Origin: Anaeromusa acidaminophila DSM 3853
Lineage (GTDB): Bacteria; Bacillota; Negativicutes; Anaeromusales; Anaeromusaceae
Assembly: GCF_000374545.1 (NCBI RefSeq)
Contig: NZ_KB894585.1
Location: 1 to 64,000 of the forward strand
Direction of reading: 5' to 3'
Length of the DNA stretch: 64,000 bases
Positions 1 through 64,000 of this stretch are shown piece after piece (position 1 is the stretch's first letter; the number at the start of each line of letters is the position of its first letter). Below the pieces are notes generated by a model. That model had not been told where the DNA came from. It saw only the letters and a program-made list of their open reading frames with translations, and did not search any database. The position numbers and the translations under genes are program-made.

Positions 1-297
1 ATCAATTACGCAAGTGGCTGCATAACCTGGGAGTTTCCACTGCTTACATTGAACCAGGCAGTCCATGGGAGAATGGCTTTTGCGAAAGTTTTAACAGTAA
101 AATGCGAGATGAGTTTCTAAACCGAGAAATTTTTGATTCCATGGTTGAAGTAGATATATTAACGAAACGTTGGGTTTTGGAGTATAACACGATACGACCA
201 CATAGTTCCCTTGGATACAAGCCTCCAGCACCTCAAACCATAGTGTGCGTTGCTTAAACTAACTTGGTTTTTTGGACTAGTTTTCGGGGGCAGGGCA
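1..297 (+). mobile_element. Right end of an IS3-family insertion sequence
   Basis: About 40 bp follow the transposase stop before coding sequence of a different kind begins. Read from the outside, this stretch starts TGCCCTGCCCCCGAAAAC, which resembles an IS3-family terminal inverted repeat, with a TG terminus and a C-rich block. The terminus is therefore placed at about 297. The left end and the target duplication are outside the window, so the exact boundary is an inference. Confidence 0.65.
3..257 (+). CDS. IS3-family transposase, C-terminal fragment (runs off the window start)
   Basis: The reading frame is open from the window edge to a TAA and gives the last 84 residues of an IS3-type DDE integrase (OrfB). 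The motif SPWENGFCESFN carries the catalytic glutamate of the DDE triad, and the ending YNTIRPHSSLGYKPP is characteristic of IS3-family OrfB proteins. The protein catalyses strand transfer during transposition of the element. The start, the two catalytic aspartates and OrfA lie outside the window, so it cannot be judged whether the element is intact. Confidence 0.93.
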   Translation, partial: QLRKWLHNLGVSTAYIEPGSPWENGFCESFNSKMRDEFLNREIFDSMVEVDILTKRWVLEYNTIRPHSSLGYKPPAPQTIVCVA

Positions 298-600
298 CAT
301 GAAATTTATGAAGCACTGCATTGCTCGCCGAATCATAAAGCTTTTTTAAATGAGTTTCGTTCATCGATAAAACAGCTGTGTTCTGATGAAAATGTAAATT
401 TCTATGATTTTAGTGATATTACATGGTATGGTTCTAATGATGATGAGACAATCGATGGATTCCACGGGAGTGAAACAAGTTATGCAAAATTGTTGCTGGC
501 GATGAAACAGGATGCTCTTATTGGAAAATATATCTATGAAAAAAGAATTTTAGAATATATATTAAAAGGAAATCCCAAATATTGTATTCCGATTAAATAG
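298..600 (+). pseudogene. SGNH-hydrolase-like protein, C-terminal remnant cut by the IS element
   Basis: An open frame of about 100 codons runs from the IS terminus to a TAG with no plausible ribosome binding site. The frame continues back into the IS (a TTG at 250), but that part is IS sequence. The remnant contains the segment DGFHGSE, which looks like the block V Asp-x-x-His motif of SGNH/GDSL esterases, with an aromatic-rich stretch (FYDFSDITWYG) just before it. Such C-termini occur in DltD-like and polysaccharide-modifying proteins. The stretch is clearly AT-richer than pgi downstream, which suggests acquired DNA. It is presumably non-functional. The SGNH assignment rests on one short motif. 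Confidence 0.5.
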
Positions 601-666
601 GTACTAACCATTGCAGGAAAGCGCTGCTAAAATTTCGAATACAATAACATAACAGAAAAAGAAAGG

Positions 667-2142
667 GTGAGGCTTTTGGCAGCAGAACTGACATTGGCAT
701 CCGGTTTTTCTTTTGATTATACGCTTTTGTATGGCGAGGGACGGGTGGAGTGCGAAGCAGTTGAGCATTTGCAAGAACGCTTGCATAAGGCGCACGAGGC
801 TATCGGAGAGATGCGGCAAAGCGGTGTGGTGCGAGGGCATTTATCGAAAGACGGCACGCCAGAAAAAGTGTTGTTTTCTCAGCTTCCTTTTGTGGCAGAG
901 GGGCATTTGAATTCCCCTTCATCTTTGCAGCGATTAAAGGTTTTTGGACAGAGGGTAAAAGCGGATTTTGACGCGGTTGTCTTTTTTGGTATTGGTGGTT
1001 CTTATTTAGGAAACAAGGTGATTTTCGATCTGACCTGCGGTGAGTTCTGGAATCAAAAGCACAAGGAAGCTCGTGGCGGTTGGCCGAAGTTGTATTTTAG
1101 TGGCAATAACATTGATCCGCGGAGGACACAGGCGTTATTGGAGCAAATATCCTATGATGCGCAGATGAAAACGGTTCATGGCGGCGGTGCATATAAGGTC
1201 ATGCTGGTGGTTATCTCTAAGTCCGGCTCGACGTTGGATACGATGGCCTGTTTTATGGCGGCATTGGCGGAGCTGCGCGGCGTAGCCGGAGTGGGGCTGG
1301 AAGTTGTGGCGGTCACTGATCCGGCCCAAGGGAAGCAGGCGACGTTGTTGGGAAAACTGGCGGAAGAAGAGGGCTGGGAGCGCTTTTCTGTGCCGGACGG
1401 TGTCGGCGGCCGGTTCAGTATTTTTTCCGAAGTGGGATTGGTGACTGCGGCTTGCTGCGGTTTTGATATTGAAGCCTTTTTAGCAGGAGCGAAGGCTATG
1501 GACGAAGCCTGCCGGGATACGGAAGTTTGGAATAATCCGGCCATGCTGAATGCGGCGCTGAAATACTTGGCGGCGCAGAAATACGGGCGGACGAGCGAGG
1601 TCTTCATGCCCTACAGCGATGATATGAAATCGGTAGCGGAGTGGTATGTTCAACTGTTGGCGGAGTCCTTGGGCAAGAAGCAGAATCGCGAGGGCGAGAC
1701 GGTTTATTACGGGCGCACGCCGATTGTGGCGGTGGGCACAACGGACATGCACGCTCAAACGCAGCAGCATCAGGATGGACCTAAGGATAAAGTGCTTCAG
1801 TTTGTGCGAGTTGGGAAATGGGCGGAAGATCGGGTGATTCCGGATGTGTTCCCACAGATTCCCAAACTGGCGGCCATGGCGGGCGTAACCATGGGGCAGG
1901 CGCTGGAAGCGGCGCGGCAAGCTAATGCCGAGGCGCTGGCGGCGGACGGACGTTTTAGCGCGGTCTTTACCCTGCCCGGACTCAACGCCTACCATATTGG
2001 AGAATTGCTGTACTTGCTGGCATTGTCTGTGGCCTATGAGGGCGAATTAGCAAATGTGGATGCCTTTGATCAGCCCGGGGTGGAAGGCTATAAACGACTG
2101 TTAGGGCCTAAATTGCAGGAACTAAAAGCGAAGCAAGATTGA
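667..2142 (+). CDS. pgi: Glucose-6-phosphate isomerase
   Basis: Interconverts glucose 6-phosphate and fructose 6-phosphate in glycolysis and gluconeogenesis, in the cytoplasm. The 491-residue product has the SIS-fold phosphosugar motif GIGGSYLG near residue 108, the family signature DGVGGRFS near 245, the HQDGPKDK loop and the C-terminal signature FDQPGVEGYKR near 467. Length is normal for the shorter bacterial form. The frame begins with GTG at 667, but the in-frame TTG at 676 is spaced better from the AAAGGG sequence at 662-667, so the protein may be three residues shorter. It stands alone, between an IS-damaged region and an untranslated stretch of 250 bp. Confidence 0.96.
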   Translation: MRLLAAELTLASGFSFDYTLLYGEGRVECEAVEHLQERLHKAHEAIGEMRQSGVVRGHLSKDGTPEKVLFSQLPFVAEGHLNSPSSLQRLKVFGQRVKADFDAVVFFGIGGSYLGNKVIFDLTCGEFWNQKHKEARGGWPKLYFSGNNIDPRRTQALLEQISYDAQMKTVHGGGAYKVMLVVISKSGSTLDTMACFMAALAELRGVAGVGLEVVAVTDPAQGKQATLLGKLAEEEGWERFSVPDGVGGRFSIFSEVGLVTAACCGFDIEAFLAGAKAMDEACRDTEVWNNPAMLNAALKYLAAQKYGRTSEVFMPYSDDMKSVAEWYVQLLAESLGKKQNREGETVYYGRTPIVAVGTTDMHAQTQQHQDGPKDKVLQFVRVGKWAEDRVIPDVFPQIPKLAAMAGVTMGQALEAARQANAEALAADGRFSAVFTLPGLNAYHIGELLYLLALSVAYEGELANVDAFDQPGVEGYKRLLGPKLQELKAKQD

Positions 2143-2221
2143 ATTAGGGGACGAAATTCAAAGTAAAAGAGAAGAAATAAGATTAAAGATAACGTGTTTT
2201 AAAATTAGAAAAGGAGCCGAT

Positions 2222-2360
2222 GGCTTCAGGAGGGTACTGACAGGCTGAGATGTTTTTTCACAGACGAGAAGAAAAGTCGCAGGAATAGCACAGCTATTTC
2301 AAGGCTTTTTCGACGAAGTATGCGGAAAAAAGAGCCAGTGTGACGGTGGTCTCCTGAAGT
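2222..2360 (+). promoter_or_regulatory. Structured untranslated region before the pilP/pilQ pair
   Basis: The 250-bp gap between pgi and the pilus gene contains a perfect 9-bp long-range stem: CTTCAGGAG at 2224-2232 pairs with CTCCTGAAG at 2351-2359 and encloses about 118 nt. Inside are a hairpin AATAGC-ACA-GCTATT (2284-2298) and a longer imperfect hairpin (2303-2336) pairing GGCTTTTTCG with CGGAAAAAAGAGCC. A multibranched RNA closed by one helix is typical of riboswitches or cis-regulatory RNAs, but no known class was recognised. No intrinsic terminator lies within it. Confidence 0.4.
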
Positions 2361-2392
2361 AGCGGTTTTTCAGAGGAAAGAAGTGGTTTATT

Positions 2393-2974
2393 ATGGAATG
2401 GCTGCAGATGGATGTACGGGAGCTTTGGGAGAAGTTAACAGAGGTACAGAGGCGGCTGGTTGTGGGACTTGGAATTGTGGTGCTTGGTTTGTTTGGGTAT
2501 TGGCTAGAAAGCCGGCCGGATGGGGCTGTGGTGGCGGAAACGCCGATAACGATGAAACCGAAGGCGCCTACTGAGGTACCTGAAACAAAATCAGGACTAC
2601 AGCAAGCTGTGCCACAGGGCGGGGCGGCGGTGAGTGCGCGAGATCCGTTTGCGCCGCCGGCGGAGTACCGAAGCTTAGCGGGAATGAGCAAGAAGGCCCA
2701 GGTGGTAGCGGCGGTTCCCCAAACAGTTTCTTCGTCTAAAACATCAGCATCGGCTGCACCGGTGCCTGCGCCAGCGCAGGTATCGCTGCAGCCGATGCTG
2801 ACAGGAATCGCCCGCTCGGGCGGGCAAACGATGGCGCTGGTGCGACATGGAGGGCGTACGCGGGCCTACGGGGTCGGAGAAGGGCCAGGGGAATACCGAG
2901 TTGTGCAAATCGAAGAGCGCAGCGTTCTGCTGGAAGGGCCGGAGGGGCAGTGTTGGCTGTCGTTGGGGCATTGA
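2393..2974 (+). CDS. PilP/GspC-like inner-membrane pilus assembly protein
   Basis: A 193-residue protein with a short cytoplasmic N-terminus, one transmembrane helix (about residues 24-41, VVGLGIVVLGLFGYWL), a Pro/Ala/Thr-rich linker to about residue 125, and a small C-terminal domain. The segment SARDPFAPP resembles the 'DPF' motif of PilP-type lipoproteins and GspC/PilP periplasmic domains that contact the secretin. The next gene is a secretin whose start overlaps its end by 25 bp, so a role in docking the secretin is likely. It lacks a lipobox, unlike proteobacterial PilP. The family name is inferred from architecture and context, not strong sequence identity. Confidence 0.55.
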   Translation: MEWLQMDVRELWEKLTEVQRRLVVGLGIVVLGLFGYWLESRPDGAVVAETPITMKPKAPTEVPETKSGLQQAVPQGGAAVSARDPFAPPAEYRSLAGMSKKAQVVAAVPQTVSSSKTSASAAPVPAPAQVSLQPMLTGIARSGGQTMALVRHGGRTRAYGVGEGPGEYRVVQIEERSVLLEGPEGQCWLSLGH

Positions 2975-4323
2975 GGCGGGGGAATTGGGCTGGAGTATTG
3001 TTGGTAGTATGTTTGCTTATTAGCTGGCCGCAGCCGGTACAGGCCGATATGGAAACATTGGTAGACTTGCAAGTAGAGGAAGAAGAGGTTGTGCCGGTTT
3101 TGCAAACACTGGCCCGCTTAGGCGATTTGAATTTGGTGCTGAACCCGGCTGTGAAAGGGAAGGTTAGTGCGCAATTGCAGCAGGTACCGCTAAAAACGGC
3201 GCTGGATATCGTCTCGCGTTTGCAAGGACTGGAATACCAGCAGGTTGGCAATGTTTTGGTAGTGGGTACGGCGGATTGTTTTCGCCAAGGTTTTGCCAGG
3301 GTGTATTGCGTCAAGCTCCAGTATGCTAAAGCATCCGATGTGGCGAATCTGTTGAATGATACCCGAAAGGACAAGGAAGTTGTTCCGGCAGCTGGCACCC
3401 CAAATGCCAAGCAAGAGAAAACCAAAAAGAATTCTTCTACTAATGAGAATACGTCTGCAAAGAATACAGGACGCTTTTTAGCAGATGATATGACTAACTC
3501 GCTGCTTTTTCAAGGATCAGCGACGGAATGGCGGCAAGCGGAAGAGGTAGTATCGTTTTTGGACTCTCCGGGAAAGCAGGTGGCTTTGGAAGCCCAGGTT
3601 GTGGCGATTAGTAAAAGAAATCTGCGGGATATAGGCATTGAGTGGGAATGGCAGAAGACGCCAACGTATCCGGAAAAAAGTGAAACCACAAGCTATTCTT
3701 CGCAAAATAACACTACGACTCAGCAAGATAAAACGACTGAAAAACGAGATTTTGTGTGGGGTACTGTGCGTTATGGCAAGAGCCCAAGCGGCGCGCCTTA
3801 TGAGTTTTATTATCAAGCGAAGATCAATGCCTTGGTTAGCAACGGAAAGGCGGAAATTTTGGCTTGCCCGAAAATCACGACGCTGAATGGGAAAACCGCC
3901 TATATCAATATTGGCGACAGTGTGCCGATACCTCGGGAATCAACCGAGCAAAACGGGCGGACTACGGTAACGTATGATTATCGGGATGTGGGCATTATTC
4001 TGCGATATACGCCACAGGTACAGGCGGACGGGCAAATTACGGCAGTTGTGCATACAGAAGTAAGTACGCCGCAATTGGAGACGCAGCTGGCGCCGCCTGC
4101 CTATCGCTTCAGCAAGCGCGAAGCGGATACGCAAGTGCGTCTTCACGACGGGCAAACGATGGTTATTGGCGGCTTGATCGGTCGTTCGGAAACGAAAGCT
4201 ATGAGTCGGCTGCCTTTTTTTGCGGAGCTGCCTGTATTGGGCGCGTTGTTTCGCCATCAATACCATGAAAAAGAAGATACGGAAGTGGTTATCTTTTTGA
4301 CAGCCCGAGTGGTTTTGGGTTAA
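2950..4323 (+). CDS. Secretin (type IV pilus / type II secretion outer-membrane channel, PilQ-like)
   Basis: Forms the multimeric outer-membrane pore through which pili or secreted proteins pass. The 457-residue product has a hydrophobic signal segment (about residues 14-32), an STN-like domain (about 35-105, LVLNPAVKGKVSAQLQQVPL), an N1-type domain, a Ser/Thr/Lys-rich spacer, and the C-terminal secretin domain with VIGGLIGRSE and LPFFAELPVLGALFRH, the hallmark secretin end motif. The start is GTG 2950 with GGAGG just upstream, inside the preceding gene, which implies translational coupling. A secretin means an outer membrane, hence a diderm Firmicute. The pilM, pilN and pilO genes usually beside it are absent here. 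Confidence 0.85.
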   Translation: MLAVVGALRRGNWAGVLLVVCLLISWPQPVQADMETLVDLQVEEEEVVPVLQTLARLGDLNLVLNPAVKGKVSAQLQQVPLKTALDIVSRLQGLEYQQVGNVLVVGTADCFRQGFARVYCVKLQYAKASDVANLLNDTRKDKEVVPAAGTPNAKQEKTKKNSSTNENTSAKNTGRFLADDMTNSLLFQGSATEWRQAEEVVSFLDSPGKQVALEAQVVAISKRNLRDIGIEWEWQKTPTYPEKSETTSYSSQNNTTTQQDKTTEKRDFVWGTVRYGKSPSGAPYEFYYQAKINALVSNGKAEILACPKITTLNGKTAYINIGDSVPIPRESTEQNGRTTVTYDYRDVGIILRYTPQVQADGQITAVVHTEVSTPQLETQLAPPAYRFSKREADTQVRLHDGQTMVIGGLIGRSETKAMSRLPFFAELPVLGALFRHQYHEKEDTEVVIFLTARVVLG

Positions 4324-4481
4324 AATGCCTAATAGCACAGAGCGTTAGTCGGTTTATAACCATTTTATTGGATATTTCTTTTATTATTGATGCAGTAATT
4401 CAGTGAATCGGCTATAATAAATATGATATGCTTTTACATAGTTATGAATACATAGCGATAGGGAGCAAGGTGGAGGAGTAT

Positions 4482-5150
4482 ATGACCATTCGAGTTGTAA
4501 TTGCGGATGACCATGCGTTATTGCGACAAGGTATTCGCAATGTGCTGGAACTGGAGCCGGAATTGAAGGTGCTGGGAGAAGCGGCAGATGGAGAAGAGGC
4601 GGTTCGCCTGGTGCAGGAAGTGAACCCCGACGTGCTGTTGCTGGATGTGAATATGCCCAAAGGGAACGGCCTGGAAGTAACGCGCCGTTTAAAAGAAGCT
4701 GGTTCGCCTGTGAAGATTGTAGTTCTGACGATTCACGATGATCAAAACTATGTGGTGGAATTGGTAAAAGCGGGCGCAGCGGGTTATCTTTTAAAAGATG
4801 TGGAACCTTCCATGTTGATTCAGGCTTTGAAGGTGGTTGCTGCAGGGGAAACTTTTATTTACCCGACTCTTGCGGGCAAATTGTTGGGAGAAATCAACCG
4901 CCAGGAAGAGCGCCTATTGGAGACGACGCGCATTTACGAGCGTCGCAAGGAAGAACGTCTGACGTACCGGGAATTGGACGTGCTGGAGCTCATTTGCCAG
5001 GGCATGAGCAACAATGAAGTAGCGCAGAAGTTGTTTTTAAGCGAAAAAACGGTAAAAAATCATTTGACGAATATTTTCCGCAAGCTCCATGTTTCGGATC
5101 GGACGCAAGCGGTGTTGTACGCCATTAAAAATAAAATGGTAAAGATTTAG
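4482..5150 (+). CDS. NarL/DegU-type response regulator
   Basis: Two-component DNA-binding regulator of 222 residues. The receiver domain (about 1-125) shows the acidic pair D9-D10, phosphoacceptor D55 in LLLDVNMP, and the conserved lysine in AGAAGYLLKD. A LuxR-type helix-turn-helix follows (about 155-222, LTYRELDVLELICQGMSNNEVA). The start is ATG 4482, preceded by GGAGGAG at optimal distance; the frame extends upstream without a better start. A -10-like TATAAT lies at 4413-4418 without a convincing -35. No histidine kinase gene is adjacent, so it is an orphan regulator within this window. Confidence 0.88.
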   Translation: MTIRVVIADDHALLRQGIRNVLELEPELKVLGEAADGEEAVRLVQEVNPDVLLLDVNMPKGNGLEVTRRLKEAGSPVKIVVLTIHDDQNYVVELVKAGAAGYLLKDVEPSMLIQALKVVAAGETFIYPTLAGKLLGEINRQEERLLETTRIYERRKEERLTYRELDVLELICQGMSNNEVAQKLFLSEKTVKNHLTNIFRKLHVSDRTQAVLYAIKNKMVKI

Positions 5151-5171
5151 GAGTTAGGAACGGTTTTTTAA

Positions 5172-5262
5172 AACAGGAGTAGGGTGAGTAGAGTGAGGGG
5201 ATGGTTTTCTGATGTTTTTATTTCTTCTTATCAAACCCTCCATTTACTCCCTCTACTCCTGT
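5172..5262. repeat. Family A long inverted repeat, copy A1
   Basis: The left arm starts AACAGGAGTAG (5172) and the right arm ends CTCTACTCCTGTT (5262); the arms are imperfect reverse complements of about 28 bp around a 33-nt AT-rich loop. The outer left flank GGAACGGTTTTTTAAAACAGGAG matches the flanks of copies A4, A5 and A7. The element lies between the response regulator and the ABC transporter promoter. The rest of the 328-bp gap holds the promoter and leader listed separately. Confidence 0.8.
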
Positions 5263-5303
5263 TGATGTTCGTCATTTGTTTTTGGTTTCTCTAAGTGGCT
5301 TCC

Positions 5304-5333
5304 TTGACACTGTTATGCATATGCATTTATAAT
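5304..5333 (+). promoter_or_regulatory. Sigma-A-type promoter for the amino-acid ABC transporter
   Basis: TTGACA (5304-5309) and TATAAT (5328-5333) are perfect consensus hexamers with an 18-bp spacer. The spacer contains the 12-bp palindrome ATGCATATGCAT (5315-5326), a possible repressor site. Transcription would start near 5340 and produce a leader of about 140 nt. Confidence 0.75.
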
Positions 5334-5360
5334 TATTCTATCAATTTTATACGTAGGGCT

Positions 5361-5442
5361 GGCCCCAAAAGGGGAACGCAAAGACTCAAAGGAGCGCGGC
5401 GGCGGTTGTTGGCGCTCGGAATGAAGAGGTCTTTGCGTTTTT
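5361..5442 (+). promoter_or_regulatory. Leader RNA with terminator-like long-range stem (possible attenuator)
   Basis: ACGCAAAGAC (5376-5385) is perfectly complementary to GTCTTTGCGT (5429-5438), and the second arm runs into TTTTT (5438-5442). The enclosed loop holds its own hairpin, GAGCGC (5392-5397) with GCGCTC (5412-5417). A CCCC-AAAA-GGGG hairpin (5363-5374) precedes it. The arrangement fits a conditional terminator between the promoter and the transporter genes. No known riboswitch class was recognised, and no T-box sequence is present. Confidence 0.45.
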
Positions 5443-5478
5443 GCGGTTGCAGCCTAATGGGAAAAAAGGAAGGATATC

Positions 5479-6144
5479 ATGAATTTTGATTTTGACCTAG
5501 TGACGCGTTCCTTTCCGTTGTTACTGCTGGGCGCGGGGGTTACCATCCAGATTACGGCGTTAAGTGTGGGCTTTGGCCTAGTCATCGGCGTTTTTATGGG
5601 CATGGCGCGCTTGTCTAAACTGTGGGTGATTCGCTCGTTTGCAGCAGTGTATGTTGACTTTATACGCGGTACGCCGCTGTTAGTGCAAATTTTTCTAATT
5701 TATTTCGCACTGCCTATTATAATTGGGCAGCGGATCGATCCATTTATAGCGGCGATTACGGCTTGCAGTATTAACAGCGGGGCGTACGTAGCAGAGATTT
5801 TTCGCGGCGGTATTCAATCCATTGATAAAGGGCAAATGGAAGCAGGGCGTTCGTTGGGAATGACTTGGTGGCAGACGATGCGCTTTATTGTTTTGCCGCA
5901 GGCGTTTAAACGCGTGATTCCTCCGTTGGGCAATGAATTTATTGCGATGCTGAAGGATTCGTCCTTGGTTTCAGTAATCGGCTTTGAAGAATTGACCCGT
6001 CGAGGCCAGTTGATTATCGCTAGGACCTATGGCTCTTTTGAGATCTGGCTGACTGTGGCTTTTATCTATTTGGTTATGACCTTGAGCATTTCCCGTTTAG
6101 TGGCTTATTTGGAGCGGAGGTACAAGATTGATGATAAGCATTAA
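5479..6144 (+). CDS. Polar amino-acid ABC transporter, permease
   Basis: Inner-membrane subunit of a HisM/GlnP-type importer. The 221-residue product has about five transmembrane helices and the permease coupling motif [20 protein letters not shown], which contacts the ATPase. The start ATG 5479 follows GGAAGGATATC. The ATPase gene overlaps its 3' end by 14 bp, so the two form an operon. No periplasmic binding protein is encoded next to them, so the substrate cannot be read from context; the closest families import glutamine, cystine or arginine-type amino acids. Expression is probably controlled through the leader at 5361-5442. Confidence 0.92.
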
Positions 6145-6850
6145 GAGGCTCCATAAACGTTTTGGCAAGCTGCATGTGCTGAAAGGCATTGATGTAGAAG
6201 TTGATGAAGGCGAAGTGGTGGTTGTTATTGGCCCGTCCGGCTGCGGCAAGAGCACAATGCTGCGCTGCATCAACTATCTGGAAGAGCCGACAGAAGGCGA
6301 AGTCATTGTAGATGGTATGACTCTGTCGAAGAAATCGAATATTAATGCAGTCCGAGCGGAAGTGGGCATGGTATTTCAACGGTTCAACCTTTTTCCCAAC
6401 ATGAATGTGTTGGAGAATGTCATGCTGGGGCCTGTACAGGTGCGTAAGCTGCCCAAGGCGGAGGCGGAGACTATGGCTCGTGCGCTTCTGGAAAAGGTGG
6501 GCTTGCAGGAAAAAGCGGAGGTCTATCCGGAGCAATTGTCCGGCGGGCAGCAACAGCGGGTGGCCATTGCCCGGGCTTTAGCTATGCGGCCGAAAGTCAT
6601 GCTTTTTGACGAGCCGACCTCTGCGTTGGATCCGGAAATGGTCAAGGAAGTATTAGAAGTTATGAAGACCTTGGCAAGGGAAGGCATGACCATGGTGGTG
6701 GTTACTCACGAGATGGGTTTTGCCCGGGAAGTGGGTAATCGCGTGCTCTTTATGGATGAAGGAAAGATTGTAGAGGAAGGTTCGCCAGAGGCTATTTTCT
6801 TGGATGCTCAGGAAGAAAGGACTAAGTTATTCCTCTCAAAAATCTTGTAG
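6131..6850 (+). CDS. Polar amino-acid ABC transporter, ATP-binding protein (GlnQ-like)
   Basis: ATPase that powers the preceding permease. It has Walker [10 protein letters not shown] (about residue 35), the Q-loop in [13 protein letters not shown], the signature [15 protein letters not shown], Walker [15 protein letters not shown] and the switch histidine in VVTHEMGF. Length (239-240 residues) is standard. ATG 6131 and an in-frame TTG at 6128 are both possible; GGAGG at 6116-6120 is 10 or 7 nt away. The gene overlaps the permease end and closes the operon. A cold-shock promoter follows directly. Confidence 0.94.
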
Positions 6851-6903
6851 GAATTTTTCTGATATACAAAACGTAACATTTTCGTGACCTTTGGTCTAGT
6901 GAT

Positions 6904-6933
6904 TTGACAACGCCTGTAATGGAATGGTATACT
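6904..6933 (+). promoter_or_regulatory. Promoter of the cold-shock protein gene
   Basis: TTGACA (6904-6909) and TATACT (6928-6933) are separated by 18 bp and lie about 50 bp upstream of the cold-shock start codon, leaving a short 5' untranslated region. Confidence 0.75.
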
Positions 6934-6982
6934 TTTACAAGATTGACCCACTCCAGTGGATATATGTTAGGAGGCTACAGGC

Positions 6983-7180
6983 ATGACAGGTAAAGTAAAA
7001 TGGTTTAGCGCAGAAAAAGGTTATGGATTTATTGAAAAAGAAGATGGCGGCGATGTGTTCGTGCATTTTTCCGCAATCCAGGGGGACGGCTTCAAATCTC
7101 TAAATGAGGGTGAAGAAGTTTCTTTTGACGTTGTAGAGGGTGCTCGCGGACCGCAGGCCTCGAACGTATTCCGTCAATAA
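6983..7180 (+). CDS. CspA-family cold-shock protein
   Basis: Small single-stranded nucleic-acid-binding protein, an RNA chaperone of the cold-shock domain OB fold. The 65-residue sequence carries both RNP motifs, KGYGFIE (RNP1) and VFVHFSAI (RNP2), and has the usual CspA length. ATG 6983 follows AGGAGG in the sequence TTAGGAGGCTACAGGC. It has its own promoter and a strong terminator directly after it, so it is monocistronic. Confidence 0.96.
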
Positions 7181-7191
7181 GATACGCATGT

Positions 7192-7230
7192 AAAACAAAA
7201 GGCAAGCTGAAGAGCTTGCCTTTTGTTTTT
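7192..7230 (+). terminator. Intrinsic terminator after the cold-shock gene
   Basis: A perfect stem, AAGGCAAGCT and AGCTTGCCTT around a GAAG loop, extended by A-tract/T-tract pairing and followed by TTTTT. The flanking A-tract would also allow termination on the other strand. Confidence 0.92.
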
Positions 7231-7355
7231 ATATTTGGCGCGAGTTAGGCATAAACTAGCGGGTCAACCGGAAAATTCCGAAAACGATAAAAAGGATTTT
7301 GCTGAAAAAAGGCGAATACATTATAACAAGAACCCGGAAAGGAGTTGTGGTTATT

Positions 7356-7892
7356 ATGGCAATAGCGATTCGTGGAAAAAACATTGATGTTACTCCTGCA
7401 CTGCGCGACTATGTGGAGAAGCGCATTGGTAAAATCACTAAGTACTTTGAAATGCTTGGTGAAATCTCCGTGGTGCTGACGGTGGAAAAAGGGCGTCATA
7501 TCGTAGAGGTCACGGTTCCGGCCAACGGCATTATTTTGCGGGGCGAGGAAGCTACCAGCGATATGTACACCTCTATTGATTTGGTTATTGAAAAGCTGGA
7601 AAAGCAGATTGAAAAGTATAAAACCAAATTGGAACGCCGTCTGCGGGGCAACGGCTTCAAAGCGGAACTGGTGGTGCCGGTATCGGCTCCTACCTCGCTT
7701 GATGATGACGAGTTCCCGTTGGTGAAAACCAAACGGTTTGCAGTGAAACCAATGGATGTGCAGGAAGCCATCATGCAGATGAACCTGGTGCATCACGATT
7801 TCTATGTGTTCATCAATTCGGACTCGGAAGACGTGAACGTAGTGTATCGTCGTAAAGACGGCGCTTACGGTTTGATCGAGCCTAACTATTAA
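7356..7892 (+). CDS. hpf: Long-form ribosome hibernation promoting factor
   Basis: Binds the 30S subunit and promotes 100S ribosome dimers in stationary phase. The 178-residue product has the HPF/RaiA N-terminal domain (about 1-100, IRGKNIDVTPALRDYVEKRI) and the C-terminal dimerisation domain (about 120-178, VKTKRFAVKPMDVQEAIMQM) typical of the Firmicute long form. ATG 7356 gives the conserved N-terminus; AAAGGAG lies 11 nt upstream, and an upstream in-frame extension has no family support. In many Firmicutes hpf directly precedes secA, as it does here, although a repeat-rich gap of 400 bp separates them. Confidence 0.95.
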   Translation: MAIAIRGKNIDVTPALRDYVEKRIGKITKYFEMLGEISVVLTVEKGRHIVEVTVPANGIILRGEEATSDMYTSIDLVIEKLEKQIEKYKTKLERRLRGNGFKAELVVPVSAPTSLDDDEFPLVKTKRFAVKPMDVQEAIMQMNLVHHDFYVFINSDSEDVNVVYRRKDGAYGLIEPNY

Positions 7893-7906
7893 GAACCGTA
7901 GAAAAC

Positions 7907-8192
7907 AAACAAGAGAACCGGAGAATCTGAGGGTATGACTGAGGGTTATCTGGAAATAAGCCCCGGCGAAAGCCGGGGCTTATTTTATGGCTAAAAAAAG
8001 TGCGAAATTATTGAACCGGAGAACCAGAGTCACGAGAGGGTACGCAGGAGGGCTACGGGAAAACGGGAAACTTAACGAGGAGCATAGAGTGGGCTGCGGA
8101 GATGTTGTAATATGAACTTGGAGATTGCGGCCCTTGCTAAAAATTCGTAACCCTCCTGCGAACCCTCAGATTCTCATTTACTCTTGTTCAAT
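7907..8192. repeat. Family A repeat cluster, copy A2
   Basis: Two left-type arms (7907-7950, starting AAACAAGAGAACCGGAG, and 8011-8059, starting TTGAACCGGAGAACC) are followed by one right-type arm (8145-8192, ending ACTCTTGTTCAAT). The second left arm and the right arm share the complementary core CGCAGGAGGG / CCCTCCTGCG. An intrinsic terminator interrupts the two left arms. The loop between arms (8060-8144) contains no gene. Together with the secA promoter, this accounts for the 404-bp gap between hpf and secA. Confidence 0.75.
7956..7986 (+). terminator. Intrinsic terminator after hpf
   Basis: AAGCCCCGGC and GCCGGGGCTT form a perfect stem around a GAAA tetraloop, followed by ATTTT. It sits within the family A cluster, 64 bp after the hpf stop. 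Confidence 0.9.
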
Positions 8193-8215
8193 CTTTCGTA
8201 AGTCTTGTGTTCATT

Positions 8216-8244
8216 TTGACTTCTCAGGCGCCTTCTGCTAGAAT
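8216..8244 (+). promoter_or_regulatory. Promoter of secA
   Basis: TTGACT (8216-8221) and TAGAAT (8239-8244) with a 17-bp spacer, about 50 bp before the secA start, directly after the right arm of the family A cluster. Confidence 0.65.
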
Positions 8245-8296
8245 TGATAGATGGAATATAACGCCTTCGCGGCGATGTTTTGAGGAGTGATATAGC

Positions 8297-10804
8297 TTGT
8301 TCGGTTTCATTAAGAAACTCTTTGGAGACCCGAATGCAAAGACTATCCAACGGATGCAGCAGACGGTGGAGCAGATTAACGCCTTGGAGAAGGATTTGCA
8401 GAATTTTAGCGATGCTTCATTGGCAGCTAAGACGGAAGAATTCAAGCGACGCCTGGGAAATGGCGAGACGCTGGACGATTTATTGCCGGAAGCGTTCGCT
8501 GTGGCTAGGGAAGCTTCGCGGCGCGTGCTGGGCATGCGCCATTTTGACGTACAGTTGATGGGCGGCATGGTTCTGCATGAAGGCAATATCGCTGAAATGC
8601 GTACAGGAGAAGGTAAAACATTGGTGGCGACGCTGCCGGTATATTTGAATGCCTTGGCTGGCAAGGGCGTCCATGTCATTACGGTCAATGATTATTTGGC
8701 TCGCCGCGACAGCGAATGGATGGGGCAGTTGTATCAATTTTTGGGCTTGTCCGTGGGTACGATTTTGCACGGATTGACCTATGCTGATCGCAAGCATGCC
8801 TACGCCTGCGACGTTACTTACGGTACCAACAATGAATTCGGCTTTGACTATTTGCGTGACAATATGGTCATTTATGCGGACCAAATGGTGCAGCGTCCGT
8901 TGAATTTTGCGATTGTCGATGAAGTGGACAGCATTTTGGTGGATGAAGCGAGAACGCCTTTGATTATTTCCGGTCCTGGCGAGCGCGCTACAGACATTTA
9001 TGCCAAAGTGGCTAAAGTAGTGGAAAAGTTGGAAAAAGAAGCCGACTTTACATTGGACGAAAAAGCGAAACAGGTATTGCCGACCGAGGCTGGTATTGCC
9101 AAAGCGGAAAAACTGCTGGGCGTGACCAATATGTACGCCGGCGAAAACATGCAGCTGTCTCATTATTTCAACCAAGCCTTGCGGGCGAAGGCGCTCATGG
9201 AGCGGGACCGCGATTACGTGGTGAAAGACGGCGAAGTCGTTATTGTTGACGAGTTCACTGGCCGTTTGATGTTCGGACGTCGTTACGGCGACGGATTGCA
9301 TCAGGCTATTGAAGCTAAAGAAGGCGTGAAAATTCAGCGGGAAAGCCAAACTCTGGCTTCGATTACCTTCCAGAACTACTTCCGCATGTATGAGAAATTG
9401 GCTGGGATGACCGGTACGGCGAAGACCGAAGAACCGGAATTCCAGAAGATTTATAATCTGGACGTAGTTGTGTTGCCGACGAACCAGGCGGTAGTGAGCG
9501 AAAACTTCCCGGATGTGGTTTTCAAAACGCAGAAAGCTAAATATAAGGCGGCCGTGCAAGAAATTGCCGAACGTCATGCCAAGGGGCAGCCGCTGTTGGT
9601 AGGCACTACCTCTATCAGTCAGTCGGAGGAAATGTCGGCGCTACTTAAGAAGCATGGCGTGCCGCATAATGTGTTGAATGCCAAGCATCATGATAAGGAA
9701 GCGGCAATTATTGCGCAGGCAGGACAAAAAGGCGCGGTAACTATTGCCACCAACATGGCTGGCCGTGGTACGGACATCAAGCTGGGCGAAGGCGTGCCGG
9801 AATTAGGCGGTCTGCATATCGTCGGCACGGAGCGTCATGAAAGCCGCCGTATTGACAATCAGCTGCGCGGCCGCTGTGGCCGTCAGGGCGACCCTGGCTC
9901 CAGCCGCTTCTACCTGTCATTAGAAGACGATTTGATGCGCATTTTTGGCTCGGATCATATTTCTACCATTATGGATAAGCTGGGCATGGAAGAAGACGAG
10001 CCTATCGAGCACAACATGGTCAGCAAAGCCATTGAAAATGCGCAGAAAAAAGTGGAAAACCGCAACTTTGAAATTCGTAAATACGTGTTGGAATACGACG
10101 ATGTCATGAATCAGCAGCGCGAAATCATCTATGCGCAGCGTAAACAGATTCTGCTGGGCGAAAATCTTCGGGAAAACATTTTGGCGATGATTGAGAAAAT
10201 TGCCGATCATGGTATTTCTCTCTATGCTGATGCCAATACGTATCCGGAGGATTGGGATTTGGCGGGCCTTATCAAGTTCTGCGAGGAATATTTTGCGCCG
10301 GAAGGTCGCTTGACGGTGGCTAAGCTGGAAGCTTGCAATCGCGAAGAGCTGCGTGAAGAAGTGCTGGCGGCGGCGCAAGAAGCCTACGAAGGCCGGGAAC
10401 GGCTCTTCGGCGAAGAAAACATGCGCGAACTGGAAAAGGTTATTATGCTCAAAGTGCTGGATAGCAAATGGATCGAGCATTTGGACGCCATGGACGGCTT
10501 GCGTGAGGGCATTGGATTGCGAGCGTACGGACAGAAAGATCCTTTGATTGAGTATAAAATTGAAGCATATGACATGTTCCAGCAATTGATGGAATACATC
10601 CAGGACGATATCGTCAAATATATGTTCCGGGTGAATATTATTTCGCAGCCCGAGGACCATCTGCAGCAGGCTACGGAAAGCCATGGGGAAGCAGATGAAA
10701 ATGCGCCCAAACAGCCGGTGGTAAATAAGGACAAAGTGGGGCGAAACGATCTTTGCCCTTGCGGCAGCGGGAAAAAGTACAAGAATTGCTGCGGCGTTAA
10801 CTAA
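8297..10804 (+). CDS. secA: Preprotein translocase ATPase SecA
   Basis: Motor that drives preproteins through SecYEG using ATP. The 835-residue product has the DEAD-type Walker A region [11 protein letters not shown] (about residue 100), the [15 protein letters not shown] segment, the preprotein cross-linking domain, helicase motif [29 protein letters not shown], and the C-terminal zinc-binding [14 protein letters not shown] that contacts SecB or ribosomes. The start is TTG 8297 with GAGGAG nine bases upstream. In most Firmicutes prfB follows directly; here a two-gene Fe-S operon lies between them. Confidence 0.98.
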
Positions 10805-10811
10805 GCTGAAT

Positions 10812-10852
10812 GAAACAACAGAGTAGCCGATTTTGCGGGTACTCTGTGTTTC
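10812..10852 (+). terminator. Probable intrinsic terminator after secA
   Basis: The arms ACAGAGTA (about 10818-10825) and TACTCTGT (about 10840-10847) are extended by GAAACA/TGTTTC pairing around a loop of 14 nt. The following T-run is short (GTTTCGTT), so efficiency is uncertain. Confidence 0.6.
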
Positions 10853-10879
10853 GTTATAATGGGCCGGAGTATGGGGAGC

Positions 10880-11092
10880 GAACAAGAGTCACGAGGAGAA
10901 TCTGAGGGCTCGAATGAGGATGCGGGGAGAGGCTTTTTAACAGGAGTAGAGGGAGTAGAGGGAGGGCTACGGGTTAATATTGAACAAGAGTCGGGATGAG
11001 AACATGAGGGCTCGAATGAGGGCTACAGGGAAATGTTTCAACTATGATTATTTCTCTCATACGTACCCTCACGTGACTCCGGTTCTCTTGTT
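10880..11092. repeat. Family A repeat cluster, copy A3 (three left arms, one right arm)
   Basis: Three left-type arms lie in tandem: 10880-10925 (AACAAGAGTCACGAGGAG), 10938-10972 (AACAGGAGTAGAGGGAG) and 10982-11030 (TGAACAAGAGTCGGGATG). One right-type arm at 11061-11092 ends CCGGTTCTCTTGTTA. The blocks CTGAGGGCTCGAATGAGG and ATGAGGGCTCGAATGAGG recur in the first and third arms. The cluster fills most of the 356 bp between secA and the sufC-like gene; otherwise only the secA terminator and a ribosome binding site are seen there. Confidence 0.8.
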
Positions 11093-11160
11093 AGTGGCTT
11101 TTTGATTTATAGGAAGCTGTGAATAAATCAGCAGCTCCGATAACATAGGAGGGATTGACG

Positions 11161-11931
11161 ATGCTGCGAGTGGAACATCTGGCTGTAGAAGTGGAAGGCC
11201 GGAAGATCTTGAAGGATATCAATCTGCATATTAAGCAGGGCGAGGTGCATGTGCTTTTCGGTCCCAATGGTACTGGGAAGTCGACGTTGATCAATGCCAT
11301 TATGGGCTTTTCTCGTTATAAAATTACTGGCGGTCGCATTTTCTTTAAAGATGAGGACATTACTGAACTGCCGGTGTATGAGCGCGTGCGCCGAGGCGTG
11401 GGCGTGATGATTCAGCGCCCGCCGACGGTGAGGGGCTTGGCTGTACGGGATATGGTGCGTTTGTGCGCTGGCGAGCGGGAAGTGGATGTAGAGGCTCTGG
11501 CCAAGTCGGTCAATATGGAAAACTTCTTGGATCGTTCGGTGAATGACGGTTTTTCCGGGGGCGAAATTAAGCGCTCGGAGCTCCTGCAGCTTTTAGCGCA
11601 GCAGCCGGACCTGCTGCTTTTAGATGAGCCGGAATCCGGGGTGGATATTGAAAATATTGCGGTCGTGGGCAAGGCGGCGGATCGTATTTTGCAACGCGGC
11701 GTCAATGGCGGCAATGCCTTGCCGCTGAAAAAGCGTCGTGAAGGGCGCAGTAAATCTGGCTTGATCATTACGCATACAGGGCACATTATGCAGTATGTAC
11801 CTGTGGATGTGGCCCATGTGCTTTTCGACGGCGTTGTATCCTGCAGCGGCAATCCGCAGGAGATGTTTTCCTGTATTCAGACGCAAGGCTATGAAGCTTG
11901 CGTTAGCTGTGATATGACAGGAGGAAACTGA
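11161..11931 (+). CDS. SufC-like ATPase of a minimal SUF (SmsC-type) Fe-S assembly system
   Basis: ABC-type ATPase that energises Fe-S cluster assembly on its SufB-like partner. The 256-residue product has Walker A GPNGTGKST (about residue 37), the signature FSGGEIKRSELLQLL, Walker B LLLLDEPESGVD, and the SufC-type ending IITHTGHIMQYVPVDVAHVL. An insertion of about 20 residues rich in Gly, Lys and Arg (GGNALPLKKRREGRSK) follows Walker B and is typical of the archaeal/anaerobe SufC branch. Start ATG 11161 is 7 nt after AGGAGGG. The SufB-like gene begins 1 bp after its stop. No sufS, sufU or sufD is present, so this is the two-gene form known as SMS. Confidence 0.85.
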   Translation: MLRVEHLAVEVEGRKILKDINLHIKQGEVHVLFGPNGTGKSTLINAIMGFSRYKITGGRIFFKDEDITELPVYERVRRGVGVMIQRPPTVRGLAVRDMVRLCAGEREVDVEALAKSVNMENFLDRSVNDGFSGGEIKRSELLQLLAQQPDLLLLDEPESGVDIENIAVVGKAADRILQRGVNGGNALPLKKRREGRSKSGLIITHTGHIMQYVPVDVAHVLFDGVVSCSGNPQEMFSCIQTQGYEACVSCDMTGGN

Positions 11932-11932
11932 G

Positions 11933-13165
11933 ATGAAGCGACAGCAGGATATTGAGCAACAGGCGCGGCAGGCGGAGCAAAAACCGGCGTTGTACGGCGC
12001 GGACATTAATTTTGCTGAGTTTTCGGATCAGCAGGGCGAAGCGCAGTATCTGGAACAGCCGGCGGTGCAGATGGACGCGGCCCGCAAGCGTTCCTTGGAA
12101 GGCATCGGGATCGAAGTGTCTGGCGCGGGGCGTTCGGGGACGTTTTTGCAGACTGACCATGCAGTAACGCATTGTCAGGTGCAGGGAAACGGTCTGGAAA
12201 TCATGAGCGTTGATGAGGCTCTGAAATGCCACGACTGGTTAGCAGAAGAGTATTGGTGGCGGGCGGTCGCGCCTGACGCGGATAAGTACACTGCTCGGGC
12301 GGCGGTACATCAAGAACATGGCTACTTCATCCGGGCGTTGCCTGGCGTTAAGGTGGAGGAGCCGGTGCAGGCTTGCATGTATATTAGCTCGGAAGAAGTA
12401 GTGCAAGACGTGCATAACGTGATTATTGTCGAAGAAGGAGCGGAACTGCACGTTATTACCGGCTGCGGAACCGACCCGCATGTGCGTAAGGGTATGCATA
12501 TCGGCATCAGTGAGTTTTTTGTCAAAAAAGGCGGTAAGCTGACGTTTACCATGATTCACCGTTGGGGCGAAGAAGTGGCCGTACGGCCTAGGACCGGCGT
12601 TATTGTCGAAGAGGGCGGAACCTATTTGTCGAATTACATCTGCTTGCAGCGAGTAAAGGACATTCAGATGTATCCAACGACCCGTCTGGTGGGACGAGGC
12701 GCGGTGGCGCGGCTGAATTCCGTCATTGTGGCGCCGGAAGGGGCGCATATGGACATCGGCGGCCGGGTGATTCTGGAAGCTCCCGGAGTACGCGGCGAAA
12801 TTGTGGCGCGGACATTATCTACCGGAGGCGTTATCGTTAATCGCGGCCATCTTTTGGGGAAAGCGCCGGAGAGCAAAGCGCATCTGGAGTGCAACGGCTT
12901 GATTTTGCATCCCAAAGGCGTGATTCATGCTATTCCGGAGTTGGAAGCGAAAACCGATAATGCCGAACTCAGTCATGAAGCGGCAGTGGGCAAGATTGCC
13001 CCGGAAGAGATTGAGTACCTTATGGCGCGTGGCCTGAATGAAGACGAGGCTACAGCGACGATTGTACGCGGTTTCTTGAATGTAGATATTGAGGGCCTGC
13101 CAGAGACACTGGTACAGGAAATCGATAAAGCGATTAATGAGTTCTCGGTGAACAAAGGCATGTAA
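11933..13165 (+). CDS. SufB-like scaffold protein of a minimal SUF (SmsB-type) Fe-S assembly system
   Basis: Scaffold on which Fe-S clusters are probably built, acting with the SufC-like ATPase. The 410-residue product is mostly a right-handed beta-helix core of the SufBD family, with the conserved C-terminal signature KTDNAELSHEAAVGKIAPEE and a helical end carrying EEIEYLMARGL. A cysteine in HLECNGLIL lies where SufB places the cysteine needed for cluster assembly, and His/Glu of SHEA follow, which favours SufB over SufD function. It is shorter than canonical SufB (about 460-495 residues), as expected for SmsB. The ribosome binding site AGGAGG lies inside the end of the sufC-like gene. Confidence 0.83.
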   Translation: MKRQQDIEQQARQAEQKPALYGADINFAEFSDQQGEAQYLEQPAVQMDAARKRSLEGIGIEVSGAGRSGTFLQTDHAVTHCQVQGNGLEIMSVDEALKCHDWLAEEYWWRAVAPDADKYTARAAVHQEHGYFIRALPGVKVEEPVQACMYISSEEVVQDVHNVIIVEEGAELHVITGCGTDPHVRKGMHIGISEFFVKKGGKLTFTMIHRWGEEVAVRPRTGVIVEEGGTYLSNYICLQRVKDIQMYPTTRLVGRGAVARLNSVIVAPEGAHMDIGGRVILEAPGVRGEIVARTLSTGGVIVNRGHLLGKAPESKAHLECNGLILHPKGVIHAIPELEAKTDNAELSHEAAVGKIAPEEIEYLMARGLNEDEATATIVRGFLNVDIEGLPETLVQEIDKAINEFSVNKGM

Positions 13166-13177
13166 GGAACGAGGATT

Positions 13178-13292
13178 TGAACAGGAGCACCGGAGAATCT
13201 GAGGGTTCGAATGAGGGTTACGAAGTACGTTTTAATATAAAAAATACACATAATCCTCCTGTGTACCCTCCCGTGACTCCGGTTCTCTTGTC
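13178..13292. repeat. Family A long inverted repeat, copy A4
   Basis: The left arm at 13178-13222 (GAACAGGAGCACCGGAG onward, ending GAGGGTTACG) and the right arm at 13252-13292 (ending CCGGTTCTCTTGTC) flank a 29-nt AT-rich loop. This is the simplest one-left, one-right copy in the window and the best reference for the family. It lies between the sufB-like gene and prfB. Confidence 0.82.
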
Positions 13293-13339
13293 AGTGGATT
13301 TTCTTGTGTTTCGTTAGTAATAATAAAGGGGCTGAAAGC

Positions 13340-14447
13340 ATGTTGTTGGAAGATTTACGGGTGGAGATCGTCCGTGTTGGAGAAACGCTAGAGGAAATGA
13401 GGGGATCTCTTTGACGTAGCTGTCAAAGAGGAAAAGATCGCCGAACTGGAATATGAAATGGGAGCGCCTGATTTCTGGGATCATCCGGAAAAGGCGCAGC
13501 AACTGATGCGGGAAACGACGGCGCTGAAGGATACTTGCGAAACCTACCGGAAGCTGGAAAGTCGTTATGATGATATGCAGGTACTGTGGGAATTGGGTAT
13601 GGAGGAGAAGGATGAAAGCCTGTACCCGGAAGTGGAGTCTGCGTTGAATCAGCTCAAACAAGAGCTGGAGCATCTGCAACTGACTTTATTGTTGTCCGGA
13701 GAGTATGACGCCAATAATGCTATTTTGACGCTTCATGCCGGAGCGGGCGGTACGGAGGCCCAAGATTGGGCGCAGATGCTGCTGCGCATGTATGTGCGTT
13801 GGGCGGAAAAAGGCGGCTACAAAGTGGAAACCATGGATTTTCTCGCGGGTGATGAAGCCGGCGTGAAAAGCGCCACCATTTTAGTGAGCGGTCATAATGC
13901 GTACGGATATTTGAAATCGGAAAAAGGCGTGCACCGGTTAGTGCGAATTTCTCCATTCGATTCCAGCGGCCGACGGCATACTTCCTTTGTGGCGTTGGAC
14001 GTCATGCCGGAAATTGACGATAATGTGGAAGTGGATCTCAATATGGCGGATGTGCGCGTTGATACGTACCGCGCCAGCGGCGCTGGCGGTCAGCATATCA
14101 ATAAAACTGACTCAGCGGTGCGCATGACCCATATACCCACGGGAACTGTGGCCCAATGCCAAAGCGAACGCTCGCAGATTCAAAACCGCGAGCAATGTTT
14201 GCATATGCTGCGGGCGAAGCTATTTGCACTGGAACGTCAGAAACAGGAACAGGAACTGAATGAATTGGCCGGAGACTATCAAGCCATTGAGTGGGGCAGC
14301 CAAATTCGCTCCTATGTTTTCCATCCGTACAATATGGTCAAGGATCATCGGACGAATGCGGAGACCGGCAATGTGCAGGCCGTGATGGACGGGGATTTGG
14401 AACTGTTTATTCAGGCGTATTTGCGTCGGGGAATGCAGGGGGACTGA
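13340..14447 (+). CDS. prfB: Peptide chain release factor 2 (programmed +1 frameshift)
   Basis: Recognises UGA and UAA stop codons and triggers peptide release. Translation starts at ATG 13340, reads 24 codons, meets TGA at 13412-13414, and resumes in the +1 frame (GAC at 13413), giving 368 residues. The domain with [12 protein letters not shown] carries the RF2 stop-recognition tripeptide SPF, and the catalytic GGQ is in [16 protein letters not shown]. The frameshift makes RF2 regulate its own level: when RF2 is scarce, ribosomes pause at UGA and shift. This is the normal prfB arrangement, not a pseudogene. Downstream is a DUF2993 gene, 3 bp away. Confidence 0.96.
13401..13415 (+). promoter_or_regulatory. 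prfB programmed frameshift site
   Basis: An internal Shine-Dalgarno-like AGGGGA (13400-13405) precedes the slippery sequence CTT TGA C (13409-13415). Spacing and sequence match the conserved RF2 autoregulatory site. Confidence 0.92.
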
Positions 14448-14450
14448 GTC

Positions 14451-15137
14451 GTGCGTAAAACAGGCACTGTTTTGGCGATGATTGCGGCGGTTCTTATTTT
14501 ACTGGAGCTGGTGCTGCCAGCAACACTAAACGGCATGTTAGGAGCGTCATTGACCAAACAGTTTGAAGCGAACAACGTGGAGGCGGAAACAAGCGGTCGC
14601 CCGGCATTATTTTGGTTGACTGGACGCATACCACGGCTGCAAGTGACTGCGGTGAAGGGACGACTGGACCGCTTGGCCTTTGAGGATTTGTCCGCCGATA
14701 TTCAAGACGCCCGCATTGATTTGGTAACGTTATTGCAGAGCCAACGTATCTCCTTGCGGAATCCGCAGAAGTTATCAGTAAGGATGGCGGTTAGCGAAGA
14801 AAGTTTGGCGGAACTTTTGCGGCAGGAAATGAAAGGCTTTGAACAAGTTCGCGTGCAAATTCATCCGGAGAAGATTGATATTTCCGGCGCCTATGGCGTT
14901 GGCGGCGTCTTTTCGCTGCCATTGCAAGTGGAAGGACGCGTTGAGACGGACGGAGATACGGTTCGCTTTGCGCCTTCCTATTTTAAAGTAGGCGGCCGCA
15001 GTGTGCGGCAACTGGGAAGTCTTGGCGGCAAAGGCGTAATGCTTCTAGATGTGAAGCGCATAGCGGTACCGCTGTTGATTGCCGACATACAGGCGCAAGA
15101 AGGTCGGTTGACGATTATTGCCAAAGAACGAAATTGA
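14451..15137 (+). CDS. DUF2993 (LmeA-like) membrane-anchored protein
   Basis: A 228-residue protein with one N-terminal transmembrane or uncleaved signal helix (about residues 5-24) and an extracytoplasmic beta-rich domain. The pattern LFWLTGRIPRLQVTAVKGRLDRLAFEDLSADIQD, seen from about residue 54 on, fits DUF2993 proteins, which in actinobacteria bind phospholipids at the envelope. Its role in diderm Firmicutes is not established; lipid transfer or binding between membranes is a reasonable guess. The start is GTG 14451, three bases after the prfB stop, with GGGGGA inside prfB as the likely ribosome binding site. An intrinsic terminator follows. Confidence 0.75.
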   Translation: MRKTGTVLAMIAAVLILLELVLPATLNGMLGASLTKQFEANNVEAETSGRPALFWLTGRIPRLQVTAVKGRLDRLAFEDLSADIQDARIDLVTLLQSQRISLRNPQKLSVRMAVSEESLAELLRQEMKGFEQVRVQIHPEKIDISGAYGVGGVFSLPLQVEGRVETDGDTVRFAPSYFKVGGRSVRQLGSLGGKGVMLLDVKRIAVPLLIADIQAQEGRLTIIAKERN

Positions 15138-15168
15138 AAACTCGCTTTTGGCAGGAGTTTTTTCTTTT
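15136..15168 (+). terminator. Intrinsic terminator after the DUF2993 gene
   Basis: AAAACTCGC and the complementary GCAGGAGTTTT pair around TTTTG, with TTTTTTC continuing from the second arm. Confidence 0.75.
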
Positions 15169-15248
15169 AGCGCGAATTAAGGAATGTTGCCTCAGGACGG
15201 CGTAAGTAGTCGTACTTGAGAGAAAGCAAAGTTAAGGTGGAGAGGTTT

Positions 15249-17303
15249 TTGACGAAATTCCGTTATAACCGCTGGCTGTTGGCCTGCATGGCGCTGGGGC
15301 TTATTGCCGCTTTGTATGCAGGTTGGCAGAGACATCAGACGGAGACGGCCAATCATACTGTGGAAATGGTTTATGACCGTGAAGAGCTGGCGGAATTGGC
15401 CCGGATCGAAGGGCGTTCGGAGCAAGACGTGCTGGCGCAGTTTCGCGAAGCGGGCGTAACGTCCTTAGCTGTGTATGAGCGGACGTTGGAGAAGTTGAAT
15501 CAAAATGGTCAGGTGACAAGCATGCCCGGGGCTCATTTGCTGCACCAGTATCGTACAGGAACGCTGTCGGATCCTTTTTGGCGTCGCTTAGTTGAAAACG
15601 GGCGCATTGTGGCGGAGGATATTTATATTATTGGTCATGATGAAGCGGTGTTTGGCGAAGTCAAAGCGGACCTGGAGCGTCGTTTAGGAGCAGGACGCGT
15701 TCTTGCGGTAGCGGAAGGTCAGCCCGTGTTGCAGGTAAAAGCTGACTATGAAAAGGCTGTTAAATGGAATTTAGGTCTGCCGACGGATGAGATGCGTCAA
15801 GTGGCGCAGGCAGGCTTTTTAGTCGTGGTCCGTCCCAGCAACTACACGCTGGTGAGGGCGGAGGACGTGGATGCAGTTTTTGCCCGCATCGACGGGGCGG
15901 GCGTGCAAAAGCAGATAAGCACGCTCATGTTTGTGGGGGAAGAGGCGCTGGGGTATCCGAACCAACTGGCCTTGACGGCGCAGAAGATGAGGGAGCGTCA
16001 ACTGACATTAGGGATGATCGAACATCCGTTGCAGCTGCAGTTTGTCAAGCAAGACGGTCTGTTGGATTTAGCGGCTTTGGTGAACTATCGGGCGGCAAGG
16101 GTGTACACCATTGCCAAGGACGAAATGCTGAAGCTTAAGCCGGCCGAAGCGGCGCATCGCTGGCCGGTGACAGATCAGGAACGTAATATCCGCATTAATT
16201 TGTTGCGGAAATTTGTCAAAACCGATCCAGGGAAGACGTTGTTAGAGACAAACTTGGATTATGTGCGCGCTACGCGCAATGGAATTGTGGAAAAAGGCTT
16301 TGCGATTGGCCGCGCTGACGTGTTTGCTGAATATACGCCTTCACCATACGTGTTGGCGTTAATTATGCTTGGCGCAGCAGCAGCAGGGGTGCTTTTCTTG
16401 TCTCTTGTGCGGCCATTTTCGCCATTATTGCAGTATATACTGCTGGTGATTACTGCAGCTGTTTTGATTGTGCCTGTTTTTAAAGGCGGCGGCTTGATGG
16501 CGCGGCAGGTGGCGGCTTTAGCGAGCGCCGTGATTATTCCAGCGTTATCTATGACCTGGCAGCTGGATCGCTGGCGCTGGCTCTCACCGAAGAAAGGCGC
16601 GCCTTTGGCGCGGATTTTGGGGGACGGAGCAGTAAGCTTGACGCTGATGGTGCTCTTTTCCTTGGTTGGCGGCTTGTATGTGGCCGGTTTGTTGGGCGAT
16701 GTGCGTTTCTTCTTGGAAATGGAGATTTACCGTGGCGTGAAGGTGACCTTTATAGCGCCGCTTCTCCTGGTTTCCATTACGTATTTGGCGCGTCATAACC
16801 TGTTTGGACCGGAGCCGATGCTTGGCGTAGTGCCACAGCTAAAACGCATGCTGAACTATCCAATCTATGTGAAGACGCTTTTGGGCGTTGCCTTACTTGC
16901 GGTTGCAGCCTGGATTTTTGTGGGGCGTTCCGGCCATACGGCAGGCGTGCCAGTTCCAGCCATCGAGCTAAAATTGCGGGCGTTTTTGGAACAAGTGATG
17001 TACGCCCGACCACGGGAAAAAGAATTTATGATAGGTCATCCGGCCTTTTTTCTGGCTATGCTGGCGTGGTATCGTCAATGGCCAAGGCTGGTGCATTTTG
17101 TTTTGGTACTGGGAGCGACAATCGCTCAGGGGTCATTAGTTGAGACGTTTGCTCATTTGCGTACGCCGGTTTTGATGTCGACGGTGCGGGCCTTTGACGG
17201 TCTGATTGTGGGCATTGTATTTGGCGTGTTGGCTGTGGTTGCTTTGCAGATTGCCCAGTATCTCACATACCTGCTGGAAAGGAGAACCGCAGGGGATGAG
17301 TGA
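15249..17303 (+). CDS. DUF5693 polytopic membrane protein
   Basis: A protein of about 684 residues with an N-terminal transmembrane helix, a soluble domain of about 340 residues resembling DUF5693, and about eight transmembrane helices in the second half (from about residue 368, with LALIMLGAAAAGVLFLSLV). DUF5693 genes commonly sit directly before csaB in Firmicutes, and csaB overlaps its end by 8 bp here, so a role in making or exporting a secondary wall polymer is likely; its biochemical function is unknown. TTG 15249 is chosen because AAGGTGG lies 8 nt upstream; another TTG at 15216 would add 11 residues. Confidence 0.8.
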   Translation: MTKFRYNRWLLACMALGLIAALYAGWQRHQTETANHTVEMVYDREELAELARIEGRSEQDVLAQFREAGVTSLAVYERTLEKLNQNGQVTSMPGAHLLHQYRTGTLSDPFWRRLVENGRIVAEDIYIIGHDEAVFGEVKADLERRLGAGRVLAVAEGQPVLQVKADYEKAVKWNLGLPTDEMRQVAQAGFLVVVRPSNYTLVRAEDVDAVFARIDGAGVQKQISTLMFVGEEALGYPNQLALTAQKMRERQLTLGMIEHPLQLQFVKQDGLLDLAALVNYRAARVYTIAKDEMLKLKPAEAAHRWPVTDQERNIRINLLRKFVKTDPGKTLLETNLDYVRATRNGIVEKGFAIGRADVFAEYTPSPYVLALIMLGAAAAGVLFLSLVRPFSPLLQYILLVITAAVLIVPVFKGGGLMARQVAALASAVIIPALSMTWQLDRWRWLSPKKGAPLARILGDGAVSLTLMVLFSLVGGLYVAGLLGDVRFFLEMEIYRGVKVTFIAPLLLVSITYLARHNLFGPEPMLGVVPQLKRMLNYPIYVKTLLGVALLAVAAWIFVGRSGHTAGVPVPAIELKLRAFLEQVMYARPREKEFMIGHPAFFLAMLAWYRQWPRLVHFVLVLGATIAQGSLVETFAHLRTPVLMSTVRAFDGLIVGIVFGVLAVVALQIAQYLTYLLERRTAGDE

Positions 17304-18384
17304 GATTGCCATTTCTGGTTATTATGGTTTTTCCAACGCCGGTGATGAGGCGATGCTGGCGGCGATGATTGAAGTCCTTGGAGATCTGGCGCCGGAAGTG
17401 ACCATTACGGTCATTTCCGGCAATCCGGATGATACGCGCCGCCGCCATGGCGTGCAGGCGGTGCATCGTCTGGATGTGCCGGCGGTGATGCGTCTTTTGA
17501 AGCGTTCGCAGTTACTTATTAGCGGCGGCGGCAGTTTGCTTCAGGACGTGACCAGCGAGCGGAGCCTCTATTACTATTTGGGGGTCATGTGGCTGGCTAG
17601 GCGCATGGGAACGCCGGTTATGCTGTATTCGCAAGGAATTGGGCCGGTTTGCGGTTCCTTGGCTCAGCGAGTTATGCGCTATGTAGGCAATGACGCGGCT
17701 CTGATCACGGTGCGTGACGAAGGTTCGCTGGAAGAATTGCGGCGTCTGCATATTAGCAGGCCGCCGCAGGAAGTGACTGCGGACCCGGTACTAGCGATGC
17801 ATCCGGTGGACAAAGGACTGGGGCGTGGCATTTTGAAGCGCCATGGTCTGGAGGGCACAGCGCCGTTAGTGGGCTTGGCCATTCGCGAGTGGCAGGGCTG
17901 GGACGGCTATAAGGACGCGCTGGCGCAAGCCGCAGATCGGCTGGTGGAGAGTTGCGGCGCCCGGATTGTGTTTTTGCCGATGCAGTCCACGGAAGATATA
18001 CAGGCGGCGCGCAAGGTGCAGGCTCGCATGAAGCAGCATTCGGTGGTTCTCCAGGACGCGTATACCACGAGCGAACTGTTGTCGCTGGTGGGGAATTTAG
18101 ATGTTCTTTTAGGCATTCGGCTGCATGCGCTGATTTTTGCGGCAATTATGCAAGTGCCGTTAATCGGCATTTCCTATGATCCGAAGATTGAACGTTTCTT
18201 ATCTATGCTGGGCGAAAAACCCATTGGGTCGCTGCGCAGTCTGCAGGCGGAGGAACTGTCCGAAGCGGTGCAGGCCTTGCTGCAGAATCCGGCGCGCCCG
18301 TGGCTGCCGCGCATGAAAGAATTGCGTGATAAAGCCTATCGGGCCGCAGAGCTGGCGATCGATTTGTTGAATAAGAAATCGTAA
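17296..18384 (+). CDS. csaB: Polysaccharide pyruvyl transferase CsaB
   Basis: Transfers pyruvate from phosphoenolpyruvate to a sugar of a cell-wall polymer, making the ketal recognised by SLH domains of surface proteins. The 362-residue product begins ISGYYGFSNAGDEAM, a glycosyltransferase-like N-terminal loop of this family, and has LLISGGGSLLQDVTSERSLY, SQGIGPV and the C-terminal DVLLGIRLHALIFAA with the conserved Arg/His. ATG 17296 overlaps the DUF5693 gene by 8 bp, with AGGGG close upstream. Negativicutes tether their outer membrane through SLH-domain proteins, so CsaB may serve that purpose, although polyaminated peptidoglycan is the documented ligand in some members. Confidence 0.9.
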   Translation: MSEIAISGYYGFSNAGDEAMLAAMIEVLGDLAPEVTITVISGNPDDTRRRHGVQAVHRLDVPAVMRLLKRSQLLISGGGSLLQDVTSERSLYYYLGVMWLARRMGTPVMLYSQGIGPVCGSLAQRVMRYVGNDAALITVRDEGSLEELRRLHISRPPQEVTADPVLAMHPVDKGLGRGILKRHGLEGTAPLVGLAIREWQGWDGYKDALAQAADRLVESCGARIVFLPMQSTEDIQAARKVQARMKQHSVVLQDAYTTSELLSLVGNLDVLLGIRLHALIFAAIMQVPLIGISYDPKIERFLSMLGEKPIGSLRSLQAEELSEAVQALLQNPARPWLPRMKELRDKAYRAAELAIDLLNKKS

Positions 18385-18475
18385 AATAGAGAGAAAAAAT
18401 AAAAATCATAGTTGCACAAGGGAACATACGCTTTTAAGTAAGAAAAAGTTCCCGAAAATGAGGAGGAGAATAATA

Positions 18476-19306
18476 GTGGCTAACTTAAGTGCCCAGGAAG
18501 TGGCGGAATTGGCGCAACGCGCCAAAGCGATTCGTCGGCATATTGTTTCAATGGTGACGGAGGCGCAATCGGGTCATCCCGGCGGCTCTTTGTCGGCAGC
18601 TGAGATTCTGACGCTGCTCTATTTCAAAGTGATGAATATCGATGCCGCTAAGGCAGGCGATGCAGAGCGGGATCGTTTTGTTTTGTCTAAAGGTCATGCT
18701 GCGCCGGTATTGTACGCTACTTTGGCGGAAAAAGGCTTTTTCCCGGTAGGGGAGCTGCCGTCATTGCGGCGTATTAATTCGCGTTTGCAGGGGCATCCTA
18801 GCCGCAAAGACCTGCCAGGCGTTGAAATGTCCACTGGTTCTTTGGGACAGGGACTGAGTGCCGCAAATGGGATGGCTTTGGCTGCTCGTTTGGATAACAG
18901 CGCTCGCCGGATTTACGCATTGCTGGGTGATGGCGAGCTGGAAGAAGGCATGGTTTGGGAAGCGGCTATGTTCGCGGCCCATTATAAGCTGGATAATTTG
19001 ATCGCGTTTGTAGACTTCAATGGTCTGCAGATTGACGGTCCGGTGGCTGAAGTTCTTTCGCCGCTACCGATTGATAAGAAATTCGAAGCCTTTGGCTGGA
19101 ATGTTATCCTAGCCGACGGCCATGATTTGCAAGATTTGTATCGTGCAGTGGAAGTGGCCAAAACGGTGAAAGGAAAGCCGTCGGTCATTATTGCCCGCAC
19201 CGTGAAGGGCAAGGGCGTCAGCAAAATGGAAAATGCCGTGGATTGGCATGGCAAGGCTCCTTCAGTAGAAGAGTGCCGCACATTCTTAAGCGAATTAGAC
19301 GATTGA
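18476..19306 (+). CDS. Transketolase, N-terminal subunit
   Basis: Thiamine-diphosphate-binding half of a split transketolase in the non-oxidative pentose phosphate pathway. The 276-residue product has SGHPGGSLSAAEILTLLYF, SKGHAAPVLYATLA, MSTGSLGQGLS and the ThDP motif GDGELEEGMVWEA ending in FVDFN. GTG 18476 is preferred because AGGAGGAG (18461-18468) lies 7 nt upstream; the upstream ATG 18458 overlaps that ribosome binding site. The C-terminal subunit gene begins 14 bp after its stop. Split transketolases are common in Clostridia, Negativicutes and archaea. Confidence 0.95.
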   Translation: MANLSAQEVAELAQRAKAIRRHIVSMVTEAQSGHPGGSLSAAEILTLLYFKVMNIDAAKAGDAERDRFVLSKGHAAPVLYATLAEKGFFPVGELPSLRRINSRLQGHPSRKDLPGVEMSTGSLGQGLSAANGMALAARLDNSARRIYALLGDGELEEGMVWEAAMFAAHYKLDNLIAFVDFNGLQIDGPVAEVLSPLPIDKKFEAFGWNVILADGHDLQDLYRAVEVAKTVKGKPSVIIARTVKGKGVSKMENAVDWHGKAPSVEECRTFLSELDD

Positions 19307-19320
19307 CGGGGTGATAAAAA

Positions 19321-20256
19321 ATGGGTAAAGCAACACGTGAAGCATACGGTGAAGCGCTGAAGGAAATTGGCGGCAAAAACGAACAGATTGTTGTTTTAGA
19401 TGCAGATTTGTCCAAGTCTACTAAAACGAATGTCTTTGCCAAAGCGTATCCGCAGCGATTTTTCAATGTCGGCATTGCCGAACAGAATTTGGTAGGAACG
19501 GCTGCCGGTTTAGCTGCCAGCGGCAAGGTTCCTTTTGTTTCTACTTTTGCCATGTTTGCAGCCGGACGGGCTTTTGAGCAGATCCGCAATTCGGTTTGCT
19601 ATCCGAAACTGAACGTCAAGGTAGCGGCAACGCATGCCGGTTTAACCGTAGGGGAAGACGGCGCTTCTCACCAAGCGATTGAAGACGTGTCCCTTATGCG
19701 TAGTCTGCCGAACATGACAGTGCTGGTTCCTGCGGATGAGGAAGAAACTCGCCAGGCGATTGCTTGGGCTGCAGAATATCAGGGCCCTGTCTATATTCGG
19801 TTAGGACGCATGTCGGTGGATGCGGTTAGTCCGGAAGGCTATGTTTTTGCTCCGGCAAAGGCGGCCCTATTGACAGAGGGAAATGATGTGACGCTGATTG
19901 CTAACGGCGTCATGGTAACGGCTGCGTTGGAAGCGGCTAAGACACTGGCGACGGAAGGCATTCAGGCGCGAGTAATTAATATGGCCAGCGTGAAACCGTT
20001 GGATGCGGCTGCCGTTGTAAGCGCCGCCAAGGAAACCGGCGCTATTGTGACCTGCGAAGAGCACAGCATTATCGGCGGTCTGGGCAGTGCGGTGGCGGAA
20101 GTATTGGCAGAACAGGCTCCGGCCCCAATGGAGCGCGTCGGCGTTAAGGATACCTTTGGCGAGTCTGGTAAGCCTAAAGAGCTGTTGGCTAAATACGGCT
20201 TGACGGCAGTGGACGTAGCTGAAGCGGCGCGTCGCGTTGTGGCGCGTAAGAAATAA
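19321..20256 (+). CDS. Transketolase, C-terminal subunit
   Basis: Pyrimidine-binding and C-terminal domains of the split transketolase; it completes the active site with the preceding subunit. The 311-residue product contains FFNVGIAEQNLVGTAAGLAA with the catalytic glutamate of the ThDP-activating loop, THAGLTVGEDGASHQ, and the C-terminal domain from about residue 190 (VTLIANGVMVTAALEA). The start ATG 19321 follows GGGGTGATAAAA. The gene ends before a strong terminator, so the two subunits form a bicistronic unit. Confidence 0.95.
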   Translation: MGKATREAYGEALKEIGGKNEQIVVLDADLSKSTKTNVFAKAYPQRFFNVGIAEQNLVGTAAGLAASGKVPFVSTFAMFAAGRAFEQIRNSVCYPKLNVKVAATHAGLTVGEDGASHQAIEDVSLMRSLPNMTVLVPADEEETRQAIAWAAEYQGPVYIRLGRMSVDAVSPEGYVFAPAKAALLTEGNDVTLIANGVMVTAALEAAKTLATEGIQARVINMASVKPLDAAAVVSAAKETGAIVTCEEHSIIGGLGSAVAEVLAEQAPAPMERVGVKDTFGESGKPKELLAKYGLTAVDVAEAARRVVARKK

Positions 20257-20272
20257 AATGACTTATAGTGAG

Positions 20273-20303
20273 GCAGGGAGGCCAATGGCCTTCCTGCTTT
20301 TTT
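20273..20303 (+). terminator. Intrinsic terminator after the transketolase genes
   Basis: GCAGGGAGGCC and GGCCTTCCTGC pair around AAT with one mismatch and are followed by TTTTTT. Confidence 0.9.
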
Positions 20304-20325
20304 GACGTATTAGGAACGGATTTTG

Positions 20326-20372
20326 AACAAGAGTATAGGGAGAACCCTCCATTTACTCACTCTACTCCTGTT
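20326..20372. repeat. Family A repeat, shortened copy A5
   Basis: A short left-arm remnant (AACAAGAGTATAGGGAG, 20326-20342) is joined almost directly to a right arm (ACCCTCCATTTACTCACTC..., 20344-20372, ending TACTCCTGTTT). The outer flank TAGGAACGGATTTTGAACAAG matches copies A1, A4 and A7. It looks like a deletion derivative. The rest of the gap before ftsE shows no gene. Confidence 0.7.
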
Positions 20373-20482
20373 TAAATAATTCGTGTTCCCAAAATATTTC
20401 CCCGTCCGAGGCAGGTGTTTTTCGAGAGGACGTCAAATATGACTATGTTTAGAGTTTTTAGGAGTAGTAGGGGGAACAGTCG

Positions 20483-21169
20483 TTGATTCATATGAAGAAC
20501 GTCGGCAAGGTTTACGACAGCGGCATCGTAGCGTTGCGCGACATCAATGTGGATATTCAAAAAGGGGAATTTGTCTTTGTTGTAGGTCCTTCCGGAGCGG
20601 GAAAAACGACCTTTACGAAGATGATTTTCCGAGAGGAACTGCCGACCCAAGGGCAATTGGTAGTCAATGGCCGCAATGTGACGGCGTTAAAATCCAGCGA
20701 AGTGCCGTATTTTAGGCGTAGCCTGGGTATTATTTTTCAGGACTATCGGTTGCTGCCGAACCGGACGGTGTATGAAAATGTGGCGTTTGCCATGCAGGTT
20801 ATCGAGGCGCCGCGCCGAGAAATTCAAAAACGGGTGAACCATGTGCTGGAACTGGTGGGGCTGCGTTATCGGGCGCGCAACTTTCCTACAGAGTTATCCG
20901 GCGGCGAGCAGCAGCGCGTAGCTATTGCTAGAGCGATTGTAAACAACCCGGTGGTAGTCATTGCCGACGAACCGACAGGGAATTTAGACCCGGAAACATC
21001 CTGGGAAATCATGAAAATTTTTGAACGCATCAATAAAAATGGCACGACGATTGTAATGGCGACTCATGATAAGACCGTAGTGGATACCATGCGCAAGCGG
21101 GTTATCGCCATTGAACGCAGCAGTATTGTTCGTGACGAGGCCAAAGGGGTATACGGTTATGAAGATTAG
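20483..21169 (+). CDS. ftsE: Cell division ATPase FtsE
   Basis: ABC-type ATPase that with FtsX activates a peptidoglycan hydrolase at the division site. The 228-residue product has Walker A GPSGAGKTT (about residue 36), Q-loop IIFQDYRLLPN, signature [15 protein letters not shown], Walker B VVIADEPTGNLDPE and MATHDKTVV. The start is TTG 20483, 7 nt after AGGGGGAA; an ATG three codons later is a less favoured alternative. It overlaps ftsX by 11 bp. In this window the likely effector is the adjacent EnvC-like M23 protein. Confidence 0.96.
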   Translation: MIHMKNVGKVYDSGIVALRDINVDIQKGEFVFVVGPSGAGKTTFTKMIFREELPTQGQLVVNGRNVTALKSSEVPYFRRSLGIIFQDYRLLPNRTVYENVAFAMQVIEAPRREIQKRVNHVLELVGLRYRARNFPTELSGGEQQRVAIARAIVNNPVVVIADEPTGNLDPETSWEIMKIFERINKNGTTIVMATHDKTVVDTMRKRVIAIERSSIVRDEAKGVYGYED

Positions 21170-22046
21170 TACCTTCGAGTATTTTGTCAGGGAAGCGTTT
21201 ATTTCCATGCGGCGCAACGGCTTGATGAGCGTGGCGTCAGTGAGTACTATGGCTCTATCCCTATTTATTCTGGGGATGTTCCTAATTTTGGTTTTGAATC
21301 TGACTCACTTGGCTTCAGCCTTGGAGTCGCAAGTGCAGATTTCCGTATATCTGCAGGATGGCTTATCGGAATACGAGCATCGGGAGATTGGCACGCGCAT
21401 TACTAAAATGCAGGGCGTAAACCAGGTGCTTTTTGTGACAAAGGCTGAAGCGATGAAGCGCTTTCAAGAGCGCCTAGGCGAGCAAAAAAATCTCCTGAAC
21501 GCCTTAGGAGAAACCAATCCTTTGCCCAATGCCTTTGAAGTCAAAGTGGATAAGCCGGAGCAGGTGAAGGCGGTAGCAAAGGCGATAGGGGAAATCAAAG
21601 GCGTGGAGAATGCCAAATACGGTCAAGAAGTCATTGAACAGCTATTTGCTTTGACAAAATTGATTCGAACCTTTGGGTTGATTTTGATTATCTTGTTGGC
21701 GTTGGCGGCTATTTTCATCATTGCCAATACCATTCGCCTTACGGTATTTGCGCGGCGCAAGGAAATCGGCATTATGAAGTATGTTGGCGCTACGGATAGC
21801 TTCATTCGCTGGCCTTTCTTGATCGAAGGAGTTATGTTGGGAATTGGCGGCGCGCTCTTGTCGGTGCTGATTTTGTCACAGACGTATGGCTTGCTGGTGG
21901 AGCGTATTTACGAGTCGTTGGCTTTTTTACCGCTTTTGCCGCAATATCCTTTTATTTTGCAGATTAGCTTGCTGTTATTGATGGTGGGCATGGTGGTAGG
22001 AGCCTTAGGCAGCGCCGTATCGTTGCGGCGGTTTATGAAGGTGTAG
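21159..22046 (+). CDS. ftsX: Cell division membrane protein FtsX
   Basis: Transmembrane partner of FtsE that transmits ATP-driven movement to a wall hydrolase outside the membrane. The 295-residue product has an N-terminal helix (about 28-50), an extracytoplasmic loop (about 50-165) and three C-terminal helices starting near residues 170, 225 and 260, the standard FtsX topology with an FtsX/MacB-like domain ([15 protein letters not shown]). ATG 21159 lies within the end of ftsE, so the two are translationally coupled. The M23 gene follows after 29 bp. Confidence 0.95.
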
Positions 22047-22075
22047 CATGGTTGTTGTACATACAGGAGGTAGTC

Positions 22076-23191
22076 ATGTTGACAATGCGTAAACTGACGG
22101 CGGCCGGGGTGGCTGCAGCTTTACTGGGTTTGTCTCTAACACCCGTATGGGCGTATTCGGAGGATGATTTGGAAAGCGTGCAGCGGCAGATGCGCGAACA
22201 GCGTCAGCGCGCCTCGGAAGCGCAGCAGCAGGTGGACAGTGTATCGACGCAGCTGAAACAAGTGCAGGTGCAGTTGGATACGGCTATGGAAGAGTACAAT
22301 GGCATTACATCGGCTTTATCTCAAACGAAACAGCAGATTCAGACGAATGAGAAGGTGCTGGCTGAAACGGAAGCGCGCCTAGCAAAACGCGTGGTGATCT
22401 TGAATAAACGCATGCGCGATATTTATGAAAACGGCCAAATCAACTATTTGGACGTTCTCTTGGGAGCGCATGATTTTAACGACTTTTCGACGCGTATGGA
22501 ACTGTTGCGGCGCATTCTTTCGCAAGACAGCGAGCTGATGCTGCAAGTGCGCACGGAGCGGGATTTGGTAATGCAGAAGCGGGCGGAGCTGGAGCAAGAT
22601 CATCAGCGTATTTCGCAGTTGCAAGCGGCGGCGGAGGAAAAACGGCTGCAAATTGCTTCGCGCAAGCAGGAAAAGCAGAAAGTCTTGGATTCGGCGGTAA
22701 ACGAGCGGGATACGGCGGAACAGGCGTATCAAGAGCTTATGGCGATGTCGCAGGACATTGAGCAGCGTTTGCGGAGTCGTACCAGCAGCGGACGCGTAGC
22801 TCAGGCTACGGGGGCGCTGGCTTGGCCGACTTCGGGTGAAATTACGTCTCCCTTCGGTTGGCGGACGCATCCGATTTTTGGCACGTCCCGCTTCCATAGC
22901 GGCATTGATATCGGCGCTGATTCTGGTGATCCGGTAGTGGCGGCTGATGGCGGCGTTGTGATTGAAGCCGGCTGGATGGGCGGCTATGGCAAAGCGGTCA
23001 TCATTGATCATGGTAATGGTATTACGACGTTGTATGCGCATAATTCGGCGCTTCTTGTGAGCGAAGGACAGAGCGTGCGTAAAGGCGAATTGATTTCCCG
23101 CGTAGGTTCTACTGGATATTCCACAGGGCCGCATCTTCATTTTGAGGTGCGCCAAAATGGTTCGCCGGTTAATCCGTTGAACTATCTGTGA
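22076..23191 (+). CDS. EnvC-like M23 murein hydrolase / hydrolase activator
   Basis: A secreted protein of 371 residues with a signal peptide (cleavage near residue 25, VWAYS), a long coiled coil (about 28-240, rich in Gln, Glu and Arg) and a C-terminal LytM/M23 domain (about 255-371). The M23 zinc ligands appear conserved: [12 protein letters not shown] and the final GPHLHFEVR. It therefore could be an active endopeptidase rather than a pure activator like E. coli EnvC. The position directly after ftsEX fits coiled-coil proteins that FtsX controls (EnvC, CwlO). ATG 22076 has AGGAGG 5 nt upstream. Confidence 0.92.
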
Positions 23192-23263
23192 TGCGAATAG
23201 GGAATCCGAGAAGAACATTGTGGTAGATCAATTGTATTTTTTAAATAAAATGAGGTGTAGCCA

Positions 23264-24409
23264 TTGAGGCGGGGGAAATTATGGGCGGGTGCGGCAGTAC
23301 TGGTGCTCATTACGATGTTTGCCACCTTGGGCGGAGTATTTTACATTTTCCGTCTTTCGGCGGAAGATGGGTTGCAGGCGCTGCGGTTTTTTCGGGCTTT
23401 TAAAGCCGTGCAAGCCCAGTATGTAGAAGGAACTGATACGCAAAAGCTGATGAGCGGGGCCATTCGTGGCATGGTCGCTTCCTTGGAGGATCCGCACTCT
23501 ATCTATATGGATGAAAAGCTGTACAACGAATTCAAAGTAGAGACCTCCGGGGCTTTTGGCGGCGTTGGCATTGTAGTAGGGATGAAGGACAAGCAGTTGA
23601 TTGTCGTATCTCCGATTGAAGGCACGCCAGGGGAAAAAGCCGGCATTAAAAGCGGAGACCGTATTGTACGAATTGATGGGGTGGAAACCAAGAATATGCC
23701 CTTAGATGAAGCGGTGGGCAAGATTCGCGGTCCCGAAGGCTCGCAAATAACGTTGTCTGTTGAACGAGGCGAAGCAGAAGCTCTTGATTTTGCCTTAACC
23801 CGCTCTATTATTGACATCAAGACGGTAGGCGGAAAAATGCTGGATGAGCAAACCGGCTATATTCGGATTACTACCTTTAATGAGCATACTGGCGCTGATT
23901 TCTTAAAAAAATATCAAGAACTTGAGGAACAGGGCATGAAGCGCCTTGTCTTAGATCTGCGGAATAACCCTGGCGGCATTGTGGAGGAATCGGTTAAGGT
24001 GGCCGGACGCTTGGTGCCCAAAGGGCCTGTGGTTTCTATGGTGACGCGCAGCGGCAAAAAGGAAACCCGGTACTCGAACTTAGAAACACCTCCAATCCCC
24101 TTGGCCGTCTTGGTAAATGGCGGCAGCGCCAGTGCGTCGGAGATTGTCGCTGGCGCGGTTCAAGATACGCATGCCGGTACCTTGATAGGAACAAAAACGT
24201 TTGGCAAAGGATCTGTGCAGACGATCTACCGTCTTTCCGACGGAGCCATAAAATTGACTATTGCCAAGTATTATACTCCTGCAGAGCGTTCGATTAACGG
24301 CGTTGGCATTGAGCCGGATATTGTGGTGGAAGGCAATGGCGAACGGCGCGGCGAAGTCGGCTCTGATGCGCAGCTCGATAAGGCGCTGGAAGTATTGAGG
24401 CAGAAATAG
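23264..24409 (+). CDS. C-terminal processing peptidase (S41, CtpA/CtpB type)
   Basis: Serine protease anchored at the outer face of the inner membrane that trims or degrades proteins from their C-termini. The 381-residue product has an N-terminal transmembrane segment (about 7-29), a PDZ domain (about 95-175, GGVGIVVGMKDKQL onward) and the S41 domain. The nucleophile is probably S290 in GGSASASEIVAG, with the catalytic lysine in GTKTFGKGSVQT. The start is TTG 23264 behind a weak GAGGTG site. The order ftsEX, wall hydrolase, ctp, PDZ protein, uvrBA parallels Bacillus subtilis (ftsEX, ctpB, minJ, uvrBA). Confidence 0.94.
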   Translation: MRRGKLWAGAAVLVLITMFATLGGVFYIFRLSAEDGLQALRFFRAFKAVQAQYVEGTDTQKLMSGAIRGMVASLEDPHSIYMDEKLYNEFKVETSGAFGGVGIVVGMKDKQLIVVSPIEGTPGEKAGIKSGDRIVRIDGVETKNMPLDEAVGKIRGPEGSQITLSVERGEAEALDFALTRSIIDIKTVGGKMLDEQTGYIRITTFNEHTGADFLKKYQELEEQGMKRLVLDLRNNPGGIVEESVKVAGRLVPKGPVVSMVTRSGKKETRYSNLETPPIPLAVLVNGGSASASEIVAGAVQDTHAGTLIGTKTFGKGSVQTIYRLSDGAIKLTIAKYYTPAERSINGVGIEPDIVVEGNGERRGEVGSDAQLDKALEVLRQK

Positions 24410-24441
24410 TAATCTTCGTGTTTTCGAATCATGTATTCCCT

Positions 24442-24478
24442 AAAATAGCGGCAAGCGTTAAGCTTTGCCGCTATTTTT
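24442..24478 (+). terminator. Intrinsic terminator after ctp
   Basis: AAAATAGCGGCAAGC and GCTTTGCCGCTATTTTT form a long stem around GTTAA, with a single bulge, ending in a T-run. Confidence 0.9.
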
Positions 24479-24542
24479 GCAAAAAAAAAGCAGGAGTAAT
24501 AAGCAGATGCAGAGTATCTGAGCAGTAAAGGAGGGCTAAAAA

Positions 24543-25790
24543 ATGAGTTCTTGGCTGACTATTTTTGAGTTTATTGTGATCAAGACAATTGGCGTCTGCT
24601 TGGACCCTATGTTTTGGATGATTATGCTTCTAGTGGCGTGGCAGTACTGGCAGGCGCGCAAAAGGCAAAAAGCTATGTTTGGGGTTGTGACTTTTTCCAT
24701 GCGGCAGCATTTGGGATATATGTTTTTGTATGGTATTGTAGGCGGGCTTTTGGGAGGCGCTTTGCTGGCTTTGCTGGGCGTATCCTTTAACGCCATGGGT
24801 TTTGCCTATGTTTGGCCTTTAGCGGTGCTGTTGATGATTGCGAGCGCGCGGTTTATCTGCTTTGCTTATGCAGGCGGGCTTGTGGCTTTGTCCAGCGCGA
24901 TTTTTGGCTGGCCGGTGGTTAACGTACCGCATTTGCTTTCGTTAGTAGCGGTTTTGCATGTGGTAGAGAGCGTATTGATTGTGTTAAGCGGGCGTTATGG
25001 AGATTTGCCTTCGTTTTTGCGGCGCCGTGACGGCCAGGTTGTGGGCGCGTTTCAGTTGCAGAATTTTTGGCCTTTGCCGTTGGTATTGTTGATGGCGGTG
25101 GCCGTACCGGAAGGGGATGTGCGGGGGCTGACTTTGGGGGTGCCTTGGTGGCCTGTGCTGCCGTTGGGCTTGGACACGCCGGATGGTCAGCGATGGATGT
25201 ATGGTCTGCTGCCAGTTGTGGCTGCTTTAGGCTATTCGGATATGGCGGTAACGGAGCCGCCAGCTCGGCGTCGTTGGCGTACGGCATGGCAGCTGCTGGC
25301 GTATAGTTTGCTGCTTTTGGTGCTGGCAGTGGCATCAGCATGGCAGCATTGGCTGCAGCCAGTAGCGGCATTGCTGGCGCCAGTAGGACACGAATGGCTG
25401 ATCATGAAGGGGAATCGGCGGGAAACGCGCGGTAAGCCTTTTTATGCTCCGCCGATGCGGGGCGTCATGGTCTTGGATACCGTGCTAGACTCACCGGCGC
25501 GAGTGGCGGGACTGCGATCTGGGGATGTTTTACTGAGTGTCGACGGAGAGAACATTTCCAGCGGCGTGGAACTAGGGGAAGCTCTCTTGCGGGCAGGCAG
25601 TACCGTGCGGTTGCTTTGGCGGAGGGCGGACATACAAATGCAAAAAGAACTGCCATTGCCCGAAAATGGACGATTAGGAGTCATTCTTGTACCGGAAGGC
25701 GGAGAACTCAATGTCGCTGAACTGACAGAAGAGCGCTTTCCTTGGCAGGATTGGTGGGAAAAACGGAAAAAAGCCAAGCCTTTTGAATAA
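24543..25790 (+). CDS. MinJ-like polytopic membrane protein with C-terminal PDZ domain
   Basis: A 415-residue protein with about seven to eight hydrophobic segments through residue 285 and a C-terminal PDZ-like domain (about 300-385: GVMVLDTVLDSPARVAGLRSGDVLLSVDG in outline). This architecture and its position between ctp and uvrB match MinJ of Bacillus, which bridges DivIVA and the Min division inhibitors; sequence similarity cannot be judged by eye. ATG 24543 follows GGAGGGCTAAAAA. It lies behind the ctp terminator, so it may be transcribed separately. An alternative is a general PDZ scaffold of the envelope. Confidence 0.65.
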   Translation: MSSWLTIFEFIVIKTIGVCLDPMFWMIMLLVAWQYWQARKRQKAMFGVVTFSMRQHLGYMFLYGIVGGLLGGALLALLGVSFNAMGFAYVWPLAVLLMIASARFICFAYAGGLVALSSAIFGWPVVNVPHLLSLVAVLHVVESVLIVLSGRYGDLPSFLRRRDGQVVGAFQLQNFWPLPLVLLMAVAVPEGDVRGLTLGVPWWPVLPLGLDTPDGQRWMYGLLPVVAALGYSDMAVTEPPARRRWRTAWQLLAYSLLLLVLAVASAWQHWLQPVAALLAPVGHEWLIMKGNRRETRGKPFYAPPMRGVMVLDTVLDSPARVAGLRSGDVLLSVDGENISSGVELGEALLRAGSTVRLLWRRADIQMQKELPLPENGRLGVILVPEGGELNVAELTEERFPWQDWWEKRKKAKPFE

Positions 25791-25799
25791 GTTGTAGCA

Positions 25800-25846
25800 T
25801 TGCATTTAAGTGAGGGTGTGCTATAATTAAAAAAGAATGTATGTTC
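25800..25846 (+). promoter_or_regulatory. Promoter with LexA-like box before uvrBA
   Basis: TTGCAT (25800-25805) and TATAAT (25822-25827) with a 16-bp spacer form a likely promoter. GAATGTATGTTC (25835-25846), just downstream of the -10, is one base from the Gram-positive LexA half-site pair GAAC-N4-GTTC. This suggests SOS control of uvrBA. A second TATAAT (25929-25934) nearer the gene lacks a clear -35. Confidence 0.5.
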
Positions 25847-26007
25847 GAGAAAACTGATCTTGCGAAGAGCTGTGTGTTTTCGAATTACTTCTATTTTGAT
25901 TATGGTTTTTCTTAAATGAACAATATGATATAATTATTACTAATTAGGAATTAATCCAAAATATAATAAATGCATGCAGGTTCTTATTTTTGAAAAGAGG
26001 CGATACT

Positions 26008-28053
26008 ATGGCGGTACCGAAGCTGAATACGGTGCAATTGGAAGAAAGCAGGCCGTTTCGGGTCGTGGCTCCTTTTGAGCCTACGGGGGATCAGCCGACA
26101 GCAATTGAGTCTTTGACGGAAGGGATCTTAGCCGGTGAAAAAGCGCAGGTTCTCTTAGGGGCGACAGGAACCGGTAAAACCTATACCGTGGCGAAATTAG
26201 TGGAAAAGGTGCAGCGTCCGACCTTGGTGCTGGCGCACAATAAGACGCTGGCGGCGCAGTTAGCCAGCGAATTTAAGGAATTTTTTCCAGACAACGCAGT
26301 CGAGTATTTTGTTAGCTATTATGATTATTATCAACCGGAAGCGTATATTGCGCAGACAGATACGTATATTGAAAAAGATTCGTCTATTAACGACGAAATT
26401 GACAAACTGCGCCATTCGGCAACGATGGCGCTTTTTGAGCGGCGAGATGTCATTGTAGTAGCCAGCGTTTCCTGTATTTATGGTTTGGGCTCTCCGGAAG
26501 AGTACAGCAACATGGTATTGTCGCTGCGACAAGGGCAGCAGCGCGAACGTGACACCATTTTACGCAAGCTGGTGGAACTGCAATATTCTCGTAATGACAT
26601 TGCCTTTCAGCGAGGTAATTTTCGGGTGCGAGGCGATGTTATCGAGATTTTTCCGGCAGGTTATACGGAACGGGCGGTGCGCATTGAATTGTTTGGCGAC
26701 GAGATAGAGCGACTGCAGGAGCTGGATGTGCTGACCGGTGAGATTTTATGCGAACGAACCCATGTAGCTATTTATCCGGCATCCCATTATGTGACGTCCC
26801 GAGAGACGCTGCTGGCGGCGACAGAGCGTATTGAAGCGGAGCTTAAGGAGAGACTGGCTTACTTTAGGGAGAACGATCGTCTACTGGAAGCGCAGCGCTT
26901 GGAGCAGCGGACTCGCTATGATTTGGAAATGATGCTGGAAATGGGATATTGTTCCGGCATTGAAAATTATTCCCGTCATTTAACAGGACGGCAGGCAGGG
27001 GATGCGCCATACACGCTAGTGGACTATTTCCCGGATGACTTTTTGCTGGTCATTGACGAGTCTCATGTGACGTTGCCGCAAGTGCGAGCCATGTATAATG
27101 GCGACCGCGCCCGCAAGCTTTCTTTGGTGGAAAACGGTTTTCGTCTGCCCTCGGCTTATGACAATCGCCCGTTAACCTTTGATGAATTTCGAGAACGTTT
27201 GAACCAGACAATCTATGTGTCGGCAACTCCTGCCTCCTATGAGCTGGGGGAGGCGCAGCGAGTCGTGCAGCAGGTTATCCGCCCGACGGGTATACCGGAT
27301 CCGGTTGTCGAAGTGCGCCCGATCAGCGGGCAGATGGACGATTTGTTGAGCGAGATCCGCCTGCGCGCAACGCGCAACGAACGGGTGTTAGTGACGACGC
27401 TGACTAAGAAAATGGCGGAGCATCTTACCGACTATCTGAAGGAAGTGGGCGTAAAGGTGCGCTACTTGCATTCGGACATTGCTACTATTGAGCGGGTTGA
27501 GATTCTGCGGGATTTGCGGGCTGGCGTTTTTGACGTGTTGGTAGGCATTAATCTGTTGCGAGAGGGTCTTGATTTGCCGGAAGTTTCCTTAGTGGCGGTA
27601 TTGGATGCGGACAAGGAAGGTTTTTTGCGTTCCGAAACGTCCTTGGTGCAAACCATTGGCCGGGCGGCGCGAAACGTTCAAGGTCTTGTTATTTTATATG
27701 CGGACGTAGTGACCGATTCGATGCGCCGCGCGTTGGACGAGACGGAACGGCGTCGGTCCATTCAAATTGCTTATAACGAAGAATATGGCATTGTACCGCA
27801 TACAATTAAAAAGAAGATCAAAGATCTGATTGAAACGACGAAAGTGGCCGAAGACGGAGCTGTCTATGCGGCGCCGACGCCGTTTGCGAAGCTGAAGGCC
27901 AAAGAAGCGCGGGAAATGATGGTTCGTTTGGAAAAAGAAATGCAGCAGGCTTCACGGGCGTTGGAGTTTGAGAAGGCCGCGGAATTAAGGGATATTTTGT
28001 TTGATCTGCGGGAAAAATTCGGCGAACCGGGAAAGAAGAAAAGCAAGAAGTAA
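26008..28053 (+). CDS. uvrB: Excinuclease ABC subunit B
   Basis: DNA-damage-verifying helicase-like subunit of nucleotide excision repair; it is loaded by UvrA and recruits UvrC. The 681-residue product has Walker [11 protein letters not shown] (about residue 50), the beta-hairpin region [20 protein letters not shown], helicase motif DESHVTLPQ, the C-terminal motifs [14 protein letters not shown] and QTIGRAARN, and a terminal UVR domain (about 640-675, [20 protein letters not shown]) that binds UvrC. ATG 26008 has AAAGAGG 7 nt upstream; a TTG six codons earlier is less likely. uvrA follows after 33 bp. Confidence 0.98.
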
Positions 28054-28086
28054 AACGTATCTCTGTTACTATAGGAGGATTCATTT

Positions 28087-30924
28087 GTGAAAGATCAAAT
28101 CGTGGTCAAAGGGGCCCGGCAGCACAATTTAAAGAATATGGACGTGACGATACCGCGAGATAAGCTGGTGGTGGTAACAGGGCTATCCGGATCCGGCAAG
28201 TCTTCCTTAGCGTTTGATACGATCTATGCGGAAGGACAGCGGCGGTATGTGGAATCGTTGTCGGCGTATGCGCGGCAGTTTTTGGGGCAGATGGACAAGC
28301 CGGATGTGGACTATATTGAAGGGCTGTCACCGGCTATTTCCATTGACCAGAAGACGACCAGCCGGAATCCCCGTTCGACGGTGGGAACGGTTACGGAGAT
28401 TTACGATTATCTTCGCCTGCTCTTTGCTCGCGCCGGTCGGCCGCATTGCCCCTGCTGCGGCGAGCCTATTACCCAGCAGACGGTGGAGCAGATGGTGGAC
28501 CGTGTAGCCGCTTTGCCTGAAGGAAGCAAGCTGCTGGTGTTGGCGCCGGTAGTGCGGGGGAAAAAGGGAGAGCATCAAAAAATTCTCCAGGAGGTGCGCA
28601 AAGGCGGCTATGTGCGTGTGCGCATCGACGGCGAAGTCTATGAGGTTGGCAGCGAGCCAGCTTTAGAAAAAAACAAAAAACATACGATTGAAGTGGTGGT
28701 AGACCGCCTGGTGGTTCGCGAAGGAGTGGCTTCCCGGCTGGCGGACTCGTTGGAGACGTCGTTAAAGCTGGGAGAAGGGCTGGTAACGGTTGCGGTGACA
28801 GGCGGCGAAGAAATGCTTTTCAGCGAGAATTTTGCCTGCGTGGATTGCGGAATTAGCCTGCCAGAGGTAGCGCCGCGTCTTTTTTCCTTCAATAGTCCCT
28901 TCGGCGCTTGTCCGGTTTGTACTGGTCTGGGCTATAACATGGAAGTGGATAAAGAATTAGTGATCCCGGATGGTTCGAAAACCTTGGCCGAAGGGGCCTT
29001 GGCTCCTCTTAGCCGCAACACCAGTTCCTATTTTATGTGCCAGTTGGCGGCAGTATTGGAAAGCAAAGGCAAGTCGTTAGATGTTGCCTGGGATGACTTA
29101 CCTGCTTCACTGCAACAGTTGATTCTGCAGGGCAGCGGTGAAGAACGCTACACTTTTGAATATGAAAACTTGTTTGGCGAGCTGAAGACGTATCATACCG
29201 CCTATGAAGGGGTTATTCCCATGCTGGAGCGGCGCTACCGGGAAACTTCCTCTGATTGGTCCCGCGAGGAAATCGAGGAATATATGAGTATCAAACCTTG
29301 CCCTAAATGCAAAGGGGCGCGCTTGAAGGACGAAGCGCTAGCGGTGCGCGTGGGCGGAAAAAACATTCATGAAGTGACCCAGTTAACCATTGGCGAAGGG
29401 CAGGCTTTCTTTCAGGAGTTGGAGCTGACCGAACGGGAGCGGACGATTGCCAGGCAGATTTTAAAGGAAATTGACGCTCGCTTGGGTTTTCTGGTTAATG
29501 TAGGGTTAGATTATTTGACTTTGGATCGTGCGGCGGGGACTCTCTCCGGCGGCGAGGCGCAGCGTATCCGTTTGGCGACGCAGATTGGCTCCGGCTTGGT
29601 GGGCGTGCTTTATATTTTGGATGAGCCCAGTATTGGTCTGCATCAACGGGACAACAATCGGTTGTTGGATACGCTAAAGCATCTGCGGGATCAGGGGAAT
29701 ACGTTGATCGTTGTCGAGCATGACGAAGATACGATGTATGCGGCGGATCATATTATTGACATTGGCCCCGGCGCCGGCGAAGGCGGCGGAAAATTGGTGG
29801 CTGCCGGTACGGTAGAGGAAATCAAGGCTTGTGAGGAGTCGATCACCGGACAATATTTGAGTCGTCGTATTTTTATTCCCGTGCCGGAACAGCGCCGCCA
29901 ACCGAATGGCAAGTGGCTGACGGTGCAGGGAGCGAAGGAAAACAATTTAAAAAACCTAACGGTGCGTTTCCCTTTGGGTTTGTTTACGGTAGTGACAGGC
30001 GTATCCGGCTCCGGTAAAAGTACGCTGGTCAATGATATTTTGTATCAGGGGCTGGCGCAGCGCTTATACGGCGGCAAACATCGTCCAGGAGCGCATAAGG
30101 CGATAAAAGGCCTGGAACTAGTGGACAAGGTCATTGATATTGACCAGTCGCCCATCGGGCGGACGCCTCGCTCCAATCCTGCTACCTACACAGGCGTTTT
30201 TGATATTATTCGCGAGGTGTTTAGCCAGACGCAGGAAGCGAAGATGCGCGGCTACAAGCCGGGGCGTTTTAGCTTTAACGTCAAAGGCGGCCGCTGCGAA
30301 GCTTGCAAGGGCGACGGCATCATCAAGATTGAGATGCATTTTCTGCCGGACGTTTATGTGCCTTGCGAGGTATGTCATGGGGCGCGCTACAACCGAGAGA
30401 CGCTGGAAGTGCGTTATAAGGGCAAGAATATTGCCCAGGTGCTGGATATGGTTGTCGATGAGGCGGTGGAGTTTTTCCGCCATCAGCCGCGGATTCATCG
30501 TAAACTGCAATTATTGCAGGATGTAGGTCTGGGATATGTGAAGCTGGGGCAGCCGGCAACGCAGCTTTCCGGCGGCGAAGCGCAGCGGGTCAAGTTGGCT
30601 ACGGAATTGGCGCGGCGCAGTACCGGCAAGACCTTTTATATTTTGGACGAACCGACTACCGGCTTGCATACGGCGGATATCCATCGGTTGATGGAAGTAT
30701 TGCAGCGTTTGGTGGAGGGCGGCGATAGCGTAGTGGTGATCGAGCATAACCTGGACGTCATTAAAACGGCGGATTACTTGATTGATTTGGGACCGGAGGG
30801 CGGCCATCGCGGCGGGACCATTGTGGCGACAGGTACGCCGGAAGAAATTTGCCGTGTTGAGGCCTCCCATACCGGGCGATACCTGAAGCCTTTACTGGAA
30901 GAGGCCGCAAGATTGCAGGGGTAA
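28087..30924 (+). CDS. uvrA: Excinuclease ABC subunit A
   Basis: Damage-recognition ATPase of nucleotide excision repair. The 945-residue product has two ABC modules: Walker [10 protein letters not shown] (about residue 32) with signature [16 protein letters not shown], and GVSGSGKST (about 640) with [16 protein letters not shown]. Zinc-binding cysteines appear in [18 protein letters not shown] and in the second finger, [18 protein letters not shown]. The start is GTG 28087 behind TAGGAGGATTC. It ends 28 bp before a strong hairpin shared with the convergent accC gene. Confidence 0.98.
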
Positions 30925-30951
30925 AATGGAGAGTTGTGTGTAAAACATAAA

Positions 30952-30983
30952 AACCCCGGCAGCTTTGTAGCTGCCGGGGTTGC
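30952..30983. terminator. Bidirectional intrinsic terminator between uvrA and accC
   Basis: AACCCCGGCAGC and GCTGCCGGGGTT form a perfect 12-bp stem around TTTGTA. An A-run precedes it, giving a U-run for the minus-strand transcript, but only a short T-run follows on the plus strand, so it probably works best for accC. Confidence 0.85.
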
Positions 30984-30992
30984 TCCCTAGCT

Positions 30993-32321
30993 TCAGCAGG
31001 GAGTCATACGTTTATAGATGAATTGGGTATCGAAGTCGCCGCTGCAGAAATGAGGGTTGCTGAGAACCTTCTGATGGAAGGGAATCGTAGTCTTGATGCC
31101 GCCGATGCGGAATTCCGCCAAGGCGCGGCGCATGATGCGGATGGCGTCGCCGCGGGTGCGCCCATGGGCGACTACTTTGGCGATCATGGAGTCGTAGTAA
31201 GGCTGTACGGTGACTCCGGCAGCTACGCCGCTGTCTACGCGCACGCGAGGGCCGCCAGGCTGATGGTAGAAGTCAATATGACCCGGGCAGGGAATGAAAC
31301 GCATATCAGGATCTTCAGCATTGATGCGGCATTCGATAGCATGGCCGAGGAACATGATTTCATCTTGTTTTTTGTTAAGCGGTTCGCCCGCGGCGATGCG
31401 CAATTGGCGGCGGACTAGGTCGACGCCGGTAATCATTTCCGTGACAGCATGCTCTACCTGGATGCGGGGATTGATTTCCATAAAATAAAATCTGCCAGTT
31501 TTGATATCCATAAGGAATTCTACAGTTCCGACATTGGTGTAATAGATGCTTTTGGCGGCACGGATGGCCAACTGCCCCACTTTGTGGCGCATTTCGGGCG
31601 TTAAGGCGCTGGACGGCGCTTCTTCCAAAATCTTCTGGTTGCGGCGCTGCAAAGAGCATTCGCGTTCGCCGAGATGAAGGATGTTGCCGTAGTTATCGGC
31701 CATGATCTGCACTTCGATATGACGAGCTTGATCAATATAGTTTTCTAAGTAAAAATCTCTGGATTTCAAATCGACTTTATTGAGAGCGGAAGTCATTTCT
31801 TCCTTATTATGAGCTACGAACATGGACTTGCCGCCGCCGCCTGCTACGGGCTTTAAAATAACCGGGTAGCCAATGGCTTCGGCCTGCGCGTAGGCGTCTT
31901 CCGCTTCGCGGACGATTTCGCTGCCTACGGTCATCGGTAAGCCGGCTTGTTTCATTGCTAAACGAGCGGCGTCTTTGTTACCGACTTTGCGGATGGTTTC
32001 TGGATGGGGTCCGACAAAAATCATGCCGGCGTCAATAACCATTTGCGCGAAATCCGCATTTTCGGAGAGGAACCCGTAACCGGGGTGGATGGCGTCTGCT
32101 TTGGCCATTTTAGCGGCGGAAATGATGGCTTCAGCATTGTAGTAGCTGAGTGAAGCATCAGCTGGACCGATGTTGTAGGCGTAGTCCGCCAGCTGTACAT
32201 GGAGAGAATGAGCGTCGACGTCGGAATAGACTGCCACCGTTTCAATCCCTAATTCCTGACAGGCGCGAATAACACGAATGGCGATTTCGCCGCGATTGGC
32301 GATAAGAACTCTGTTAAACAT
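30993..32321 (-). CDS. accC: Biotin carboxylase (acetyl-CoA carboxylase subunit)
   Basis: Carboxylates biotin on its carrier protein using ATP and bicarbonate, the first half-reaction of acetyl-CoA carboxylase and fatty-acid synthesis. The 442-residue product begins MFNRVLIANRGEIAIRVIRA, contains the ATP-grasp glycine loop AGGGGKSMF, the nucleotide-binding EAPSSAL region and the catalytic segment EINPRIQVEHAVTEMI. ATG at 32321 has GGGAGGTC just upstream; the frame extends further 5' without support. accB, its usual neighbour, is not adjacent, so the gene is isolated and could serve another biotin-dependent carboxylase. It diverges from uvrC. Confidence 0.93.
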   Translation of the reverse strand: MFNRVLIANRGEIAIRVIRACQELGIETVAVYSDVDAHSLHVQLADYAYNIGPADASLSYYNAEAIISAAKMAKADAIHPGYGFLSENADFAQMVIDAGMIFVGPHPETIRKVGNKDAARLAMKQAGLPMTVGSEIVREAEDAYAQAEAIGYPVILKPVAGGGGKSMFVAHNKEEMTSALNKVDLKSRDFYLENYIDQARHIEVQIMADNYGNILHLGERECSLQRRNQKILEEAPSSALTPEMRHKVGQLAIRAAKSIYYTNVGTVEFLMDIKTGRFYFMEINPRIQVEHAVTEMITGVDLVRRQLRIAAGEPLNKKQDEIMFLGHAIECRINAEDPDMRFIPCPGHIDFYHQPGGPRVRVDSGVAAGVTVQPYYDSMIAKVVAHGRTRGDAIRIMRRALAEFRIGGIKTTIPFHQKVLSNPHFCSGDFDTQFIYKRMTPC

Positions 32322-32524
32322 CCGAATAGACCTCCCATGTTTTAAAATGACCCTGGGTATATTATATTCTATTGTGTATTTTTTCACAACGACTGCGAGT
32401 AAGTATACAGGGTACACAAAAATGCAAGCTGAATATTGCGAAATTTGTAAAAAGTGTTAGCTGTTTTCTGGATAAAACCTACCATTGTCTTTTTGATGGT
32501 GTGCAGCGTGAAAGGTGCATAATT

Positions 32525-34339
32525 ATGAACGAAGTGTTGCAAGAGCAATTAGCGCATTTGCCGGGTTCGCCTGGAGTCTACATCATGAGAGATGCGCAAG
32601 AAAGAATTCTATATGTAGGTAAAGCGGTCAGTCTAAAGAATCGTGTGCGTTCTTATTTTCAAAGCAATCGGAATCACTCGGTTAAAACCATGGCCCTAGT
32701 GGCTAAAATTGAATCGCTGGAATATATCTTGACAGCTAACGAAGTGGAAGCTCTCATTCTAGAATGCAATCTAATTAAAAAGCATAGGCCGCGTTATAAT
32801 ATCAGCTTAAAAGATGACAAGACCTATCCTTACATTAAGGTAACCTTAGAAGACGATTATCCGAGGGTGCATATCACCCGCAGGTTGGTGAAAGACGGCG
32901 CTCGTTATTTCGGGCCCTATGCGGATGCTGGAGCGGTTCATGAAATGTTGCGCTTGGTTCGGTCTTTGTTTCTGTTGCGCAATTGCCGAACTATGGAGGC
33001 GCGGCGTCCATGCCTGGAGTATCATATCAAACGTTGTGTGGCGCCGTGTAGCGGGAAAGTAGACAAGGAAGAATACAGGCGCATGGTGGATGCGGTGATG
33101 ATGCTTCTGGAAGGACGAGGGGATAAGCTGTTGCGGCAGTTGAAAAAAAACATGCTTCAGGCGGCGGAGGAACTGCGCTTTGAAGAAGCGGCGCGGTTGC
33201 GGGATCAATTGGCGGCGGTGGAAAAGCTGACGGAGAAGCAAAACATAGTGACCGCCGGGGGCGACCAGGACGTTTTGGGGCTGGCGCATTCGCATGCCGG
33301 AGTATGCGTGCAAGTACTGCAAGTGCGTGGAGGAAAGCTGATTGGAAGAGAGCATTTCTTTTTACAGGGCGCAGCGGACGAAGAAAAAGAGGTGGCGTTG
33401 GAAGCGTTTTTAGAGCAGTATTATGCAAGGGTGGCGTTCGTGCCGCCAGAAGTATTGCTGCCGTTTGAACTTTCTTATCAAGAAGTACTGGAACGCTGGC
33501 TGACGGAAGTACGTCAAAGTAAAGTGGAACTGCATGTACCAAAGCGGGGCGGCAAGCATGCGTTGCTTTTGATGGCCGAAGACAATGCCCGAGCGGTGCT
33601 GGCTCTCAAAGAGGGTGAGCTGCTCAGGGAAATGGAACGGACTACGGGAGCGGTGGAGCAGCTGCAGCAATTTTTAGAAATGCCGAGGCCGCCGCAGCGT
33701 ATGGAGTGCTTTGACATCTCCCATATCCAGGGTGCGGAAACCGTAGCGTCAATGGTTGTTTTTGAAGACGGCCAACCTAAGAAGGAAGATTACCGTCGCT
33801 TTAAGCTGCGAACGGTGGAAGGCAAGCCGGATGACTTCCTATCCATGCAGGAAGTATTGCTGCGTCGGTATGGCGAAGCAGCGGAGCCGCTGCCGGATTT
33901 GATTGTTATAGACGGCGGCAAGGGGCAATTATCTAGCGCGCTGGAGGTCATTCGCGGCGTAGGTTTAGAGATGAACGTTATTTCGCTGGCGAAGCAGTTT
34001 GAATGGGTCTTTCGAGAGGCGGACAAGGAGCCTTTGATTTTGCCGGAACGCTCAGAATCGTTGTACCTACTGCAGCGTTTGCGCGATGAAGCGCATCGCT
34101 TTGCTGTCTCATACCATCGCAAGCTGCGAGGTAAACGTAATTTGGTTTCTGTTTTGGATCATATTTCCGGCATTGGTCCGAAACGCCGTAAGGCATTATG
34201 GTCGGCTTTCGGTACTTTGGAAGCTTTGCGCAAGGCAAGCTTGGAAGAATTAGTTGGAGTTGATGGCATGGATCGTACGGCGGCGCAGGCGGTATATGAT
34301 TTTTTTCGCAGGGAATATCGACCCGATGAGCAGGTGTAA
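32525..34339 (+). CDS. uvrC: Excinuclease ABC subunit C
   Basis: Dual endonuclease of nucleotide excision repair that cuts on both sides of the lesion. The 604-residue product has the N-terminal GIY-YIG domain (PGVYIMRD...ILYVGKAVSLKNR, about 15-40), a UVR motif (about 205-235) for UvrB contact, the RNase H-like C-terminal nuclease (CFDISHIQGAETVASMVVF, LIVIDGGKGQL) and two helix-hairpin-helix motifs at the end. ATG 32525 is preceded by AAAGGTG. The gene lies near uvrBA but is separated from it by the reversed accC. Confidence 0.97.
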   Translation: MNEVLQEQLAHLPGSPGVYIMRDAQERILYVGKAVSLKNRVRSYFQSNRNHSVKTMALVAKIESLEYILTANEVEALILECNLIKKHRPRYNISLKDDKTYPYIKVTLEDDYPRVHITRRLVKDGARYFGPYADAGAVHEMLRLVRSLFLLRNCRTMEARRPCLEYHIKRCVAPCSGKVDKEEYRRMVDAVMMLLEGRGDKLLRQLKKNMLQAAEELRFEEAARLRDQLAAVEKLTEKQNIVTAGGDQDVLGLAHSHAGVCVQVLQVRGGKLIGREHFFLQGAADEEKEVALEAFLEQYYARVAFVPPEVLLPFELSYQEVLERWLTEVRQSKVELHVPKRGGKHALLLMAEDNARAVLALKEGELLREMERTTGAVEQLQQFLEMPRPPQRMECFDISHIQGAETVASMVVFEDGQPKKEDYRRFKLRTVEGKPDDFLSMQEVLLRRYGEAAEPLPDLIVIDGGKGQLSSALEVIRGVGLEMNVISLAKQFEWVFREADKEPLILPERSESLYLLQRLRDEAHRFAVSYHRKLRGKRNLVSVLDHISGIGPKRRKALWSAFGTLEALRKASLEELVGVDGMDRTAAQAVYDFFRREYRPDEQV

Positions 34340-34450
34340 GGCGTTCCTTGGCGAAGTATTCTTGACAAAAGTAGAAAAATCGGTGAAAATAAGCATATGG
34401 TTTTAAAAACCACATGGAGAATTTCAAAAAACTACTTAGGAGGAGTTAAG

Positions 34451-35005
34451 ATGAACAAAGGAGCCATTATTGCAATTGTGCTGGTGGCGCTTGTAGCCAT
34501 TTTCGGCGTGTCTACTTATAATGGATTGGTGGGCATGAACGAGACGGTAAACGGCAAATGGAGTCAGGTGGACAACCAGCTGCAGCGGCGGGCGGATTTG
34601 ATTCCCAATCTGGTTAATACCGTGAAAGGCTACGCAGCTCATGAGCAAGCGGCTATTCAAGCGGTATCTGATGCTCGCTCCAAGTTGGTCGGCGCTCAAG
34701 GGGTCGGCGATAAAGCAGCTGCAGCCGGAGAAATGAACAGCGCTTTGAGCCGCTTATTGGCGATTGCGGAGAATTATCCGAACTTGAAGGCGGACAAGAA
34801 TTTCCGCGCTTTGCAGGATGAACTGGCTGGCACGGAAAACCGCATTGCCGTTGCGCGTAAGGATTATAACGACGCGGTTCAAGGGTACAATACTAAAATT
34901 AAAACGTTCCCGCAGAGCATGTTTGCGGGCATGCTAGGCTTTGGCCAGCGCGAGTACTTCAAGGCCGAAGAAGGGGCTAAGCAAGTACCGCAGGTTAAGT
35001 TCTAG
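34451..35005 (+). CDS. lemA: LemA family protein
   Basis: Membrane-anchored protein of 184 residues with one N-terminal helix (about 5-22) and a four-helix bundle carrying the LemA hallmarks NGKWSQVDNQLQRRADLIPN and LAIAENYPNLKADKNFRALQDELAGTEN in outline. Function is unknown in bacteria; lemA is often cotranscribed with a TPM/YgcG gene, and one follows here after a repeat insertion. ATG 34451 is preceded by AGGAGGAGTTAAG. A TTGACA at 34362-34367 may be the -35, but the -10 is poor. Confidence 0.94.
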   Translation: MNKGAIIAIVLVALVAIFGVSTYNGLVGMNETVNGKWSQVDNQLQRRADLIPNLVNTVKGYAAHEQAAIQAVSDARSKLVGAQGVGDKAAAAGEMNSALSRLLAIAENYPNLKADKNFRALQDELAGTENRIAVARKDYNDAVQGYNTKIKTFPQSMFAGMLGFGQREYFKAEEGAKQVPQVKF

Positions 35006-35165
35006 TCGGCTGCTGTTTTATTCGCATCTCGCAGCACGGCAGCCCTTTTTCCGTCTGGCGTTGTCAGAAAACCTCGAAATAGCGCCGCTATTTCTGCGGC
35101 CTTCTTTCTAGCCATACGAAAAAATTCTTTGGCGTGCTGGAGTGCTCGTTAAAAAATCGGCCTCC
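35005..35165. repeat. Family B MITE-like palindromic element, copy B1
   Basis: About 160 bp starting at the last base of the lemA stop codon (CGGCTGCTGTTTTATTCGC) and ending AACGAGCACTCC reverse-complement-wise at ATCGGCC (35165). The imperfect inverted arms include CAGCACGGC (left) and GGCGTGCTG (right) and meet at the palindromic centre AATAGCGCCGCTATT. It separates lemA from the TPM gene. No protein gene is seen in it. Copies B2-B4 share the same layout. Confidence 0.8.
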
Positions 35166-35247
35166 TTAATGGAGTTTGAGAGAAAAAGATCCCTTTTGGC
35201 GGAATTGTAAGTAAACCGACCATTACCTAAGCGGAAGGAGGTGCGGC

Positions 35248-36006
35248 ATGAAACGCTGGCTTGCAGGTTTTCTTCTCTTTTGCTTTGCATTAATAGCATT
35301 GGCTTTGCCGGTGCAGGCGGCGGCTTCCATTCCGCCCAAGCCTTCGTCTTCGATTTACGTGCAGGATTTGGCTGGAGTGATGCAGCCGGCATCCAAGGAG
35401 CGCCTGCAAAAGCTAGGAGCCAGTTTGGCGGCTAAGACCAAAGCGCAGGTAGTCGTGCTGACGGTTCGCAGTCTGGAAGGTGCAGAGCCGGAAGACTATG
35501 CCTTAGAGGTTTTGCGCACGTGGGGGCTTGGCGATAAGCAGTTGAATAACGGCGTGCTGATTTTAGTTGCGGTTGATGATAAGGTATCTCGCGTTGAAGT
35601 GGGGTATGGTCTGGAAGGCGCGCTTCCTGATGCTAAAACCGGTCAATTGCAGGACGAGTATATGGTGCCGTATTTCCAGAATGGAGATTATGACAAAGGC
35701 ATTGTTAATGGTTACCGGGCGGTTGTGCAGGAAGTAGCTAAGGAATATAAGCTGGAATTGAAAAGTTCTCCTCAAAGTGCAACTGCTAAAGCGCAAGCAG
35801 ACAGTTATCCGTGGGATGGATGGCCTTGGTGGGCGAAAATTCTAGGAGCGGCCGCCTTGGTTGGCTTGCTGATTTTGGACTGGACTGTGTTTGGGGGAAC
35901 CTTTACGTATCTGATCCTTTCTTTGCTTCGCCTGCGTGGCGGCGGCGGTGGAGGCGGATATGGAGGCGGCAGCGGCGGCGGGGGCGGTTCTTCGCGCCGG
36001 TGGTGA
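35248..36006 (+). CDS. TPM-domain (YgcG/YdjH-type) membrane protein
   Basis: A 252-residue protein with a signal peptide (about 1-25, ending PVQAAA), an extracytoplasmic TPM domain (about 38-165, with VYVQDLAG-like start and the segment NNGVLILVAVDDKVSRVEVGYG in outline), one transmembrane helix (about 195-215) and a glycine-rich tail ending GGGGGSSRRW. TPM proteins have been linked to membrane repair or phosphatase activity, but their bacterial role is unsettled. The pairing with lemA is conserved in many bacteria. ATG 35248 has GGAAGGAGGTG upstream. Confidence 0.88.
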   Translation: MKRWLAGFLLFCFALIALALPVQAAASIPPKPSSSIYVQDLAGVMQPASKERLQKLGASLAAKTKAQVVVLTVRSLEGAEPEDYALEVLRTWGLGDKQLNNGVLILVAVDDKVSRVEVGYGLEGALPDAKTGQLQDEYMVPYFQNGDYDKGIVNGYRAVVQEVAKEYKLELKSSPQSATAKAQADSYPWDGWPWWAKILGAAALVGLLILDWTVFGGTFTYLILSLLRLRGGGGGGGYGGGSGGGGGSSRRW

Positions 36007-36113
36007 CGACATAAAATAGACTTTGTTAATTTGCCAGTTCCCAAGAAGCGAAGGATATGGTAAAATAAAATCATGATTTGTGAATAACCTTTATAAAAAA
36101 AGGAGGAATTATC

Positions 36114-36272
36114 ATGGAAAAATGGACCTGTACAGTATGTGGTTATGTCTATGATCCGGCAACCGGAGATCCGGACAACGGCGTGGCTCCGGGCACTGCC
36201 TTTGAGGACATCTCGGCGGAATGGGTTTGCCCCCTTTGCGGCGTAGGCAAGGACGACTTCGAAAAAGCATAA
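36114..36272 (+). CDS. Rubredoxin
   Basis: A 52-residue one-iron electron carrier. The two metal-binding motifs [10 protein letters not shown] and [12 protein letters not shown] supply the four cysteine ligands, and the intervening sequence [16 protein letters not shown] is classic. In anaerobes it donates electrons to rubrerythrin, superoxide reductase or flavodiiron proteins for oxidative-stress defence; no partner is adjacent. ATG 36114 follows AAAAGGAGGAATTATC, a strong ribosome binding site. It is monocistronic, with a terminator 14 bp downstream. Confidence 0.97.
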
Positions 36273-36285
36273 GGTAGAACCAATT

Positions 36286-36313
36286 AAAGGCAGCTCTGAG
36301 GAGCTGCCTTTTG
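36286..36313 (+). terminator. Intrinsic terminator after rubredoxin
   Basis: AAAGGCAGCTC and GAGCTGCCTTTT form a perfect stem around TGAG, followed by GTGTGTCTCTTTTT. Confidence 0.88.
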
Positions 36314-36488
36314 TGTGTCTCTTTTTATAAGCATAATATTTTAAAAATTGAAAAACAAATGTATCTACGCAGAAAATGAGAAGGAAATTGATTATTTTTA
36401 GGCGAATTTTTCATTATAGCATAAAAAGGGGGAGGTGAAGGAGGAATTTTGTTTCGTTTTCTCTTTTTGGCAGAAAGGGGGCATTAGT

Positions 36489-36971
36489 ATGTATGAAAAG
36501 GAAGTTCTGGATATTGTAAGGAAAAACAAAGGCTTCTTGGCTACCCTGGATGGCGAGCAGCCGCGAGTTCGCCCTATGAAACCGTATGTTTGCGAACATG
36601 GGCGTATTTGGCTGTTTAGCCGCTTGCTTACTAAAAAAGTCGACGAAATTCATCATCATGACCGGGTTGAAATTTGCTTTGTTGGGGATGAGCAGGAAGT
36701 AGTTCGCATTAGCGGGCGTCTGGACGTTTACAACAGTATGGATCCGGCGGAAGTAACTACGTTTAAAGAAAAGATGTTTCGGGAAATGCCGGATATGAGC
36801 CACTATTTCACTGGCCCTGGAGACCCGAATTTAGTGATTTACCAACTTCATGTCTATCATGTGCAATATACGACCAAGGACTGTGATGTGTCGACTCAGA
36901 TTAACATTCACACAGAGGATGACCCGGACATTTTGTTCGGCGTGAACGATGGCCGGTTTACTCTGAGCTAA
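36489..36971 (+). CDS. Pyridoxamine 5'-phosphate oxidase-like FMN-binding protein
   Basis: A 160-residue protein of the split-barrel flavin-binding fold. The segments GFLATLDGEQPRVRPM (about residue 15) and IWLFSRLLTKKVDEI are typical of the PNPOx-like group, and HDRVEICFVGDEQEVVRISG continues the barrel. Such small proteins in anaerobes often reduce unknown substrates and are not true PdxH enzymes. ATG 36489 has GAAAGGGGG upstream; the frame extends further 5' without family support. It is followed by ggt after 73 bp, which includes an imperfect CCAGGCGCT/AGCGCCTGG hairpin without a T-run. Confidence 0.85.
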   Translation: MYEKEVLDIVRKNKGFLATLDGEQPRVRPMKPYVCEHGRIWLFSRLLTKKVDEIHHHDRVEICFVGDEQEVVRISGRLDVYNSMDPAEVTTFKEKMFREMPDMSHYFTGPGDPNLVIYQLHVYHVQYTTKDCDVSTQINIHTEDDPDILFGVNDGRFTLS

Positions 36972-37044
36972 ATAATGTGCAAGCTCCAGGCGCTGTAATA
37001 GCGCCTGGGTACATATGGGGAATGAAAAAGAAGGAGGAGAAAAC

Positions 37045-38652
37045 GTGCGATTTGATCCGATGGAATATCCCTATGCGTCGCGGCGCATGGTGACGTATGG
37101 AGCTAGAGGCATGGTAGCGACTTCGCAGCAATTAGCGGCGCAGGCGGGGCTGCAAATCTTGCGCGAAGGAGGCAATGCGGTGGATGCCGCGATTGCAACG
37201 GCGGCTTGTTTGACAGTTGTAGAGCCTTGCTCCAATGGCATCGGCGGCGATGCTTTTGCATTGGTTTGGGTTCATGGCGGTTTATTTGGCTTGAACGGCA
37301 GCGGTCCGGCAGCGCAAAAAGCCGATGCTGCGTCTTTGGGAAAGCAGGGATATAAAGCCATGCCTCGTTTTGGCTGGCATCCGGTTACTGTGCCGGGGGC
37401 TCCGGCTGCCTGGGCAGCCTTATCGAAACGTTTTGGCCGCATGCCTTTGCCCAAGGTGTTAGCACCGGCTATTTCCTATGCTCGCAATGGCTTTGTTGTA
37501 TCGCCTACGGTTGCCGCGGCTTGGCAAAAACAGTATCAGCTGTTTTCAAGAGAACTGGAAGGAGAGGAATTTCGCTTTTGGTTCCATACCTTTGCGCCTC
37601 ATGGACGGCCGCCGCAGGCCGGAGAGTTGGTACAATTGCCGGAGCATGCCGCGACCTTGGAAGAGTTAGGGCAGACCGGCTGTGAATCCTTTTATCGGGG
37701 GGCTTTAGCGCAGCGTATCGGGGATTTTGCCGCACGTTTTGCTGCGCCGCTGACAGCGGAGAATTTGGCCGCTTTTCAGCCGGAGTGGGTACATCCGCTG
37801 CGCGTGCATTACCGCGGGTATGATGTATGGGAGATTCCTCCCAACGGGCACGGCTTTGTGGCTTTATCTGCGTTGGAAATTTTAAAGGGTTTCGATATGA
37901 CTTGCGTGGAGTCGGTAGAATGGTATCATCGGCAAATGGAAGCGCTGAAGCTGGCTTTTGCGGATGCTAAAGCGTATTTGGCGGATCCAAAGAACATGCA
38001 AGTAACAGCGGAAAGCTTGTTGGACCCGGCATATGCGGCGGAACGGCGCAAATTGATTGGCGAAAAGGCTATTTTGCCGATTGCCGGAAATCCGGAGTCT
38101 GGCGGCACGGTATATTTGGCGGCGGCCGATGCAGAAGGAATGATGGTGTCTTTCATTCAAAGCAATTATCAGGGATTCGGCTCCGGGTTAGTAGTGCCAG
38201 GCACTGGCATCGCCCTCCATAATCGGGGATGTAATTTTAATTTGGAAGAAGGGCATCCTAATTGCTTAGCGCCGGGCAAACGGCCTTACCATACGATCAT
38301 TCCCGGCTTTATCAGCAAGGATGAGCAACCAGTGGGGCCTTTTGGGGTTATGGGGGCCTTTATGCAGCCGCAAGGTCATTTGCAGGTAGTAGTGCGCTCC
38401 ATCGATCAGCGCTTAAATCCGCAGGCGGTTTTGGATGCGCCGCGTTGGCAGTGGACAGGCGGCAGAACGATCGAAGTAGAACCGCATTTTCCGCAGCATA
38501 TTGCAGCGGCATTGTCTCGAAGGGGGCATGAGGTGCGCGTTTCTATGGATGTTGCTTCTTTCGGCAGAGGACAAATTATTTGGAGGAGCGATGCTGGCGC
38601 TTTAGCGGGTGCGACAGAGTCGCGGGCGGACGGTTGTGTAGCTGCATGGTAA
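37045..38652 (+). CDS. Gamma-glutamyltransferase family protein (probably cytoplasmic)
   Basis: N-terminal nucleophile hydrolase that cleaves gamma-glutamyl bonds, for example of glutathione or gamma-glutamyl peptides. The 535-residue product has the N-terminal GMVATSQQLAAQAGLQILREGG and EPCSNGIGGDAF segments and the autoprocessing site SGG-T355-VYLAAAD, where Thr355 would become the nucleophile of the small subunit; PYHTIIPGF and GVMGAFMQPQGH follow. There is no signal peptide, so, like YwrD-type members, it probably stays inside the cell. GTG 37045 has GAAGGAGGAG upstream; ATG 37015 would overlap that site. Confidence 0.9.
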   Translation: MRFDPMEYPYASRRMVTYGARGMVATSQQLAAQAGLQILREGGNAVDAAIATAACLTVVEPCSNGIGGDAFALVWVHGGLFGLNGSGPAAQKADAASLGKQGYKAMPRFGWHPVTVPGAPAAWAALSKRFGRMPLPKVLAPAISYARNGFVVSPTVAAAWQKQYQLFSRELEGEEFRFWFHTFAPHGRPPQAGELVQLPEHAATLEELGQTGCESFYRGALAQRIGDFAARFAAPLTAENLAAFQPEWVHPLRVHYRGYDVWEIPPNGHGFVALSALEILKGFDMTCVESVEWYHRQMEALKLAFADAKAYLADPKNMQVTAESLLDPAYAAERRKLIGEKAILPIAGNPESGGTVYLAAADAEGMMVSFIQSNYQGFGSGLVVPGTGIALHNRGCNFNLEEGHPNCLAPGKRPYHTIIPGFISKDEQPVGPFGVMGAFMQPQGHLQVVVRSIDQRLNPQAVLDAPRWQWTGGRTIEVEPHFPQHIAAALSRRGHEVRVSMDVASFGRGQIIWRSDAGALAGATESRADGCVAAW

Positions 38653-38673
38653 GAAAATAAAAGGAAAACAACT

Positions 38674-38691
38674 TTGTATACTTGTATACAA
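38674..38691. promoter_or_regulatory. Perfect 18-bp inverted repeat, candidate operator upstream of mdh
   Basis: TTGTATACTTGTATACAA has two perfect 8-bp arms around TT. The length and the GTATAC cores resemble operators of GntR-family regulators, but no such regulator is encoded nearby. It lies 134 bp before the mdh start and 22 bp after ggt; the rest of the gap is AT-rich and could hold the mdh promoter. Confidence 0.5.
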
Positions 38692-38824
38692 TTATTCCTA
38701 CCGTTCCTATCGTTGCTTTTAAAAAGTTATTTTGTTAAAATTATTACGTAGTTTTATTAAAGTTCACTTTCGGCAAGTTGCTCTTAAGCAGCGGTCGAAC
38801 AATTAAAAGGAGGGTACATATAAG

Positions 38825-39763
38825 ATGAAAGTTACAGTCGTCGGTGCAGGCAATGTAGGCGCAACATGCGCAAACGTTCTGGCTATTCGCGAGATTGCCA
38901 GCGAAGTGGTACTCCTTGATATCAAAGAAGGCGTTTCCGAAGGCAAAGCCATGGACATGATGCAGACTTCGCCTCTACTTGGCTTTGACACCTGTGTAGT
39001 AGGAAGCACTAATGATTATGCAAAAACAGCCGGTTCCGCAGTGGTTGTCATCACTTCCGGTTTGCCGCGTAAACCTGGCATGACCCGTGAAGAACTGATC
39101 GGCACCAATGCCGGTATCGTCAAAACGGTTGCTGAAAACATTCTCAAGCATTCTCCGAATGCTATCTTGATCATCGTCAGCAATCCGATGGATACCATGA
39201 CGTATCTGACCTTGAAAGCTACTGGCTTGCCGAAAAACCGCGTAATCGGCATGGGCGGCGCGCTGGACAGCTCTCGCTTCAAGTACTATCTCAGCCAGGC
39301 TCTGGGCCGTCCGTTGACCGACGTTCAGGGAACCGTTATTGGCGGTCATGGCGACACCACCATGATTCCGTTGACTCGTTTGGCTACCTACAATGGTTTG
39401 CCGGTATCCCAGTTCCTCGATGCCGCTGCTTTGGAAAAAGTTGCTGCTGACACCATGGTTGGCGGCGCTACGCTGACCAAGCTTCTGGGTACTTCCGCTT
39501 GGTACGCTCCGGGCGCTGCTGCAGCTATGCTGGTAGAGTCCATCGTTCGCGACGAGAAGAAAGTATTCCCTTGCTGTGTTTCCCTTGAAGGCGAATACGG
39601 CCAGGAAGACATCTGCATCGGCGTTCCGGTCGTTGTAGGTAAAAACGGCTGTGAAGAAATCATTGACTACAAACTCAATGCAGAAGAAAAAGATCTCTTC
39701 GAGAAGAGCGCTGCTGCTGTTCGCAAGATGAACCAAGTTCTTGCGGATATGAAAGTAATCTAA
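38825..39763 (+). CDS. mdh: Malate dehydrogenase (NAD-dependent, LDH-like type)
   Basis: Interconverts malate and oxaloacetate. The 312-residue product has the Rossmann motif GAGNVGAT (residues 7-14), Asp32 at the end of the second strand, which favours NAD, the active-site loop LPRKPGMTR with Arg82 and Arg88 (arginine at position 82 marks malate rather than lactate specificity), NPMD, and the catalytic histidine in GGHGDTT. ATG 38825 follows AAAAGGAGGGTACATATAAG. It is flanked by a candidate operator upstream and a strong terminator downstream. In Negativicutes this enzyme often works in the succinate/propionate branch. Confidence 0.95.
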   Translation: MKVTVVGAGNVGATCANVLAIREIASEVVLLDIKEGVSEGKAMDMMQTSPLLGFDTCVVGSTNDYAKTAGSAVVVITSGLPRKPGMTREELIGTNAGIVKTVAENILKHSPNAILIIVSNPMDTMTYLTLKATGLPKNRVIGMGGALDSSRFKYYLSQALGRPLTDVQGTVIGGHGDTTMIPLTRLATYNGLPVSQFLDAAALEKVAADTMVGGATLTKLLGTSAWYAPGAAAAMLVESIVRDEKKVFPCCVSLEGEYGQEDICIGVPVVVGKNGCEEIIDYKLNAEEKDLFEKSAAAVRKMNQVLADMKVI

Positions 39764-39778
39764 GCCATCTCTTAAAAG

Positions 39779-39822
39779 GAAAAAGCCTGTTCCGTCGCGA
39801 AATACGGAACAGGCTTTTTTGT
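39779..39822 (+). terminator. Intrinsic terminator after mdh
   Basis: AAGCCTGTTCCGT and ACGGAACAGGCTT form a 13-bp perfect stem around CGCGAAAT, followed by TTTTT. Confidence 0.93.
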
Positions 39823-39828
39823 TTAGAG

Positions 39829-39982
39829 AGCCACTGATTCATTTGCATCCCGCGGCAAACCGGATCTTTTTCCTCCAGACATTGTCAGAAAGCCTCGGCA
39901 TAGCGCCGCTATTCCTACGTTTTCTTTCGCGTCTGACGCAAAAATCTCTTGGTTTGCCGGGGCGCTATTAAATCAGTGGCCC
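39829..39982. repeat. Family B MITE-like palindromic element, copy B2
   Basis: About 154 bp with matching ends GCCACTGATT (39830-39839) and AATCAGTGGC (39971-39980). The inner arms continue as GGCAAACCGG and TTGGTTTGCCGG, and the centre is ATAGCGCCGCTAT. It directly follows the mdh terminator. Its ends are the clearest of the family. It encodes no protein. Confidence 0.85.
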
Positions 39983-40037
39983 TCTTAGGTTCTGATAACG
40001 AAAACTCCTTGTGTATTATTACAATAAAACTATACCC

Positions 40038-40085
40038 GATAGCCCTCATTTGTACCCTCTTTTTACTCCCTTTACTCCTGTTTAA
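40038..40085. repeat. Family A right-type arm, copy A6
   Basis: A solitary right arm, GATAGCCCTCATTTGTACCC onward, ending CTTTACTCCTGTTTA, matches right arms of A1, A5 and A8. No left arm is visible; family B copy B2 lies where it would be expected. Together they occupy most of the 356-bp gap between mdh and the hydroxy-acid oxidase gene. Confidence 0.7.
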
Positions 40086-40119
40086 ATTAAAATCTATACA
40101 TAGAAAGAAGGATGATTTT

Positions 40120-41130
40120 ATGGACATGAATTCATTACGTGAAGCCGCGCGGGAGCGTTTTGGCAAGGCTTGCCGGGTGTGCAAAATTTGTAATGGCGTG
40201 GCCTGCGCCGGAGAGGTTCCCGGCATGGGCGGCCTTGGAACCGGAGCGGCTTTTCAAAGCAATATGCAGGCGCTGGCTTTGCATCGGCTGCAGCAGCGCG
40301 TAGTGCACCAGATCAGTGAGCCGAAGCTGAGCTGCACGATTTTTGGACAAGAGCTGACAATGCCGATTTTGGGAGCGCCCATTGGCGGTATTGCATTCAA
40401 TTTAAATGATTTCTTGCCGGAAGCCGAGTATGCAGCGGCTATTGTGAACGGCTGCCTCCAGGCGGGAACGTTGGGCATGACCGGCGACGGTCCTAATCCG
40501 GGCGTATTTAACGGCGGCTTGGAGGCGGTTCGTTTGGCCGGCGGCCAGGGAATTCCCGTCTTGAAGCCCAGGGATAATGAGGCGGTTTTAGAGAAAATGC
40601 AGGAAGCCGCAGCCGCTGGTGCGATTGCAGTTGGTATGGATCTGGATGCAGCGGCGTTGATTAACATGACTCGCGCGGGTCAGCGGGTTGGGCCAAAAAC
40701 GAAAGAACAATTGGCGGAGTTAAAACGCCATGCGCCGCTACCATTCTTTGTGAAAGGAATTATGACGGAAGCCGATGCCGAAGCTTGCGCTTGGGCGGGA
40801 GTTGACGGTATTGTCGTTTCCAATCACGGCGGACGGGTGCTGGATCATACGCCTGGTACGGCAGAGGTGCTGCCGGAGATTGTAGAAGCTGTGGATGGCG
40901 CGTTGACGGTGCTGGTAGATGGCGGCGTACGTAGTGGTACGGATGTGCTGAAAATGCTGGCTTTGGGCGCCGACGCTGTTTTGATTGGACGTCCGCTGAC
41001 GGTTGGCGCCGTAGGCGGCGCTGCTGGGGTTGCGCTACTTTTAGAGCAAATGGCGGCGGAATTGCAGGCGGCGATGATCATGACTGGTACCGCGTCAGTA
41101 GAGGACGTAGCAGAGGATATTTTATGGTAA
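40120..41130 (+). CDS. FMN-dependent alpha-hydroxy-acid oxidizing protein with N-terminal cysteine cluster
   Basis: A 336-residue TIM-barrel flavoprotein of the lactate/glycolate oxidase family. FMN- and substrate-binding motifs are seen: PILGAPIGGIAFN, FFVKGIMTEADAE, the catalytic histidine and arginine in VSNHGGRVLDHTPGT, and LVDGGVRSGTDVLKMLALGADAVLIGRP. The N-terminus carries four cysteines (C18, C21, C24, C29; CRVCKICNGVAC), absent from classical lactate oxidase. In an anaerobe it is more likely a dehydrogenase than an oxidase. ATG 40120 follows AGAAGGATG; the long upstream frame runs through repeat DNA and is rejected. The next gene overlaps by 7 bp. Confidence 0.85.
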   Translation: MDMNSLREAARERFGKACRVCKICNGVACAGEVPGMGGLGTGAAFQSNMQALALHRLQQRVVHQISEPKLSCTIFGQELTMPILGAPIGGIAFNLNDFLPEAEYAAAIVNGCLQAGTLGMTGDGPNPGVFNGGLEAVRLAGGQGIPVLKPRDNEAVLEKMQEAAAAGAIAVGMDLDAAALINMTRAGQRVGPKTKEQLAELKRHAPLPFFVKGIMTEADAEACAWAGVDGIVVSNHGGRVLDHTPGTAEVLPEIVEAVDGALTVLVDGGVRSGTDVLKMLALGADAVLIGRPLTVGAVGGAAGVALLLEQMAAELQAAMIMTGTASVEDVAEDILW

Positions 41131-41654
41131 AAATCGAATTGGCTGCTAGAACCTTCTCCACATCTTGGGGGGTGATGACATCTTTGTGGTCGTCTCGAGG
41201 ACTTTGGGAACTTGGTTTTCCCCGCAAAACAGAAAAAGAGGCTTGGGCGGACCTGCGGTTTTCCCCGACAGCGGCGCAGGACTTGCAGGCGGAGGATATG
41301 GCGGAGTTAGCCTGGGAGGCGTTGGCGGCTCAACTGCAAACCTATTTCCAAGGTTTTCCTGTAGTTTTCGACGTACCCTTGGATTGGCGGGGATATACAT
41401 CTTTTCAGGAGAAAGCGTTGCGGTATGTAGCCTCGGTTCCTTATGGCTGCGTTTGCAGCTATGGAGAGGTGTCGAGGGCGATCGGCGTAGAGCAGGGGGC
41501 GCGCGCTGTCGGCGGAGCTATGCACGCTAACCGTATTCCTATCGTGGTTCCTTGTCACCGGGTTGTGGCTTCCGGCGGTAAGCTGGGCGGCTTTGGAGGC
41601 GGTTTGGAATTGAAGGAGGCCTTGTTGTTTTTAGAGCGCAACCTTGACAGCTAA
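41124..41654 (+). CDS. ogt: Methylated-DNA--protein-cysteine methyltransferase
   Basis: Repairs O6-alkylguanine by transferring the alkyl group to its own cysteine. The 176-residue product has a weakly conserved N-terminal domain and the C-terminal domain with TSFQEKALRYVASVPYG, the helix-turn-helix YGEVSRAIG, and the active site VPCHRVVA with acceptor Cys144. ATG 41124 overlaps the stop of the preceding oxidase gene, so the two are translationally coupled, although no functional link is obvious. Confidence 0.95.
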   Translation: MVKIELAARTFSTSWGVMTSLWSSRGLWELGFPRKTEKEAWADLRFSPTAAQDLQAEDMAELAWEALAAQLQTYFQGFPVVFDVPLDWRGYTSFQEKALRYVASVPYGCVCSYGEVSRAIGVEQGARAVGGAMHANRIPIVVPCHRVVASGGKLGGFGGGLELKEALLFLERNLDS

Positions 41655-41670
41655 AATGACAGAATAGTAA

Positions 41671-41700
41671 TTGGCAGACAAGGGAGAAGCACGGTATAAT
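41671..41700 (+). promoter_or_regulatory. Promoter of the holin-like gene
   Basis: TTGGCA (41671-41676) and TATAAT (41695-41700) are separated by 18 bp and lie 16 bp after ogt. Confidence 0.6.
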
Positions 41701-41755
41701 AGAAGCAATAATGTCCAAAGAGGACGATGATTTTTGCAGTGAGGAAGGGATCGTT

Positions 41756-42100
41756 GTGTGCGGCTTGCTTTTGCGTATCATAGTTAATGCAGTCATTTTG
41801 TATTGGATGGTAGAATGGCTGCCGGAAATTTTTGTCGATACGTTTTGGTGCTTATTAGCGGCTTCGTTGGTGGTGGGGATAGCCAATGGCTTGGTGCGCA
41901 CCATTCTTTGCAAAATGAGTTGTCCTATTTCGTGGCGTACTTTGGGCGGGTTAACTTTTTTAACGAATTTGGTGACGCCAGCGGCGTTGCTCAAGGTGCT
42001 GCCGGGCGTGCAGGTAAGCGGTTTGTTTTTGCCGTTTTTAAGCATGGGCGTAGTGACCTTGTGCAGCTGCCTGCTGTCCGTGTATATCCAAGACCGGTAA
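41756..42100 (+). CDS. Holin-superfamily IV-like small membrane protein
   Basis: About 114 residues with four hydrophobic segments, beginning GLLLRIIVNAVILYWMVEWLP and containing GIANGLVRTILCKMSCPI. The pattern fits the 'phage holin family 4' group of chromosomal membrane proteins, which are widespread in Firmicutes without a phage context. Its function is unknown. GTG 41756 is preferred because GAGGAAGGG lies 6 nt upstream and the frame then begins at the first transmembrane helix; an ATG at 41711 would add 15 mostly acidic residues without a ribosome binding site. Confidence 0.65.
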   Translation: MCGLLLRIIVNAVILYWMVEWLPEIFVDTFWCLLAASLVVGIANGLVRTILCKMSCPISWRTLGGLTFLTNLVTPAALLKVLPGVQVSGLFLPFLSMGVVTLCSCLLSVYIQDR

Positions 42101-42110
42101 CGGAACAGGA

Positions 42111-42364
42111 TTGAACAAGAGAACCGGAGTCGCGTGAGGGCCCGAAGGAGTAGCATTATTTTAATTTAAAAATGCACGAGGAGATTGCTTCATTGCATTC
42201 GCAATGACCTTAAAGACGGCTTGGAAGCAAGTAGGCTATGTTTGATGAAAACTAACAAGCTTTGCGTCATTGCGAGGAGCGCGGCGACGCGGCAATCTCC
42301 TGATAAAACATTGCTTCGAATCCTCAGTCATGCCCTCAGGTTCTCCCGAGACTCTTGTTCAATC
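42111..42364. repeat. Family A long inverted repeat, copy A7, split by another element
   Basis: The left arm at 42111-42152 (TTGAACAAGAGAACCGGAG...GTGAGGGCCCGAAGGAG) and the right arm at 42316-42363 (ending CGAGACTCTTGTTCAAT) have outer ends that are exact complements: ATTGAACAAGAG and CTCTTGTTCAAT. The region between them contains the family C element. The 337-bp gap between the holin-like gene and the HAD gene is otherwise empty apart from the HAD ribosome binding site. Confidence 0.8.
42178..42302. repeat. Family C palindromic element (CATTGCGAGGAGC type), nested in A7
   Basis: About 125 bp bounded by GAGGAGATTGC (left) and GCAATCTCCTG (right). The subterminal complements are TTCGCAATGACC and GCGTCATTGCGAGG. 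The segment CATTGCGAGGAGCGCGGCGA is like a dispersed repeat core seen in many unrelated bacterial genomes. The interior (about 42210-42260) shows no gene. Confidence 0.75.
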
Positions 42365-42437
42365 CTTATTCTCTGGCTTTTCTCGGGCATTTCTCTGTTG
42401 CTCTGTGTGAAACGTATTCCGAAAAGGATGTGGCAAT

Positions 42438-43235
42438 TTGGCAATTCAATTAGTAGCAATCGATATGGATGGGACGTTGTTGACAGATAAGCTGGAAGTT
42501 TCACCAAGAACGGCGAAGGCAATTCAAGCGGCGCAGCAACAAGGAGTGACGGTGACAATAGCCACGGGGCGCATGTTTCAGTCGGCTAAACCGTTCGCGG
42601 AACAATTGGGCGTAGATGTGCCGTTGATTACCTATAACGGCGCCTTGGTAAAGTCTTGCCGCTCCGGCGAGGTTTGGCATGAAGAATTGCTGCCCATGGA
42701 TACTACGTTGGCGGTGTTGGCGTATTTTCGCGAGCGCGGCTGGTATATTCAGACGTATGTCGATGACGAATTTTATGTGCGAGACTATTCGGCGGAGGCC
42801 CGCGCGTATGAAGCGGTGTCCGGTATTTCACCGCATGTGGTAGGCGAGGACGTATTTGCGCCTACCAAGGAGCCCCTTAAGCTTTTGACGTTGGCGGAAC
42901 CGGAACATTTAGACGCTATTACGCCCGTGCTGAAAGAGCGCTTTGGCGATACAGTGTGCTTTACGCGAGCTAAAAACCATATGATCGAGATGGTGAATCC
43001 AGCGGTAAATAAAGGCCGAGGCGTTGCGATGCTGGCCAAGCGTTTGGGGATTTCTCAACAAGATATTATGGTACTGGGAGATTCGGAAAATGATATGGCT
43101 ATGCTGACCTATGCGGGCCTAGGAGTAGCTATGGATAATGCCGACGACAAAGTAAAAGAAGTCGCGGATGCGGTAACAGAGGACAACAACCGGGATGGCG
43201 TCGCCTTGGCTATTGAAAAATATGTGCTGAGATAA
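42438..43235 (+). CDS. Cof-type HAD-superfamily phosphatase
   Basis: A 265-residue sugar-phosphate or nucleotide phosphatase of the Cof/YidA type. HAD motif I is AIDMDGTLLTD (about residue 9), motif II includes TIATGR, motif III is K(200 region)GRGVAMLAKRLG, and motif IV is VLGDSENDMAML; the C2 cap lies between. The substrate cannot be predicted. The start is TTG 42438, with AAAGGATG nine bases upstream. A strong terminator shared with the convergent regulator gene follows. Confidence 0.93.
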   Translation: MAIQLVAIDMDGTLLTDKLEVSPRTAKAIQAAQQQGVTVTIATGRMFQSAKPFAEQLGVDVPLITYNGALVKSCRSGEVWHEELLPMDTTLAVLAYFRERGWYIQTYVDDEFYVRDYSAEARAYEAVSGISPHVVGEDVFAPTKEPLKLLTLAEPEHLDAITPVLKERFGDTVCFTRAKNHMIEMVNPAVNKGRGVAMLAKRLGISQQDIMVLGDSENDMAMLTYAGLGVAMDNADDKVKEVADAVTEDNNRDGVALAIEKYVLR

Positions 43236-43237
43236 AA

Positions 43238-43285
43238 ACGAGCAATGAGTGCCTTGCTATAGGCGTCTCATTGCTCGTTTTTTCG
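43238..43285. terminator. Bidirectional terminator between the HAD gene and the HD-GYP regulator gene
   Basis: AACGAGCAATGAG and CTCATTGCTCGTT form a perfect 13-bp stem around about 17 nt, with TTTTT on the plus side and an A-run before the stem. Confidence 0.88.
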
Positions 43286-43293
43286 TATAGTCG

Positions 43294-44871
43294 TTACAGA
43301 ACTCCTGTTTTCGGATCAAAGCGCGGCGTATCCGAGGGAGGTACATCTTGTAAACTTTTTTGCACTTCTAGAATTTCTTCGAGATGATTCATGAACAGGT
43401 CAATCAAAGCCGGGTCGAAATGACTGCCGCTGTGTGTGCGCAGATGTTCCAGGGTATGGTCGAGCGTCCAGGGGATTTTATAGCTCCGGCTGGAGCTGAG
43501 AGCGTCAAACACGTCGGCGATGATGGTAATACGAGCGTGTAAATGAATGTTGTATCCAGACAGGCCGTTGGGATAACCGCTGCCGTCAAAGTGTTCATGA
43601 TGTTGTAAGGCGATAATGGAGGCGGCGCGCAGCACGTCAAGGCCGGAGTGGCTGAGCATATCGTGGCCGATGATGGTATGGCGCTTCATGGAGTCGAATT
43701 CTTCCTCTGTGAGCCGGGCGGGTTTGTGCAATATGTTGTCAGTAATACCTAGCTTGCCGATGTCATGCATAGGCGCAGCCATTCGTAGCAGCTCTACTTC
43801 GGCTTCGTCCAAACCGTACCATTGTCCTAAAAGAGCGGAGTATTCTCCAACCCGGCGAACATGGTGCCCTGTTTCTTTGGAGCGAGTTTCCGCCGCTTCC
43901 ATGAGCAGGAAGAGCATTTCTTGGCGGGTGAGGTCCATTTGGTGGTGCAAATGGAGATTTTCAAAGGCCGCTGAAACATTGAGGCAGAAGATGTCTAGCA
44001 ACTGGCGGTCTAAATCGTTCATCGGCGGCGTACCTTCCATATAGATTAAATACGCGCCGGCAACCGGGCCCCGCCAGTAAAGGACAAAATGGTCAGCGGC
44101 GTAAACGCTGCGCTGTCCTTGCAAGGCTGGCTGCAATCGTTGCCGAACCAGATCGGTGATGTGCGGCGGCGCCGGATCGTTGGAGAAATGGCCTGTAGCC
44201 GCTAAAATGTGAAAGCCGTTTTCCTCTGAAGAAGCTGCGAAACTAGCTGTTTTGAGATAGAGACTGTTGCGATCTAAATAAAGTAAAGCTGATAATTGAG
44301 TTAAGACGCCTGCGGCAAAATTCTGTAGGGATTGGAGACGGAAAATTTCCGGTGATGACTGGACAATTTGTTCCAAGCCGTTTTTGTTGCGTTCAATGGT
44401 AATCAGATCCCGATAAGAACGCAAAGCAGTAATTAAAGTAGTGATCAGCTTTTGTGAAGTGAGTTCTGTTTTTTCCTTATAGTCGTTGATGTCATAGTCT
44501 ACAATGACCCGCGCTTCTGGGGCGTGACCGGGTTGTCCGGTGCGTAGAATGATGCGGACTAATTGGTTTTGCAGTTCCCTTCGGATGACATGTACTAATT
44601 TAAGGCCGGAGTCGACTTCCTCCATGACGACATCCAAAAAAATGACTGCGACATCATCGTGTTTGAGAAGAAAATCTCGCCCTTCCGCTGCGGAATAGAC
44701 ACTGTGAAACTGCAGAGGCCGTCCGGCAAAAGAAAAATTGCTTAATACCAGTTTGGTGACGGTGTGCACTTCTTCGTCATCGTCAACAATGAGAATGTTC
44801 CATGGAGGATGTTCGGTTTCGGGTGCAGCAGGGGGATGTTCATCGGCAAAAAGAAGTTCGTCTTCGTGCAT
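43294..44871 (-). CDS. Response regulator with DUF3369 and HD-GYP domains
   Basis: A 525-residue output protein of a two-component system. The receiver domain (about 25-150) has ILIVDDDEE and phosphoacceptor Asp80 in VIFLDVVMEE; a DUF3369 sensor-like region covers about 165-320; the HD-GYP domain covers about 325-500 with HDIGKLGI and HHEHFDGSGYPNGLSG. HD-GYP proteins degrade cyclic di-GMP, and the HD and GYP residues look intact. ATG at 44871 lies just after the stop of the upstream kinase, which is probably its phosphodonor. Likely outputs are motility or surface attachment; the pilus genes at 2.4 kb could be among its targets, but that is speculation. Confidence 0.92.
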   Translation of the reverse strand: MHEDELLFADEHPPAAPETEHPPWNILIVDDDEEVHTVTKLVLSNFSFAGRPLQFHSVYSAAEGRDFLLKHDDVAVIFLDVVMEEVDSGLKLVHVIRRELQNQLVRIILRTGQPGHAPEARVIVDYDINDYKEKTELTSQKLITTLITALRSYRDLITIERNKNGLEQIVQSSPEIFRLQSLQNFAAGVLTQLSALLYLDRNSLYLKTASFAASSEENGFHILAATGHFSNDPAPPHITDLVRQRLQPALQGQRSVYAADHFVLYWRGPVAGAYLIYMEGTPPMNDLDRQLLDIFCLNVSAAFENLHLHHQMDLTRQEMLFLLMEAAETRSKETGHHVRRVGEYSALLGQWYGLDEAEVELLRMAAPMHDIGKLGITDNILHKPARLTEEEFDSMKRHTIIGHDMLSHSGLDVLRAASIIALQHHEHFDGSGYPNGLSGYNIHLHARITIIADVFDALSSSRSYKIPWTLDHTLEHLRTHSGSHFDPALIDLFMNHLEEILEVQKSLQDVPPSDTPRFDPKTGVL

Positions 44872-44873
44872 GC

Positions 44874-46880
44874 TTAGATACCTCCTTCCGGATTGAGCGG
44901 GGCGGTAATAATGAATTCGGTTCCTTTACCAGGCGTGCTGTGGCAGAGAATAGTTCCTTTCAACTTAAAAACAACCAAGTTATAGACGATATGCAGGCCC
45001 AGCCCCGTACCTCCGCTGCCGCGTTTAGTGGTAAAGAATGGTTCAAATACTTTCTTCTGTACTTCTTCCGGCATTCCTTTGCCGTTGTCCCGATAGCGCA
45101 AAGTAAGTTGTTGCTCTTCTAAAGAAACGGCGATCTGAATGAGACCGGCTTCGTCCGGCTCGTAAGCGTGGACCAAGGTGTTCATGATGAAGTTGGTGAG
45201 AATTTGCCATAATGCGCCGGGGTAGATCGTGACATTAAGATCGTCAGGGCAATCAAGTTCAATGGTGTGCTTCGTTTTTTTCAGACGAGGCCGTAAACTC
45301 AGCAGCACTTCATGCAAATACGTGAGCATGTTGACTAGGCGTTTTTCTTCCACTTGCTGGTCAACGGCAGTTTGCTTGAATGTGCGGATAAGTTCCGACG
45401 CCCGGTTTAAATTACCAACAATGATTTCGCCGCTCTTAGCGCTAGTGTCAAGAAAATCTTCCAATTCCGAACGCTTCATTTGATTTTCCTTGAGCTTTTG
45501 CAGTAGTTCTTGGGTGCGTCCGGCCAAGAAGGAGGCAGCCGTGATGCTATTGCCTACAGGCGTGTTGATTTCATGAGCTACGCCGGAAACCAGTCCGCCC
45601 AGAGCAGCCATTTTTTCGGCTTCTACCAGATGGCCTCTGGCTTTTTGCAAATCATCCATTGTACGATTTAAGCTGTTGTTGGCCTCCTGTAGGGACTGGG
45701 TGCGCTCTTCTACTCTCTCTTCCAGATGCAGATTTAGCAGACGTATTTCATTTTCTACGCGCCGACGATGACGGATGTTGAAGAGTAAAGAAATGACCAG
45801 GATGGTTAGCAGCAGAATGACAGCGCTGACGCTCCAGACCAGGGTCCGGTTTGCTTCGTAGAAAGAAGGCTCCCGGAAAAGCACTTTGCTGCCAGGAGGA
45901 AGCGCTTCTACGTCCAAGCCGTGCGCGGTTAGTTGCCGATAATCAAAAGCATAACGATTCACAGATTCGCTAATGACAGGAAATTGGCTAGGCGCTTTGT
46001 TTTCAAAAATAATTTGCCGCACTAAAGAGCCGGCTTCTTTTCCTTGCGTATAGCCGCTGGTAAGCAACCCCCCAACAAGACCATGGCCGATAGCGGTATC
46101 CCAGAGGCCAAAAACTGGAGCGGCGCTTTCCTTAGCAACCAGTTGCAAGCTTTCGTCATTGGTGAACATACGCCCGTTGCGGTCTATGTTGAAAATAAGG
46201 TGAAGGATGATGTCGTCGGCAGAAAGCGCGTGCGCTGCTTGCAGCACTTCTTCCAGCGTGGCGTCGTCAAGGAGCTGATAGGAAAGCGTAGGCGGCAGGG
46301 CGGTCAACGCTTCCAAGGCCAAGCGACGGGTTGAGTGGCCTACTATGGTTCGATCTGTAATAATAAGCAGCTTTTTTGCATTCGGGCGTAAACGCAAAGC
46401 GGCTTGCAGAGTGCCAGCCACGTCAACCTTTTCTTCGACCCCTGTCAGCCAGGGGGTTGTTTGCAGCAGAGAAGGATCAAAATCATTAAGGCCGCAAAAT
46501 ACGATTGGCGTATGAGGGAATAAGTCTTGCTGGTGCTCTAAGGCAAACAGAAATGCATTGTCATCGGAAACCACCACTGCGCTTAATGGTAGATGTGCGT
46601 ATTTATAACGCAAGGAAGGGACCAAGGCATTCAAATACTCCTTGCCCCAAAAATGTTTTGTATCCAGATATTCAAAATAATAAGCAACCTCCGGATGTGG
46701 TTCTAATTCCTCCAACACACCGCGTTCAATATCGCGTACCCAAGAGAATTCAGGGCTGTACGAGTGGAGGAAAAGAACTCGGTGCAGGGGCGAAGCCGTA
46801 TCGGCTTGTTGGGCCCAACAAGGGGAAAAGGGAAGAAGAGTTACCAGTAAAAGCATAAGCAAGCGAGTCCCAAAGCTCAT
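44874..46880 (-). CDS. Histidine kinase with periplasmic ABC substrate-binding-like sensor domain
   Basis: A 668-residue membrane kinase. It has a signal peptide (about 1-23), an ABC_sub_bind-type periplasmic domain (about 30-335: [20 protein letters not shown] at its start), a transmembrane helix (about 350-370), a coiled coil (about 375-425), a phosphoacceptor motif [13 protein letters not shown] and a HATPase domain ([25 protein letters not shown]). The HEINTPVGN box places it with HPK4-type kinases. The fused binding domain suggests a small-molecule ligand. The HD-GYP regulator follows 2 bp downstream, so signal sensing and cyclic di-GMP turnover are likely coupled. AAGGAGG lies before the start. 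Confidence 0.93.
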
Positions 46881-46902
46881 AGCGACGCCTCCTTATTTTT
46901 AT

Positions 46903-46987
46903 TCGGCCACTACTTTATTCGCAGCTTACAGCACGCCAGGCGAAAAATTTTCTTGCCGTGTCGGAGCGCTCATTAAAACATCGGCCT
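46903..46987. repeat. Family B element, internally deleted copy B4
   Basis: About 85 bp. The left end CGGCCACTACTTTATTCGCAG and right end CATTAAAACATCGGCCTC are kept, with subterminal CAGCACGCCAGG against CCGTGTCGG, but the AATAGCGCCGCTATT centre is missing. It lies just upstream of the kinase gene start, so it may be within its 5' untranslated region. Confidence 0.65.
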
Positions 46988-47040
46988 CATAGGGAAGTGA
47001 TGGTGCCTTAATTGGATTTTACGAGAGATTAACCGTCCCT

Positions 47041-47089
47041 CGTAACCCTCATTTGTACCCTCGAGTGACTCTGGTTCTTCTGTTCAACC
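47041..47089. repeat. Family A right-type arm, copy A8
   Basis: CGTAACCCTCATTTGTACCC onward, ending CTGGTTCTTCTGTTCAA, matches the consensus right arm. No left arm is present; the B4 element lies upstream, as B2 does before A6. The following T-rich tail (CTCTCTGTTACCTCTG) resembles the sequence after the right arm of A7. This, B4 and the rapZ promoter account for the 410-bp gap. Confidence 0.72.
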
Positions 47090-47220
47090 TTGCTTTTCTC
47101 TCTGTTACCTCTGTTTTTTCTGATTCTCTGTGTAAATCTTATAACTTCGCGCTCTTTCATTCTTTGTAATTTGTTAATTCGCTCAAAGAGTATCGTGAAC
47201 CTGCTAGTTTTCCCATTGCT

Positions 47221-47249
47221 TTGCCTTTTTTTAACTGATATTCTATAAT
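47221..47249 (+). promoter_or_regulatory. Promoter of the rapZ operon
   Basis: TTGCCT (47221-47226) and TATAAT (47244-47249) with a 17-bp spacer, 41 bp before the rapZ start. Confidence 0.6.
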
Positions 47250-47290
47250 ACTAGTTGAGATGATTCGTATGATGAGGGGGCGTAGGCAGC

Positions 47291-48187
47291 ATGGCAATGG
47301 AAGAATTTCGCCTGGTAATCATTACAGGTATGTCTGGCGCTGGTAAGACGCAGGCTGTGCGCGCCCTGGAAGATTTGGGCTATTTTTGTGTCGATAATCT
47401 GCCGCCGGCCTTGATTCCCAAGTTTGCTGAGCTTTGTTCGCAGTCGGCAGGGAAAGTCAGTCGGATTGCCCTAGTAGTGGATATCCGTGGCCGGGAGTTT
47501 TTCGATACGTTGGCGCAGGTTTTGGAAGAAATGGAAAAGCAAGGCCAGATTTATGAGGTTCTCTTTTTAGAGGCTTCGGACGAGGTTTTAATCCGGCGTT
47601 ACAAAGAGTCGCGTCGTCGGCATCCGTTGGCGGCGCAAGGGCGGGTCAGCGACGGCATTGTTCGTGAACGAGCAAGGTTGGAACCCATTCGCGGTAGGGC
47701 AACCCATGTGATTGATACTACCGGGATGGCGACGACAAAGCTGCGGGAAAAATTGACAAGCTTATTCGCTACAGGGGCGCAGATGCAGAGAATGTCCATT
47801 ACGGTGGTTTCTTTTGGCTTTAAGCATGGGCTGCCATTGGATGCGGACATGGTGTTTGATGTGCGCTTTTTACCCAATCCCTTTTATGTGGAAAATTTAC
47901 GCCGCAAGAGCGGGGTGACTCCCGAAGTAGGAGAGTATATTGCCAAATGGCCGGTATCACAGCAGTTTCAGGAGCGCTTATGGTCCTTTGTAGACTATCT
48001 AATTCCTCATTACGTCGACGAAGGGAAAAGCCATCTGATTATAGCCATTGGTTGTACCGGCGGAATGCACCGATCCGTGTATATTGCGCAGAAATTATAT
48101 GAACGGCTGCGCAATCATGGTTATAAAATTACGATTGAACATCGCGATATTCGGCACAACCTGCCGGAACCGGAAATGAAATGCTGA
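47291..48187 (+). CDS. rapZ: RNase adapter / nucleotide-binding protein RapZ (YvcJ)
   Basis: P-loop protein of 298 residues that binds nucleotides and, in Bacillus, affects competence; in E. coli it delivers a small RNA to RNase E. The Walker A is GMSGAGKTQ (about residue 14), followed by DNLPPALIPKFAEL and the C-terminal domain with KHGLPLDADMVFDVRFLPNP and GCTGGMHRSVYI. ATG 47291 follows GGGGGCGTAGGCAGC. It leads the conserved rapZ-yvcK-whiA operon; yvcK begins 9 bp downstream. Confidence 0.95.
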   Translation: MAMEEFRLVIITGMSGAGKTQAVRALEDLGYFCVDNLPPALIPKFAELCSQSAGKVSRIALVVDIRGREFFDTLAQVLEEMEKQGQIYEVLFLEASDEVLIRRYKESRRRHPLAAQGRVSDGIVRERARLEPIRGRATHVIDTTGMATTKLREKLTSLFATGAQMQRMSITVVSFGFKHGLPLDADMVFDVRFLPNPFYVENLRRKSGVTPEVGEYIAKWPVSQQFQERLWSFVDYLIPHYVDEGKSHLIIAIGCTGGMHRSVYIAQKLYERLRNHGYKITIEHRDIRHNLPEPEMKC

Positions 48188-48196
48188 GGTGACACA

Positions 48197-49558
48197 ATGG
48201 ATTTTTTGAAGTGGCTCTACCCCGGCATTCGCCTGAAACGTTGGTTTTTCTTATTTTCCTTGGGAACGATTTTAGTAAGCGTAGGAATGTCTCTGGTCCT
48301 AAACTACCAATATGTTGGTTATTTGGAAGAATGGCTATTCAAAACCGTCTATTTAGCGACGGGCAGCTATTACTATACAATTACTTTTTTGGCTGGTTTA
48401 TCTGTATTGGCGCTGGGACTTGGTTCTATGCTGTTTGCCACTAGACAGATTATTCGCTCCGTTATTGGCGCTCTGATCCCCGATGGATCGGAAAAGTTTA
48501 TAGATCGGATTTTTGCACAGCGCCGTTTAAAACGGGGCCCTAATATTGTAGTCATCGGCGGTGGTACAGGCTTATCTGTGTTGTTGCGAGGCATTAAAAG
48601 CGTAACAAGCAATGTTACGGCGATTGTGACGGTAGCGGATGACGGAGGCTCTTCCGGGCGAATTCGGGAGGATTTGGGCGTAGTAGCGCCAGGGGACTTG
48701 CGTAACTGCTTGGTTGCCTTAGCGGATACGGAACCGCTGATGGAAAAACTGTTTCAACATCGCTTTGGGGGACATGGCAGTTTGGCCGGACACAGTTTCG
48801 GCAATCTTTTTATTGCCGCTATGAATCAAGTCGTTGGCAGCGTGGAAGGCGCGTTGGCGGCATCCAGCAAGGTTTTGGCTGTGAGAGGGCGTGTTCTTCC
48901 TTCAACGGAAGCGCCGGTGCGCTTGCAAGCCGAATTGGCGGATGGAACGACGGTAGAAGGCGAATCTAATATTCCCTTGGCTGGGCAGGCGATTCAAAGA
49001 GTGCGTCTAGTGCCTGAAGACGCGGCGCCTGTAGCTAGCTCGTTACAAGCAATTCGCGAAGCGGATGCGATTTTGATCGGGCCGGGAAGCTTATATACCA
49101 GCGTGCTGCCAAACCTGTTGATACAAGAAGTGGCGGCGGAACTTAAAGCCAGCAAAGCAGCCAAAATTTATATCTGTAATGTAATGACCCAGCCGGGAGA
49201 AACCGACGGCTATACAGCCTCCGATCATGTCGAAGCGCTTCTTCAGCATGCAGGTGCAGGGATTTTGGACTATGTTTTGGTTAATGGTCAGCCAGTGGCG
49301 AAATCGCTGCAAAACGTCTACGCCAATCAAGGGGCGGCTCCGGTTGAGGCCGATGTGGAGCGGATTGAAAAGATGGGCGTAAAAGCGTTCCGAGCGGATG
49401 TTATTTCTGAAAGCGACGTGGTTCGGCATGACCCGCTGAAATTGTGCCGCACTCTTGTTTCGATTATCTACCGACTGCGACCGCATGCGGAGCACATGGC
49501 TCTTTTAGATCATTATCTTATCGCAGATACCTTGCGGGAACGCAAGGATGGCTGCTGA
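48197..49558 (+). CDS. yvcK: Gluconeogenesis factor YvcK/MgfK, membrane-anchored form
   Basis: A 453-residue member of the CofD-like family. YvcK binds UDP-sugars and is needed for growth on gluconeogenic carbon sources and for proper placement of a penicillin-binding protein in Bacillus. The core begins NIVVIGGGTGLSVLLRGIK (about residue 115), with TVADDGGSSGRIREDL and GDLRNCLVAL. Unlike Bacillus YvcK, it has two N-terminal transmembrane helices (about 17-38 and 55-80), so it is probably tethered to the inner membrane. ATG 48197 follows GAGGTGACACA; whiA starts 18 bp after its stop. Confidence 0.94.
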   Translation: MDFLKWLYPGIRLKRWFFLFSLGTILVSVGMSLVLNYQYVGYLEEWLFKTVYLATGSYYYTITFLAGLSVLALGLGSMLFATRQIIRSVIGALIPDGSEKFIDRIFAQRRLKRGPNIVVIGGGTGLSVLLRGIKSVTSNVTAIVTVADDGGSSGRIREDLGVVAPGDLRNCLVALADTEPLMEKLFQHRFGGHGSLAGHSFGNLFIAAMNQVVGSVEGALAASSKVLAVRGRVLPSTEAPVRLQAELADGTTVEGESNIPLAGQAIQRVRLVPEDAAPVASSLQAIREADAILIGPGSLYTSVLPNLLIQEVAAELKASKAAKIYICNVMTQPGETDGYTASDHVEALLQHAGAGILDYVLVNGQPVAKSLQNVYANQGAAPVEADVERIEKMGVKAFRADVISESDVVRHDPLKLCRTLVSIIYRLRPHAEHMALLDHYLIADTLRERKDGC

Positions 49559-49576
49559 CAAAAAGGAGGTACGGCA

Positions 49577-50554
49577 ATGGCGTCTTATGCGACAGAGGTC
49601 AAAAACGAATTGGCCCGCGTCCAGGGAGAGAGTGACTGTTGCCGCATTGCCGAGCTGGCTGCGCTTCTGCGTATGGGCGGAACATTACTCATCGGGGGCA
49701 ATAAGAATTTGGGCCTTACGTTTACTACGGAAAATGCGGCAGTAGCCCGCAAAGCGTTTTCGTTGATAAAAACGGGATTTTCTCTGGCGGTGGAGGTAGT
49801 GGTTAAACGTGGCCGCCGCTTGAAAAAAATGAATACCTATCAAATTAAAGTCGCCCCGGCGCCGGGCGTGAGAGAACTGCTGACCGCAGTGGGCTTTTGG
49901 AAGGAAGACGGCATTCACATGGTGAGGGACAGCAGCAGCTTTAGGCGGTCTTGCTGTCGCCGAGCTTATTTGAGGGGAGCCTTTTTGGGCGGCGGTTCGG
50001 TGAACCGGCCGGAAGGGGATTACCACATGGAGCTGGTAACCGACAATTACCAATTTGCTCAGTCGCTGACGAAGATCATGAAATACTTTGAGCTTCCTGT
50101 ACGTTTAACCGAGCGCAAGCAGTCGTATTTGGCTTATCTTAAGGATGGAGATGCAATTATTTCTTTTTTGCGTCTTATAGGAGCGCACAATGCACTGCTT
50201 TCCTTTGAAAATGTGCGCGTGGTCAAAGACGTACGCAATCAGGTCAATCGTTTAGTTAACTGCGAAACGGCTAATCTGCAAAAGACGGTGGAAGCGGCAG
50301 TGCGTCAAGTGGCCTGCATTCGGTATTTGGATGAGGCTGTAGGGTTGGAGAAACTGCCGGCTCATTTGAAAGAAGCCGCCCGCTTGCGTCTGGAGAACCC
50401 GGAAGCGCCTTTATCAGAACTGGTGGAGTTGTCCGGCGGGCAATTATCTCGTTCTGGTTTGAATCACCGTTTGCGGCGATTGGAAATGCTGGCGGAAAAG
50501 CATGGATTGCCGATGATTTCAACATCAACTCAAGGGAAGGGAGATACAGTATAG
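49577..50554 (+). CDS. whiA: DNA-binding protein WhiA
   Basis: A 325-residue protein combining a degenerate LAGLIDADG homing-endonuclease fold (about 1-215) and a C-terminal helix-turn-helix (about 225-310, LENPEAPLSELVELSGGQLSRSGLNHRL in outline). It controls sporulation septation in Streptomyces and chromosome segregation and division in Bacillus. ATG 49577 is preceded by AAAAGGAGGTACGGC. The stop TAG overlaps the GTG start of the next gene (TAGTG), so that gene is translationally coupled. Confidence 0.95.
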   Translation: MASYATEVKNELARVQGESDCCRIAELAALLRMGGTLLIGGNKNLGLTFTTENAAVARKAFSLIKTGFSLAVEVVVKRGRRLKKMNTYQIKVAPAPGVRELLTAVGFWKEDGIHMVRDSSSFRRSCCRRAYLRGAFLGGGSVNRPEGDYHMELVTDNYQFAQSLTKIMKYFELPVRLTERKQSYLAYLKDGDAIISFLRLIGAHNALLSFENVRVVKDVRNQVNRLVNCETANLQKTVEAAVRQVACIRYLDEAVGLEKLPAHLKEAARLRLENPEAPLSELVELSGGQLSRSGLNHRLRRLEMLAEKHGLPMISTSTQGKGDTV

Positions 50555-51660
50555 TGAATAACCAAGGCTGGAAGGCGGCGGTAGGGCTGCTTTTTCTTTT
50601 TGTTTTACTGCAGACGGGAGGGGTTAGCGCTGGCGCTGCCGCAGATGAGCGTACTTCCGTAGGAAATATGGAAGTATCTGCATTGCCGGAGTGGCCTGTG
50701 ACGGTGGAAAAAAGCGGCCCGACCCTTCTGTTTTCTGATAGTCCGGAACTGGCATCGAACGACGGTATTTTATACCAAGATACGGTGCAAGGAGACGTGC
50801 GCCTATTTTATCATCATGTAAACGACACGAAAAACTGGAAGCGCTTAGCCATTGTTGTAGAGAACCCAGGACCTGGCATGGCGCAGCTTCAGATCCAGCG
50901 GGCGGGCCAAGCAGGGCCTAGCCAGGATTATCTGGCGGTGGGCAAAGAAGTGCAGGCTCGTTATTTCCAAGGAACAGGGGCGCGCAAAGTAAGCATACCT
51001 GCTGGCGGTGCGGCAGAAATTCTTTCAGGAGAGAACGGTGTTTCTTTCCGCTATAATGAATTGCTTACAGGGATGATGGATTTAAAAGCGGATCGGCCGG
51101 TGCGAATCAAAATTGTCTTTTGTCCAATTGGTGCGGAAGCTATTGAATTTGCCTCATGGGCTCCGATTTTGCCAGCAGACCAATATCGGATGAGGGGAAC
51201 TTTTTTGCAAGCGGATCGTTTACTTACAGCCAAAAGCACCTATAATCCGCTTGATGACAATACGGTAGCGGTGACCTTAGCTGACAATTCTCAGGATGCT
51301 TTTGTTAAGGGCATTGATGCTACCGACGGAACAGAAACGGTTAATTACGGCAACTACGGCGTTATATACCAGTTGCGTTTGCCTACGGCTAATTCCGGCG
51401 GCGTAGCCCTGTATTTGAGTCCTCAAGGCGGTGAGTATGCAGGCTTTTTAGGCGTGCGGTATCAAAAACCGGCGGAGTTGGTGCTGCCGACTCCCATGGG
51501 ACAAACCGCCTTTGGTTCAGTAGGAGATTTTAGGCAAATTTCTCTGGTCGGGCGCTATACCAGCGGGCAAGACTTGTTTGTGCGCTTTAGTCCTCCAGGC
51601 GGCTCTAACTTGCCGGTGCGTCTGGTTTTGTCTCCCTATTGGCGTTCCGGCGGCGCTTGA
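50554..51660 (+). CDS. Secreted protein of unknown function, coupled to whiA
   Basis: Not recognised. The 368-residue product has a signal peptide (about 1-28: positive start, hydrophobic VGLLFLFVLLQ, then GAAADE) and an extracytoplasmic part that appears beta-rich, with many Gly, Gln and Pro and only one cysteine. Segments such as LFYHHVNDTKNWKRLAIVV and YGNYGVIYQLRLPT suggest beta-sandwich domains. It occupies the place after whiA where Bacillus has crh, but is not related to HPr. The start GTG 50554 overlaps the whiA stop. Operon context suggests an envelope or division role; this is inference only. Confidence 0.75.
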   Translation: MNNQGWKAAVGLLFLFVLLQTGGVSAGAAADERTSVGNMEVSALPEWPVTVEKSGPTLLFSDSPELASNDGILYQDTVQGDVRLFYHHVNDTKNWKRLAIVVENPGPGMAQLQIQRAGQAGPSQDYLAVGKEVQARYFQGTGARKVSIPAGGAAEILSGENGVSFRYNELLTGMMDLKADRPVRIKIVFCPIGAEAIEFASWAPILPADQYRMRGTFLQADRLLTAKSTYNPLDDNTVAVTLADNSQDAFVKGIDATDGTETVNYGNYGVIYQLRLPTANSGGVALYLSPQGGEYAGFLGVRYQKPAELVLPTPMGQTAFGSVGDFRQISLVGRYTSGQDLFVRFSPPGGSNLPVRLVLSPYWRSGGA

Positions 51661-51743
51661 GATTGGCCTCTTGCATCTGGAAGGCAAAGACGGTAGAATA
51701 GATAAAGCGATCATTTCCTGAAAAGACAAGGAGGGAAGAATCC

Positions 51744-51890
51744 ATGGCGAAACATATTGTGACTGTAAATAGTGCAGCCCTCAAGAAGACGGCATACACC
51801 GGCGGTTGCGGCGAATGCCAGACATCCTGCCAGTCGGCCTGCAAGACCTCTTGCACTGTCGGCAATCAGGTGTGCCAAAAGCAGAACTAA
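51744..51890 (+). CDS. scfA: SCIFF ranthipeptide precursor (six cysteines in forty-five residues)
   Basis: A 48-residue peptide beginning MAKHIVTVNSAALKKTAY, with six cysteines in the pattern CGECQTSCQSACKTSC and a last one near the end (NQVCQKQN). This is the SCIFF family, ribosomally made peptides almost universal in Clostridia and relatives, in which a radical SAM enzyme forms thioether cross-links to cysteines. Proposed roles include cell-density signalling and metabolic control. ATG 51744 has AAGGAGGGAAG upstream. The maturase gene follows after 70 bp, which contains a strong hairpin. Confidence 0.96.
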   Translation: MAKHIVTVNSAALKKTAYTGGCGECQTSCQSACKTSCTVGNQVCQKQN

Positions 51891-51907
51891 TTTACTAGCA
51901 AATGTCG

Positions 51908-51936
51908 GGCCTCTTGCCGCTGGCGGCAAGAGGCCC
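51908..51936 (+). terminator. Strong hairpin between the SCIFF peptide gene and its maturase gene
   Basis: GGGCCTCTTGCCGC and GCGGCAAGAGGCCC form a 14-bp perfect stem with a two-base loop, without a U-run. It could partly stop transcription or protect the peptide mRNA 3' end, giving more peptide than enzyme. Confidence 0.6.
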
Positions 51937-51960
51937 TATGACTGTTTGAAAGGAAAGACC

Positions 51961-53325
51961 ATGAATATACATTCTTTTAGCTTAAACGGGATGCATATCC
52001 TGTTGGATGTCAATAGCGGCGCTGTCCATGTGGTGGACGAGATGATTAGCGACATCATGAACGTATTTGACGGCGGCAATGACGAAGCGGTGCTGGCGTC
52101 TTTGTCGGAGCAATACAGTGAAACGGAACTGCGCGAAGCGCTGGCTGAGATGCATGAGCTGATTGCCGAGGAAAAATTGTTTACCCCCGCGTTGGAGGTG
52201 CCGCCTACCTTTAAGGAGGAGCCTATCCTTAAATCCTTGTGCCTCCATGTGGCCCATGACTGCAATCTTCGTTGTCGTTACTGTTTTGCCGGTACTGGCG
52301 ACTTCGGCCACAGCCGGGGTTTGATGTCTGCGGAAGTAGGCAAGAAGGCTATTGATTTTCTCTTAGAAAAAAGCGGCAGCCGTCGCCATTTGGAAATCGA
52401 CTTTTTTGGCGGCGAGCCTTTGATGAATTTTGACGTGGTAAAAGAATTGACTGCCTATGTGCGGCGCAGAGAGCAAGAAGCCGGCAAGGAAGTCAAACTG
52501 ACGTTGACGACGAATGCGGTGTTGTTGCGGGATGAGGAGCTTCGCTTCTTGAATGAAGAGGGTATTTCCTTGGTGCTTAGCCTGGACGGACGTAAGGAAG
52601 TTCATGACTATATGCGTCCTAATGCCGGCGGCAATGGCAGCTACGAAACGGTATTGTCGAATATTGACAAAGCCATTCGTTTGCGGAATGACCAAAACTA
52701 CTATTTGCGCGGCACCTTTACAGCGCATAACCTCGATTTTGCAGCGGATGTACTGGATATGGCCGATCGCGGCTATACGCAATTGTCCGTAGAGCCGGTA
52801 GTGGCGGAAGATGAGGCGGACTATGCCTTGAAAGAAGAGCACTTGCCGGAACTATTCCGGCAGTATGAATTGTTGGCGAAAGAATACTTGGAACGCAAGA
52901 TGAGGGGCGAAGGGTTTGATTTTTTCCACTTCAATGTGGATATCGAGAACGGTCCTTGCGTAGCTAAGCGTCTCAGCGGCTGCGGCGCCGGCCACGAGTA
53001 TCTGGCGGTCACGCCGCAAGGAGAATTCTATCCGTGCCATCAGTTTGTCGGCCGCGAGGCGTATCGCCTGGGTTCCGTAGACGAAGGCATTGTTAATGAA
53101 GAACTGCCTTGGACGTTTCGGCGGGCCCATGTGCTGGCTAAGGAAGAATGCAGCCAATGCTGGGCGCGGTTTTATTGCAGCGGCGGCTGCCATGCTAATG
53201 CTGACGCTTTCCACGGCTGTTTGGAAAAGCCGTATGAGCTTGGTTGCAAGCTGCAGAAAAAACGCTTGGAGTGCGCCTTGATGGTGCAGGCGGCGCTGGC
53301 TTTGGCGAAACGGCAGGATTCTTAA
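51961..53325 (+). CDS. scfB: SCIFF maturase, radical SAM/SPASM enzyme
   Basis: Cross-links the SCIFF peptide by forming thioethers. The 454-residue product has an N-terminal peptide-recognition region (about 1-85, a RiPP-recognition-element-like fold), the radical SAM cluster motif C101-NLR-C105-RY-C108, FFGGEPLMNF, and a C-terminal SPASM domain with CGAGHEYLAVTPQGEFYPCHQFVG and CSQCWARFYCSGGCHANA, expected to bind two further [4Fe-4S] clusters. ATG 51961 follows GAAAGGAAAGACC; the upstream extension overlaps the peptide gene in another frame and is rejected. An intrinsic terminator follows. Confidence 0.95.
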   Translation: MNIHSFSLNGMHILLDVNSGAVHVVDEMISDIMNVFDGGNDEAVLASLSEQYSETELREALAEMHELIAEEKLFTPALEVPPTFKEEPILKSLCLHVAHDCNLRCRYCFAGTGDFGHSRGLMSAEVGKKAIDFLLEKSGSRRHLEIDFFGGEPLMNFDVVKELTAYVRRREQEAGKEVKLTLTTNAVLLRDEELRFLNEEGISLVLSLDGRKEVHDYMRPNAGGNGSYETVLSNIDKAIRLRNDQNYYLRGTFTAHNLDFAADVLDMADRGYTQLSVEPVVAEDEADYALKEEHLPELFRQYELLAKEYLERKMRGEGFDFFHFNVDIENGPCVAKRLSGCGAGHEYLAVTPQGEFYPCHQFVGREAYRLGSVDEGIVNEELPWTFRRAHVLAKEECSQCWARFYCSGGCHANADAFHGCLEKPYELGCKLQKKRLECALMVQAALALAKRQDS

Positions 53326-53334
53326 AGTGAAAAA

Positions 53335-53368
53335 GAGAAGTGACTATCTATGTGATAGTCACTTTTTT
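53335..53368 (+). terminator. Intrinsic terminator after the SCIFF maturase gene
   Basis: AAGTGACTATC and GATAGTCACTT form a perfect stem around TATGT, followed by TTTTC. Confidence 0.9.
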
Positions 53369-53393
53369 CTTATTGTTTTGGAGGCAGTCGTAT

Positions 53394-55688
53394 ATGGAAG
53401 ATGGTAAAGAGCGCTGGCAGGTATTGGTGGAAGGCATTGTGCAGGGAGTGGGATTTCGCCCTTTTGTTCATAACCTGGCCCAGGAGCTGCAATTAGCAGG
53501 CTTTGTTTGCAATACGGGGGCTGGCGTGCTGGCGGAGGTTGAGGGGGAGGCCGCTTCGCTGCAAGAGTTTATGCAGCGGTTAGAGGCGGAAGCGCCGCCG
53601 ATGGCTTTGGTGGAGAGAATAGAATGCCAAGTCATGCAAGCGACAGGGGAAAATAAGTTCGTTATCAAGCAAAGCCTTGCCGGGGAGACACTGACTCTTG
53701 TTTCGCCGGATATGGCTACCTGTGCCGAGTGTCAAAGAGAATTACTGGAGCCGACAGATCGACGGTATCGTTACGCTTTTATTAACTGTACCCATTGCGG
53801 GCCACGCTATACGATTATCAAGGATCTTCCGTATGACCGGCCGCAGACGACGATGGCCGGATTTTTCATGTGCCAAGCATGTCAAGAAGAGTACGAGAGT
53901 GCTGCTGATCGTCGGTTTCATGCGCAGCCCAACGCCTGCGCCGTCTGCGGCCCGGCGTATCGACTGATCGATGCGACGGGAACGGACTTTCTACTGGAAG
54001 CGGGGGAAGATATCTTCCAAGGGGCCCGGCGCAAAGTGAAAGAGGGAGCGATTTTAGCGGTCAAGGGCATTGGGGGGTATCACTTGGCTTGTGACGCCAA
54101 ACAGCAAGAAGCGGTGCGCCGATTGCGGCGGCGTAAAGGAAGAGAAAAAAAGCCGTTAGCGGTGATGTGCCGCGAAATGGAACAAGTGCGTAAGCTCTGT
54201 TATGTGTCGCCGCAGGAAGAAAAACTGCTGCTTTCTCCAGCGCGGCCCGTGGTGTTGCTGCGAAAAAGATACGGGGAATTTGTGGCGGAAGAGGTGGCGC
54301 CTGGAAACGATTATTTAGGCGTGATGCTGCCCTATGCTCCGGTGCATTGGCTGTTGTTGGAGAAAACAGGTGTCTGGGTCATGACTAGCGGCAATGCCAG
54401 CGGAGAGCCAATGGTGCGGGATGAAACGGAGGCGCTTGCTTGCTTGGGCGGTTTGGCTGATTTTTTCTTAATGCATAATCGCTCGATTTGCCGAGGCGTG
54501 GATGATTCTGTTGCGCGCGTGTTGCAGGGAGACGTGCAATTGTTGCGCCGCGGGCGCGGATATGCGCCGCGGCCGATTCGTCTGCCTTTTGAGATGCCGT
54601 CTCTTTTGAGTGCGGGAGGCGAACTGAAGAATACGTTTTGCCTGACTCGGGGCGCCTATGCTTTTATGAGTCCTCACATCGGCGATATGGCCAGTGAGGC
54701 TACCTATGATTCATTTGTTTCGCTTGTAGCGCATTTGGAATGTCTTTTTAAGATAAAACCGAAAGCGGTAGCTTATGATTCGCACCCGGCGTATTTGACC
54801 GGACAATATGCGCAAAAGAGCAAACTGCCGCATTTTCCTGTGCAGCATCATCATGCGCATGCGGCAGCGGTGATGGCGGAACACAGTCTGAAAGGACCTG
54901 CGTTAGCCTTAGTTTTTGACGGAACTGGGTATGGAGATGACGGAAAGCTTTGGGGCGGTGAATTTTTGCTGGCTCAGTACGAGGATTTTCAACGGCTGGC
55001 GCATTTTTCCTATCGGCCGTTGCCGGGAGGGGAACAGGCGGTGCGGCAGCCTTGGCGTTTGGCGGCCTGGGTTTGGCAAGAAGTGTTCGGGAGTGGGGAA
55101 GCTTTGACCAAAGCGCCTTTCCCGGAGGGATGGCGAACGCTCATGCAGGCGGTATGCAGCGGTTTGGCAGCGCCCCACTCCTCTAGCGTCGGGCGTTTGT
55201 TTGATGCGGCGTCAGCTATTTTAGAAGTATGCCCGGAAAGCCATTATGAGGGGCAGGCGGCCATTGAATTGGAACAGCTTGCAGCCGGAAACGGCACTGC
55301 AGGGATAGCGCTAGCAGGCTGTCGTTTGCGGACGGAAGAGGAAACCTGGCAGGTGGATGCTGCGCCTTTACTGGCTTCGTTGCTGGAGAAACACCTTCAA
55401 GGAGAAAACGCGGCGGCTTTGGCGGCTGCATTTCACCAGACGTTGGGGCAAGCGGTATTGGATATGACTTGCCTTTTGGCTCAAAAGCACAAGGTGAATC
55501 AAGTCGTGCTGGGAGGCGGTGTTTGGCAGAACGCCTTACTGCAGCAGCAGGTGCGGCAAGGACTGAAGGAGGCAGGTTTAAAGGCGTATATGCCGGTGCA
55601 ACTGCCGGTCAACGACGGCGGCCTGGCTTACGGTCAGGCCGTAGTGGCCGGGGCTATTTTGAGGCAGCGAGGTTCTCTTATTCGTTAG
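53394..55688 (+). CDS. hypF: Hydrogenase maturation carbamoyltransferase HypF
   Basis: Converts carbamoyl phosphate to a carbamoyl group on HypE for the cyanide ligands of nickel-iron hydrogenase. The 764-residue product contains an acylphosphatase domain (about 8-95, GIVQGVGFRPFVHNLA), zinc fingers (CAECQRE, CTHCGPRYT, CQACQEEY, CAVCGP), a YrdC-like domain (about 200-385) and a Kae1-like domain (about 400-764, HHHAHAAAVMAEH, FDGTGYGDDG, VVLGGGVWQN). ATG 53394 follows TTGGAGGCAGTCGTAT; upstream codons overlap a terminator. The 75-residue hypC gene begins 67 bp downstream. Confidence 0.97.
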   Translation: MEDGKERWQVLVEGIVQGVGFRPFVHNLAQELQLAGFVCNTGAGVLAEVEGEAASLQEFMQRLEAEAPPMALVERIECQVMQATGENKFVIKQSLAGETLTLVSPDMATCAECQRELLEPTDRRYRYAFINCTHCGPRYTIIKDLPYDRPQTTMAGFFMCQACQEEYESAADRRFHAQPNACAVCGPAYRLIDATGTDFLLEAGEDIFQGARRKVKEGAILAVKGIGGYHLACDAKQQEAVRRLRRRKGREKKPLAVMCREMEQVRKLCYVSPQEEKLLLSPARPVVLLRKRYGEFVAEEVAPGNDYLGVMLPYAPVHWLLLEKTGVWVMTSGNASGEPMVRDETEALACLGGLADFFLMHNRSICRGVDDSVARVLQGDVQLLRRGRGYAPRPIRLPFEMPSLLSAGGELKNTFCLTRGAYAFMSPHIGDMASEATYDSFVSLVAHLECLFKIKPKAVAYDSHPAYLTGQYAQKSKLPHFPVQHHHAHAAAVMAEHSLKGPALALVFDGTGYGDDGKLWGGEFLLAQYEDFQRLAHFSYRPLPGGEQAVRQPWRLAAWVWQEVFGSGEALTKAPFPEGWRTLMQAVCSGLAAPHSSSVGRLFDAASAILEVCPESHYEGQAAIELEQLAAGNGTAGIALAGCRLRTEEETWQVDAAPLLASLLEKHLQGENAAALAAAFHQTLGQAVLDMTCLLAQKHKVNQVVLGGGVWQNALLQQQVRQGLKEAGLKAYMPVQLPVNDGGLAYGQAVVAGAILRQRGSLIR

Positions 55689-55755
55689 TTCCTTTCTCTT
55701 TCAATATGCTATAATAAGAAAAGTTTGCAAATCCTTGGTTTGGGAGGAATCAACT

Positions 55756-55983
55756 ATGTGTTTGGCAGTTCCGGCGCAGATTGTAGAGCGTGAAGATATG
55801 GTGGCGACAGTGGATGTAGGAGGCGTGCGGAGGCAGGTAAGCATGATGCTGCTGCCGGAAGCGAAGATTGGGGATTATGTCTTGATTCATGCCGGATTTG
55901 CCATGCAGCAGATCGATGAAGAAGAGGCAAAGTTGACATGGAGCTTATTGCAGGAGATGGCCGAACATGTTCAAAACGCCTGA
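55756..55983 (+). CDS. hypC: Hydrogenase maturation chaperone HypC
   Basis: A 75-residue chaperone that carries the Fe(CN)2CO unit with HypD and docks on the hydrogenase large subunit. The N-terminal MCLAVPAQI provides the essential Cys2, and VLIHAGFAMQQIDEEEA is the family's second conserved segment. ATG 55756 has GGGAGGAATCAACT upstream, and a likely -10 TATAAT lies at 55710-55715, so transcription may restart here. It overlaps hypD by 17 bp. Confidence 0.96.
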   Translation: MCLAVPAQIVEREDMVATVDVGGVRRQVSMMLLPEAKIGDYVLIHAGFAMQQIDEEEAKLTWSLLQEMAEHVQNA

Positions 55984-57049
55984 AGAAATACGCTGTGTTG
56001 CAGCGGCGGCAGTACAGGAAATAGAGCGATTGGCGATACGGCCGCTGCGGTTGATGGAGGTTTGCGGCACCCATACGGTGGCCATTTTCCGTCATGGCTT
56101 GCGGCAACTTTTACCGGAAGCGGTTGAGCTGGTCAGCGGTCCCGGTTGCCCTGTGTGCGTTACGCCGACTTCTTATATGGATCTCGCCATAGCCTATGCG
56201 GAGCAGCCAGGGGCGCTGATTGCCACCTTTGGCGATATGCTGCGGGTGCCAGGATCTTTTTCTAGCTTAGAAGAGGCGAAAAGCCGAGGTGCAGATATTC
56301 ATACTGTATATTCGCCGCTGGAAAGCTTGGAACTGGCGGAACGGTTTCCTGAAAAAAGAGTGATCTTCCTTGGTGTCGGTTTTGAGACAACAGCGCCGCT
56401 AACAGCGGCCTGCGTTCGAGAGGCGGCTCGCCGTCAGTTGTCAAATTGGCTGCTATTGCCAGCCCACAAAGTAGTACCGCCGGCATTGTCTTCGCTGTTG
56501 CAAGACCCGGAGAGCCGAGTGGACGGTTTATTGCTGCCTGGACACGTGGCGGTAGTGACCGGTACGTCAGTGTTTGCCAATTTGCCGGCTCCGGCAGTTG
56601 TTGCCGGTTTTGAAGCCTTGGATATTTTAGAAGCGATTGTGCGGCTTGTGCGCCAAGCGGCTCAGGGAGAAGTTCGGCTGGAAAATGCCTACCGTCGCGT
56701 GGTTAGACCGGAGGGGAATCTTGTAGCCTTGTCCATGGTAAAAGAGGTATACGAACCGGCAGACTCCGCTTGGCGCGGTATGGGCGTATTGGCGAAGTCC
56801 GGCTTGCGGGTGCGGCAGGAATTTTCGCGCTGGGATGCTGCGCAAGCTTGGCCGTTGTCGACGCCGGAAAGCAAGGAAGTTTCAGGCTGTTGTTGCGGAG
56901 AGGTGCTGAAGGGACGAAGGCAGCCGCCGCAGTGTCCTTTGTTCGGGAGGACTTGTACGCCGCTGCAGCCAGTTGGCGCTTGCATGGTATCGGTAGAAGG
57001 CGTATGTGCGGCCTGGTATAAATACGGAGCAGGAAGGTGGTCGCCGTGA
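55967..57049 (+). CDS. hypD: Hydrogenase maturation factor HypD
   Basis: A [4Fe-4S] protein that forms the site where iron receives its cyanide and carbonyl ligands. The 360-residue product has MEVCGTHTVAIFRHG, SGPGCPVCVTP, GVGFETTAP, LLPGHVAVVTG and the cysteine-rich C-terminus CCCGEVLKG and CPLFGRTCTP. Size is normal. It overlaps hypC upstream and hypE downstream, so hypC, hypD and hypE are tightly coupled. Confidence 0.97.
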   Translation: MFKTPEEIRCVAAAAVQEIERLAIRPLRLMEVCGTHTVAIFRHGLRQLLPEAVELVSGPGCPVCVTPTSYMDLAIAYAEQPGALIATFGDMLRVPGSFSSLEEAKSRGADIHTVYSPLESLELAERFPEKRVIFLGVGFETTAPLTAACVREAARRQLSNWLLLPAHKVVPPALSSLLQDPESRVDGLLLPGHVAVVTGTSVFANLPAPAVVAGFEALDILEAIVRLVRQAAQGEVRLENAYRRVVRPEGNLVALSMVKEVYEPADSAWRGMGVLAKSGLRVRQEFSRWDAAQAWPLSTPESKEVSGCCCGEVLKGRRQPPQCPLFGRTCTPLQPVGACMVSVEGVCAAWYKYGAGRWSP

Positions 57050-58056
57050 AAGAGGAGCAAATTCGCATGGCCCACGGGGCCGGTGGCAGGTTAAGCCGTC
57101 TTTTGGTGGAAGAAGTGATTCGGCCGTATTTCAGCAACGAAGTGTTGGATGTCATGCATGATGCGGCTTTTTTGCCGCAACAGGAAGGGCGGCTGGCTTT
57201 TACCACGGATTCGTATGTAGTAAAGCCGCTCTTTTTTCCTGGCGGCGATATTGGCCGCCTTGCTGTATGCGGTACAGTAAATGATCTGGCGGTTAGCGGC
57301 GCTAAACCGCTGTATTTGAGTATGGCCTTGGTATTGGAAGAAGGTCTGCCGTTGGCTACGCTGCGGCGTGTACTGGCGTCTATGGCGCAGGCGGCCAAAG
57401 AAGCGGGAGTTTGGATTGTTACAGGGGATACGAAGGTAGTGGAGCGAGGCGCAGTAGACGGATTGTTCATCAATACCGCTGGCGTTGGGGTTGTGCCGGA
57501 TGGGGTGGATGTGACGGTGCGCCGGGTTAGAGCGGGGCAGCATGTTTTAATCAGTGGCTTTCTGGGAGACCATGCCTTAGCGGTTATGGCGGAACGTCAT
57601 GGTTTGACACTGCCGGAAACAGTATGGAGCGATTGCGCTCCTTTGGCGGCTATGCTGCAGGAGGTATTGGCTGAAGTTCCGCAGGTAGCGGTACTGCGGG
57701 ATCCTACGAGGGGCGGTTTAGCGACGGCATTGCAGGAAATCGCTGTGCAAGGAAGCGTATCCATGGAGTTGGAAGAAGCCTTGCTGCCTGTTCGACCTGA
57801 AGTGAAGGCTGCTTGTGATTTGCTCGGCTTTGATCCCTTGTATATGGCCAATGAGGGGAAATGTCTTTTGCTAGTAGAGCCAGAAGACAGCGAAAGGGTT
57901 TTGGGCGTTTTGCAAAAACATGCGCACGGAAGGGATGCTTGTCGCATAGGGTATGTGACGAAAGGAACGGAAGGAAAAGTAGGTATCAGGACCTTGGTCG
58001 GTGGAATGAGACTTTTGGGTCAATTAGAGGGGGACCAATTGCCAAGAATTTGCTAA
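57046..58056 (+). CDS. hypE: Hydrogenase maturation protein HypE
   Basis: Dehydrates a carbamoyl group on its C-terminal cysteine to make the cyanide ligand for the hydrogenase active site. The 336-residue product is a PurM/AIR-synthase-like fold with MAHGAGGRLSRLLVEEVI, TTDSYVVKPLFFPGGDIG, VTGDTKVVERG and LRDPTRGGLATALQE, and ends in PRIC, the functional C-terminal cysteine. GTG 57046 overlaps the hypD stop by 4 bp; GTG 57037 would add three residues. hypA and hypB, which insert nickel, and the hydrogenase itself are not in the window. Confidence 0.97.
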   Translation: MKEEQIRMAHGAGGRLSRLLVEEVIRPYFSNEVLDVMHDAAFLPQQEGRLAFTTDSYVVKPLFFPGGDIGRLAVCGTVNDLAVSGAKPLYLSMALVLEEGLPLATLRRVLASMAQAAKEAGVWIVTGDTKVVERGAVDGLFINTAGVGVVPDGVDVTVRRVRAGQHVLISGFLGDHALAVMAERHGLTLPETVWSDCAPLAAMLQEVLAEVPQVAVLRDPTRGGLATALQEIAVQGSVSMELEEALLPVRPEVKAACDLLGFDPLYMANEGKCLLLVEPEDSERVLGVLQKHAHGRDACRIGYVTKGTEGKVGIRTLVGGMRLLGQLEGDQLPRIC

Positions 58057-58081
58057 ATGATATATTTCTCATGTTTATATA

Positions 58082-58110
58082 TTGACTGGTTAGTCTGTAT
58101 GCCGTAATAT
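58082..58110 (+). promoter_or_regulatory. Promoter of the ArsR-family gene
   Basis: TTGACT (58082-58087) and TAATAT (58105-58110) with a 17-bp spacer. Just downstream, AAAGAAGTTTTC and GATTTTCTTT form an imperfect inverted repeat (58115-58145), a possible autoregulatory operator. Confidence 0.55.
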
Positions 58111-58202
58111 AGTTAAAGAAGTTTTCAAAAGAAACTGATTTTCTTTATGGTTTTAAAATAAATAGTTGCAGGCAAGGCAAGTCTCGGGAGGATGAAAGAA
58201 AA

Positions 58203-58520
58203 ATGGATGAAATGGTAACCAGACTAACGGCGGAATTCCTTAAGGCGATGGCGCATCCGGTGCGGATCAAAGTGCTCAAGTTATTATCTGAACAAGAACA
58301 ATGCGTATGTGATTTGGTGGAAACTATCGGTATTGAACAGTCAAATCTGTCGCAGCACTTAAGTGTGCTGAAAAAACAGGGGATTATTGAGTCTCACAAA
58401 AATGGCACTAAAGTGATTTACAACTTAGTTTATCCTCCTGCAGTTGATATTGTGGACACAGTGGGACAGGTTTTGAGGGCGCAGATTTTTCAGAGCCAGA
58501 CATTGCTGGAGCATTTGTAA
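58203..58520 (+). CDS. ArsR/SmtB-family transcriptional regulator
   Basis: A 105-residue winged-helix repressor. The N-terminal part AEFLKAMAHPVRIKVLKLL is typical, the recognition helix is SNLSQHLSVLKKQGII, and CVCDLVETI matches the alpha-3 metal-site motif ELCVCDL, with two cysteines that could bind As(III), Cd(II) or a similar thiophilic metal. No transporter or reductase gene is adjacent: upstream is hypE and downstream is mgsA on the other strand. It may regulate itself and distant genes. ATG 58203 has GGGAGG 11 nt upstream. Confidence 0.9.
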   Translation: MDEMVTRLTAEFLKAMAHPVRIKVLKLLSEQEQCVCDLVETIGIEQSNLSQHLSVLKKQGIIESHKNGTKVIYNLVYPPAVDIVDTVGQVLRAQIFQSQTLLEHL

Positions 58521-58530
58521 CTTAAAAAAC

Positions 58531-58565
58531 AAAACCCCCGGCAAAAATTGCCGGGGGTTTTCTTC
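58531..58565. terminator. Bidirectional terminator between the ArsR gene and mgsA
   Basis: AAAACCCCCGGCAA and TTGCCGGGGGTTTT form a perfect 14-bp stem around AAA, with T-rich sequence after and an A-run before. Confidence 0.92.
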
Positions 58566-58602
58566 TGAAAAGAATGAAGATACGAAGACTCTTCAATTTA
58601 TA

Positions 58603-58977
58603 CTACTGATTTCCCAGGACTGCGCGTACAAGTAGATCAGCGCCTGCCAGATTGGTGGCGACAGGGACGTTGTGGACGTCACAGACGCGCAAAAGGGCTG
58701 TAATGTCCGGTTCGTGAGGCTGAGCCGTCAAGGGATCGCGCAGGAAGATGACCAGGTCGACTTCGCCAGCGGCGATGCGTGCGCCGATTTGCTGGTCGCC
58801 TCCCAGGGGGCCGGATAAATAGGTGTGTACGTTCAGATTGAGTTCGTCGCGTAAACGACGGCCTGTAGTAGCTGTAGCCAGTAAAGAATGAGGAGATAAA
58901 AGAGCCAGATGTTCGCGGACAAAATCCAGCATTAGCTGTTTTTTCTGGTCATGAGCGATTAAAGCGACGGTTTTCAT
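58603..58977 (-). CDS. mgsA: Methylglyoxal synthase
   Basis: Converts dihydroxyacetone phosphate to methylglyoxal and phosphate, a bypass that relieves sugar-phosphate stress when phosphate is limiting. The 124-residue product begins [19 protein letters not shown], has TATTGRRL for phosphate binding, [15 protein letters not shown], and the catalytic aspartate region [20 protein letters not shown] at 58977 follows GAGGTGTCGCT. It is a single-gene unit convergent with the ArsR gene. Confidence 0.96.
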
Positions 58978-59087
58978 AGCGACACCTCATTTTCAATGTT
59001 TTATCTAGCATAGCAGAAATAAAAGCAGAAAGAAATGGGCTAAAAAGGATTTCCTGGCTTGGGTAAAGAAGAGAGATAGGCGTAATA

Positions 59088-59116
59088 TTGACGCTTTTCG
59101 CGGAATATACTACACT
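59088..59116 (+). promoter_or_regulatory. Promoter of the PhnD-like lipoprotein / kinase / regulator operon
   Basis: TTGACG (59088-59093) and TACACT (59111-59116) with a 17-bp spacer, 35 bp before the start codon. An overlapping TATACT at 59106 is too close to this -35. Confidence 0.5.
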
Positions 59117-59151
59117 GGCAAAAAGAAAGACTGCATGAGCAAGGAGTAGGC

Positions 59152-60072
59152 ATGAGAAAGATTGGGCTTTTATGTTGTTGGCTTTTAGTGATTTGCGGCG
59201 TGTTAACGGGTTGCGGGCCTCAATATGCCGGATATATTGATTTTTCCAAAGGAGCGAAGGTGGCGGCTCCGGCGGTGACAACAGAAGAAAAGCCGCTGCG
59301 TATAGCTATTACCTCGGTATTGTCGCCACAGGAAACCATAGGGTATTATCGACAACTGGCGGACCATGTGACGCGCGAAATGGGGCGGCCCATGGTATTG
59401 GTACAACGAAAAACATATGAAGAACTCAACTCGCTTTTGGCGAACGATCAAGTGGATTTGGTGTTTCTTTCTACTGGCGCTTATGCGGCTTATAGGGGTA
59501 TTACCCCGATTGAGATGCTGGTGATGGTGGAATGGCAAGGACATTCCCGCTATCGTACAGAAGTCATTGTGCATAAAGACAGTCCCTATCAAAACCTGGA
59601 GGATTTGAGGGACAAGGTGTTTGCCTTTACGGACCCGCTGAGTCTGTCGGGGCATGTGATGGTGACAAACTATTTGTGGGAGCGACAAGAGCGGCCGGAA
59701 AAATATTTCCGACGCTATATTTATACTTCCAGCCATGACAAGTCAATTTGGGCAGTGGCTAATCGCGTCGTAGACGGAGCCTGCATGGACAGCATGGTGT
59801 ATGAATACGCACAAGAGAAAAATCCGGATTTGGCGGCGCAGGTTAAGGTGATTGCGCAATTTCCACCTACGCCAACAGGGCCGGTGGTAGTCAATAGGCA
59901 TTTACCTTTGGAACAGCGCCAAAGGCTGCAGCAAGTGTTTTTGCACATGCATGAACATCCAGAGCTTCATGAAGCCATGCGCTCGCTGCAGACGGATCGC
60001 TATGTGCCGCCGCGCCCGGAAGAATACGAACCGCTGCGGGAGCTGTATGATCATATGCGAGGCCTATCATGA
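59152..60072 (+). CDS. PhnD-like phosphate/phosphonate-binding lipoprotein
   Basis: A 306-residue extracytoplasmic solute-binding protein. The signal peptide ends in lipobox LTG-C21, so it is lipid-anchored. The PhnD-type fold starts at about residue 50 (PLRIAITSVLSPQETIGYY), with DLVFLSTGAYAAYRG, FTDPLSLSGHVM and VDGACMDSMVYEYA. It lies in an operon with a histidine kinase (4-bp overlap) and a response regulator and without transport genes, so it probably senses a ligand for the kinase rather than feeding a transporter. The ligand cannot be predicted; related proteins bind phosphonates, phosphite or other oxyanions. Confidence 0.88.
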   Translation: MRKIGLLCCWLLVICGVLTGCGPQYAGYIDFSKGAKVAAPAVTTEEKPLRIAITSVLSPQETIGYYRQLADHVTREMGRPMVLVQRKTYEELNSLLANDQVDLVFLSTGAYAAYRGITPIEMLVMVEWQGHSRYRTEVIVHKDSPYQNLEDLRDKVFAFTDPLSLSGHVMVTNYLWERQERPEKYFRRYIYTSSHDKSIWAVANRVVDGACMDSMVYEYAQEKNPDLAAQVKVIAQFPPTPTGPVVVNRHLPLEQRQRLQQVFLHMHEHPELHEAMRSLQTDRYVPPRPEEYEPLRELYDHMRGLS

Positions 60073-61541
60073 AGCGTTTGAGTCAGTTGAGCATTTATTA
60101 CAAAATCAACGGCATTACCATTAGCATGCTGGTTTTTTTCATGCTCTTTTCCGGCTGGCTGGTGCGCGGCTTCACGGCGGATGTTTTAGGAAAGCAGATC
60201 GAGCAGCGCGGCTTGGAAACGGCCATTTATATTGCTACGCTCAGCGCCGATGATGTAGTAGTAGACAACTATTTTGCCTTGCATGAGCGTATTAATACGA
60301 AAAAAAATAATACCGAAGATGTGCGCTACATTATTATTGCCGATCATGCCGGAAATCTGGTGGCGCATACTTTTGGGGCCGTGCTGCCTGAGGGGCTGCC
60401 TGGAAATACAGCGGAGCTTTTGGCTGACGGCGCGGATCATTCTGTGAATTTGTTTGACAGCAATGAAGGGCCGGTGCGTGAGGTGGTAGCTCCCATTGAC
60501 AGCAATGCCAACATCGGCTTTGTGCGTGTAGGCATGTCGGAGCGCAACATGCAGCTTTGGCTGGATCGCAAGATTCGGGAGCTTTTGGTGTGGTCTTTGC
60601 TGATCGGTCTTGTGGCGGTTTCTCTGGCTACGAGAATGGCGCATGTCATCATGCGTCCTGTAGGACATTTGCTCAGTGCGGTGCGAGCTATTCGCGGCGG
60701 AGACTACTCGGCGCGGGCCAAGGTTGAAGCGGCTGATGAGATGGGGCAGTTGGCGCATGCGTTTAATGACATGGCGACATCGCTTCAGCAAAAAGAGGCG
60801 GAAAATGATCGGCTGTTGGATGCGTTGCGCGAAAAGGAAGCGCGGCGCGCCGAGTTGATTAAACGACTCTTTAGCGTGCAGGAAGAAGAGCGGAAACGTA
60901 TTTCCCGGGAATTGCACGACAGCACGGGTCAGTCGATCACTTCCTTGCTGGTATACATGAAGCTGTTGCTTTCTAAGACGGTGGATGAAAAACAACGGGA
61001 ACTGCTTCTGGGAGCGCGTGATGTGGTGTCCGGCGTGTTGGAGGATATGAAGCAAATGGTCGTAGACTTGCGGCCGCCGATTCTGGACGATCACGGCATT
61101 GTGGCTGCTATGGCTAAGTACTTACAGGCCTGGGGAGAACAAGTCGGAATAGAGGTGTCTTTCCGAGCGCCGGAAGACAAGCTGATAGTTAGCGATGAAA
61201 CTGGTTTGGCCTTATATCGGGTGTTGCAAGAAAGTTTAACAAATGTCGCAAGACATGCACAGGCGTCTCGGGTGGATGTGGCTTTGGGATTGACAGCAGG
61301 GGAGTTAACGCTGGAAGTCAGTGATGACGGGGTGGGGATCGCCCCGGGGCGTCTCGAGGACGCCCGCAAGAATAACCATATGGGCGTATTCGGTATGCGT
61401 GAGCGAGTGGAACTTCTGGGGGGCAGACTATTGGTTCGTTCGCAGCCTGGCGGCGGGACGATGGTTTGTGTGCGGTTGCCTGCATTATGGGAAGGAAGTG
61501 GAGTCAATGAAGAATCGCATACGGATCATTCTGGCGGATGA
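60069..61541 (+). CDS. NarX/DegS-type sensor histidine kinase
   Basis: A 490-residue membrane kinase: transmembrane helix (about 15-37), extracytoplasmic sensor (about 38-175), second helix (about 176-195), HAMP domain (about 197-250, RPVGHLLSAVRAIRGGDYSA), HisKA_3 dimerisation domain with the phosphoaccepting histidine in ISRELHDSTGQSI, and HATPase with DDGVGIAP and GVFGMRERVELLGG. ATG 60069 overlaps the lipoprotein stop (ATGA), and its own 3' end overlaps the regulator gene by 35 bp. The three genes form a coupled three-component system. Confidence 0.95.
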   Translation: MKRLSQLSIYYKINGITISMLVFFMLFSGWLVRGFTADVLGKQIEQRGLETAIYIATLSADDVVVDNYFALHERINTKKNNTEDVRYIIIADHAGNLVAHTFGAVLPEGLPGNTAELLADGADHSVNLFDSNEGPVREVVAPIDSNANIGFVRVGMSERNMQLWLDRKIRELLVWSLLIGLVAVSLATRMAHVIMRPVGHLLSAVRAIRGGDYSARAKVEAADEMGQLAHAFNDMATSLQQKEAENDRLLDALREKEARRAELIKRLFSVQEEERKRISRELHDSTGQSITSLLVYMKLLLSKTVDEKQRELLLGARDVVSGVLEDMKQMVVDLRPPILDDHGIVAAMAKYLQAWGEQVGIEVSFRAPEDKLIVSDETGLALYRVLQESLTNVARHAQASRVDVALGLTAGELTLEVSDDGVGIAPGRLEDARKNNHMGVFGMRERVELLGGRLLVRSQPGGGTMVCVRLPALWEGSGVNEESHTDHSGG

Positions 61542-62172
61542 TCATAGCGTGTTGCGTGTAGGTTTGAAAATGTTGCTGGAAAGTGAATCTCATTTTTCTG
61601 TGGTTGGCGAGGCGGCGGACGGAGAGGAGCTGCTGACCTTATTGGAAAAGACAGAGACCGATGTGGTAGTAGTTGACTTGTCCATGCCCAAGATGGGGGG
61701 GCTGGAATGCATCAAGGAAATTCGCAGCCGTGGCATGGATGTAAAGATACTGGTTTTGACGATGTTTGGCGATGAAACGTATATCCGTGAGGTCATGCAG
61801 GCTGGCGCCAATGGCTATGTGGAAAAACAGGCGGTGGATGCGGAATTGTTTGCAGCGTTAAAAGCGGTAGCGGCAGGACAGTTCTATTTGAGCTCTAAAA
61901 ACTCGCAAGCTTTGTTGAATTCGCTCTTTACAGCGGCGCCCCGCCCTAGCGGGCAGGATCCTTATGAGGTTCTTAGCGTTCGCGAACGGGAGGTTCTAAA
62001 GCTGCTCGTAAGGGGCTATTCGCTTTCGGAAATCGGAGCTAAGCTTTTTTTAAGTGTAAAAACGGTGGATACCTACAAAACGCGGTTGATGGAAAAATTG
62101 GGGTTAAGTAAAAAAAGCGAGCTTGTGGAATATTCTTTGAAACATGGATTATTGTCAACAAAAGACATTTAA
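61507..62172 (+). CDS. NarL-type response regulator, partner of the preceding kinase
   Basis: A 221-residue DNA-binding regulator. The receiver has ILADDHSVLR with D11-D12, phosphoacceptor Asp57 in VVVDLSMPKMGG and the region ANGYVEKQAVD; the LuxR-type helix-turn-helix is at about 155-215 (LSVREREVLKLLVRGYSLSEIG). ATG 61507 follows GGAAGGAAGTGGAGTCA. Its stop codon overlaps the start of a family B repeat. Target genes are unknown; the nearby glpA promoter is a possible but unsupported candidate. Confidence 0.94.
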   Translation: MKNRIRIILADDHSVLRVGLKMLLESESHFSVVGEAADGEELLTLLEKTETDVVVVDLSMPKMGGLECIKEIRSRGMDVKILVLTMFGDETYIREVMQAGANGYVEKQAVDAELFAALKAVAAGQFYLSSKNSQALLNSLFTAAPRPSGQDPYEVLSVREREVLKLLVRGYSLSEIGAKLFLSVKTVDTYKTRLMEKLGLSKKSELVEYSLKHGLLSTKDI

Positions 62173-62332
62173 GAAGTCGCTAATTTATTCACATCTTGCG
62201 CCAAACCGGTGCTTTTTCCACCAGACTTTGGCAGAAATCCTCGGCATAGCGCCGCTATTCCTTCGTTTTCTTTCGCGCCTGACGAAAAAAATTATCGGTT
62301 TGACGGAGTGTTCATTACATCAGCGGCTTCTT
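62171..62332. repeat. Family B MITE-like palindromic element, copy B3
   Basis: About 160 bp beginning inside the stop codon of the response regulator gene (AAGAAGTCGCTAATTTATTC) and ending with TTACATCAGCGGCTTCTT. The arms GCCAAACCGGTG and ATCGGTTTGACGG pair imperfectly, and the centre ATAGCGCCGCTAT is identical to B2. The remaining gap to glpA, 62333-62788, contains an AT-rich stretch, a hairpin, the glp promoter and a leader. Confidence 0.83.
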
Positions 62333-62504
62333 GGGAAGGTATATATATGCTTTAAAGAATGAAAAGAATAAAAATTCAAATAAATTAAAATTAAGAAAGA
62401 TGAGGCGCCAATACAGAGAAATTTATATTTTTATTGCTCGGTATGGTTGTTAGCAGAGCTAGAGAAGGCGAAGGTCTTGGATTTACTATATTTTTAGATG
62501 TAAC

Positions 62505-62531
62505 CCCGCAGTTGGTGATGAGAACTGCGGG
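62505..62531. other. Perfect 9-bp hairpin upstream of the glpA promoter
   Basis: CCCGCAGTT and AACTGCGGG are perfect complements around a 9-base loop, 24 bp before the -35 of the glpA promoter. No T-run follows. It could be an operator or the end of an upstream transcript. Confidence 0.4.
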
Positions 62532-62554
62532 CATTAGGACTGTGAGAGGAGGCC

Positions 62555-62583
62555 TTGACAATGCCTTCAGGATGTACTATAAA
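62555..62583 (+). promoter_or_regulatory. Promoter of glpA
   Basis: TTGACA (62555-62560) and TATAAA (62578-62583) with a 17-bp spacer. Transcription would start near 62590 and give a leader of about 200 nt before glpA. Confidence 0.72.
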
Positions 62584-62664
62584 AATATTGGGAAAATTTA
62601 AAGCCTATCGGCATATTCGCAACAATAGCCATACAAGTGCATACTCTGGATTTGGAGAAAAGAG

Positions 62665-62720
62665 AAGTCCGAAAACACCATGTTTCTGTTGAAATGCACA
62701 TGGTTTTTTCGGGCTTTTTT
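62665..62720 (+). terminator. Intrinsic terminator inside the glpA leader (attenuator)
   Basis: AAGTCCGAAAA (62665-62675) pairs with TTTTTTCGGGCTT, extended inward by CCATG/CATGG, and is followed by TTTTTT (62715-62720). It lies between the promoter and the gene, so transcription must read through it. Glycerol operons of Firmicutes are often controlled by GlpP antitermination at such sites. Confidence 0.7.
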
Positions 62721-62788
62721 ATTCGACAGTGCAAAGTTGGAATGGTGGCCGAGCAGGCTGATAATTTACGATATGAGGAGGAAAGGCA

Positions 62789-64000
62789 ATGGATCAGGCG
62801 ACAGTGGTAGTCATTGGCGGAGGTGCCACAGGCACTGGGATTTTCCGCGATTTGGCCATGCGTGGCGTGGATGTCGTATTGCTGGAACAAAAAGACTTGG
62901 CTTATGGAACCAGCTCTCGGTTTCATGGCTTGCTGCACAGCGGCGGCCGTTACGCAGTTAAGGACGCCGAGGCGGCGCGGGAGTGCATTGAGGAGAATAA
63001 ACTGCTGCGGACGGTAGCGAAACATTGTGTAGAAGAAACAGAAGGACTCTTTGTGCGTCTGCCGGAAGACGACGAAGCTTTTGAACACAAATGGGTGGAG
63101 GCTTGTGCAGCGGCAGGGATTGAAACGACGCAGATTTCTAAAGCGGAGGCGCTGCGTTTGGAGCCAAACTTGACCGGGAAATTGGTCAGCGCTTATAAAG
63201 TGCCTGATTCAGCTATCGATGGCTTTCGTTTGGTGTGGCAGAATGTGCAGTCCGGGCGTCGTTACGGCGGCCGTGTGTACACCTATTCCGAAGTAGTTGG
63301 CGTAGAACAGAGCAACGGCAAAGTAACGGGCGTGACCGTACGCAATACCTTGAACGGTCAGGAAAGCAAGATTTCCTGTGAGTTTTTAGTAAGCGCCGCC
63401 GGTTCCTGGGTCGGCGAATTGGCTGCTTTGGCAGGCATTAAGGTGCATGTACAGCCTGACCGCGGTACGCTGATTGCTTTCAACCATCGTTTCACGAATC
63501 GCGTTGTCAACCGCCTGCGCCCTGCAGGGGATGCTGACATTTTCGTGCCTCACGGCTCCATCGTCATTTTGGGAACTACCTCCTCACCGGCGGAGCTGCC
63601 GGACGATACCATTCCTAAGGCCGAAGAAGTGCTGGCCATGTTGGAAGTGGGCGAAAAAATGTTTGAAGACGTACGGAGCTATCGCTTGCTGCGCGCCTTC
63701 ACCGGTACTCGTCCTCTATATAGTGCGGATCCTTCAGCCATTGGCCGGGCGGCTTCTCGTAACTTCACGATCTTGGACCACAGCAAAGAGGGATTACAGG
63801 GCTTTGCCAGCATCGTAGGCGGCAAGTTTACCACCTATCGCTTGATGGCGGAAAAAATGACCGATTTTGTTTGCGCTCATTTGGGAGTTACCACTCCTTG
63901 CCGGACGGCAGTTGAACCATTGGTTTCCGATGTGGACGCAGCAACGATGGCTCGGGCCCGCAAAGCCTTCCCGGCGTTTGGTTCGCGTTTAGCGGCGGAT
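62789..64000 (+). CDS. glpA: FAD-dependent glycerol-3-phosphate dehydrogenase, anaerobic type (partial)
   Basis: Oxidises glycerol 3-phosphate to dihydroxyacetone phosphate at the inner membrane. The first 404 codons are present; the gene runs off the window. The FAD-binding motif VVVIGGGATGTGIFRDLAMRG is at about residues 6-26, then GTSSRFHGLLHSGGRYAVKD, which is GlpA-like (HSGGRYA), SAAGSWVGELAALAG, and GGKFTTYRLMAEKM near 345. GlpB and GlpC subunits would be expected downstream. ATG 62789 follows GAGGAGGAAAGGCA. Expression is probably conditional through the leader terminator. Confidence 0.92.
   Translation, partial: MDQATVVVIGGGATGTGIFRDLAMRGVDVVLLEQKDLAYGTSSRFHGLLHSGGRYAVKDAEAARECIEENKLLRTVAKHCVEETEGLFVRLPEDDEAFEHKWVEACAAAGIETTQISKAEALRLEPNLTGKLVSAYKVPDSAIDGFRLVWQNVQSGRRYGGRVYTYSEVVGVEQSNGKVTGVTVRNTLNGQESKISCEFLVSAAGSWVGELAALAGIKVHVQPDRGTLIAFNHRFTNRVVNRLRPAGDADIFVPHGSIVILGTTSSPAELPDDTIPKAEEVLAMLEVGEKMFEDVRSYRLLRAFTGTRPLYSADPSAIGRAASRNFTILDHSKEGLQGFASIVGGKFTTYRLMAEKMTDFVCAHLGVTTPCRTAVEPLVSDVDAATMARARKAFPAFGSRLAAD

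Follow-up and report, generated by a model that had tools for sequence, protein, structure and literature searches.

Four N-terminal cysteines define an anaerobe-biased subfamily of FMN_dh proteins and likely hold an iron-sulfur cluster

What do four closely spaced cysteines do in front of a flavin-binding barrel that resembles lactate oxidase, and why does the gene overlap one for DNA alkyl repair? These questions are raised by a gene at 40120..41130 (+) in a 64,000-nucleotide stretch of DNA from Anaeromusa acidaminophila DSM 3853, the whole of which is called the window here. The open reading frame, the Pfam match and an AF2 model identify the product as a 336-residue FMN_dh (PF01070) protein with an N-terminal four-cysteine motif. 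Its start codon is the ATG at 40120 and its stop codon the TAA at 41128-41130, and a ribosome-binding-like AAGGA (40108..40112, +) can be read in the sequence 7 bases 5' of the ATG. A 393-residue version from an upstream TTG is possible on paper; the ATG at 40120 is the start position in relatives. The cysteines C18, C21, C24 and C29 lie where the earlier note had placed them, encoded at 40171..40206 (+), and are the proposed ligands of a [4Fe-4S] cluster. The codon of K212, a lysine that alignments show to be conserved in the family, is located at 40753..40755 (+), and the codons of H236-G-G-R239 at 40825..40836 (+). We take K212 to be the FMN-side lysine, and H236 and R239 to be the catalytic histidine and the substrate-carboxylate arginine of the FMN_dh superfamily. 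The same genome contains a second family copy (G000:C2:16216-17211) with 40% identity and the same cysteines. The PF01070 places found in this genome are these two family genes and an IDI2-like gene, with no classical FMN_dh gene among them.

The protein belongs to the PF01070 superfamily, as its Pfam FMN_dh match reaches 228.8 bits against a curated cut-off of 24.9. The AF2 model has a mean pLDDT of 96.1 and a pTM of 0.94, and VIA-align superimposes it on human glycolate oxidase (2rdt) with a Z of 38.1 and an rmsd of 2.3 Å over 311 residues, showing the (beta/alpha)8 glycolate-oxidase fold. The closest folds are hydroxyacid oxidase 1 and mandelate oxidase. The complete FMN TIM barrel that had been claimed from the sequence is borne out by the Pfam, AF2 and VIA-align results. 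Across an alignment of 81 sequences (A2), residues K149, P150, D174, D176, K212, H236, R239 and R291 are invariant, and the catalytic lysine, histidine and arginine (K212, H236 and R239) align to those of Escherichia coli LldD, including its HGGR. LldD shares with the window protein the PF01070 barrel, the SNHGGR segment and the FMN-phosphate segments (hhalign, 31% identity over 291 columns), but it lacks the cysteine motif, has Tyr24 instead, and has a much longer loop 4 (396 versus 336 residues in total). The first pair aligned by hhalign is G37 of the query with G27 of LldD, which puts the cysteine segment in the place of the LldD stretch FLFHY24MD that holds Tyr24.

The active site differs from that of the classical oxidases. 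Equivalents of LldD Tyr24, Tyr129 and Arg164 are missing in the family, nothing matches the tyrosine of the LldD QLY segment, and loop 4 is about 16 residues long instead of about 70. The family therefore does not carry all seven active-site residues of a classical S-2-hydroxyacid oxidase (EC 1.1.3.15). In the part of a published EC 1.1.3.15 screen that reports these residues, 12 of 14 active FMN_dh proteins had all seven, and at least one was absent in 8 of 10 inactive proteins (PMC8491902). Human glycolate oxidase (hydroxyacid oxidase 1, 2rdt) and 4-hydroxymandelate oxidase (5zzp) resemble the model closely in fold (Z of 38.1 and 37.3), but have all seven residues and no cysteine cluster, at 30 to 34% identity. 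Both of these enzymes use oxygen as the acceptor. Since the Lys/His/Arg set is kept while the Tyr/Tyr/Arg set and the long loop 4 are lost, the protein is a member of the FMN_dh superfamily but not a classical oxidase. The model for L-lactate oxidase (TIGR02708) gives 124.9 against an equivalog cut-off of 645.5, and the LldD model (NF033901) gives 140.5 against a curated cut-off of 550. On these scores and the missing substrate residues, lactate oxidase was rejected as the function. Of the earlier description as a lactate-oxidase-like flavoprotein, the barrel stands and the function is not supported; "lactate oxidase" is the wrong name, because the other substrate tyrosine and the arginine are lost and loop 4 is short.

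The cysteines are conserved, as the earlier note had proposed to check in homologues. Among the 97 relatives fetched from 98 places in the phylum of the window (a contig-edge fragment, G193:C59, was left out), 96 carry CxxCxxCx4C exactly and in frame, and the 97th, a frame-shifted gene, carries it in the shifted frame. In a first set of loci (L001-L113), 115 profile matches comprised 112 family genes and three others, namely one half of a broken gene (L032) and two proteins labelled from their sequences as IDI2-like (L003) and NMO-like. The exact motif is present in 108 of the 112. Of the remaining four, L079 keeps all four cysteines with a one-residue insertion (CxxCxxCx5C), and L097, L103 and L111 (Spirochaetia, Heimdallarchaeota and Lokiarchaeota) show CxxYxxC with a shifted cysteine after it, keeping three of the four. 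These three form an Asgard/spirochaete clade with tyrosine at C21 and a displaced last cysteine. The alignments show that the motif is no chance occurrence. All four cysteines are invariant in alignment A1, built from 25 of 30 intact family genes listed (the near-copies L011, L026, L028, L029 and L030 were omitted; the query, L001, appears as P0001). In A2, three of them (C18, C24 and C29) never vary, and C21 is at least 90% conserved. We note that the gene at L032 is interrupted by an internal TGA and the one at L202 by a frameshift, either of which may be an assembly error.

The spacing C18-x2-C21-x2-C24-x4-C29 fits a metal site, as had been suggested, and CxxCxxC is the core typical of ferredoxin-like clusters. 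At the level of sequence, the family has the conserved cysteine ligand set of an iron-sulfur flavoprotein. The sequence comparisons confirm that the four cysteines define a wide and anaerobe-biased subfamily within FMN_dh. A RefSeq-style record labels one member "alpha-hydroxy-acid oxidizing protein", a name that hides the cysteine motif. No published description of the motif was found in the accessible passages of the open-licence literature.

A search of 299 genomes from the phylum of the window detected the family in 88 (E of 1e-40 or better) and matches to the haem-copper oxidase subunit COX1 in 37. None of the 17 genomes with a strong COX1 match (above 400 bits, a line set after the scores were seen) has the family (Fisher p 0.004, with phylogeny ignored), and 11 of the 20 with weaker matches do. 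Among 299 Pseudomonadota genomes, the single positive is the genome on which the search was centred, that of the anaerobe Mesosutterella. Of 148 genomes from the phylum to which a Desulfovibrionales MAG belongs, 15 have the family, the centre included. The named loci come from clostridia, Negativicutes, sulfate reducers, Nitrospirota, Spirochaetota, Fusobacteriota and Asgard MAGs, which are mostly strict anaerobes. Tandem family genes occur in two places (L071:6934-7962 and 8001-9008; G138:C120:52059-53048 and 53132-54130).

The neighbourhood of the gene in the window answers the question of the overlap. Upstream lies a malate dehydrogenase gene (38825..39763, +; TIGR01763, 363.5 versus 351.85 bits), which is a neighbour outside the operon. 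The gap between the two genes contains a terminator-like hairpin (39779..39820, +) with a fold z-score of -7.05 and none of 200 shuffles as good, which is absent from the list of the consensus scanner; read-through from malate dehydrogenase into the FMN gene is therefore unlikely. Downstream, an ogt-type methylated-DNA-protein-cysteine methyltransferase gene (DNA_binding_1 / ogt superfamily; 41124..41654, +) shares 7 bases with the end of the FMN gene and is probably co-transcribed with it. Open reading frames and the loci of relatives place a 129-residue membrane protein (41711..42100, +) and a HAD hydrolase (42438..43235, +), presumably of the Cof type, in the same synteny block. An apparent interspersed repeat near 42267 was discarded, as neither the window nor the genome contains a second copy.

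In a tree from which second copies of places already used were left out, the window copy falls in a small clade with L034, L036, L035 and L005 (support 99/99). L036 repeats the order malate dehydrogenase, family gene, overlapping ogt, membrane protein and HAD hydrolase, and L035 keeps part of it; the ogt pairing is thus inherited synteny. Of 131 loci with a family gene, just three (the window, L034 and L036), all close relatives, have ogt next to it or nearby, and a DNA-repair link through ogt was rejected. The overlap with a DNA alkyl-repair gene is real, but the "odd pairing" that had been seen in it gives no functional clue, as it belongs to one synteny block.

No operon is shared by the whole family; the largest cluster of neighbours, an ABC ATPase, appears in 17 loci at scattered positions. 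Glycerate kinase was rejected as a partner, being near the family gene in 5 loci, too few. A Cof-type HAD hydrolase matches near the family gene in 12 loci, a number that includes extended copies of the same places. It is directly upstream in the distant relatives L016, L019, L023, L028, L047 and L049, and downstream in the clade of the window.

Lactate genes accompany a minority of the family. In 8 of 109 independent loci, genes of the lldP/lutB/glcD/glcF/lldR type lie beside the family gene, a count that combines 29 loci seen with 1.5 kb of flank and 80 seen with up to 8 kb; the wider flanks were taken for 20 of the 88 genomes, seven of which were chosen because lactate genes had already been seen nearby. 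These loci are L114-L120 (wider versions of L008, L010, L011, L017, L024, L030 and L021) and L061, and all eight fall inside a single 23-row group of the tree (support 96/81). They contain an LctP permease and GlcD-like, GlcF-like, LutC-like and LutB/LdhH-like genes, with an LldR-type regulator in some, in varying gene order; in L114, LctP and LdhH exceed the curated cut-offs. The lactate operons already contain dedicated L- and D-lactate dehydrogenases (L114). The window gene has no lactate-operon context; elsewhere its genome contains lactate permeases (four over the cut-off), GlcD-like genes and a LutB-like frame of 733 residues.

A few members appear to be exported together with an electron carrier. 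A regular expression detected a Tat-like signal in 4 of 131 family loci, and of three such members scanned, TIGR01409 exceeds its cut-off in L063 only. In three of the four (L063, L066 and L069), the very next gene encodes a triheme cytochrome c that matches Cytochrome_C7 and has three CxxCH motifs; L079 is without one. In L066 and L069, the triheme cytochrome c is joined to a solute-binding-like domain. L069 also has a gene for an NrfD-type membrane subunit and a second triheme gene, and L066 has an NrfD-like frame and HdrC/HdrB-like genes. Within 3 kb of any other family gene in the 131 loci, no true multihaem gene was found; the only other CxxCH-rich neighbours at that distance are two proteins of about 950 residues, which we take to be UvrA. 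The pairing of exported members with an electron carrier is the pattern expected if electrons exit by a one-electron route. The earlier suggestion of an anaerobic route to acceptors other than oxygen is favoured by the distribution (no family gene in the 17 genomes with a strong COX1 match, and one in 299 Pseudomonadota), the lactate operons, and the Tat-like members with their triheme cytochrome c genes.

Taken on balance, the window protein is probably an anaerobic FMN/[4Fe-4S] 2-hydroxyacid dehydrogenase, for which the fold, the conserved residues, the distribution and the gene neighbourhoods are shown, while we infer the type of cluster, the substrate, the direction of the reaction and the acceptor. 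That the four cysteines hold a [4Fe-4S] cluster is likely, and 2-hydroxyacid dehydrogenase activity with a non-oxygen acceptor is, more tentatively, likely too. FMN would occupy the TIM barrel as usual, and K212, H236 and R239 would be positioned for hydride abstraction from a 2-hydroxy acid. One [4Fe-4S] cluster on the N-terminal cysteines would sit beside the flavin, in the stretch that holds Tyr24 in LldD, accept electrons singly from reduced FMN and hand them on to a partner protein, much like the haem of flavocytochrome b2. Exported members may use cytochrome c as the acceptor, and cytoplasmic members, including the window protein, some soluble or membrane-bound carrier. L-lactate is the likely substrate for lactate-operon members, and a small 2-hydroxy acid would be the best guess for the window protein. 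In this proposal, the family resembles flavocytochrome b2 in combining an FMN_dh barrel with a second, N-terminal one-electron cofactor. In flavocytochrome b2, however, that cofactor is a haem in a separate domain, whereas here it would be held by a cysteine loop within the N-terminal segment of the barrel.

Several observations count against this dehydrogenase reading: the missing substrate residues, a lack that mostly accompanied inactivity in the published screen; the lactate dehydrogenases already present in the same operons; the small share of loci with lactate genes (8 of 109, the window gene not among them); the 11 genomes that have both the family and a weaker COX1 match; and the three-cysteine clade, in which the tyrosine at C21 leaves only three ligands. 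The metal could instead be a structural zinc that orders the N-terminal segment, with FMN electrons leaving otherwise. Four-cysteine sites often bind zinc, and when the N-terminal 45 residues were compared with the PDB, no solved protein with the motif was found; the best match reached only E 1.2, and the two best matches are presumably zinc proteins. We nevertheless consider zinc unlikely, since the CxxCxxC core is ferredoxin-like, an anaerobe-biased distribution would be unexpected for a zinc site, and Tat export with cytochrome c genes suggests a chain of redox cofactors. A redox switch or disulfide relay without any metal seems very improbable: four closely spaced cysteines could pair, but near-fixed spacing would be unusual for this in mostly cytoplasmic proteins of strict anaerobes, and the variant clade swaps one cysteine for tyrosine while the other three stay.

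The chemistry at the flavin may also differ. The family could catalyse some other reaction found in the wider FMN_dh superfamily, such as one resembling that of pre-mycofactocin synthase or of type 2 isopentenyl isomerase, with the lactate operons being incidental and fusions to ATP-grasp marking biosynthesis. In two loci (L040:3264-5513 and L080:6780-9074), the family domain is C-terminal to an ATP-grasp with an L-amino-acid-ligase C-terminal domain; these fusions, most loci being without lactate genes, and the absence of the substrate residues of classical hydroxyacid oxidases would all fit such a reaction. Set against it are the invariant HGGR and K212 and the scores of the pre-mycofactocin synthase MftD (TIGR03966, 123.7 versus an equivalog cut-off of 470.85) and IDI2 (44.3 versus 281.3) models, far under their cut-offs. 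The genome also apparently has a separate IDI2 (L003), and the fusions are limited to one Nitrospinota MAG and one Spirochaetes MAG that form one small clade of the tree. We regard this alternative as doubtful, and ATP-grasp was rejected as a general partner, its matches being limited to the two fused loci. A further variant, in which the cluster is not a relay alone, is that one of its irons, having an open site like that of the three-cysteine clade, binds the substrate beside FMN. It draws on the replacement of the carboxylate-holding Tyr24 by the cluster, and we give it little credence.

Members of the family may already have been met in published work on lactate metabolism. A PF01070 search of nine Desulfovibrionales genomes gave a family gene as the best match in all nine, and as the sole place in five. 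Judging from these genomes, Desulfovibrio vulgaris DVU2784, annotated as "FMN-dependent family" and named LldD in print, is probably a family member. The passages on this gene in PMC4481167 describe high expression on lactate, a 3.7-fold increase in a D-lactate dehydrogenase mutant and a decrease of about sixfold in another lactate mutant. DVU2784 also appears in PMC6456213 and PMC6470260, and the accessible passages on it in the three papers do not mention the cysteines. A comparison of lactate regions in the account of the Desulfovibrio gigas genome draws an FMN-dependent alpha-hydroxyacid dehydrogenase (PMC4287179, figure legend), and for gut anaerobes and sulfate reducers, the method of PMC8914356 treats PF01070 matches as ordinary FMN-dependent L-lactate dehydrogenase.

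The gene thus represents a large branch of the lactate/glycolate oxidase enzymes that has been overlooked and occurs chiefly in microbes that avoid oxygen; it is probably a so far undescribed subfamily of FMN-dependent 2-hydroxyacid dehydrogenases centred on anaerobes. If the substrate-binding iron were true, the family would have a combined flavin and iron-sulfur active site without counterpart in the FMN_dh superfamily. If the iron-sulfur dehydrogenase reading is true, the family would be the iron-sulfur counterpart of flavocytochrome b2, giving anaerobes a compact, oxygen-free way of oxidizing 2-hydroxyacids, and it would affect the interpretation of lactate metabolism in sulfate reducers and gut anaerobes.
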